DNA of 35,865 bases from Gammaproteobacteria bacterium (GTDB lineage: Bacteria; Pseudomonadota; Gammaproteobacteria; Acidiferrobacterales; Sulfurifustaceae): NCBI GenBank assembly GCA_016194665.1, contig JACQBD010000161.1, positions 1-35,865 on the forward strand, in the 5' to 3' direction. Each line of letters begins with the position of its first letter. Within the stretch, counting starts at the first letter, position 1. This document shows, one piece after another, positions 1-35,865 of the stretch. Under the pieces are notes generated by a model that saw only the letters and a program-made list of their open reading frames with translations, was not told the DNA's origin and did no database searches. The translations under genes were made by a program, and so were the position numbers.

Positions 1-802
1 CGAGCGCGCGATATTTTTCTTCCGCGGTGCCTTTGCCGCCGGCGATCACGGCGCCGGCATGGCCCATGCGTTTGCCCTTGGGCGCGGTCACGCCGGCGAT
101 GTAAGCGACTACCGGCTTGCGCACATGCTTCTTTATATAAGTAGCCGCGTCTTCTTCCGCTTGGCCGCCAATCTCGCCCACGAGCACGATGCCTTGCGTG
201 GCGGCATCGGCTTCGAACAAGCGCAGACAATCCACAAAATTCAAACCTTGAATCGGATCGCCGCCGATGCCGATGCACGTGCTTTGACCGAGTTTTACTT
301 GCGTGATTTGGTGCACCGCTTCATACGTCAAAGTGCCGGAACGCGACACGATGCCGACCGAACCGGGCTTATGAATCGAACCGGGCATGATGCCGATTTT
401 GCATTCGCCGGGCGTGATGATGCCGGGACAATTCGGACCGATCAGCGATACCTCGGCATAACGCCGCAAGGAGGCTTTTACCTTGAGCATATCCTGCACC
501 GGAATCCCTTCGGTGATGCACGCGATCACTTTGATGCCGGCATCGGCCGCCTCCAAAATGGAATCGGCGGCGAACGCCGCCGGCACGTAAATCATCGTCG
601 CGTCCGCACAGGTCGCCTGCACCGCTGCGCGCACCGTATTAAAAACCGGCAAACCCAAATGCGTTTGCCCGCCTTTACCGGGCGTGACGCCACCGACCAT
701 TTTCGTGCCATAGGCGATGGCTTGTTCTGAATGAAACGTGCCCTGTTTGCCGGTGAAGCCCTGGCAAATCACCTTGGTATTCTTGTTAATCAGTACGCTC
801 AT
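1..802 (-). CDS. sucD: Succinyl-CoA ligase (ADP-forming) alpha subunit, 3' end cut by window edge
   Basis: Alpha subunit of the TCA-cycle enzyme that interconverts succinyl-CoA and succinate with phosphorylation of ADP or GDP; it binds CoA and carries the phosphohistidine. Translation from the ATG at 800-802 begins [21 protein letters not shown], the CoA-binding Rossmann start of the family. The motif [13 protein letters not shown] and the active-site loop GHAGA are visible; the His falls near residue 248, matching His246 of E. coli. About 267 residues are present of roughly 290, so only the last part of the C-terminus lies outside the window. It follows sucC on the same strand with an 88-nt gap containing a hairpin repeat, so the two are probably one operon. 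Confidence 0.97.
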
Positions 803-842
803 CTAAAAATCCCGTTAACGCAAAAAAATTCTGTACATGTAG

Positions 843-870
843 GTTGGGTTGAGCGTCAGCGAAACCCAAC
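843..870. repeat. Hairpin repeat, family A copy 1 (GTTGGGTT inverted pair)
   Basis: GTTGGGTT at 843-850 pairs with AACCCAAC at 863-870 around a 12-nt loop. The same hairpin with almost the same loop is at 15956-15983, and longer relatives are at 16018-16091 and about 30018-30132. It lies between sucC and sucD and would form a stem-loop in their shared transcript, where it might tune the ratio of the two subunits; that effect is inference. Confidence 0.8.
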
Positions 871-890
871 GTTTCATATTTTTTAAAAAA

Positions 891-2054
891 TTATTTCTTC
901 ACCACCGCCACCGCCAACTTCGCAGCGTCCGTTAAACTATCGGCCGCGGTAATCTTGAGCCCACTATGTTTTAACAACTCCCGCCCCTTTTCCGCATTGG
1001 TTCCTTCCAAGCGCACAACCACCGGAATTTTAATGCCGACTTCTTGCACCGCCTGAATAATGCCCTGGGCGATCAAATCGCAGCGCACGATGCCGCCGAA
1101 TATATTGACCAAGATGGCCTTCACATGGCTATCGGAAAGAATAATCTTGAATGCCTCGGCAACTTTGTCAGCGGTGGTGCCGCCGCCGACGTCGAGAAAA
1201 TTCGCCGGCGCGCCGCCATGCAGTTTAATAATGTCCATGGTCGCCATGGCCAAACCGGCGCCGTTGACCATGCAGCCGATGCTGCCGTCGAGCGTGACAT
1301 AACTCAGGCCGAATTGTTGCGCTTTATGTTCTTTGGCGTCGTCTTGCGCGGCATCGTGCATGGCCGCCAATTCTTTTTGGCGAAACAGCGCGTTGTCGTC
1401 GATTTGAATTTTGGCGTCGAGCGCCATCAAGTCGGCATCGGAAACCACCGCCAGCGGATTGATCTCGACCAAACTTAAATCGCGCGCGCAGAAAAGCCGG
1501 TAGATGCTCAGCATGTAACGCGTTAGCGCCGCCACTTGTTTGTCTTTTAAACCCAAAGCGAAACCGAGCTCGCGGCATTGATAGGCTTGTAAGCCGGCAA
1601 TCGGATCGATCGCTGCTTTTAAAATTTTTTCCGGGGACTTGGCGGCGATCTCTTCGATGTCCATGCCGCCCGCGCTGGAGGCGATAAACACGATGCGTTC
1701 GAGCGCGCGATCGACCAGACAGGCAAGATACAGCTCGCGTTTTATTTCACTGGGGGCTTCGATCAGCACCCGATCCACCGGTTGGCCACCGGCGTCGGTC
1801 TGATGCGTAACCAAGCGCGATCCGAGCAAGCTTGCCACGGTTTTTTCCAATGCCTCACGTCCGCTGATTTTTTTAACACCGCCGGCTTTGCCGCGCCCGC
1901 CGCCGTGAATCTGCGCTTTCACCAGCCAGCTGTCACCGCCTAATTCATTTGCCGCCGTCAGCGCAGCGGCAAGCGTACTTGCCGATTTTCCCGGCGGCAC
2001 CGGTATGCCAAATTCGGATAACAAAGCTTTGGCCTGGTATTCGTGTAAATTCAT
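891..2054 (-). CDS. sucC: Succinyl-CoA ligase (ADP-forming) beta subunit
   Basis: Beta subunit of succinyl-CoA synthetase, carrying the ATP-grasp nucleotide site and the succinate-binding part of the heterodimer. The protein has 387 residues, against 388 in E. coli. It starts [16 protein letters not shown], as the family does, and has the glycine-rich GGGRGKAGG near residues 51-59 and the C-terminal [10 protein letters not shown]. The ATG at 2052-2054 has an AT-rich upstream stretch and no clear Shine-Dalgarno, but the N-terminus matches the family exactly. No odhB or lpd lies upstream, so sucCD is separated here from the oxoglutarate dehydrogenase genes. Confidence 0.98.
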
Positions 2055-2128
2055 ATGAATTATTATTTTTAAAAATTTATCGAGATCGAGTTAGTGGAAA
2101 ACAACACCGCTTACAACGCAACAATTAA

Positions 2129-2258
2129 GGAATCTCTAAAAATCCCCTCTTCCACCGGGAGAGGGCTAGGGTGAGGGCGAGTCAACCCATGAATTTATTA
2201 TCCCCCTCATCCCTGCCTTCTCCCGGAGGGAGAAGGAGTTTTAATTTTTAGAGGTTCC
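2129..2258. repeat. MITE-like repeat, family B copy 1
   Basis: A roughly 130-bp element bounded by a 15-bp inverted repeat: GGAATCTCTAAAAAT at 2129-2143 and ATTTTTAGAGGTTCC at 2244-2258. Inside are G- and C-rich blocks such as GGGAGAGGGCTAGGGTGAGG and CTTCTCCCGGAGGGAGAAGG, which also form hairpins. A homologous copy lies in reverse orientation at 28115-28242. It has no coding capacity. It fills most of the divergent gap between sucC and the FemAB-like gene. Confidence 0.85.
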
Positions 2259-2344
2259 CTGAAAAGTTTAAATCTTATAATAACCATTTTTGCTTGACCT
2301 AGCTCTTTTATTGCGCCAGTTTAGACCCACTTCGAGGATTACGC

Positions 2345-3511
2345 GTGACAATGCATCTGAGCGTCGTCGACAAGCTGGAGAAAATTGCCGCAGCCGACTG
2401 GAATGCGCTGGCCGGCTATGCCAATCCTTTTACGCGTCACGAATTTCTGGCGCTGCTTGAAAGCAGCGGCTGTGTCAACGCCGAGACCGGCTGGCGTCCG
2501 CAACACCTGGTTTTGCACAGCGACGGACCGCTGCAAGGCCGGCTGCTCGGCGCCCTGCCGCTATATTTAAAAACCCATTCTTATGGAGAATATGTATTCG
2601 ACTGGGCTTGGGCCAATGCCTATGCCCGCGCCGGTCATTCTTATTATCCCAAACTCGTGGTCAGCGTACCGTTCACGCCGGTGACCGGGCCGCGTTTGTT
2701 GGCGGCAGCGGACGCGGAATCGACGCGCATCAAAAAAAAATTAATCCAAGGCGCCTGGGAAATGCAGGCAACCCACAATGCCTCTTCGTTACATTGGTTA
2801 TTTGTCGACCAGGCCGACGCTGCCTTGCTGGAAACCGAACAGCATCTGCTGCGCACCGGCTGTCAATTCCACTGGCACAACGCCGGCTATCGCGACTTTG
2901 AGGATTTTTTATCAACGTTCACGGCGCACAAACGCAAAAAGATTAAGCGCGAGCGCCGTCACGTGCGCGAAGCCAATATCGCCATGGAGATTTTAACCGG
3001 CGCGGCGATTCGTGCGGCGCATTGGGATAGTTTTTATGAATTTTATCATTCGACGATTCGCGCGCATGGGGCGATACCGTATCTTTCGCGCGAATTTTTT
3101 CACGGCTTGGGGCAAGTCTTGCCGCAGCAAGTCGTGCTGGTGTTGGCGCGCTGTGATGGCCGCTACGTCGCGGGCGCACTGAACTTACGCGGTGAGGATA
3201 CTTTGTATGGCCGTTACTGGGGCAGCCACGGAGATTTTCACAGTCTGCATTTTGAAACCTGTTATTACACCGCGATTGAATATTGCATCGCCCAAGGATT
3301 AAAGCGCTTCGAAGCCGGCGCGCAGGGCGAGCATAAATTGGCGCGCGGCTTCACGCCGGTGGTGACACGCTCGGCGCACCGCCTGGTACATCCGCAGTTC
3401 AATCGCGCCGTGGCCGAATATTTAACGCGCGAACGTATCGAAATCAGTTCTTACATTGATGAACTCAATGAGCACGTGCCTTTCAAAAAGGAAATGACCG
3501 CGGAAAAATAA
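2345..3511 (+). CDS. FemAB-like (GNAT-fold) protein next to aat
   Basis: A 388-residue protein resembling the FemAB_like/DUF482 group of GNAT-fold proteins, of unproven function. Recognisable stretches are [17 protein letters not shown] near the start, [30 protein letters not shown] in the middle, and [19 protein letters not shown] near the end. FemAB relatives move amino acids from aminoacyl-tRNA; Aat and Bpt use related folds. It precedes aat by 4 nt, so it is surely co-transcribed with it. The GTG start at 2345 is preferred to the ATG at 2351 because GAGG at 2334-2337 sits 7 nt before the GTG. Substrate unknown: it could be a transferase for tRNA-borne amino acids or an acetyltransferase-like enzyme. 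Confidence 0.82.
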
Positions 3512-3515
3512 TTCC

Positions 3516-4223
3516 ATGTTCATGCTCAAACCCGATTCGAACGATTTGCGTTTTCCGCCGGTGGAACTGGCCTCGCCGGAGGGATTGCTGGCGGTCGGCG
3601 GCGACTTGCGCGCCGAACGTTTACTGGAAGCTTATCGTCACGGTATTTTTCCTTGGTTTAACCCGGGTCAGCCGATTCTGTGGTGGTCGCCGGATCCGCG
3701 CGCGGTGCTGTTTCCCGCCAAACTTCACATATCCCGCAGCTTGCACAAAACCTTGCGCCAGCAAAAATTCAACGTGACACTGGATCAAGCCTTTCGTGAC
3801 GTGATGATCAGCTGCGCGCAACCGCGTCGCCAATATCCGGATGGCGGGACTTGGATCACAGCAGAAATGGTCGAGGCTTATTGTGTGCTACACGAACGCG
3901 GCTTGGCGCATTCGATCGAAACCTGGCACGAAGGCAAACTCGTCGGCGGTTTGTATGGCGTGGCCCTGGGTGGAATTTTTTTTGGCGAATCCATGTTTAG
4001 CACCGTCACCGATGCTTCTAAAGTCGCGCTGGTGCATCTGGTGCGTCATTTACAACATTGGGGTTTTAGCCTCATTGACTGTCAGCTGCCTTCGGCGCAT
4101 CTTTTTAGTCTGGGAGCGGAACAAATTCGCCGGCGCGAGTTCCTGAAACAATTGGAAAAATCGCTGCCGGCACTAGCGGCGGCGCCGCCGTGGCGCACAC
4201 AGGCCGATCTGATGATATTCTAA
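3516..4223 (+). CDS. aat: Leucyl/phenylalanyl-tRNA--protein transferase
   Basis: Cytoplasmic enzyme that moves Leu or Phe from aminoacyl-tRNA onto proteins beginning with Lys or Arg, creating a primary N-degron recognised by ClpS. It has 235 residues (E. coli 234) and the family landmarks: [58 protein letters not shown] second ATG two codons in (3522) is an alternative start. It sits 4 nt after the FemAB-like gene and 30 nt before bpt; the whole degradation route (clpS, clpA) lies just downstream. Confidence 0.98.
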
Positions 4224-4253
4224 TAACATGAAGTTCGAATTGAGGTAGGCAAC

Positions 4254-4988
4254 ATGACCAGTCATCTCAAATCGCCGGAAGTATTTCTTTCCATGCCGCA
4301 CGCTTGCAGTTACTTGCCCGGGCGTTCTGCCACTTCGCTTTTTCTGGATCCACGGCAACCGCTCGACAGCCGCCAATACGCCAGCTTCATGCGACTCGGT
4401 TTTCGCCGCAGCGGCGATTTGATTTATCGCCCGCATTGCCGGCAGTGCAGCGCTTGCATACCGGTGCGCATTCCGGTGAGCCGTTTTTGGCCGAATCGCG
4501 GACAACGGCGCATTTGGAAACGCAACCAAGATTTGACGGTGACGGCAAGCACGCCGATATACAACGAGGAACACTTCGATCTCTATCAGCGCTATCAGGC
4601 CGCGCGTCATCGCGGCGGCGGCATGGACGATCCGGATCCGAAAAAATACATGAACTTTCTCGGTTCGAAATATATCGACACCCAGTTTTATGAAATGCGC
4701 CTGCAAGAAAAACTGCTGGCCGTGGCGGTGACGGATAATCTGCCCGATGGGCTTTCCGCTGTTTACACTTTTTTCGATCCTGAAGAAAAACATCGCGGCT
4801 TGGGTGTGCTGGCGGTGTTGTGGCAAATTGAGCAGGCCAGAGCGCGTAACTTGCCATGGCTGTATCTCGGCTATTGGATTAAAGAGTGCGTCAAAATGTC
4901 ATACAAAGGAAACTATCGGCCGCTGGAAGCTTTGATTAACGGCCGCTGGACGCTGTTAACCGATACGCATCTGGAAAATTCCGCGTGA
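4254..4988 (+). CDS. bpt: Aspartate/glutamate leucyltransferase (Bpt, formerly annotated as arginyltransferase)
   Basis: Bacterial protein transferase that adds Leu from Leu-tRNA to proteins with N-terminal Asp or Glu, turning them into ClpS substrates. It has 244 residues. The conserved N-terminal cysteines are visible: Cys18 in CSYLPGR, and Cys62, Cys65 and Cys68 in CRQCSAC. Further landmarks are RRSGDLIYRPHC, SAVYTFFDPEEKHRGLG and YWIKECVKMSYK. Leu specificity rather than Arg is taken from knowledge of bacterial homologues, not from the sequence. It is the third gene of the FemAB-like-aat-bpt run. Confidence 0.95.
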   Translation: MTSHLKSPEVFLSMPHACSYLPGRSATSLFLDPRQPLDSRQYASFMRLGFRRSGDLIYRPHCRQCSACIPVRIPVSRFWPNRGQRRIWKRNQDLTVTASTPIYNEEHFDLYQRYQAARHRGGGMDDPDPKKYMNFLGSKYIDTQFYEMRLQEKLLAVAVTDNLPDGLSAVYTFFDPEEKHRGLGVLAVLWQIEQARARNLPWLYLGYWIKECVKMSYKGNYRPLEALINGRWTLLTDTHLENSA

Positions 4989-5051
4989 CGCAGGGGCTTG
5001 GCACGAGCGTTGCATTCTTCTGGGTTCAGCAGCCCGGGAGTACACGTTACC

Positions 5052-5303
5052 ATGCTCAGTTTTTTGTACCGTCTCATTGAACACTACCATCGTGAGCATG
5101 GCCTGCACCCCAATCTGCTGTATCTAAGTCCTTGGCATTATCAGAAACTTTTGGAGTGTCTTCCGACCCTGGCGACTCAGGAAGCAGTATGTCGTTTTCT
5201 CGCCATGCAACTCGTCATTAATCCCGAAATCGCCCATCCGCATGTCACTTGGCAGTCGCAGGACGCCGGTGAAAAAGCTCTGCGCCGGCTAAAGTCCGTT
5301 TAA
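5052..5303 (+). CDS. Small conserved-looking hypothetical protein between bpt and infA
   Basis: An 83-residue protein starting MLSFLYRLIEHYHREHGLHP, not recognised. The reading frame opens further upstream at a TTG (4998), but the ATG at 5052 is more credible, with GGGAG about 11 nt before it. It is rich in His, Tyr and Leu (EHYHREHGLHPNLLYLSPWHY) and looks like a compact helical cytoplasmic protein; no signal peptide or membrane segment is present. It lies 63 nt after bpt on the same strand and may belong to that operon. Confidence 0.7.
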   Translation: MLSFLYRLIEHYHREHGLHPNLLYLSPWHYQKLLECLPTLATQEAVCRFLAMQLVINPEIAHPHVTWQSQDAGEKALRRLKSV

Positions 5304-5411
5304 TTTTTCCTTGATTTGAGTCTTTTAAGGTCCTGGTCGCGGGTGAAACCGCTTTACGCCCAAGCGCGACTACGGCATCATACGCGGCCAATAAATTGCT
5401 TAAGGTATTGT

Positions 5412-5630
5412 GTGGCCAAAGAAGAACATATTGAAATGGAAGGGACGATCATCGACACCCTTCCCAATACCTTGTTCCGGGTAAAGCTGGACAACGGTCA
5501 CGTGGTCACGGCGCATATCTCCGGCAAGATGCGCAAAAACTACATCCGCATTCTCACCGGGGATAAGGTCACGGTACAACTCACTCCCTACGATCTCACC
5601 AAAGGACGCATTACCTTCCGCGCGCGCTGA
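5412..5630 (+). CDS. infA: Translation initiation factor IF-1
   Basis: IF-1 binds the A site of the 30S subunit during initiation. The 72-residue product, read from the GTG at 5412-5414 as [20 protein letters not shown], has exactly the usual family length and the OB-fold core [22 protein letters not shown]. The frame is open upstream to 5316, but that extension is not family sequence; TAAGGT at 5401-5406 is a good Shine-Dalgarno 5 nt before the GTG. A GTG start is unusual for infA. It is convergent with clpA, with only 27 nt between their stops. Confidence 0.98.
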
Positions 5631-5657
5631 TCCACTGCGCGCACCGACGTAACCCAA

Positions 5658-7919
5658 TCAGACGGTGGTCTTATCCGACGCCGAAACAAAATCGAACTGT
5701 AAACCCTCGTCGTTAGCGGTGATGATGACATGCCCGCCGCCGGCCAATTTGCCGAAGAGCAATTCATTCGCCAAAGGTTTTTTGACTTGATCCTGGATCA
5801 AACGCGCCATCGGACGCGCGCCCATGGCCGGATCGTAGCCGTGCTTGGCCAGCCAAGCGCGCGCGGCATTGTCGAGCTCGAGCGTGACGTTCTTGTCCGC
5901 CAGTTGCGCTTCAAATTCCAGAATGAATTTATCGACTACGTGGGCGATGGTGGTTTCATTCAGCGCCTTGAATTGAATCACCGCATCCAAACGATTGCGG
6001 AATTCGGGGCTGAATAGGCGCTTGATCTCCTGCAGCTCGTCGCCGGCATGGTCTTGTTTGGTGAAGCCCATCGACGAACGCGACAGCCGCTCGGCGCCGG
6101 CGTTAGTGGTCATCACCAAAATGACATTGCGGAAATCGGCTTTGCGCCCGTTGTTATCCGTCAGCGTGCCGTGATCCATCACTTGCAATAAAAGATTGAA
6201 CACATCCGGATGCGCTTTCTCGATTTCATCGAGCAGCAATACCGAATGCGGATGCTTGACGATCGCTTCCGTCAACAAACCGCCCTGATCGAAACCGACG
6301 TAACCGGGCGGCGCGCCGATCAAACGCGAAACCGTGTGACGCTCCATGTATTCCGACATGTCGAAACGAATCAGCTCCAGACCCAGCACACGCGCCAATT
6401 GCCGCGTCACTTCGGTCTTGCCGATACCGGTGGGGCCGGCGAACAGATAAGAGCCGACCGGTTTTTCCGGGTGACCTAAACCCGAACGCGACATTTTGAT
6501 CGCATTCGCTAAGGCATCGATCGCCAAATCTTGACCGAACACGACCATCTTAAGATCGCGTTCGAGCGTCTTCATGGCTTCGCGATCGGAAGTCGAAACT
6601 GTTTTTGGCGGAATGCGCGCGATTTTGGAAACGATGTCTTCGATGTCGTGCACGCCGATGGTTTTTTTGCGGCGGCTCGGCGGCAATAATTGTTGCAGAG
6701 CACCCGCTTCATCGATGACGTCGATAGCCTTGTCCGGTAAATGCCGGTCGTTGATATAACGATGCGCCAGTTCCACCGCGCTACGCAGCGCTTGAAAGGT
6801 ATAGCGCACGCCGTGGTGATCTTCGAAGCGCGCCTTGAGGCCGCGTAAAATTTCTACCGCTTCGTCCACCGACGGTTCGCTGACGTCGATCTTTTGGAAA
6901 CGGCGCGACAGCGCGCGATCCTTCTCGAAGATGTTGCGATACTCTTGATAAGTCGTCGAGCCGATGCACTTGAGATCGCCCGAAGCCAACACCGGCTTCA
7001 ACAAATTGGACGCATCCATGGCGCCGCCCGAAGCCGCGCCGGCGCCGATGATGGTATGAATCTCATCGATGAACAAAACCGAATTCTCTTGCTTCTTCAA
7101 TTGTTGCAGCACCGCTTTCAAGCGCTTTTCAAAATCGCCGCGATACTTGGTGCCGGCCAACAACGAACCCATGTCGAGCGCGAAGATGGTGCTGTGCGCC
7201 AACACATCGGGCACTTCACCGTCGACGATTTTTTTCGCCAGGCCTTCGGCGATGGCGGTTTTGCCGACGCCGGCTTCGCCGACGTACAACGGATTATTCT
7301 TACGTCGGCGGCACAGCACTTGGATCGTGCGTTCGACTTCGCGGCTGCGACCGATCAATGGATCGATCTTGCCGAGGCGCGCCTGTTCGTTCAAGTTGAC
7401 GCAGAAAACATCCAGCGGGCTTTTTTCCGCGGCCACGCCCTCTTCGTTTTCTTCTTGCGCCGGCAATTCGCCCTGGGTTTCGCCGGGCACTTTCGAAATG
7501 CCGTGCGAAACATAATTCACCACGTCGAAGCGGCTGATGTTTTGTTTGTGCAGAAAATAAACCGCGTGCGATTCTTTCTCGCCGAAGATGGCGATCAGGA
7601 CATTGGCGCCGTTGATTTCTTTTTTGCCGACGCCTTGGACGTGCAGCACCGCGCGTTGGATCACGCGCTGGAATCCGATCGTCGGCTGCGTATCGATTTT
7701 ACTGCCGGGCGCCAATTTAGGAACGTTCTCTTCGAGGAAGGCATTGAGGCTGCGGCGCAGCTCTTCGATGTTGCCGCCGCAAGCGCGCAGTACGCGCGCC
7801 GCCGACGGGTTGTCGAGCAAGGCTGCCAGCAAATGCTCCACGGTAATAAATTCGTGGCGTTTTTCGCGCGCGTTTTGAAACGCGCTGTTTAGCGAGAACT
7901 CAAGTTCCTGTGACAACAT
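5658..7919 (-). CDS. clpA: ClpA, ATP-dependent unfoldase of the ClpAP protease
   Basis: Class 1 HSP100/Clp AAA+ hexamer that unfolds substrates, including N-degron proteins delivered by ClpS, and feeds them to ClpP. It has 753 residues. Residues 1-145 form the Clp N-domain ([14 protein letters not shown]); the first AAA+ module has Walker A GEAGVGKT (214-221) and Walker [10 protein letters not shown]; the second has GPTGIGKT and [14 protein letters not shown]. The tripeptide at the ClpP-docking loop reads MGF, in [11 protein letters not shown]. The ATG at 7917-7919 is chosen over an ATG 18 nt upstream because GGAGG (complement of 7927-7931) sits 7 nt before it. It follows clpS by 39 nt. clpP is not in the window. 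Confidence 0.98.
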
Positions 7920-7958
7920 ACCACCGCCTCCGGGCATAAGCCCCTCAACAAAAACTAG

Positions 7959-8276
7959 TTACTCCGGCTCCATAGTGCACTGCAACGGGTGCTGATTTTC
8001 TTGGGCGTACATCAAAACCTGGCGCAACTTCGTCTCTGCTATCTCCCAAGTATAGATGCCGCAAACGCCGATGCCTTTCTGATGCACGTGCAGCATAATA
8101 TGAGTAGCTTCTTCGCGGTTCTTGGCAAAAAACCTTTCCAAGATGTCCACCACGAACTCCATAGGAGTATAGTCGTCGTTCAGTAAGATGACTTTATACA
8201 GCTGTGGCTTCTGCAGTTTAGGTTTAGCTTCCTGAACTACAGGACCGTCGAGATAATGTTGAGGCTTGTCGCTCAT
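7959..8276 (-). CDS. clpS: ClpS, N-degron adaptor of ClpAP
   Basis: Adaptor (N-recognin) that binds N-terminal Leu, Phe, Tyr or Trp and hands the protein to the ClpA N-domain; it also blocks other ClpA substrates. The 105-residue product has a flexible N-terminal tail followed by the binding core [20 protein letters not shown], with the Asp-Asp pair that holds the alpha-amino group, and [21 protein letters not shown], with the pocket His. It is the first gene of a clpS-clpA operon, divergent from the cold-shock gene as in E. coli and Pseudomonas. Confidence 0.98.
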
Positions 8277-8528
8277 TCTTTAATTACACCATAATTTTTC
8301 AGGCGGGTCGGTGTTCCTGCTAACGAAACTCCTACATTGTGCGACCGGCCCGCGAAATATCAACCCCAACGATTGTGGCATGAATTTTGAGGCATTTTTG
8401 TGGCTTGGCTCACAGTTGATCGCTGCAGGACTGGCTTGACTTGCCTACAAAAAGACGGAAGATGACTCGGCGACGCGTTTATTCTCGCTGGAGGCAAGGT
8501 TAACGCGGCGGTTACCGTAACAAGGACA

Positions 8529-8542
8529 GCGGCTTCGGCCGC
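8529..8542 (+). promoter_or_regulatory. UUCG-loop hairpin just before the cold-shock gene RBS
   Basis: GCGGC-TTCG-GCCGC forms a 5-bp G+C stem closed by the very stable UUCG tetraloop, 3 nt before the strong Shine-Dalgarno AGGAGGGGG (8546-8554), which is 6 nt before the ATG. Cold-shock mRNAs often use 5' leader structure for temperature control; whether this one does is inference. Confidence 0.5.
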
Positions 8543-8560
8543 AGCAGGAGGGGGAAATCT

Positions 8561-8767
8561 ATGCCACTAGGCACCGTGAAGTGGTTCAACGCTAGCAAGG
8601 GTTATGGTTTTATCACACCTAGCGACGGCGGCGATGATGTCTTCGCACATTATTCCGCGATTGAAATGGAAGGCTACAAGACTCTAAAAGAAGGCCAGCA
8701 AGTCGAGTTCGAAGTTCAAGAAGGTCCCAAAGGTCCGCAAGCTTCCAACATTCGCTCCAAAGCTTAG
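8561..8767 (+). CDS. cspD: Cold-shock-domain protein, CspD-like
   Basis: A 68-residue single cold-shock domain (OB fold) that binds single-stranded nucleic acid. RNP1 (KGYGFITP) and RNP2 (DVFAHY) are intact. The stretch [19 protein letters not shown] resembles E. coli CspD more than CspA, and the place, divergent from clpS and next to icd, is that of cspD, which in E. coli inhibits replication in stationary phase. The symbol rests on location and modest similarity. The start is fixed by AGGAGGGGG 6 nt upstream. A strong terminator follows. Confidence 0.93.
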
Positions 8768-8794
8768 CGTTAATCCCAATTGCAGTTTTTACAG

Positions 8795-8823
8795 AACCCG
8801 GCGCTGCCGGGTTTTTCTTTTTT
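8795..8823 (+). terminator. Rho-independent terminator after the cold-shock gene
   Basis: CCCGGC (8797-8802), loop GCT, GCCGGG (8806-8811), then TTTTTCTTTTTT. The flanking AA/TT extend the stem by 2 bp. It points along the plus strand and stops the cspD-like transcript 10 nt before the end of the convergent icd. Confidence 0.93.
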
Positions 8824-8833
8824 GTTTGCGCGT

Positions 8834-10087
8834 TCACATATGCGCGAGCATCGCCGCGCCAAACCCAGAACAACTGACCTGCGTAGCGCCCGGCATCAAG
8901 CGCGCGAAGTCGTAGGTCACCGTTTTGGCGGCAATCGCCGCTTGCATACCTTCGATAATAAGATCGGCGGCTTCGTTCCATCCCAAATGACGCAACATCA
9001 TTTCCGCGGACAAAATCAGCGAGCCGGGATTGACCATGTCCTTGCCGGCGTACTTCGGCGCGGTGCCGTGCGTGGCTTCGAACATCGCCACGGTATCCGA
9101 CAGATTCGCGCCCGGGGCGATACCGATACCGCCGACCTGCGCCGCCAGCGCATCCGAAATGTAATCGCCGTTGAGATTGAGCGTGGCGATGACGCTATAG
9201 TCTTCCGGGCGCAATAAAATCTGCTGCAAGAACGCATCGGCAATCACGTCTTTGATGACGATTTCTTTTTGCGTTTTCGGATTCACCAAACGCATCCACG
9301 GTCCTTGATCGATGAGCTGCGCGTCGAATTCGCGTTGCGCTAATTCATAACCCCAGGTCTTAAATCCGCCTTCGGTAAATTTCATGATGTTGCCCTTGTG
9401 CACCAGCGTCATCGAAGTGCGATCGTTATCGATCGCGTATTGAATCGCACGACGCACCAGACGTTCCGTACCGGCGCGTGAAACCGGTTTGATGCCGATG
9501 GCGGACGATTCCGGAAAGCGGATTTTTTTCACGCCCATGTCGCGTTGCAGAAAATGAATCACCTTCTGGGCTTCGGCCGAGTTCGCGGCCCATTCGATGC
9601 CGGCGTAAATGTCTTCTGAGTTTTCCCGGAATATCACCATATCGGTTTTTTCCGGTTGCTTCAGCGGGCTCGGTACGCCCTGGAAGTAACGCACCGGGCG
9701 CAAACAAACATATAAGTCGAGTTCCTGACGCAAGGTGACGTTGAGCGAACGAATGCCGCCGCCGACCGGCGTGGTCAGCGGACCTTTGATGGAAACCAGA
9801 AATTCTTTGACGGCTTGCAAGGTTTCATCCGGCAACCATTCATTGTCGCCGTAAGTGGCCACGGCTTTTTCGCCGGCGTAAATTTCCATCCAGGCGATGG
9901 CGCGTTTGCCGGCGTAAGCTTTAGCCACCGCCCCGTCCACGACTTTGCGCATCACCGGCGTGATATCGCGTCCGGTGCCGTCGCCTTCGATAAAAGGAAT
10001 GATCGGGCGATCCGGCACTCGCAGTGAGTTGTCCGGATTGACGCCGATCTTATCGCCGACGGGAACTTTAATGTGCTTAAAAGCCAT
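8834..10087 (-). CDS. icd: Isocitrate dehydrogenase (NADP+)
   Basis: TCA-cycle enzyme oxidising isocitrate to 2-oxoglutarate and CO2. The 417-residue product (E. coli 416) has the substrate loop GGGIRSLNV, with Ser114 equivalent to the Ser113 that AceK phosphorylates in E. coli, and the NADP-specifying HGTAPKYAG with Lys-Tyr plus the later YDFARL. The frame opens 12 codons earlier, but the ATG at 10085-10087 ([11 protein letters not shown]) matches the family and has GGAG 7-8 nt upstream. It is divergent from rluE. No aceK is present in the window, so phosphorylation control is only possible. Confidence 0.98.
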
Positions 10088-10157
10088 GGCTTGCTCCGAG
10101 AAAATTAGACTGCATTCTAGCATCAGCGCTTATCAATACGGCAGACGCGCATTCGGT

Positions 10158-10163
10158 TAAAAT
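10158..10163 (+). promoter_or_regulatory. -10-like TAAAAT placed for a leaderless rluE transcript
   Basis: TAAAAT ends 6 nt before the rluE ATG at 10170, so transcription from it would start at or near the A of the ATG. No Shine-Dalgarno is present and no good -35 is visible. Confidence 0.45.
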
Positions 10164-10169
10164 CCGCCG

Positions 10170-10736
10170 ATGGCGCGATTGATTCTTTTTAACAAACCCT
10201 ACGGCGTGTTAACGCAGTTTACCGATTCCGACGGGCGCGAGACATTGGCGTCGTATATTTCAATTCCGCATATCTACCCCGCAGGGCGGCTCGACCGCGA
10301 CAGCGAAGGCCTGTTGCTGCTCACCGACGACGGTAAGTTGCAACAACGCCTGTCCGATCCTCGTTTTAAAATGCCGAAAATTTATTGGACTCAGGTCGAA
10401 GGCATGCCGGACGAGCAAGCCTTGGAACGCCTGCGACGCGGCGTCATTATCGACAGCTCGCGCACGCAACCGGCGCAAGCCAAGCTGATCGCGGAACCAC
10501 CGCTGTGGCCGCGGGTGCCGCCGATTCGGTTGCGCCAATCCATTCCGACTTCGTGGTTGGAAATCGTGCTTACCGAGGGGCGTAATCGCCAAGTACGGCG
10601 CATGACCGCGGCGGTCGGCTTCCCGACCTTGCGCTTGGTGCGCTACGCCATCGGGCCGCATACTTTGGAAGGCATTGCACCGGGGCAGTGGCGTGAAGTG
10701 GAGACGGACAGACAAAAATTAAATGGACAGGATTAA
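10170..10736 (+). CDS. rluE: 23S rRNA pseudouridine synthase, RluE-type
   Basis: RsuA-family pseudouridine synthase; E. coli RluE modifies U2457 of 23S rRNA. The 188-residue product lacks the N-terminal S4 domain, as RluE does, and has the catalytic-Asp motif [14 protein letters not shown] near residues 38-51 and the late [10 protein letters not shown]. Its place between icd and nudJ is that of E. coli rluE. The last residues (LNGQD) and the TAA stop come from an inverted-repeat element that begins at 10726, so the original C-terminus was probably slightly different. No Shine-Dalgarno precedes the ATG; a TAAAAT box lies 6 nt upstream. Confidence 0.93.
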
Positions 10737-10797
10737 CAGGATTTACAAGATGAAATTCCAAGCAATTAAAAATCCCGTTAATCCTGTAAATCCTGTC
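10726..10797. repeat. Inverted-repeat element C overlapping the rluE stop codon
   Basis: The left arm (10726-10751) begins GACAGGATTAACAGGATTTA and the right arm (10772-10797) ends AATCCTGTAAATCCTGTC; the arms are 26 bp and complementary with about four mismatches, separated by 20 nt. Each arm itself contains two AGGATT units. Repeats built from AGGATTTAC/AGGATTAAC units occur in many proteobacterial genomes. The left arm supplies the rluE stop (TAA at 10734-10736). A third, partial unit (AATCCCATTAATCGG) lies near 10820. Confidence 0.85.
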
Positions 10798-10854
10798 TAA
10801 TTTTATTTTAAGATTTAAAAAATCCCATTAATCGGCTCCATTCCCTTTTGGTGT

Positions 10855-10860
10855 TATTAT
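10855..10860 (+). promoter_or_regulatory. -10-like TATTAT before nudJ
   Basis: TATTAT ends 9 nt before the nudJ ATG (10870). With no Shine-Dalgarno in between (CGTAAAAAT), a transcript from here would be leaderless or nearly so. Confidence 0.4.
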
Positions 10861-10869
10861 CGTAAAAAT

Positions 10870-11352
10870 ATGATCTGGAAACCAAATGTCGTGGTCGCGG
10901 CCATGGTCGAACACGAAGGCAAATTTCTTTTGGTTGAAGAACAAGCCGACGGTCAACTCGTGCTCAATCAACCGGCCGGTCATCTCGATGAAGGCGAAAG
11001 CTTGCTCACGGCGGTGGCGCGTGAAACGCTCGAAGAGACTGCCTGGCATTTCACGCCGGAAATGTTGCTCGGCGTTTATCGCTGGCCGCATCCCACCAAA
11101 TCCATCACCTATCTGCGTTTCGCTTTTATCGGTCGCGTCACGCGCCATGAACCTGAACGGTCGCTGGATCACGGCATCGTGCGCTGTGTGTGGCTCACCC
11201 CAGAAGAAATACGCGCGCAGCGTAGCCGTCACCGCAGTCCGCAGGTGGAACGTTGCCTGAACGATTATCTCGCGGGTCAACGTTATCCGCTCGAGGTAAT
11301 CCAAGACCTGGCCAACATAAATCTTTCCGCCGCGGTTCACCAGACAAGGTAG
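10870..11352 (+). CDS. nudJ: NUDIX hydrolase, NudJ-like
   Basis: NUDIX phosphohydrolase; E. coli NudJ acts on thiamine-related pyrophosphates and nucleoside phosphates. The 160-residue product has the NUDIX box from Gly37 to Trp59 (GHLDEGESLLTAVARETLEE), with the REXXEE core intact (Arg51, Glu52, Glu55, Glu56) but Ala58 where the consensus has Gly. Position between rluE and mnmA matches E. coli nudJ. The start MIWKPNVVVAAMVE matches the family. Its tail holds the ribosome-binding site of mnmA (AAGGTAG), 6 nt separating the two genes. Confidence 0.92.
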   Translation: MIWKPNVVVAAMVEHEGKFLLVEEQADGQLVLNQPAGHLDEGESLLTAVARETLEETAWHFTPEMLLGVYRWPHPTKSITYLRFAFIGRVTRHEPERSLDHGIVRCVWLTPEEIRAQRSRHRSPQVERCLNDYLAGQRYPLEVIQDLANINLSAAVHQTR

Positions 11353-11358
11353 ACAGCG

Positions 11359-12459
11359 ATGAAAATCATGGTGGGTATTTCCGGTGGCGTGGATTCGGCG
11401 GTGGCAGCATTACTGCTTAAGCGCGCGGGTCACGAGCTCAGCGGTTTATTCATGAAGAACTGGGAAGAAGACGATACCGATGAACATTGCGGCGCTGCCG
11501 AAGATTTAAAATCGGCACGCGCAGTATGCGAACATTTGGGCATCCCCTTAACCACGGTTAATTTTTCCAGCGAGTATTGGGATCGGGTGTTCAGTTATTT
11601 TCTGAGCGAATACCGCGCCGGGCGCACGCCGAATCCGGATGTATTGTGCAACAAGGAAATAAAATTCCGCGCATTTCTGGAACACGCGCTGACGCGCGGT
11701 GCGCAACGCATTGCCACCGGCCATTATGCACGCGTGGCCGAGCATGGCGGACGTTTTCAACTTCTCAAAGCGCGCGATACCAATAAAGATCAAAGTTACT
11801 TTTTGTATTTACTGGGACAAGAAGCGCTCGCGCATAGTTTGTTTCCGCTCGGCGAACTCAGCAAACCCGAAGTGCGTCGCCTGGCGCAGCAAGCCGGCCT
11901 GCCGAATCACGACCGCGAGGATTCCACCGGCATTTGTTTTATCGGTGAACGCAATTTCAAATCCTTCCTGGCGCGTTATCTGCCGGCGCAAGTCGGCGAG
12001 ATGCGCACGCTCGCCGGCATCGTCAAAGGCACGCACGATGGCGTGATGTATTACACCATCGGTCAGCGTCAGGGGTTGGGCATCGGCGGCGAAGGCGAAG
12101 CTTGGTACGTGGTCGCCAAAGACGTCGCGCAAAACATTTTATACGTCGAGCAGGGCGAACATCACCCGGCGCTTTACAGCGAAGCCTTGCGCGCCGATCA
12201 ACTGCACTGGATCGGCGGCGAAGCGCCGGCGGTTCCTTGTCATCTGCAAGCCAAGACGCGTTATCGCCAGGCGGATCAGGGCTGCACGCTCTATCCGCAA
12301 GCGCTGGGCTTGGACATTCGTTTCGATGCGCCGCAACGCGCGGTGACGCCGGGTCAATCGGTGGTGTTCTATAACGGCGATGAATGTTTAGGCGGCGGCG
12401 TCATTGAGCAAGCCATAAGTAAGTTTCACCACGGCGCGCCACGCGCGGCGCAACTTTGA
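11359..12459 (+). CDS. mnmA: tRNA 2-thiouridylase MnmA
   Basis: Thiolates U34 of tRNA Lys, Glu and Gln using sulfur relayed from IscS and the Tus proteins. The 366-residue product has the PP-loop SGGVDSAVA (residues 8-16) that adenylates the uridine, and the two catalytic cysteines: Cys97 in [12 protein letters not shown] and Cys193 in [12 protein letters not shown]. Length and motifs are those of the family. It lies 6 nt after nudJ and 69 nt before purB; the hflD gene normally found next is absent. Confidence 0.98.
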
Positions 12460-12480
12460 ACGTATTTTTTATGTCGATTC

Positions 12481-13941
<1,461 letters not shown>

Positions 13942-14058
13942 TCCACCATCTTCCGTTCGTCGTTCGACGTTGCCATTCCACCCCAATGCCGAAGATTGGT
14001 CTATATATATTTTAATAAGCCTATTTTATTGGCATGACTGAGGCCAGCGATCAAGTAA

Positions 14059-14577
14059 ATGGATACGGCAGAAAATAAACCAATAGAAGAAAAACCTGCG
14101 CCTCAGCGCCGGATCATCAAAGAGCGCGATGAAGTCCGTGACTATATCGCTGAGCTGACCGAGAGCGCGGTGCGCGAAATCGTCATCTTCGCGCCGCAAC
14201 TCGACGGCTATATTTTCAATACCACGCGCGTTTCGCGTGCCCTGGCCAGTTTTTCCGCGCGCCATCGGTACAACTTGGTGCGCATCGTGGTCGAAGACGT
14301 AGAGCAAATGATGCGCGATAACGACCGCCTGGTTAGTCTTTGCCGGCGCTTAAGTGACTTTATTCAAATACACAAAGTAGGCGAAGAGCATTCCGGAATT
14401 CGCGAAATGTTCATGGCGGTCGATCATCACAGTTACCTGCATCAAGAAGATAACGCCAAACCCGAACACCTGGCCGGCCGTCACGACACCCGCCAAACCG
14501 TCATGTTAGTGCGGCGCTTCCGCGAAATATGGGATCGCAGCGAACCTATTTCAGCATTACGCACCGCGGGACTCTAG
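14059..14577 (+). CDS. DUF7931-like hypothetical protein
   Basis: A 172-residue soluble protein with an acidic-basic N-terminal tail (residues 1-25), then a globular part: VREIVIFAPQLDGYIFNT, RYNLVRIVVEDVEQMMRDND, LCRRLSDFIQIHKV, FMAVDHHSYLHQED. The pattern of strand, helix and a display of conserved Asp/His recalls the DUF7931 group found in many gammaproteobacteria, some of whose members look like half of a phospholipase-D-type fold. No HKD motif is present, so no activity is claimed. It is 7 nt upstream of the NlpC/P60 gene and likely in one operon with it and the secretin-like gene. Confidence 0.75.
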   Translation: MDTAENKPIEEKPAPQRRIIKERDEVRDYIAELTESAVREIVIFAPQLDGYIFNTTRVSRALASFSARHRYNLVRIVVEDVEQMMRDNDRLVSLCRRLSDFIQIHKVGEEHSGIREMFMAVDHHSYLHQEDNAKPEHLAGRHDTRQTVMLVRRFREIWDRSEPISALRTAGL

Positions 14578-14584
14578 CCCGTTC

Positions 14585-15064
14585 ATGATCATGCCGCGCC
14601 GAATTCTCCAAGCGCTTTTTTTAGTTTTATTTATCAGTCTGACCACGGCTTGCGGTCATGGCGATCCAGACAACAATCCCCCACCGGCGAAAATGGCCAG
14701 TCGCGCCGCCGATCAAGCCTTAGCCATGGTCGGCAAGCCCTATCATTACGGCGGCAATACACCTGCCGGTTTCGATTGCAGCGGGCTCGTGCAGTACAGC
14801 TATCGCCGCGTCGGCTTCGATTTACCGCATGGAACCAGTCAGCTGCGACGCGTGTCACAAGTAATTCCACGGCAGCATTTGCAACGCGGCGATCTGTTAT
14901 TTTTTAACCAAGAAGGAAAAAAATCTTCGCATGTGGCGCTGTACCTTGGCGATGACCGTTTCGTGCACGCCCCGTCCGGCGGTAAAAAAGTTTATGTGAG
15001 CAGCTTTAATGACACGTATTGGCAAAAACATTTTAGCGAGGCGCGGCGCCTCGACGTGGATTAG
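14585..15064 (+). CDS. NlpC/P60 family peptidoglycan endopeptidase, probable lipoprotein
   Basis: Cell-wall hydrolase that cuts D-Glu-meso-Dpm type bonds in stem peptides. The 159-residue product has a hydrophobic signal (LQALFLVLFISLTTAC) ending at a plausible but imperfect lipobox with Cys23, then an NlpC/P60 domain from about residue 38: catalytic Cys65 in FDCSGLVQYSY, His116 in SHVALYLGD and a third polar residue, His128, in FVHAPS. The ATG at 14591 is an equally good start. It is probably attached to the outer membrane. The next gene starts 1 nt after its stop. Confidence 0.93.
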   Translation: MIMPRRILQALFLVLFISLTTACGHGDPDNNPPPAKMASRAADQALAMVGKPYHYGGNTPAGFDCSGLVQYSYRRVGFDLPHGTSQLRRVSQVIPRQHLQRGDLLFFNQEGKKSSHVALYLGDDRFVHAPSGGKKVYVSSFNDTYWQKHFSEARRLDVD

Positions 15065-15065
15065 C

Positions 15066-15926
15066 ATGCTGCGTCGCGCGCTCGGCGGCCGCGGCTTTCT
15101 TATCTTGCTGGCAATAAGTATTTTTGTGCCGGCGCAAACCATGGCCGATGACAGCCGCATCCTGCCGTTGAAACATCGTAGCGCGCAAGAAATCATTCCG
15201 CTGATTCGCCCCTTGCTGGGACCGGACGATGTGCTCACCGGCATGGATTACCGTTTAATTGTTCGAACCTCCGATAAAAAATTTAAAGAAATCGAGCGCC
15301 TATTGACGCAACTGGACGTGGCGCCGCAACAACTTCGCATCACCGTGCAACAAGGCGTCGCCGAAAACGACACCAATACCTCACAATCGGTTTCCGGCGA
15401 AGTGGATGTAGGCAAAAACGCACACATCAAAATTCCGCCAAAGCCATCCGATAAGCGTGGAGTCGTTATCCAAAACGATAAACTTCGATACAACGCGCAA
15501 CAACGCACTAATGTCAGTAACAGTCAAAATACGCAGATGCTCTTAACCCAAGACGGTCGACGCGCGTACATCCGCATCGGCAAACTCGTGCCGCATGTAA
15601 AAAGAGTGATCGAGTTGCATCAAAATCGATTGATTCTCACCGAAGGCGTGGAGATGCAAGATGTCACCACCGGCTTCGATGTGCTGCCGCGCATACACGG
15701 CGACCGGGTTCAGCTGGAAATTACGCCGCGCTTATCGACCTTGGTAAACCCTTCCACCGGTTTGGCGAATATCCAGACGCTCACCACCTCGGTGGAAGTA
15801 AAGCGCGGCGAGTGGATTGAATTGGGAAGTATCTTTGGAAATCGCGACGATATCCAACGCGCTATTTTAGAAAGTGCGCGCACTGAATCCGGCACGCAAA
15901 GTACGGTACGCATTAAAGTCGAATAG
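15066..15926 (+). CDS. Short secretin-like periplasmic protein (type II/III secretin domain, NolW-like)
   Basis: A 286-residue protein with a signal peptide (RGFLILLAISIFVPAQTMA, cleavage likely before DDSRILPL). Residues 27-95 match a secretin N-domain (LKHRSAQEIIPLIRPLLG, DVAPQQLRITVQQ). The C-terminal 120 residues resemble part of a secretin core (GFDVLPRIHGDRVQLEITP, VEVKRGEWIELGSI). It is less than half the length of GspD or PilQ and has only one N-domain, so it is unlikely to form a full gated pore. The frame is open from 15009, but the ATG at 15066 gives the signal peptide and follows the NlpC gene stop by 1 nt. gspB and gspA lie 3-5 kb away. Confidence 0.8.
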   Translation: MLRRALGGRGFLILLAISIFVPAQTMADDSRILPLKHRSAQEIIPLIRPLLGPDDVLTGMDYRLIVRTSDKKFKEIERLLTQLDVAPQQLRITVQQGVAENDTNTSQSVSGEVDVGKNAHIKIPPKPSDKRGVVIQNDKLRYNAQQRTNVSNSQNTQMLLTQDGRRAYIRIGKLVPHVKRVIELHQNRLILTEGVEMQDVTTGFDVLPRIHGDRVQLEITPRLSTLVNPSTGLANIQTLTTSVEVKRGEWIELGSIFGNRDDIQRAILESARTESGTQSTVRIKVE

Positions 15927-15955
15927 CATCTGTCTCAAAAATATTTTTAATATAG

Positions 15956-15983
15956 GTTGGGTTGAGCGACAGCGAAACCCAAC
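15956..15983. repeat. Hairpin repeat, family A copy 2
   Basis: GTTGGGTT (15956-15963) and AACCCAAC (15976-15983) with loop GAGCGACAGCGA, almost the same as the copy at 843-870. It is preceded by CTCAAAAATATTTTTAAT, a motif shared with the other family A copies. It follows the secretin-like gene stop by 30 nt. Confidence 0.8.
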
Positions 15984-16001
15984 AAGTCGACACAGTTATA
16001 T

Positions 16002-16091
16002 CTCAAAAATAGTTTTATGTAGGTTGGGTTAGGCGCGCAGCGCCGTAACCCAACGATTTGTTGGGGTTCGCGGTACTCACCCCAACCTACA
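16002..16091. repeat. Hairpin repeat, family A copy 3 (long form)
   Basis: CTCAAAAATAGTTTTA leads into an outer inverted repeat, TGTAGGTTGGG (16018-16028) with CCCAACCTACA (16081-16091), and nested within it is GTTGGGTT with AACCCAAC around GCGCGCAGCGC. The cruciform-like structure lies between the ends of the convergent secretin-like and thioredoxin genes, only 6 nt from the thioredoxin stop, and may end transcription from both sides. Confidence 0.82.
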
Positions 16092-16097
16092 TTGAAA

Positions 16098-16448
16098 CTA
16101 CAGCAAGGCCGCTGGCGCGTGCTGTGAAATAAACTCTTGTACCTGCGGTTCGCGGCGCGCGCCGCTAAAGCGTCCGGTTTCCACGCCATTGACAAACAAA
16201 ATCACCGTGGGAAATCCACGCAGCTGATAGCGCCCGGCTAAATGCATGTTGTCATCGACTTCGACCTTGGCCAATAAAATTTTTCCGTTCAAAGCCTGCG
16301 TCACTTTCTCCAAAACCGGCGTTAGTACGCGGCAAGGCGGACACCAATCGGCCCAGAAATCCACCAGCACCGGATGTTGCCGCGAAGCCTCCAATACTTT
16401 CTCGGAAAAATCGTTTTCAGTGGCGTCAAAAATTAGCGATGTGGGCAT
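16098..16448 (-). CDS. Thioredoxin-family protein with a CPPC active site
   Basis: A 116-residue cytoplasmic-looking thioredoxin fold: VLVDFWADWCPPCRVLTPVL with Cys36 and Cys39, and the cis-Pro loop GFPTVILFVNG. The dipeptide between the cysteines is PP rather than the GP of classical thioredoxin 1, which would change redox potential; CPPC is otherwise common in periplasmic TlpA/ResA types, but no signal peptide is present here. The start at 16446-16448 (MPTSLIFDATENDFSE) fits the family; the frame is open to 16520, giving an unlikely tail. Divergent from the M42-type peptidase. Confidence 0.92.
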   Translation of the reverse strand: MPTSLIFDATENDFSEKVLEASRQHPVLVDFWADWCPPCRVLTPVLEKVTQALNGKILLAKVEVDDNMHLAGRYQLRGFPTVILFVNGVETGRFSGARREPQVQEFISQHAPAALL

Positions 16449-16546
16449 GTTCTTGCTGTGGGGGAAATTAATAAAAATAAGACACAAATACAATCTTAGC
16501 GAATGCCGCGAACATAACAAATCTTTTGTTTAGCGCGGATAAAAGT

Positions 16547-16552
16547 TATAGT
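16547..16552 (+). promoter_or_regulatory. -10-like TATAGT just before the M42-type peptidase
   Basis: TATAGT ends 7 nt before the ATG at 16560. TTTGTT lies 16 nt upstream as a poor -35. No Shine-Dalgarno is present, which fits a leaderless transcript. Confidence 0.45.
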
Positions 16553-16559
16553 CGCAGAA

Positions 16560-17729
16560 ATGAATCCACGTCGTTATTCGCTGCTCACTGAACTGCTCAC
16601 GCAGCCGACGGCACCTTTCCGCGAACAAGCCGTGATGACGCTCGTGGCGTCGGTATTAAAACAAAACGGCGTTGCGTTTTTTCACGATCCCATCGGTAAC
16701 ATGATCGTCGGCTGCGCTTCCGCCGCAGAGTATCTGTACTTGGTGCGTCAAAAAATCGCCGAGCCGCTGCGCGTCTTCATCGCCCATACCGATCATCCCG
16801 GATTTCACGGCCTGCGTTGGCTGTCCGACTCGCGCTTAAAAATAAAATGGCACGGCGGTTCACCGACTAAACATCTAACGGGCAGCAGCGTATGGCTGGC
16901 CGGGTCTGCCGGCCTCTGGGGACAGGGCCAACTACGCCAAGTGCGCTTGCTTAAATCGAAACACGCCATCGATACCGCTGAAGTGCAAATAATCAAATCC
17001 GCCACGCGCGCTTCCAGACCTAAAGCCAACGCGCTGTTCGGTGGATTTAAATTCCGCGCGCCGGTGTGGCGCTCGGGCAAAAAAATTTACACCAAAGCCG
17101 CGGACGATCTGGTCGGCGTTTTTGCCATCGTCCATACCGCGCTCGATTTTCAAAAAAAGTACCGCGGCAAACGTTCGCCGCCGTTTCTCGGCTTGCTCAC
17201 GCGCGCGGAAGAAGTCGGATTCGTCGGCGCCATCGGCCACTTCGACCTCGGTTGGCTTACGTCCGCGCTGCGGCCTATCGTGTGCGTCAGCCTCGAAACT
17301 TCGCGCACGCTTCCCGGCGCCCTCATCGGTCACGGACCGGTGGTGCGCTTGGGAGACCGGCGCACGGTATTCGACCCTGATTATCTTAAAGTGCTGACCG
17401 ATGTCGCCGCCCACAGCTTGCCGAAAAAACATCAGCGGCGCGTGATGGATGGCGGCGCCTGCGAAGCCACCGCCGCCACGGTGTATGGATTTCCCGCGAT
17501 TGGCATATCGGTGCCGCTCGGCAACTATCACAATCAAGGCTTGGAAGGCGGACCGGATTGCCGCGGCGCCGACGGTCCGGCGCCGGAGTTTGTGCACCTC
17601 GACGATATCGAAGGCATGCTGCGTCTGTGCCAAGCCTTATTGCAGCCGAAATTATCTTGGAGCGATCCCTGGAAGCCGCAACAGCATCTCATGCAAAAAC
17701 GGCTGCGCAGCTATCGCCGTCTACTCTAA
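16560..17729 (+). CDS. M42-family-like metal aminopeptidase
   Basis: A 389-residue protein of the M42/M18-like dinuclear zinc peptidase clan. Probable metal and catalytic residues are visible in order: His76-x-Asp78 (IAHTDHPGFH), Asp182/183 (KAADDLVGVFAI), Glu217-Glu218 (AEEVGFVGA), Glu246 (VSLETSR) and His324 (LGNYHNQG). Between the first two lies the region where M42 proteins insert a dimerisation domain. Members are cytoplasmic aminopeptidases forming large tetrahedral complexes; the substrate here is unknown. The N-terminal third is diverged from typical M42 enzymes. No Shine-Dalgarno is seen. Confidence 0.85.
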   Translation: MNPRRYSLLTELLTQPTAPFREQAVMTLVASVLKQNGVAFFHDPIGNMIVGCASAAEYLYLVRQKIAEPLRVFIAHTDHPGFHGLRWLSDSRLKIKWHGGSPTKHLTGSSVWLAGSAGLWGQGQLRQVRLLKSKHAIDTAEVQIIKSATRASRPKANALFGGFKFRAPVWRSGKKIYTKAADDLVGVFAIVHTALDFQKKYRGKRSPPFLGLLTRAEEVGFVGAIGHFDLGWLTSALRPIVCVSLETSRTLPGALIGHGPVVRLGDRRTVFDPDYLKVLTDVAAHSLPKKHQRRVMDGGACEATAATVYGFPAIGISVPLGNYHNQGLEGGPDCRGADGPAPEFVHLDDIEGMLRLCQALLQPKLSWSDPWKPQQHLMQKRLRSYRRLL

Positions 17730-17868
17730 AAATTTTCCCCCAGTCGTACCACCGGTCGGCTTACCGGCCCCAAATATCGTGACAGGAATTCGTAATACAG
17801 CGCCCGCGCCTATACTTTTTGACGTAAACGATATTGCCCGGATCGAATTAAGCCCACAAGGAAGTCGC

Positions 17869-18969
17869 GTGACCACGAGAAGTATTTTTCAGAAAGTCTG
17901 TCCTGGATGCATGACGACGTTGCCGAGCGACGCGAAACAATGCGCCTGCGGATTCGATTTCGATCATACCGACGCCATCACCGGCCCAACTTCCGGTGAG
18001 ATCCGCGTGAATGCCGAAGCGCTTTACGAGACTTATCTTGCCGCGCGCGTACAACAAGCGAACGATGCAATCAAAGCAATACAAAAAGAACTCGTGCGCG
18101 ATCCGATGAACAAGAAAAAATCCATTCAGTTAATGCAAGCGATGGATGAAGCACATGCAGCCAAGGAAGCGCTGGCTGCGCAATCGGCGCATCTTGCGCA
18201 ATTAAAAAAATCTCAACAAGCAGTTGTTGCGCCGGCGACCGCGCCTTTACCTGTAGTTGCTCATGTGCCCGTTTCGGCGCCGCTTCCGATTTCGATTCAA
18301 ACGCCCGTGCCGATTCCGGTTTCCGTTTCCATCACCACAACTTTAAAAAAGCGCGCCGAGGCGCGAACGCAATCGGCGAAAAAACCCGCTGTCACGAGCG
18401 CACCAGTGCGCGCCACGACTAAAACGGTAACGGCGAGCAAATCAAATTTAAGCAGCACCAAGCGCAGGGGTAACACCGTTACTATTACCTCGTCGGTTGC
18501 CGCCAAAAAAAATTCGTCGTCAACAACCGTGCGCAAGAAACCAGTAGTTATTCCCGTTAAGACGCCGCCAACGATAGGCCCACAATCTAGACAAGCCACT
18601 CAAACAGCACAACCCAACGAAGCATTTCGACAAGCGCAATCGGCCAAAGCTGAAAAGATCGTGCGTGAAGTTCAAAACGCTCAGCCGGCGGTTGCGGTAA
18701 CGGTTCCGCCCCAAAAAGAAATAGCCTCGACCGCGGCGTCGATCGAAACAAAATTACCGTCTTTGCCCGTGGTGACGGCTAAATCCGCGCCACGTTTATA
18801 TGTTTCCAGCGATAAAAAGGATTGCCCCAATTGCACGTCGGCGGTCGCGGCCAATTTAGCGCGCTGTCGTTGCGGTTATGAATTTCCTTCGAGCGGCCAA
18901 CTTATCCCAGCGCTGTCGATGAGCGAAGAAGAGCGCGCCGAGTTCGCCAAGCTTTTTTCTAATTTATAA
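17869..18969 (+). CDS. Double-zinc-ribbon protein A with long disordered linker
   Basis: A 366-residue protein with no recognised characterised relative. Residues 11-31 are a zinc ribbon, CPGC-x10-CACGFDF; residues 47-110 a helical domain with ALYETYLAARVQQ; about 110-275 a low-complexity linker rich in Pro, Val, Thr, Lys and Ala; then AFRQAQSAKAEKI; and at 319-339 a second ribbon, CPNC-x10-CRCGYEF, followed by LIPALSMSEEER. All cysteines are present. The GTG at 17869 is chosen: AAGGAAG lies 5 nt upstream and the resulting N-terminus aligns residue for residue with the paralogue at 24803-25408. The frame is open much further upstream inside the peptidase gene, which is not real. A TATACT box lies at 17811-17816. 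Confidence 0.85.
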   Translation: MTTRSIFQKVCPGCMTTLPSDAKQCACGFDFDHTDAITGPTSGEIRVNAEALYETYLAARVQQANDAIKAIQKELVRDPMNKKKSIQLMQAMDEAHAAKEALAAQSAHLAQLKKSQQAVVAPATAPLPVVAHVPVSAPLPISIQTPVPIPVSVSITTTLKKRAEARTQSAKKPAVTSAPVRATTKTVTASKSNLSSTKRRGNTVTITSSVAAKKNSSSTTVRKKPVVIPVKTPPTIGPQSRQATQTAQPNEAFRQAQSAKAEKIVREVQNAQPAVAVTVPPQKEIASTAASIETKLPSLPVVTAKSAPRLYVSSDKKDCPNCTSAVAANLARCRCGYEFPSSGQLIPALSMSEEERAEFAKLFSNL

Positions 18970-18999
18970 AAATCACTTCTTGTTTCGGCCGGAGTTTGG

Positions 19000-19740
19000 C
19001 TAGCGCGGACGCGCGATTTTAAAACGCTCGCTGCGAAAGCTAAGCACGGTACCGTCGGCAACGATCTCTTCCACGCGTACGCCGCCCTCGATCCGATCGC
19101 CGACATGATATTCACGGTTGTTGATGAATAAAATGCGTTGCGACGCATCTTGTGAATACACGTGGATCGTGACCGCTATAGGAGGCAAAGCGTTTTGAAA
19201 TTCTTGCGGCATTTTTTGCAGCAAAGGAGTGTTATCGGTCGCTACCGTAGTGGCGCTTTCGGTTTTTTGCGGCACGGCTTTGGCAGTAATCGTATGCTTC
19301 AACGGTGACGGCGCCGGCTTTGTATTTGATTGGAGTTTGGATTTTGGTTTCAGCTTCGGTTTGGGCGCCATTGGCACCTGCGCTTCATCGGCTAAATCTC
19401 GCACGGGAGTTTCATTCTTTACCGTATTAAGCGGCGTCTGCGAAAGCACTGGCATTGTTTTTTCAGTACTGGGCGCGGCAGGTATAGGAACGGCTACCGA
19501 TGACGCCGGCGCCGCGGCAACAGGCGTTGGCGCTATCGTCGCAACCTTGCTTACCGTGCTACGCCAGAAAAAAAATGCCGCAGCCAATAAACCTAATAGT
19601 AAAACAAGTCCGATTAAGATTAACCAACCGCCGTCCGGCAAGGGCCGGGAAATATCATGCACCGCCCCACTCGGCCGCGACGTCGCGCCAGGGCGTCGCT
19701 GTTGTTCTGATTTGCGCAGTGCATCCAGAATGTAAGACAT
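19000..19740 (-). CDS. gspB: GspB-type type II secretion assembly protein
   Basis: Inner-membrane partner of GspA/ExeA in secretin assembly. The 246-residue product starts with the family signature MSYILDALRKSEQQRR, then has one membrane helix (residues 39-59, ILIGLVLLLGLLAAAFFFW), a long Pro/Ala/Lys-rich periplasmic linker with KPKLKPKSKLQ, and a C-terminal GspB domain (TIHVYSQDASQRILFINN, VEEIVADGTVLSFRSERF). The frame is open to 19968, but the ATG at 19738-19740 is certain from the N-terminal signature and follows gspA by 2 nt. No other gsp genes are in the window. Confidence 0.93.
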   Translation of the reverse strand: MSYILDALRKSEQQRRPGATSRPSGAVHDISRPLPDGGWLILIGLVLLLGLLAAAFFFWRSTVSKVATIAPTPVAAAPASSVAVPIPAAPSTEKTMPVLSQTPLNTVKNETPVRDLADEAQVPMAPKPKLKPKSKLQSNTKPAPSPLKHTITAKAVPQKTESATTVATDNTPLLQKMPQEFQNALPPIAVTIHVYSQDASQRILFINNREYHVGDRIEGGVRVEEIVADGTVLSFRSERFKIARPR

Positions 19741-19742
19741 GC

Positions 19743-21443
19743 TTAGCGCGCCTCCGGCGTAGTGGCGTCGGCCACCAAGGTCGGCGAACCGCCGGGCAAA
19801 TAACTCTGCAAGCGCGCCAAGCTGATGCGCCCGGCTACACCGTCGGACACCAGCTGCTGTCGGCTTTGGAAGTTCCTTAACTGTTGTTGCAACTCCTGAT
19901 CGAAAAGATCGCTGGCCTCGGCCACCAACGGTTCGCCGCGATAACGCGCCAAGGCATCGCGCAACCAAATAACGGATTCACCGCGATCGCCGAGATGCAG
20001 CGCGGCCTCTTCCGGCATGGTCGGTTTCCATAACAACAGATATTTTCCAAACCACACTCGGTCCACTTCGCTCAGGGGAAAATCGTATTGCTGTCCGCCC
20101 AATTCCAACACCACCGCATCGGGCTTAAGCGCCGCAACCAAGGCGTGATATTTACGCCCGGCGGTATCTTGCAGTTCGATAATCGCCGGACGGTTATAGC
20201 TACGCAAACTGCTCCACGCTCCCACTTTATAAAGACAATGCAGTCCTGCGTTCAATGCGCGTTCACAACCGGTCTTGCCCTTCAAAACCGCGTAGTCCAA
20301 ATTCCAACGCTCAAAAAGATGTTTCATCGCCGACTCGGTATCTGCAGTCACTTCGGCATTGGCCAATAGGGATTCGAGCGTGACAACGGGTTTGGTGTTT
20401 GCCGGCGTCGCCAATGTTATTTCCGGCGCTGAAGTTTTCGCGGCGGCGACTTGCGCCACGGCAATATTATTATTTTCTTGCGCAGCAACAGGCGTCGTGG
20501 CGCTGACCGCTTCATTGGCCGACGGTGATTTGGCGGCGCCCGACCACCATAACCATGCGCCTGCTAATAAAGCCGCCGTCATCGCGGTTGGCAATAGCAC
20601 ATGCGTCACGGGCGTGAGCCAGCGGCGCTTAGGCTTGGTCGATCCGACTTCGGCGGCGGCGCGCCGTACAATGCTTACGTCTACCGTGGATTTTTCGCGC
20701 GTGTACGCGCCAAGCAAAGCGCGGTCGCAAATAATATTGATAAGGCGCGGGATGCCGCCGGAAATGCTGTACACGCGTTCCATCGCGGTTCTTTCAAACA
20801 GCGTGGTCTTGGCGCCGGCGACGCGGCAACGATGCACGATGTAATCGAAAGTTTCTTTGCGCGTGAGCGCCGCCAAATGGTAACGCGCGGTAATGCGTTG
20901 CGCGAGCTGGCGCAAGTCGCGCTGCGCCAGCAGGCTGGAGAGCTCCGGCTGGCCGATGAGAATAATTTGCAGTAGTTTCTGCTTGGTCGTTTCCAGATTG
21001 GTGAGCAAACGAATTTGCTCCAACACTTCGCGGTTTAAATTTTGCGCTTCGTCGATGATCAGCACGGTGCGCCGGCCGCGCGCGTGATTTTGCAACAGCT
21101 GTACATTGAGCGCATCGATAAGCCGCTTGAGACTGGCGTGTTCACTGGGGCGCGGAATCTGCAGTTCATCGCAAATTGCGGCGACAAACTCAGCCACGGT
21201 CAATACCGGATACAGAATCAAGGCGATATCCACTTCATCCGGTAAACGTTCCACCAAAGCGCGAATCAGCAAAGTTTTGCCGGTGCCGACCTCGCCGGTC
21301 AACTGCGCAAAGCCGCCGCCTTCGCCTAAACCGTATTGCAGGTGCGCAAGCGCCTCCAGGTGGCCGCGGCTCAAATACAGATAGTTCGGGTCCGGCGGAA
21401 TCGAAAAAGGATTTTCGCGTAGACCGAAATACTGGAGATACAT
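19743..21443 (-). CDS. gspA: GspA/ExeA-type AAA ATPase
   Basis: Inner-membrane ATPase that, with GspB, remodels peptidoglycan and inserts secretins. The 566-residue product starts MYLQYFGLRENPFSIPPDP, the family N-terminus. Walker A is GEVGTGKT (50-57), Walker B VLIIDEAQ (127-134), and QRITARYHL follows as a sensor region. One membrane helix lies at about 279-300 (VLLPTAMTAALLAGAWLWW). The periplasmic part has a peptidase-C39-like stretch (ESAMKHLFERWNLDY, ALNAGLHCLYKVG) and a C-terminal peptidoglycan-binding domain (VIWLRDALARYRG, LRNFQSRQQLVSDGVAG). First gene of the gspA-gspB pair, divergent from the YeeE pair. Confidence 0.95.
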   Translation of the reverse strand: MYLQYFGLRENPFSIPPDPNYLYLSRGHLEALAHLQYGLGEGGGFAQLTGEVGTGKTLLIRALVERLPDEVDIALILYPVLTVAEFVAAICDELQIPRPSEHASLKRLIDALNVQLLQNHARGRRTVLIIDEAQNLNREVLEQIRLLTNLETTKQKLLQIILIGQPELSSLLAQRDLRQLAQRITARYHLAALTRKETFDYIVHRCRVAGAKTTLFERTAMERVYSISGGIPRLINIICDRALLGAYTREKSTVDVSIVRRAAAEVGSTKPKRRWLTPVTHVLLPTAMTAALLAGAWLWWSGAAKSPSANEAVSATTPVAAQENNNIAVAQVAAAKTSAPEITLATPANTKPVVTLESLLANAEVTADTESAMKHLFERWNLDYAVLKGKTGCERALNAGLHCLYKVGAWSSLRSYNRPAIIELQDTAGRKYHALVAALKPDAVVLELGGQQYDFPLSEVDRVWFGKYLLLWKPTMPEEAALHLGDRGESVIWLRDALARYRGEPLVAEASDLFDQELQQQLRNFQSRQQLVSDGVAGRISLARLQSYLPGGSPTLVADATTPEAR

Positions 21444-21650
21444 TTTTACTCTGCCTCAGCTGTTTATGCTCATTGCCGGGCTACTTATGCCCGGATTAAA
21501 ACTTTTATGCATCTCAACATCATCCTTAAGCCACTGATGTTTAGCGTTTTGCATCCTTTATGGGTGCATACGATAGCATTATTTGTTCTCGCCTTCCTCG
21601 CCATGTTACAAAACTCACTCTCGCATGTAACTGTTCCTGGAGAATTCAGC

Positions 21651-22154
21651 ATGTCGCATAGTATTTTGTGGCCTGGGTGGCTGGCCGGTTTAGCCATTGG
21701 TTTGCTGGCTTTAACTCAGCTGTGGCTGAGCAATCGCCAGCTCGGCGTGTCGCAGAGCTACGGTCACTTGTGCGGCTTGATTTCTCGTGCAGGAACATTT
21801 CGCCGCAGCGAACTCGCGGCCACGGATCATTGGTTGTTGTGGTTTTTCTTAGGCCTGCCTCTCGGTGGTTTTATCGCCGCAGTGACCGCTTCCGACGCCG
21901 ACTCTTTGGCGCTTACCTTTTCCATGGGTGAAATGTATGACCGCGTTTTGCCGCAAACATTCTGGCTTAAAGGCTTGATATTGACCGGCGGTGGCGCACT
22001 CATGGGCGTCGGCGCGCGTTTAGCCGGAGGTTGCACCAGCGGTCATGTGATTTCCGGTTGCGCTTTACTCAATCCGCCCAGTCTGCTGGCGGGCGCTTTA
22101 TTCTTTGCCGGCGGTTTGGCGGCGGTACAAATGTTGTTCGCATCCTTCATTTAA
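21651..22154 (+). CDS. YeeE/YedE family membrane protein, first half-transporter
   Basis: A 167-residue membrane protein with about four helices (WLAGLAIGLLALTQLWL, WLLWFFLGLPLGGFIAAV, LKGLILTGGGALMGVGARL, LLAGALFFAGGLAAVQMLF). The motif GGCTSGHVISGCA, with two cysteines, is the family signature; in the full-length thiosulfate transporter TsuA (YeeE) such cysteines relay the substrate. The ATG at 21651 has GGAG 8 nt upstream; the frame is open from 21507, where an extra hydrophobic segment (WVHTIALFVLAFLAML) could be a further helix if an upstream start is used. It is 11 nt before the second half. Confidence 0.88.
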   Translation: MSHSILWPGWLAGLAIGLLALTQLWLSNRQLGVSQSYGHLCGLISRAGTFRRSELAATDHWLLWFFLGLPLGGFIAAVTASDADSLALTFSMGEMYDRVLPQTFWLKGLILTGGGALMGVGARLAGGCTSGHVISGCALLNPPSLLAGALFFAGGLAAVQMLFASFI

Positions 22155-22165
22155 ATGAATTATTT

Positions 22166-22618
22166 ATGAAATTTATATTTCTATTTTTCGGAATACTGTT
22201 CGGATTCTTATTGAGCCGCGGCGGCGCAACCACGTTCGATATGCACGCGCGTCTATTTCTGTTTGAAAATTTTCAGTTGCTGTGGGTCATCGCCAGCGCT
22301 GTCAGCGTCGGTATTATCGGTGTTTTGATTTTGAAATGGCTACGTGCACGCGCGTTGTTGCTCGACATTCCGCTGCAGTTTGAAGGCAAAGCCATGCGCC
22401 GCTATCTAGCGCCGGGCGCGCTGTTGTTCGGTGTGGGCTGGGGGCTGACCGGTTCTTGCCCCGGTACGGCGCCCGTCATGCTGGGCGAAGGAAAGTTGGC
22501 GACACTTTTCACCCTGGGCGGAATTTTCTTAGGTACGTATGTCTATGGAATCCTGGCGCATAGAAAACGCCAAGCAGTTTGCGTTTCGCTGACGCCATCC
22601 ATGAAGGTCACAAGCTAA
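22166..22618 (+). CDS. YeeE/YedE family membrane protein, second half-transporter (DUF6691-like)
   Basis: A 150-residue membrane protein starting MKFIFLFFGILFGFLLSRGG, with helices at about 1-18, 40-58, 88-104 and 115-135. The motif GWGLTGSCPGTAPVMLGEG carries the single family cysteine. It pairs with the preceding gene; such adjacent half-size proteins are known in many proteobacteria and are thought to form one transporter for sulfur compounds. The frame is open from 22031 inside the neighbour, but the ATG at 22166 gives the membrane start. Substrate is inferred only from the family. Confidence 0.88.
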   Translation: MKFIFLFFGILFGFLLSRGGATTFDMHARLFLFENFQLLWVIASAVSVGIIGVLILKWLRARALLLDIPLQFEGKAMRRYLAPGALLFGVGWGLTGSCPGTAPVMLGEGKLATLFTLGGIFLGTYVYGILAHRKRQAVCVSLTPSMKVTS

Positions 22619-22632
22619 ATTGAAATACCCAA

Positions 22633-22671
22633 TGCCGGCGGCTGAGTCATCCGCCGGCAATTTAAGTTTTA
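22633..22671 (+). terminator. Probable terminator after the YeeE pair
   Basis: TGCCGGCGG (22633-22641) and CCGCCGGCA (22651-22659) form a perfect 9-bp stem with a 9-nt loop, followed by ATTTAAGTTTT. It lies 14 nt after the stop of the second half-transporter and before the convergent small gene at 22700. The T-run is broken, so strength is uncertain. Confidence 0.7.
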
Positions 22672-22699
22672 GATGAGTTTAGAAAGGAACGACTGAGAA

Positions 22700-22885
22700 T
22701 TACTGACGATGGTTGGGCGGTGAAACCGAATCATCCGCTGACTTAGCCGCTTGCACAATTTTGCGCAGATCGGCCAACTGCGACTGCAAAGCCTTGATGG
22801 CTTCCGACATCTCAACCGCTTCGCGCGTCGTGTCGGTTTTCACTGCGTTGCCATTTTCATGCGTAGTACGCCACGTTTGATTCAT
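22700..22885 (-). CDS. Small coiled-coil hypothetical protein
   Basis: A 61-residue soluble protein starting MNQTWRTTHENGNAVKTD. Residues 22-47 (EMSEAIKALQSQLADLRKIV) form a heptad-patterned helix likely to dimerise. It is not recognised. The start at 22883-22885 is well supported: AGGAGG lies 6 nt upstream, which argues that the gene is really translated. The frame is open 10 codons further, without support. It stands alone between convergent and divergent neighbours. Confidence 0.72.
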   Translation of the reverse strand: MNQTWRTTHENGNAVKTDTTREAVEMSEAIKALQSQLADLRKIVQAAKSADDSVSPPNHRQ

Positions 22886-23174
22886 GCAAACCTCCTTGCG
22901 TAATTCATGGTACACGAGAACTGCGATGGACCACTTCCCTACATCTGCGAACGTATGCGACGCCCGTCTATTAAGGCCGAAACATAAGGGAAATACAAGT
23001 GTAGAAGTATAGACTGTTATTTCGCTTTGTGGCCGATGACCGGAGGAAACTACACGATAGAGCGTAAAAATGGTGCTGCAACTACACTATTAACGTTTCT
23101 TAATATTGCTATGTATGGGATATGCAACAACTTGTAGGTCTTAGTCCACTATGTTTTTTGCTCGCCCGACAGCG

Positions 23175-24560
23175 CTACTCTTTCTGAACGCATTTACGAT
23201 AGATATCTTTCAGCGCGCCTTGCGGATCATATTTTTGTTTTAACTTTTCATACGCGTCCTTGTTATAAATTTTCCAAAACTGCTGCGGCGTAAAGTACGA
23301 ATCCGAATACAGCGATTTTATTCCACCGAGACTCATCACCTTGGTTTCCACCTGCCGATTGTAAAACCCGGGCGGCAATTTTTTGCGGCCGCGAATCACA
23401 TCCCAAAAACCAAAATTAACATAAAGTTTTTTCGGGTCCATCGGATAAAGATCGAATCTCGCGGCGGGATTAAAGCAACGCGTCGGGCAAATCCACACCG
23501 GCGTAAAACGAATCGTCTCATGATAGAAAGATAAAAACTCCTCAGCCGCTTCAATGGGAACTTCGACATCTTGAATGACCGATTCGGCATGCATACCGAG
23601 TAAACGCTGAAATCGCTGCAGCAGTTTCCAGCGGCTGTTCCAGCGCATGATTTGGGTATAGCTGATCGAGTTTAAACGCGATTTACCGTACAAACGTCGG
23701 ATCAGCGGATTTTGCGCGCCCAGGTTCTTCGAACACCAAAACCAATCCGTGTCCCAACGCCACAGGTAATCTTCTACGCTCAGATAATCTTCCTGGCGTT
23801 GGCGCAGCGAGCGGTAATAAATATTTTTATACGTGTAGTCGCTCACATAAGGAGCGTGGTTGGTAAATTGACCGAGCGTTATCACCATTTCCCGGCGCCC
23901 GAATACCACGCCGTCCACAAAATCGACATCGGTGCGCGCGCACTGGCGCGCCAGCTCGGCAAAGTAAATTTTCGCATCCGCATAAACCGCATGCGTCAGT
24001 TTGACATAGGGTTTTACCGGCGCCACCTTGGCCTTAATCTTTAAGGCATAACCGAGCGTGCCATAGGAGTTGGGGAAACCATAAAATAAATCGCGATGTT
24101 CGTTTTCGGGTGTGCAACAAACGATGCGGCCATCGCCTAACAGAATTTCCATTTCCTGCACTGTTTCGTGCACCAGACCATACCGAAACGACGAAGACTC
24201 GATGCCGCATCCGACCGTGGCGCCGCCGATAGTGATGGATTTTAGCTGCGGCACGACCGCGGGCATGACATGGTGTTTAAGGCATTCGGCCGCGAGCTTG
24301 GCGTAGGGCGTCATTCCTTCCACTTCGACATACTCATCTGTCACCTGCAAAACATTATTAAAGTCGCGCACGTCGAGTTTACGTGCCGAGGTTTCTTGGC
24401 GATCGCGGAACAAATTGGACGTACTTTTAGCGAGGCGAATTTCCGCGCCGCGATGATTTCGCAGATATTCCGCTAAACGTTGTTTCTTTTGTTCATAAGC
24501 GTTGAACATAACTTGGTTAATCCGCCTCGAATTTGATAATTTAAAACCAAATTGGCGCAT
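23175..24560 (-). CDS. FAD-linked oxidoreductase resembling DHCR24 (sterol delta-24 reductase family)
   Basis: A roughly 460-residue flavoprotein with an FAD_binding_4 (PCMH/VAO-type) domain. GGATVGCGIESSSFRYGL, DGRIVCCTPENEHRDLFYG, GTLGYALKIKAKVAPVKPYV and the C-terminal SLYSDSYFTPQQFWKIYN match eukaryotic DHCR24/DIMINUTO closely. It lacks the membrane anchor of the eukaryotic enzyme. Bacterial relatives include reductases of methylene or cyclopropane fatty-acid routes, so a lipid double-bond reductase is as likely as a sterol enzyme; no cfa or sterol gene is adjacent. Start is uncertain: ATG at 24560 (used), ATG at 24509, or TTG at 24641; none has a Shine-Dalgarno. Confidence 0.85.
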   Translation of the reverse strand: MRQFGFKLSNSRRINQVMFNAYEQKKQRLAEYLRNHRGAEIRLAKSTSNLFRDRQETSARKLDVRDFNNVLQVTDEYVEVEGMTPYAKLAAECLKHHVMPAVVPQLKSITIGGATVGCGIESSSFRYGLVHETVQEMEILLGDGRIVCCTPENEHRDLFYGFPNSYGTLGYALKIKAKVAPVKPYVKLTHAVYADAKIYFAELARQCARTDVDFVDGVVFGRREMVITLGQFTNHAPYVSDYTYKNIYYRSLRQRQEDYLSVEDYLWRWDTDWFWCSKNLGAQNPLIRRLYGKSRLNSISYTQIMRWNSRWKLLQRFQRLLGMHAESVIQDVEVPIEAAEEFLSFYHETIRFTPVWICPTRCFNPAARFDLYPMDPKKLYVNFGFWDVIRGRKKLPPGFYNRQVETKVMSLGGIKSLYSDSYFTPQQFWKIYNKDAYEKLKQKYDPQGALKDIYRKCVQKE

Positions 24561-24730
24561 ATTCTGTGCGCCATAGCCATTTAAACAAACGATTTCTGCC
24601 GCATGAGCTTTAATTGCTCGCAGAAATGCAAAATTTACCAAAATTAGACGCCTAATATTCCACTTATCGGCCTTGCCCTTCCAGTTATCTCATCTCGTTG
24701 AATCGTCTCGTCAGCGCGATTTATGCGATC

Positions 24731-24772
24731 TATACTTATGGCTCAAGCTTAGCTAGGCCTAAAGGATTAGGC
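24731..24772 (+). promoter_or_regulatory. -10-like box and leader hairpin of double-zinc-ribbon gene B
   Basis: TATACT at 24731-24736, the same hexamer as at 17811-17816 before paralogue A, is followed by a hairpin GCCTAA-AGGA-TTAGGC at 24757-24772 in the presumed leader. No clear -35 is visible. Function of the hairpin is unknown. Confidence 0.4.
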
Positions 24773-24802
24773 GTCAGAGGGAGTCGTCACGAGGGATATC
24801 GC

Positions 24803-25408
24803 ATGAGCGCTTTCAGCATCTATCAAAAACCATGTCCAGCTTGCGGTGCCTTGGTATCTACCAGCGCCCAACGCTGCGACTGCGGTTATGCCTTTGGTTC
24901 CGGCAACGATGCGCCCTTACCCGAAGAACAAGTATTACAAGACGAAGAACTTTTCGAAGCCTATCTCACCGCGCGAGTAGATCAGATGGTAGCGGCGGTG
25001 GAAACCGCGCGCGTCGAGTTGATGGCCGATCCTAACAATTCACGTAAGACGGTTAATCTGGTGCAAGCCATTCAAGAAGCTTTGTCGTTGCGCGACCAAC
25101 GCGAAGCCCAAGCCGCCAAAATCCTGGACGCTCGCCAGCAGTTACAGATTGCGCACGGCAAAAATCCTCTGGAAAATAATTCCTCGACGCCGACGGACGC
25201 GTTTCGCGCGCAACAAGCGGCGAAGGTGGAAAAAATCATGGAGGCTTTTGAAAACACCAAGACAAAGAAATGCCCGCACTGCAAAACAACCCTGCCCATT
25301 ACTTCGGCGCTATGCCTGTGCGGCTACGTGTTCGCGCGCGATGATTTTTTACTGCCGCGTCTCGGCACTACCGGCGTCCGCGAAAAAATTCACCATTCAA
25401 CGAAATAA
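24803..25408 (+). CDS. Double-zinc-ribbon protein B, compact paralogue of 17869-18969
   Basis: A 201-residue soluble protein. Residues 11-31 are a ribbon, CPAC-x10-CDCGYAF; residues about 45-108 a helical domain (ELFEAYLTARVDQMVAAVE, VNLVQAIQEALSLRDQREA); then AFRAQQAAKVEKI; then at 157-177 a second ribbon, CPHC-x10-CLCGYVF, followed by LLPRLG. Every element occurs in the same order as in protein A, but the long linker is reduced to about 15 residues. The ATG at 24803 has GAGGGA 6 nt upstream and gives the same Cys11/14/25/27 numbering as protein A. The function is unknown; the ribbons resemble UPF0547-type ribbons with one residue fewer between the last two cysteines. Convergent with the PilZ gene. 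Confidence 0.87.
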   Translation: MSAFSIYQKPCPACGALVSTSAQRCDCGYAFGSGNDAPLPEEQVLQDEELFEAYLTARVDQMVAAVETARVELMADPNNSRKTVNLVQAIQEALSLRDQREAQAAKILDARQQLQIAHGKNPLENNSSTPTDAFRAQQAAKVEKIMEAFENTKTKKCPHCKTTLPITSALCLCGYVFARDDFLLPRLGTTGVREKIHHSTK

Positions 25409-25425
25409 AATTTAAATTTTTTAAA

Positions 25426-25752
25426 TTAACTAGTCGCATATAAAAAATTAACCAGCGCGGTATAGGCGCGATCGTCGCAAGAGCGAAATTTCAGCGCTAG
25501 CGTATTTCCATCAACCCGTACCACATTCGCCGGCAAACGATAGGCGATTTGTTCCTTGCCTTGCCCCAGGGCCAATACGGTTTCGACACGTGCGCCCGTA
25601 GGCAGATCGGGCGTTTCATCCATCTTCACCAAAGCGCCGCTTAAACTAAGATTATTAATTTTGGCGCGTTTCGAATAAGCGAAATCGTAATTGATTAAAG
25701 CATTGACCGCAGCGGTTTTGCGGATACTAAAGCGATGTTCGACATTTTTCAT
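25426..25752 (-). CDS. PilZ domain protein
   Basis: A 108-residue single-domain c-di-GMP receptor. The first binding motif RxxxR reads RFSIRK at residues 7-12; the second, [DN]xSxxG, reads NLSLSGAL in the middle; LPANVVRVDGNTLALKF is the usual end of the barrel. The ATG at 25750-25752 has AAGGAGATG about 3-6 nt upstream; the frame opens 19 codons earlier without support. It is divergent from the 109-residue orphan and convergent with zinc-ribbon gene B. The c-di-GMP enzyme at 32585 could be a source or sink of its ligand. Confidence 0.92.
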   Translation of the reverse strand: MKNVEHRFSIRKTAAVNALINYDFAYSKRAKINNLSLSGALVKMDETPDLPTGARVETVLALGQGKEQIAYRLPANVVRVDGNTLALKFRSCDDRAYTALVNFLYATS

Positions 25753-25864
25753 GTCATCTCCTTCTAAGTGTACTGTCCCTATCAAATCCTTCTTTTGCTT
25801 AGACAACAAATTTTAGGATATGATGCCTATCATAAACAATACAGGATATAGAGGCGATTCGAAC

Positions 25865-26194
25865 ATGTCTCGGCTTATAGTTTCTCCGTCGTTGATTCCC
25901 GCGGAGCCGTTACGTAAACGCGCTCCCGCGTTTGACGAACACGGAAATGCCCTGAGTGATTTTATGGTATTGTTTCCCGGCCTGATTAAAAAACCGCAAC
26001 ACCTCATTCAAGACACGATTAAAAACATTCAAGCTGTTTTTGCCAAATACGAACACGCGGTGGTTTTCGCCGAGCTGAATCTCAAGCTAAGCCTGTTATG
26101 GATTAGCGTCCGGCCGATTCCCGGTATGCGTTTTGAAATTATTCACGCCTTACGCACCCTGATCCCCGAAGCCAAATTAGTCTCGCACATTTAA
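25865..26194 (+). CDS. Hypothetical protein divergent from PilZ
   Basis: A 109-residue protein starting MSRLIVSPSLIPAEPLRK; not recognised. The N-terminal 35 residues look flexible; the rest is probably alpha/beta (HLIQDTIKNIQAVFAKYEHA, VVFAELNLKLSLLWISVRPI). No signal peptide or membrane helix. The ATG at 25865 has GAGG about 12 nt before it; an ATG at 25820 would add 15 residues with poor spacing to AGGA. The gene shares a 112-bp divergent region with PilZ, so the two may be co-regulated. Confidence 0.65.
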   Translation: MSRLIVSPSLIPAEPLRKRAPAFDEHGNALSDFMVLFPGLIKKPQHLIQDTIKNIQAVFAKYEHAVVFAELNLKLSLLWISVRPIPGMRFEIIHALRTLIPEAKLVSHI

Positions 26195-26213
26195 TCGCTA
26201 TGCCTGCCGCTAA

Positions 26214-26351
26214 TTATTTTACGGGTTGCGGCATCCATTGCTCGATTCGAACCGGCGATTTTTGTTCGTAGCTTAAATAACTCGCGGCCACCATCACCGC
26301 CAGCCAAAGACCGCACACCAACACGACGATTCATTTCCAGTTAATCTTCAT
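26214..26351 (-). pseudogene. Possible mini membrane-protein gene with an in-frame UGA, downstream of ilvD
   Basis: Reading from the ATG at 26349-26351 gives MKINWK, a TGA at 26331-26333, then a further 38 codons encoding IVVLVCGLWLAVMVAASYL followed by SYEQKSPVRIEQWMPQPVK and a TAA at 26214-26216. The part after the TGA looks like a real single-span membrane protein with a polar tail. One base (TGA to TGG, Trp) would restore a 45-residue protein. Alternatively translation begins at the GTG at 26322-26324, giving 36 residues. It lies 20 nt after ilvD on the same strand. No function is suggested. Confidence 0.45.
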
Positions 26352-26371
26352 ATGGCAACAAAAAATAAATT

Positions 26372-28054
26372 TTATTCGTCCGTCACGCAGCCTTCGGAAG
26401 CATTTTTTACGTTCTTGATATATTTATAGAGCGTGCCGCGCGTTGCCTTGTAGGGCGGCATTTTCCACTGCGCTTGGCGTTTGGCCATATCGGCTTCGCT
26501 GACATCCACCGCCAGCAGATTCTTGTCGGCATCGATGGTGATGACGTCGCCGTTTTTAATCAAGGCAATCGGTCCGCCTTCCTGCGCTTCGGGCACCACG
26601 TGGCCGATGATAAATCCGTGCGAGCCGCCGGAGAAACGTCCGTCGGTGATCAAGGCCACGTCTTTGCCCAAACCCGCGCCCATGATCGCGGACGTGGGCG
26701 TAAGCATTTCCGGCATGCCCGGACCGCCTTTCGGCCCTTCGTAGCGGATCACGACGACATCGCCTTTGTTGATTTCCTTGCGCTCCAAAGCGTGCAGCAT
26801 GTCTTCTTCCGAGTCGTAGACTTTCGCCGGACCGCTGAAGCGCATGCCTTCCTTGCCGGTAATTTTGGCGACCGCGCCGCCGGGCGCGAGATTGCCGCGC
26901 AAGATTTGAATGTGTCCCGAGGCTTTGATCGGTTTTTCCACAGGCATGAAAACATCTTGCCCGCTTTTAAGACTCGCCACGCTTTTCAGATTTTCCGCCA
27001 CGGTGTTGCCGGTGACGGTCAGACAACTACCGTCTAACATTTCTTTTTCAAGCAAATATTTCATGACCGCGGGAATGCCGCCGACCTTGTGCAAATCTTC
27101 CATGACGTATTTTCCGGACGGCTTGAGATCGGCGAGGAAAGGCACGCGCCGGCTCACCTGTTGGAAATCGTCGATCGTCAGCGGCACGTTCACAGCACGC
27201 GCCATGGCGATGAGATGCAACACCGCATTGGTCGAACCGCCGAGCGCCATGACGATGACCATGGCGTTTTCGAATGCGGCGCGCGTCATGATGTCGCGCG
27301 GTTTAATATCTTGTTCCAGTAAATGCCGCAACGCCTGCCCGGCTTTTAAACATTCATCGATTTTTCCCGCATCGGTCGCGGGCGTGGACGAGCTATACGG
27401 CAAAGACATGCCCATGGCTTCGATCGCCGAGGCCATGGTGTTGGCGGTGTACATGCCGCCGCAGGCGCCGGCGCCGGGGCAAGCGTGCTGCACGATATCT
27501 TGGCGACCGGGTTCGTCGACTTTGCCGGCGATGAATTCACCGTAACTTTGAAACGCGGAGATGATATCGAGCACCTTGCCGTCGTGCGCGTGCCCGGGCT
27601 TGATGGTGCCGCCGTAGATCATGAGCGATGGCCGATTCAAGCGACCCATGGCGATCAAACAACCGGGCATGTTCTTGTCGCAACCGGGAATGGTGATGAG
27701 TCCGTCGTACCACTGCGCGCTCACCACGGTTTCAATGGAGTCGGCGATGAGATCGCGCGATTGCAGCGAATACGACATGCCGTCGGTGCCCATGGAAATG
27801 CCGTCGCTCACGCCGATGGTATTGAAGCGCATGCCCACCAATCCCGCGGCTTTGACGCCCTCTTTCGCTTTCGCAGCCAGATCGTTCAAGTGCATGTTGC
27901 AGGTATTGCCTTCCCACCACACCGAAGCGATGCCGATCTCGGCCTTGCTCATGTCGGCCGCGGTCAAACCGGTGCCATAGAGCATGGCTTGCGAGGCGCC
28001 TTGCGACTTGGGCTCGGTGATCCGCGAACTGTAACGATTCAACTTCTTGGTCAT
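26372..28054 (-). CDS. ilvD: Dihydroxy-acid dehydratase
   Basis: Third step of isoleucine, valine and leucine synthesis: dehydration of dihydroxy acids to 2-keto acids with an iron-sulfur cluster. The 560-residue product carries the three cluster cysteines, Cys52 (EGNTCNMHL), Cys125 (GCDKNMPGC) and Cys198 ([14 protein letters not shown]), in the pattern of the oxygen-stable [2Fe-2S] clade; its length also fits that clade better than the 616-residue E. coli enzyme. [20 protein letters not shown] near the C-terminus is conserved. GGAG about 6 nt before the ATG supports the start. No leader-peptide attenuator is seen upstream; a family B repeat lies 60 nt away. Confidence 0.97.
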
Positions 28055-28114
28055 GCGTCACTCCAAAATAAACTGCGCGCTCTTGCAACGGAAAGAACAA
28101 TAAAAAATGTTTAA

Positions 28115-28242
28115 GGAACCTCTAAAAATTTCAGACTCCTTCTCCCTCCAGGAGAAGGCGAGGATGGGATAATTAAATCAAAGTATTTTATCCCTCTCAC
28201 CCTAACCCTCTCCCGGAGGGAGAGGGGATTTTTAGAGGTTCC
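28115..28242. repeat. MITE-like repeat, family B copy 2
   Basis: Perfect 15-bp terminal inverted repeats, GGAACCTCTAAAAAT (28115-28129) and ATTTTTAGAGGTTCC (28228-28242), enclose about 98 bp. Internal blocks (CTCTCCCGGAGGGAGAGGGG, CCCTCTCACCCTAACCC) match copy 1 at 2129-2258 when reverse-complemented. It lies between ilvD and the double-ACT gene. No coding capacity. Confidence 0.88.
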
Positions 28243-28340
28243 CATTACATTAATTCACAGCGATTGAAACTTGCGCCATGAGAAAAAGGAGATTTTACCG
28301 TAGCAACGGAAAACTACGAGGAGAAATTAAACCAGCCTGG

Positions 28341-28748
28341 CTAGCGCGCGCCGAGCGCGCGTGCGGCGCGATTAATATCCTTCTGATTTACCCACAGAAT
28401 CGCGCCGAAACGTCCACCGCCGACACCGACAGCATCCACCGCGGTAACGTTTATTTTAGCCACCGCCAGCTTCGCCATCATCTCCGCCACGGCCCCGCGT
28501 CGGTCGCGGCCTTGAATCAGAAATCCGATCTTTTTGCTGCGCAAGCGCAGCTTCATGCCGCGCGCCACCGCCAAGAACGTGGTCGGATTAGCGGGAATGA
28601 AATCCATTTGCGAACGGCGTCCTTGCGGGAAGCCGGTGAACGCCAGCAGATTGATGCCGGCCTTGGCCAGCCCCGACAGGATGCGTCCGGCCTCGCCCAC
28701 GCGGTTAGGGACTTGCATTGCAAAGTAACTAACCTTCTGTGCCTTCAT
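28341..28748 (-). CDS. Double ACT-domain protein
   Basis: A 135-residue protein made of two ACT-like modules, about residues 4-62 (YFAMQVPNRVGEAGRILSGL, then AGINLLAFTGFP) and 74-130 (IGFLIQGRDRRGAVAEMMAK, then INVTAVDAVGVGGGRFGAIL). ACT modules bind amino acids and regulate enzymes; there is no catalytic domain here, so this is a probable ligand sensor. The neighbouring ilvD suggests a branched-chain amino acid link, but that is inference. The ATG at 28746-28748 has GGGAG about 9 nt upstream. Confidence 0.85.
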   Translation of the reverse strand: MKAQKVSYFAMQVPNRVGEAGRILSGLAKAGINLLAFTGFPQGRRSQMDFIPANPTTFLAVARGMKLRLRSKKIGFLIQGRDRRGAVAEMMAKLAVAKINVTAVDAVGVGGGRFGAILWVNQKDINRAARALGAR

Positions 28749-28904
28749 GACCCACGTCTCCCTGATTAATCAATAAACCGCGGCTCAGTCATAACACGCT
28801 GTAGCGCCAAATTCAAACCTTAGCTGCCGGCTACCGTTTCAACTGCACGACACGTGCGTTATCATGCACGCACGCCGCACCGGTCCAACCCTCACGAGGC
28901 GCTT

Positions 28905-29990
28905 TTGTACAAACTCTTCCGTCCGTTGTTGTTTCTGCTGGATGCCGAAACCAGTCATCGCCTGAGCTTCAGCCTGCTGCGTTGTTTTTATTCTTGGCCT
29001 GGCTTGGCGCGTCTACTGGGTTTGCGCCGGCGACATCGTACGCCGCACTTACCGGTGACAGTCATGGGTGTGGCGTTTCCCAATCCGCTGGGCCTCGCCG
29101 CCGGCCTCGACAAGAACGCCGAATACATTAAACCCCTGGCCGGTTTCGGTTTTGGTTTTTTGGAGCTCGGCACCGTGACACCGCGGCCGCAACCGGGCAA
29201 TCCCGCGCCGCGCATGTTTCGTCTGGTGAATCAGGCGGCGATCATCAATCGCCTGGGATTCAATAATGTCGGCATGGAAAAATTTGTCGCCAACCTGGCG
29301 TCGCAAGAAGAATATGTTCCGCTGGGCATCAACATTGGCAAAAATCGTGACACGCCCATCGAACAAGCCGCCGATGATTACCTGCGCGCCTTGCGCGCGG
29401 TTTATATTCACGCGGACTATATCAGCGTGAATATTTCATCGCCGAATACCAGCGGCTTGCGCGAACTGCAGAAACAAGAAAACTTAGATGACTTATTGCG
29501 CTTGCTTAAGTCAGAGCAACTAGCGCTGGCTGAAAAATACCATCGATACGTTCCGATCGCGCTTAAAATCGCGCCGGATTTGGACGACGCGCAAATTAGC
29601 GTCATCGCGCAACTGGTGTTGCAACATAAATTCGACGCGGTCATCGCCACCAATACCACGATCGCACGCCACGGTCTCGGTAGCGATGCGCTCGCGGCGC
29701 AAACCGGGGGTTTAAGCGGACGGCCGTTAAAGTCACGTTCCACGGAAGTCATCCGTAAGCTCTACGCGCAACTACAAGCTCACGTGCCCATCATCGGCGT
29801 CGGCGGCGTGGAAAACGCTGACGATGCCTGGGAAAAATTCGTCGCGGGCGCGGATTTGATACAAATTTATACCGCGCTGATTTACCAAGGGCCCGGTATC
29901 GTCAATGAAATCGTGCAAGGCCTAGCGCAACGCCTACAGTCATCCGGTTGCGTCAGCTTGTCAGAAGCCATCGTTCAAGCGAGAAAATAA
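28905..29990 (+). CDS. pyrD: Dihydroorotate dehydrogenase (quinone), class 2
   Basis: Oxidises dihydroorotate to orotate in pyrimidine synthesis, passing electrons to membrane quinones. The 361-residue product has an amphipathic N-terminal helix (YKLFRPLLFLLDAETSHRLS) typical of class 2, then VMGVAFPNPLGLAAGLDKN, NRLGFNNVGM, SVNISSPNTSGLRELQ (base Ser) and IIGVGGVENADDAWEKFVAGA. The TTG at 28905 is taken as start because it aligns with the family and GAGG lies 5 nt upstream; the GTG at 28854 would add 17 unlikely residues. The C-terminal tail (SSGCVSLSEAIVQARK) is some 15 residues longer than usual. Confidence 0.96.
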   Translation: MYKLFRPLLFLLDAETSHRLSFSLLRCFYSWPGLARLLGLRRRHRTPHLPVTVMGVAFPNPLGLAAGLDKNAEYIKPLAGFGFGFLELGTVTPRPQPGNPAPRMFRLVNQAAIINRLGFNNVGMEKFVANLASQEEYVPLGINIGKNRDTPIEQAADDYLRALRAVYIHADYISVNISSPNTSGLRELQKQENLDDLLRLLKSEQLALAEKYHRYVPIALKIAPDLDDAQISVIAQLVLQHKFDAVIATNTTIARHGLGSDALAAQTGGLSGRPLKSRSTEVIRKLYAQLQAHVPIIGVGGVENADDAWEKFVAGADLIQIYTALIYQGPGIVNEIVQGLAQRLQSSGCVSLSEAIVQARK

Positions 29991-30017
29991 ATCAGCCGAC
30001 AGCCGCAAGATTGGAAT

Positions 30018-30132
30018 TTACCTCAAAAATAGTTTTAATGGAGTTTGGGTTAGACGCGAAGAACCCAGCGATTAGTTGAGGTTCGCTGCGTTCATCCCAA
30101 GCTACATTCATCAGGTTCTTAATTTTGAGATA
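30018..30132. repeat. Hairpin repeat, family A copy 4 (diverged, with terminal inverted repeats)
   Basis: TACCTCAAAAATAGTTTTAA at the left and TTAATTTTGAGATA at the right are inverted copies of each other, and enclose GTTTGGGTTAG, GAACCCAGCGATTAGTTGAG and CATCCCAAGCTACATT, which align with copy 3 (16002-16091). The element fills the space between the convergent pyrD and channel-like genes, ending 5 nt before the latter's stop codon, and may end both transcripts. Confidence 0.78.
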
Positions 30133-30136
30133 GCTT

Positions 30137-30532
30137 CTAATCGCCGTGCTTTACATTATCGGCTTCGAGATGAAATCGATGCAGCAAGCGATGCAACAAC
30201 GGGGCGAGTATCAAGCTGGCGCCAGCCAAGAATACCACTCCGGAAAATAACGCGTACCAACCTGCGAAAATTTTTCCCGCTTGAGTGTGCAGTTCGTTGA
30301 CTTGGCCCATGCCGCCCAGAATCATTGACGCATTCAAAAACGAATCTACCCAAGAATAATTTTCCAACTCATGATAACCGAATATGCCTATCGCTAACGC
30401 TCCTAACACAACGAAACTGGCAATCGTTAGATAAACGACGACTCTACCGACAAAGATTTTTAAAGGCACAAGCGCTTGACGGCGATGCTCCAAGGCTAAA
30501 AATCTTCGGGCAGTTTTTTTTCGATCGGCCAT
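30137..30532 (-). CDS. Small channel-like membrane protein (two helices plus pore-loop-like segment)
   Basis: A 131-residue protein with a basic N-terminus (MADRKKTARRFLALEHRRQ), helix 1 at about 25-50 (VVVYLTIASFVVLGALAIGI), a short amphipathic re-entrant-like stretch with LNASMILGGMGQVNEL, helix 2 at about 88-112 (WYALFSGVVFLAGASLILAP), and a His-rich cytoplasmic tail (LLHRLLHRFHLEAD). The layout resembles the two-TM pore module of potassium channels (Ion_trans_2), but GMGQ stands where a TVGYG-type filter would be. Function unknown. The ATG at 30530-30532 has AAGGAA 6 nt upstream. Confidence 0.75.
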   Translation of the reverse strand: MADRKKTARRFLALEHRRQALVPLKIFVGRVVVYLTIASFVVLGALAIGIFGYHELENYSWVDSFLNASMILGGMGQVNELHTQAGKIFAGWYALFSGVVFLAGASLILAPLLHRLLHRFHLEADNVKHGD

Positions 30533-30567
30533 GAAATATTCCTTGCATAGAAACTGCAAAAAAATAA

Positions 30568-31158
30568 TTATTTTTTAATCCACCAAATTGAGCGATTGTT
30601 CGCCGGCATGGCGCGATCGCCGGCGAGCATCAACCCGTTTTCATGCGCCAAGGCATTTACGTCTTCGAACAAGCGCACGCCGGATTGCGCGTCGCGCGCT
30701 TTCAGCCAGCGGTCGAATTCTTCGTTACTGGGTTCGAGCGGCCGCGTGCTGTAGCGATAAGGGCCGTAAACAAACATCACCGCGCCGGACGCCAACAGCC
30801 GCCCGGCGCCGGTAAATAATTTTTCCACGCCCGGCCACGAAACGATGTGTACGGTATTAATGCACACTAGCGCTTGCACCGAGGTAACGGGCCATGGCTC
30901 GGCGAATAAATCCAACAGCAAAGGCTCGCGCAGATTCGGCAATCCGGCTTCGGCGCGCCACGCACGGATGCTAGGCAAATTCTCAGCCACGTCGCTGGGC
31001 TGCCATTCCAACTGCGGCAAGGCGCGCGCAAAATACGCGGCGTGCTGACCGCTGCCGCTGCCGATTTCGAGCACCACGCCCGAGGCCGGCAATACCTCTT
31101 GCAAAACCGTCAGGATCGATTCTTTATTACGCTCGCAGGAAGGCGAAAATTGTTTCAT
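30568..31158 (-). CDS. DUF938 family SAM-dependent methyltransferase
   Basis: A 196-residue class I methyltransferase-like protein of the DUF938 family. The SAM-binding motif I reads VVLEIGSGSGQHAAYFA (residues 28-44); LEWQPSDVAENL follows as motif II; NTVHIVSWPGVEKLF and FVYGPYRYSTRPLEPSNEEF are strongly family-like. The substrate is not known. The start MKQFSPSCERNKE matches the family; TATAGC (complement of 31166-31171) lies 7 nt before the ATG and no Shine-Dalgarno is present. It is upstream of the channel-like gene, separated by 35 nt, and divergent from the MIF homologue. Confidence 0.92.
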   Translation of the reverse strand: MKQFSPSCERNKESILTVLQEVLPASGVVLEIGSGSGQHAAYFARALPQLEWQPSDVAENLPSIRAWRAEAGLPNLREPLLLDLFAEPWPVTSVQALVCINTVHIVSWPGVEKLFTGAGRLLASGAVMFVYGPYRYSTRPLEPSNEEFDRWLKARDAQSGVRLFEDVNALAHENGLMLAGDRAMPANNRSIWWIKK

Positions 31159-31185
31159 GGGCTAGGCTATAGTGAATTATCATAT

Positions 31186-31197
31186 TTGTCATGACAA
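31186..31197. promoter_or_regulatory. Palindrome TTGTCATGACAA, candidate operator
   Basis: A perfect 12-bp palindrome in the 57-bp divergent region between the methyltransferase and MIF genes. It lies 18 nt before the MIF ATG and just before its Shine-Dalgarno (GGAGG, 31202-31206). A plus-strand -10-like TATAGT is at 31168-31173. It is well placed for a dimeric repressor, but one short palindrome could also be chance. Confidence 0.35.
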
Positions 31198-31215
31198 CGC
31201 CGGAGGATTTATCTC

Positions 31216-31563
31216 ATGCCGTATCTTAAGATACAAACCAACCACGACATAGCAGGCGCGGACAAAGACGAAATTTTAAAAAGACTGTCGGTGTTGGCGG
31301 CAAAAAATTTAGGCAAGCCTGAAAAATACGTCATGGTTCGTCTCGAATCCGCGCAACCAATGTTGTTCGCCGGTAGCGACGCGCCGTGCGCTTACCTGCA
31401 ACTTAAATCCATCGGTCTGCCGGAGAGTAAAACCGAGATGCTTTCCAAAGTACTATGCCAGTTCTTAAAAGACGAACTTAAAATTTCGTCGGAACGGGTA
31501 TACATCGAATTCACCGACGTCAAAGATTCCATGTGGGGCTGGGACAGCGGAACCTTTGCGTGA
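31216..31563 (+). CDS. MIF-family tautomerase
   Basis: A 115-residue homologue of macrophage migration inhibitory factor, of the same length as the human protein. The catalytic Pro2 follows the initiator Met (MPYLKIQTNHDI), the active-site Lys is in LGKPEKYVMVRLES, SIGLPES and RVYIEFTD align with SIGKIGG and RVYINYYD, and the end WGWDSGTFA matches VGWNNSTFA. Of the human CALC redox motif only the first Cys is kept (PCAYLQL), and Asn97 is replaced by Glu. Tautomerase activity is likely; natural substrate unknown. A strong terminator follows. Confidence 0.93.
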   Translation: MPYLKIQTNHDIAGADKDEILKRLSVLAAKNLGKPEKYVMVRLESAQPMLFAGSDAPCAYLQLKSIGLPESKTEMLSKVLCQFLKDELKISSERVYIEFTDVKDSMWGWDSGTFA

Positions 31564-31585
31564 TCATTTTATGACTGGAAAAAAT

Positions 31586-31624
31586 AAAACACCGCGCGCT
31601 GTAGCGGCGCGCGGTGTTTTTTTT
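31586..31624. terminator. Strong bidirectional terminator
   Basis: AAAACACCGCGCGC (31586-31599) and GCGCGCGGTGTTTT (31607-31620) form a perfect 14-bp stem with a 7-nt loop. An unbroken T run follows on the plus strand and an A-rich run precedes it, giving a T run on the minus strand, so it can stop the MIF transcript and the convergent DsrE-like transcript. It overlaps the last bases of the latter's stop codon. Confidence 0.95.
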
Positions 31625-32192
31625 ATTTCTTATGCAAGTCAGCTTTATTCAGATCGCTGATCGGCGATGTCGGCATGGTAGCGCCGACGGCATTTAGGCC
31701 ATAACCCTTAGCCTGCCAGTAAGCCAAAGCGTAGGGCCCGGCGGGCACCACGGTGATAAATCCTTGCAGGTCTTCCGGCTCCAGTCCTTGCGCCTTGGCG
31801 GCATTTCGGCAAACTTCAAAGCGCACGCCCTGATTCGCCAAACCGGCGGCGCGATCCACGATCTCTTTGTATTTGGCGTAGTTGCGCTTGTCCCACACCA
31901 CCACTTCCGGTCCGTGCGAAACGATCACGACTTTAAGCGGATCGATTTCTTTAGGTCCATATTCGCTGGTCGCGCGCAATAGCGCCGCCACATTGTTAAA
32001 CACCATGCCCACTGCTTTCGGATCGACAAAATTAAAGTCCCATACCATCTTAAGCTGCTTGATGCTGTCGATGTCGGCATAAGCGCTAAATTTCGCCGTG
32101 CCGTAGGGAGCGGCGTCTTTCGGTTCCGCCCAAGTCACGGGCACATACATGAAAATCGCGCATAGAATGCTCATCTGTATTTTTTTATTCAT
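31623..32192 (-). CDS. Periplasmic DsrE-like protein
   Basis: A 189-residue protein with a signal peptide (MNKKIQMSILCAIFMYVPV, cleavage likely after TWA). The mature part resembles the DsrE/DsrF-like fold: KQLKMVWDFNFVDP, PLKVVIVSHGPEVVVWDK, then GVRFEVCRNAAKAQGLEPED with one conserved Cys, and FITVVPAGPYALAYWQAKGY. Cytoplasmic DsrE proteins carry sulfur on this Cys; exported relatives are common in proteobacteria and uncharacterised. The gene ends within the bidirectional terminator. GGAG lies upstream of the ATG (TAGGAGACGAACA). Confidence 0.88.
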   Translation of the reverse strand: MNKKIQMSILCAIFMYVPVTWAEPKDAAPYGTAKFSAYADIDSIKQLKMVWDFNFVDPKAVGMVFNNVAALLRATSEYGPKEIDPLKVVIVSHGPEVVVWDKRNYAKYKEIVDRAAGLANQGVRFEVCRNAAKAQGLEPEDLQGFITVVPAGPYALAYWQAKGYGLNAVGATMPTSPISDLNKADLHKK

Positions 32193-32584
32193 TGTTCGTC
32201 TCCTAGAACGGGGTCGTTATTTAAAATAAACGCGCGCCAAGATATCATGCTTTTCAGTGTTATGTCCTCCCTAATCATGCCTCGGTCGATTCCGTCCAGG
32301 CGGTATTCCTGAGACAAAACGTCCTGATGGGGGAATCCTCGTCTCGTCGAAAAAGCATCTTAAAATTGACATCTAATGGCAGCATACGATAATTAGTTAG
32401 ATAATTGTGATGAATGCTTAGGCGAAGGGACGCAAAAAATACGCCATCACACTGAAATAAAAGTAGCCACCCGGAACAGGCGATAATATAAAAAGCAAAA
32501 CGCATGGAAGCAATGCAAAACTGTTTTCTATCTTCTCTGGCTAAACCGCCGGCGACTTTCGCTTCAGTTTCATAAATTTACTTA
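32193..32584. other. Intergenic region with promoter for the GGDEF/EAL gene
   Basis: A 392-bp divergent gap. On the plus strand it holds TTGACA (32366-32371) and GATAAT (32388-32393) with a 16-bp spacer, leaving a leader of about 185 nt before the ATG at 32585. An open frame on the minus strand (32275-32505) lacks a ribosome-binding site and family features. No repeat element, tRNA or recognised riboswitch is seen; the leader has little obvious strong hairpin structure. Confidence 0.6.
32366..32393 (+). promoter_or_regulatory. Sigma-70-type promoter of the GGDEF/EAL gene
   Basis: TTGACA, 16-bp spacer, GATAAT (5 of 6 matches to TATAAT). It is the best consensus promoter I noticed in the window, about 190 nt upstream of the large signalling gene on the same strand. 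Confidence 0.65.
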
Positions 32585-35524
32585 ATGAAATCCTCGGCCC
32601 TATCCAGTTTGCGCGCGCGGCTACTGGTGTTAGTGCTGCTGGCCGCAATTCCGGCACTGGCGATGATTGTTCACACTGGTTTGGAACAGCGTAAGCAGGC
32701 GCAAGCGATGGTCGTCAGTCGTGCGCAGCAAATCGTCGATCTTGCAAGCAAAAATCAACAACAACTCATCCAGGAAACACGTCAACTGATGATGGTGTTG
32801 GCGCAAGTGCCGCCGATACGCAACGGCGATGGATCGGTTTGCGGAAATTTTTTGGTCGGTTTATTGAAAGAACATCCGCGCTACGCCAACTTTGGCGTCA
32901 TGCGAAAAAATGGTGACATCTTTTGTAGCGCGTTACCGTGGCCGACGATTATCAACTCCGCCGATCGGCTATATTTTCGACGCGTACTTGAGACGCATAA
33001 TTTTTCCATCGGTGAATACCAAATCGGCCGCATCACCGGCAAAGGCACGATTAATCTCGGTTACCCGGTGCTCGACGCCGCCGGTAATTTGCAGCGAGTT
33101 ATCTTTGCCGCGATCGATTTGGCTTGGCTCAATCAGCTCACCGCGGACATGCGCTTGCCGGACAATTCATCGCTGATCATCGTCGATCACAATGGCACCG
33201 TTCTGGTTCACCAACCTAATCCTTCCCATTGGCTTGGACAATCGATCGTCACTTCGCAATTATTTAAAAAAATGCGCGGCCGCACAGAAGGTATTTTCCA
33301 AATATTAGGGCCCGATAAAATCGATCGCCTGTATGCTTTTGGCGCGCTGCAGGACGCCGGCGGAAAATTACAAACCTACCTCGCTGTCGGTATTCCTTCC
33401 GCCGTTGCCATCGCCGAAGTAAACGGAGTATTGCTGCGCAACTTAATGGCGCTGGTCGGCGTAACGCTGCTACTATTAACCGCCGCGTGGATCGGCGGAG
33501 ATGTTTTTATACTGCGTCGCGTTAGCGCCTTATTAAACGCGGTGCGGCGTGTCGACGCCGGCGATCTCAGCGCGCGCAGCGGTATGTCCGGCGGGCGCGA
33601 CGAAATCAGCGAATTAGCACGCGCCTTCGACGGCATGACTGCACGCTTGGAACAGCGAAACATTCGCATCAAAGAAAATGAAACGCGCATCGCCCGCCTC
33701 AGCCGCGTCTACGCGGTATTGGCCGGCATCAACAGCGCCATGATGCGCGTGCGCGAACGCTCCGCACTGCTACAAGAAACTTGCCGCATTGCCGTGGAGG
33801 AAGGCCGTTTTAAATTGGCATGGATCGGCGTGATCGATGCAGAGTCGCGCATGCTCGTGGCCAAACACATCGTCGGCAACGATACGGATTATCCGCAACA
33901 GGTTCGTTTGCAATTTCCCGCGGAAGGTTCGAACGCCGCCGATCCCGTGAGCGCGGCCTTGCGCGGCGCGCAGGCTATCGTGTGCAACGATATACGCCAA
34001 GACATGCCGCCGATCTTAAATAAAGCAGCGGCGCTGCAACGCGGCTATCGTTCCTGCGCCTTGCTGCCGCTGCAGCTTTCCGGTCAAGTCATCGGCTATT
34101 TAAATCTGTATGCCGACGAGGCCGGTGTTTTCGACGCCGACGAAATGAAACTGCTGCACGAATTAGCCGCCGACGTATCCTTGGGGCTCGAGTACATCGA
34201 AAAAGAAGAAAAGCTGCATAATCTTGCCTACTATGATTTGTTAACCGGCTTACCGAATCGTTCGCTGCATCGCGATCGCTTGGAACAATCTTTAACGCGC
34301 GCCAAACATCATGCGCGGCATGTCGCGGTTATGACGCTGCATATCGATAGATTAAAAGAAGTAAATAGCATTCACGGTCAACACGTCGGCGATATGCTGC
34401 TGCGCGAAGTCGCGCGCCGTTTGCAAAATCTGGTGCGACAAGGCGATACCGTGGGGCGCGCCGGCAGCTCCGCGTTCGGCATTATTCTTACCGATATCGC
34501 GCACACCGGCGACGTGATTCTGATCGCGCGCAAAATAATCAATGCCTTCACCGGATCCATTTCCTTCGACGGCGTGGAGCTGTTTGTCACGGTGCGCATC
34601 GGTATCGCGGTTTATCCGGACGACGGCGACGACATCGATACGGTGCTGAAGAACGCCGAGGTCGCACTGAATATCGCGCGCCGCGAAACGGATAATAATT
34701 ATCGCTTTTATACGCCGGAAATTAATACGCGCGCCTTGGAACGCTTCGAGGTCGAACGCGAATTGCGCCACGCCTTGGAACGCAATGAACTCGCCTTACA
34801 TTATCAGCCGATCGTGGATATCAACACGCGCAAAATAATCGGCTGCGAAGCATTATTACGCTGGCAGAATGCAAAACTCGGCGCGGTGCCGCCGACGCGG
34901 TTTATTCCGGTGGCGGAAGAAACCGACATGATCGTGCCTATCGGCGAATGGGTGTTGCGCAGCGCTTGCGAACAAGGCCGTGAATGGCATAAACGCGGCT
35001 TGGCCATGGGAATAGCCGTCAACATTTCCGCCAAACAAATGCGCCGCGCCGATTTTGCCGAGACTGTTTTAACCATCTTGAAAGAAACCGAGTTTGATCC
35101 CGAGTCGTTTTCTTTAACGATGGAAATTACCGAGAACGAATTGATGGAAAACGCGGAAAAATCCGCGGCGCTTCTTAAAAATTTACAATCCAAGGGTCTG
35201 TCGGTCTCGATCGACGACTTCGGCACCGGTTATTCTTCGCTGAGCTATCTCAAGAAACTCCCGGTCGACAGCCTCAAAATCGACATCTCATTTATTCGCG
35301 ACATCACCACCGACCGCGACGATCCCGCCATCGTCAAGGCCATCATCGCCCTGGCGCACAGTCTCGACATGGGCGTGATCGCCGAAGGCGTGGAGACGCA
35401 AAAACAATTCACTGCCTTGCGTGAGCTCGGTTGCAACGCTGTGCAAGGTTTCCTCTTCAGCCCCGCCGTGCCGCCGGCGGAATTCGAAAAATTATATAGC
35501 CGTTCCCTCGTCAAGCGCGCTTAA
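32585..35524 (+). CDS. Membrane c-di-GMP signalling protein: Cache-HAMP-GAF-GGDEF(degenerate)-EAL
   Basis: A 979-residue inner-membrane protein. Helix 1 (LLVLVLLAAIPALAMIVHTG) and helix 2 at about 285-305 (LMALVGVTLLLLTAAWIGG) flank a periplasmic Cache-type sensor (FGVMRKNGDIFCSALPW, GYPVLDAAGNLQRVIFAAID). HAMP follows (ILRRVSALLNAVRRVDAGDL), then GAF (about 385-530), GGDEF (545-700, starting YYDLLTGLPNRSL) and EAL (725-975). The GGDEF motif reads AGSSAF (626-631), so cyclase activity is unlikely. The EAL side keeps EALLRW (755-760), VNISAKQM, EITENEL, IDDFGTGYSS, LKIDISFI and AEGVET, so phosphodiesterase activity is likely. No Shine-Dalgarno is evident before the ATG. Confidence 0.95.
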   Translation: MKSSALSSLRARLLVLVLLAAIPALAMIVHTGLEQRKQAQAMVVSRAQQIVDLASKNQQQLIQETRQLMMVLAQVPPIRNGDGSVCGNFLVGLLKEHPRYANFGVMRKNGDIFCSALPWPTIINSADRLYFRRVLETHNFSIGEYQIGRITGKGTINLGYPVLDAAGNLQRVIFAAIDLAWLNQLTADMRLPDNSSLIIVDHNGTVLVHQPNPSHWLGQSIVTSQLFKKMRGRTEGIFQILGPDKIDRLYAFGALQDAGGKLQTYLAVGIPSAVAIAEVNGVLLRNLMALVGVTLLLLTAAWIGGDVFILRRVSALLNAVRRVDAGDLSARSGMSGGRDEISELARAFDGMTARLEQRNIRIKENETRIARLSRVYAVLAGINSAMMRVRERSALLQETCRIAVEEGRFKLAWIGVIDAESRMLVAKHIVGNDTDYPQQVRLQFPAEGSNAADPVSAALRGAQAIVCNDIRQDMPPILNKAAALQRGYRSCALLPLQLSGQVIGYLNLYADEAGVFDADEMKLLHELAADVSLGLEYIEKEEKLHNLAYYDLLTGLPNRSLHRDRLEQSLTRAKHHARHVAVMTLHIDRLKEVNSIHGQHVGDMLLREVARRLQNLVRQGDTVGRAGSSAFGIILTDIAHTGDVILIARKIINAFTGSISFDGVELFVTVRIGIAVYPDDGDDIDTVLKNAEVALNIARRETDNNYRFYTPEINTRALERFEVERELRHALERNELALHYQPIVDINTRKIIGCEALLRWQNAKLGAVPPTRFIPVAEETDMIVPIGEWVLRSACEQGREWHKRGLAMGIAVNISAKQMRRADFAETVLTILKETEFDPESFSLTMEITENELMENAEKSAALLKNLQSKGLSVSIDDFGTGYSSLSYLKKLPVDSLKIDISFIRDITTDRDDPAIVKAIIALAHSLDMGVIAEGVETQKQFTALRELGCNAVQGFLFSPAVPPAEFEKLYSRSLVKRA

Positions 35525-35534
35525 AAATATTAAT

Positions 35535-35716
35535 GTAGGGCGCAATAGCGTAGCGTATTGCGCCGCATGTCCGTGTGCGCATTCGTTCACCACTTCTCGA
35601 TATATCGCAAAAAAGAAAACTTTTCTCGCGCATTTGAGGTGCACGAAGACTTTTTGCTTAGAACGATGATTTTATACCGTGCATTCGGCGCAATACGCTA
35701 CGCTATTGCGCCCTAC
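35535..35716. repeat. Inverted-repeat element D with perfect 31-bp arms
   Basis: The left arm (35535-35565) begins GTAGGGCGCAATAGCGTAGC and the right arm (35686-35716) is its exact reverse complement; 120 bp of A+T-richer DNA lies between. Each arm also contains CGCAATA and TATTGCG and can fold on itself. The element starts 10 nt after the GGDEF/EAL stop and ends 19 nt before the stop of the aminotransferase, so it separates convergent genes. No gene is visible inside. Confidence 0.9.
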
Positions 35717-35735
35717 GTGAGTCACGAGAAAATTT

Positions 35736-35865
35736 TTAGCTCTTGATAGTTTGCAGCAGCACTTCGCACACACGCTCGATATGCTCCGAGGGCATGCCGG
35801 GATAAATCGGCAACGATAAAGTCTCGGTGCAGGCATGTTCGCACACCGGCAAACTGCCGGGCTTA
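35736..35865 (-). CDS. C-terminal end of a DegT/DnrJ/EryC1-type aminotransferase, cut by window edge
   Basis: The last 42 residues of a protein, ending at TAA (35736-35738), include GSLPVCEHACTETLSLPIYP and GMPSEHIERVCEVLLQTIKS. The pattern LPV-E-A--E-LSLPIYP-M near the C-terminus is typical of PLP-dependent sugar aminotransferases (DegT/DnrJ/EryC1/StrS), which make amino sugars for surface polysaccharides. The body and active-site Lys lie outside the window, so the substrate cannot be judged. Confidence 0.8.
   Translation of the reverse strand, partial: KPGSLPVCEHACTETLSLPIYPGMPSEHIERVCEVLLQTIKS

Follow-up and report, generated by a model that had tools for sequence, protein, structure and literature searches.

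Two genes in a 35,865-nucleotide stretch of DNA from a gammaproteobacterium (the window; positions below are counted from its first letter) encode proteins with a CxxC-type ribbon near each end, here called A and B. We asked what such proteins might do, when they are made, and whether they form an isolated pair. The two genes and their parts are laid out as follows.

17869..18969, + strand: protein A, 366 aa, GTG start, the long-linker form of a double zinc-ribbon hairpin protein
17899..17964, + strand: N-terminal ribbon of A, CPGC-x10-CACGFDF (UPF0547), codons about 11-32 (Pfam PF10571, genome scan)
17992..18228, + strand: predicted helical hairpin of A, residues 42-77 and 82-120, with the invariant YLxAR..Q (AlphaFold2, alignment)
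18229..18618, + strand: disordered, basic Pro/Val/Thr/Lys-rich linker of A, residues 121-250 (pLDDT mostly <55)
18619..18681, + strand: predicted AFRQAQSAKAEKI helix of A, residues 251-271 (AlphaFold2, FRxxQ pattern count)
18823..18885, + strand: C-terminal ribbon of A, CPNC-x10-CRCGYEF (translation, alignment, genome scan)
24803..25408, + strand: protein B, 201 aa, the short-linker form of the double zinc-ribbon hairpin protein
24833..24895, + strand: N-terminal ribbon of B, residues 11-31 (Pfam profile, genome scan)
24920..25153, + strand: predicted helical hairpin of B, residues 40-75 and 80-117, with conserved E48, L50, Y54, L55, A57, R58, Q61, and Q103 (AlphaFold2, alignment)
25196..25252, + strand: predicted AFRAQQAAKVEKI helix of B, residues 132-150 (AlphaFold2, FRxxQ pattern count)
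25271..25333, + strand: C-terminal ribbon of B, residues 157-177 (translation, alignment, AlphaFold2)

The initial annotation described A and B as a paralogous pair with the same order of parts, and our translations agreed with its coordinates and with this order. In both proteins the first ribbon has cysteines at residues 11, 14, 25, and 27, and the pattern CPxC-x10-CxCG[FY]xF fit all four ribbons. The helical-domain motif reads ALYETYLAARV in A and ELFEAYLTARV in B, the AFR-type motif AFRQAQSAKAEKI and AFRAQQAAKVEKI, and the tails LIPAL and LLPRL, respectively. A longer open frame exists for protein A, and the start at 17869 is backed by an AAGGA site and by conserved orthologous starts. BLASTP aligned the two proteins with E = 9e-21 (35% over the first 133 residues), which bore out the paralogy; separate matches covered the C-terminal ribbon and also ran from ribbon to ribbon. 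This resemblance between the N- and C-terminal ribbons points to an older internal duplication. We infer that the ribbons of A and B bind zinc.

We collected the family by searching from B and then applying an iterated profile to the loci obtained. The B-seeded search of related genomes found relatives in 53 of 60, among them Sulfuricaulis sp., Candidatus Muproteobacteria, and a gammaproteobacterium, and the iterated profile retrieved 98 open frames, representing at least 64 distinct sequences, of which 47 have both ribbons. The paralogy stands, and A and B prove to be two members of a wider family at the level of the order. Within the order (Acidiferrobacterales, judging from these three relatives), the family was present in 43 of 44 sampled genomes and in all 19 genera, with 1 to 6 profile matches per genome. 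No match was found among 365 other genomes of the class or among 298 genomes of a phylum sample, and B matched nothing in phage and plasmid records. In the tree, the short copies of B type from six genera grouped as one clade (support 0.96), whose sister was the group of A copies from the genus of the window (support 0.93). All eight cysteines, the glycines that follow them, and Y54, L55, and R58 (B numbering) were invariant in 42 aligned members, and E48, L50, A57, Q61, Q103, F134, Q138, and A142 were nearly so. The pattern FRxxQxxK occurred 57 times in 64 proteins, against 0.7 occurrences expected from shuffles, and eight proteins carried it twice; this frequency and doubling suggest that it may behave as a tethered, conserved docking helix. 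The linker varied in length from a few residues in B to several hundred, with proteins of up to about 640 residues. Protein A had been credited with a single linker of roughly 160 residues, and the extra sequence is indeed there, but the AFR helix splits it into an N-terminal part of roughly 120 residues and a C-terminal part of about 45. We note that three loci of one genus (L029, L072, and L077) encode a third cysteine cluster, CxCTAT.P, ahead of the C-terminal ribbon.

AlphaFold2 modeled B (mean pLDDT of 84.7) as a ribbon, helices at residues 40-75, 80-117, and 132-150, and a second ribbon, and modeled A with the same parts plus the disordered linker. The helical middle domain proposed for both proteins was thus reproduced, in the form of a hairpin of two antiparallel helices of about 36 residues (36 and 38 in B), with a pLDDT of about 98 compared with about 90 for the ribbons. 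The proposal of a helical rod with a ribbon at either end did not survive this model: the chain is predicted to enter and leave the hairpin at one end, and since the hairpin would bring the chain back to its beginning, the ribbons could not simply cap two rod ends. The C-terminal ribbon would instead hang on a tether of very variable length. The proteins may nevertheless bind a partner or nucleic acid, as the initial annotation proposed. Conservation peaked in two places, the hairpin base and the FRxxQ helix. Foldseek returned no match to the PDB for A or B at E ≤ 0.001, and none to a viral library for B. A fold family could not be assigned with VIA-align, and the matches listed were all generic antiparallel hairpins (hantavirus nucleocapsid, SMC arms, the SerRS arm, and the LSD1 tower) with Z up to 11.6.

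Profile searches recognized the ribbons. PF10571 (UPF0547) matched A with 47.6 bits (1.8e-12) and B with 45.0 bits (1.2e-11), both above the Pfam gathering score of 29 bits, and it matched 41 of the 42 aligned members. Scanned as single places in the genome, three of the four ribbons exceeded this cut-off and the fourth fell just below it (28.4 versus 29 bits). PF10571 is a 26-residue motif, however, and is silent on the hairpin, the linker, the FRxxQ helix, and the twin arrangement; a scan of 140 class genomes found it in 7, and where it lay outside the order it belonged to other proteins. No model in Pfam, NCBIfam, PHROGs, or PADLOC spanned the middle domain or the whole protein; NCBIfam gave nothing above its cut-off, and PHROGs and PADLOC gave partial matches alone, at E of 8e-4 or weaker. 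The earlier statement that no characterized member was known therefore held in four libraries for the full-length protein, the ribbons being already catalogued as UPF0547. TerY_C (PF15616) matched B weakly (5.7e-4, 20.4 bits, below its gathering score of 28.4 bits) with part of the profile only, over the FRxxQ helix and C-terminal ribbon, and 14 of 42 members showed this match. Among solved structures, the best sequence matches of the family profile were the zinc ribbons of eL40 and S27a, which aligned with both ribbons at E of about 0.015-0.2, not significant; B alone gave chance helical matches (best E of 0.063). The archaeal ribosomal protein eL40, unlike the A/B family, is a single small ribbon without a hairpin, and the resemblance may reflect shared ribbon shape alone. 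Judged by title, no paper found to name UPF0547 concerned bacterial proteins, and literature searches returned nothing on Acidiferrobacter with zinc ribbon or on Sulfuricaulis with RpoS. We judge A and B to belong to a new, order-specific family made from a known ribbon type.

The upstream regions bear on when these genes are expressed.

17810..17817, + strand: CTATACTT, a putative sigma-S-type extended -10 box of A, exact in 9/9 genus orthologs of A
24730..24737, + strand: CTATACTT box of B, conserved in orthologs
22720..23012, - strand: genus-conserved small ORF of about 60 aa (62 residues in a relative) that starts at 22885 and has a CTATACTT box of its own at 23012

A TATACT box had been noted before both genes; the box is present, but its extent was understated, as the ortholog-conserved element is CTATACTT and a third, small ORF nearby also has one. 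Located 50-70 bases before the start, CTATACTT was the sole stretch conserved ahead of B orthologs and the most strongly conserved one ahead of A orthologs, and it was found with at most one mismatch in 17 of 18 upstream regions of the genus. It matches the sigma-38 -10 consensus, CTAtacT (PMC3923258; PMC2375449). Either CTATA[C/A]TT or TGCCATANTT, the form found elsewhere in the family, preceded 30 of 54 family genes (10 of 22 genera) versus 3 of 140 neighboring genes (Fisher p = 3e-17, where orthologs are not independent and TGCCATANTT was chosen after the data were seen); neither form was found in 12 of the 22 genera. In the complete genome of one relative, CTATACTT had only 17 occurrences, and this locus accounted for three of them (at A, B, and the small ORF), with no genome-wide enrichment (17 versus 44 for the reversed control). 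The genes downstream of the other sites were mixed, so the box is no proof of a regulon. RpoS scored above the cut-off in all five relatives tested, and the genome of the window has a partial RpoS-like match at a contig end. Judging from the promoter sequences, A and B are most likely under sigma-S control and transcribed individually, although the box could instead be read by sigma-70. The small ORF adjoins a dhcr24-like gene, contains the conserved sequence TSRESVEVAEAIKALQxQLADLRKIVQAAK, and is possibly co-regulated with A and B. A further CTATACTT lies at window position 8055 (- strand), within clpS and upstream of clpA. A second conserved block, ACCtGTCGG...CCCCAnATATCG (window 17748-17780), was found about 40-60 bases ahead of the CTATACTT of A in 9/9 genus copies; it may serve as a regulator site or terminate transcription of the M42 gene.

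We tentatively favor a reading, held at somewhat less than even confidence, in which A and B are cytosolic bivalent zinc-ribbon adaptors of stress or stationary phase, likely transcribed by sigma-S. Two UPF0547-type ribbons would be joined by the helical hairpin and a variable tether carrying one, sometimes two, FRxxQxAKA helices, and the ribbons would make contact with one shared type of target. The FRxxQ helix together with the conserved hairpin base would form a docking surface, either intramolecular or for a partner, and linker length would set the reach, short in B and long and basic in A. Our guess is that the target is RNA or the ribosome, or RNA polymerase, rather than GspAB; binding to the ribosome or RNA is weakly suggested by the eL40-like ribbons and the basic linker of A. 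A bolder version, in which the family represents a novel type of stress regulator found throughout the order, controlled by sigma-S and targeting the ribosome or RNA polymerase, and in which linker length and FRxxQ docking helices tune the reach of each paralog, seems to us quite unlikely.

The neighborhood raises another account, that A and B are accessory proteins of GspA-GspB (type II secretion) or of a type IV pilus/PilZ surface machinery encoded between or beside them. In the genus of the window the gene order purB - DUF7931 - nlpC - secretin-like - M42 - A - gspBA - dhcr24-like - B - pilZ - ilvD is kept, the B gene is convergent with the PilZ gene, and gspB is convergent with an A-type gene in four genera, some of them from other families of the order (gspBA at, e.g., L060, L066, and L071). 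The co-occurrence with gspAB is not constant, however: in seven other genera htpG (Hsp90) lies beside the ribbon genes, mostly in the convergent slot (e.g., L052, L054, L057, L058, L067, and L073), other genes occupy the site elsewhere, and further loci have neither gspAB nor htpG there. We set the GspAB or PilZ partnership aside because htpG takes this slot in other genera, and no partner gene was conserved beside the family genes across the compared loci. The neighbors are all convergent and never co-directional, which means that no operon exists here and that gspAB is no specific partner; A and B also lack an evident secretion signal, and their ribbons are of cytosol type. We regard this account as very unlikely. 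The window also encodes a secretin-like protein (15009-15926, + strand) with a Secretin_N and a partial secretin domain, which adjoins nlpC and the M42 peptidase gene; the three are conserved together in the order, and the protein is too short for a full GspD or PilQ.

DksA/Gre regulators have a long hairpin of antiparallel helices with zinc at the base. A comparable stress-induced regulator of the RNA polymerase secondary channel, with an Asp-containing tip (DPxN), would suit the predicted 36- plus 38-residue hairpin with ribbons at its base, which is similar in length to that of DksA/Gre, as well as the sigma-S-type box and the tip D76-P77-x-N79 (D in 25/42, P in 34/42, and N in 25/42 members). 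Yet it is the base rather than the tip that is most strongly conserved, DPxN often caps helices, neither DksA nor Gre was among the structure matches listed, no sequence relation was found, and A and B differ in having two C4 ribbons and the FRxxQ helix; we offer a DksA-like action on RNA polymerase as a guess from shape, and a very unlikely one. Nonspecific binding of nucleic acid by the ribbons and the linker of A, as in nucleoid- or RNA-associated architectural proteins, is unlikely: that linker is strongly basic (pI of 11.6 for residues 119-300; 19 K/R to 1 D/E in residues 119-250) and the ribbons weakly resemble that of eL40, but B, with a pI of 6.4, is not basic, and it and its short-linker relatives keep all the other parts without a basic linker. 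The remaining account holds that these are lineage-specific proteins that local duplication has maintained and that serve only a weak role, either structural or in zinc storage. It would fit the restriction to the order and the clustering of members, often as tandem copies, mostly in one chromosomal region from purB/M42 peptidase to ilvD; against it, residues other than cysteine (YLxxR, FRxxQ) are strictly conserved and retention across the 19 genera is near universal, and we give it little credence.

Returning to the adaptor reading, the conserved promoter box is the first concrete clue to when the A/B family acts, and it allows the question to be put to the test in cultivated strains of the Sulfuricaulis type. 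Present in nearly every sampled genome of this sulfur-oxidizing order and nowhere else sampled, the family is a signature of the lineage and is probably part of how these chemolithotrophs live.
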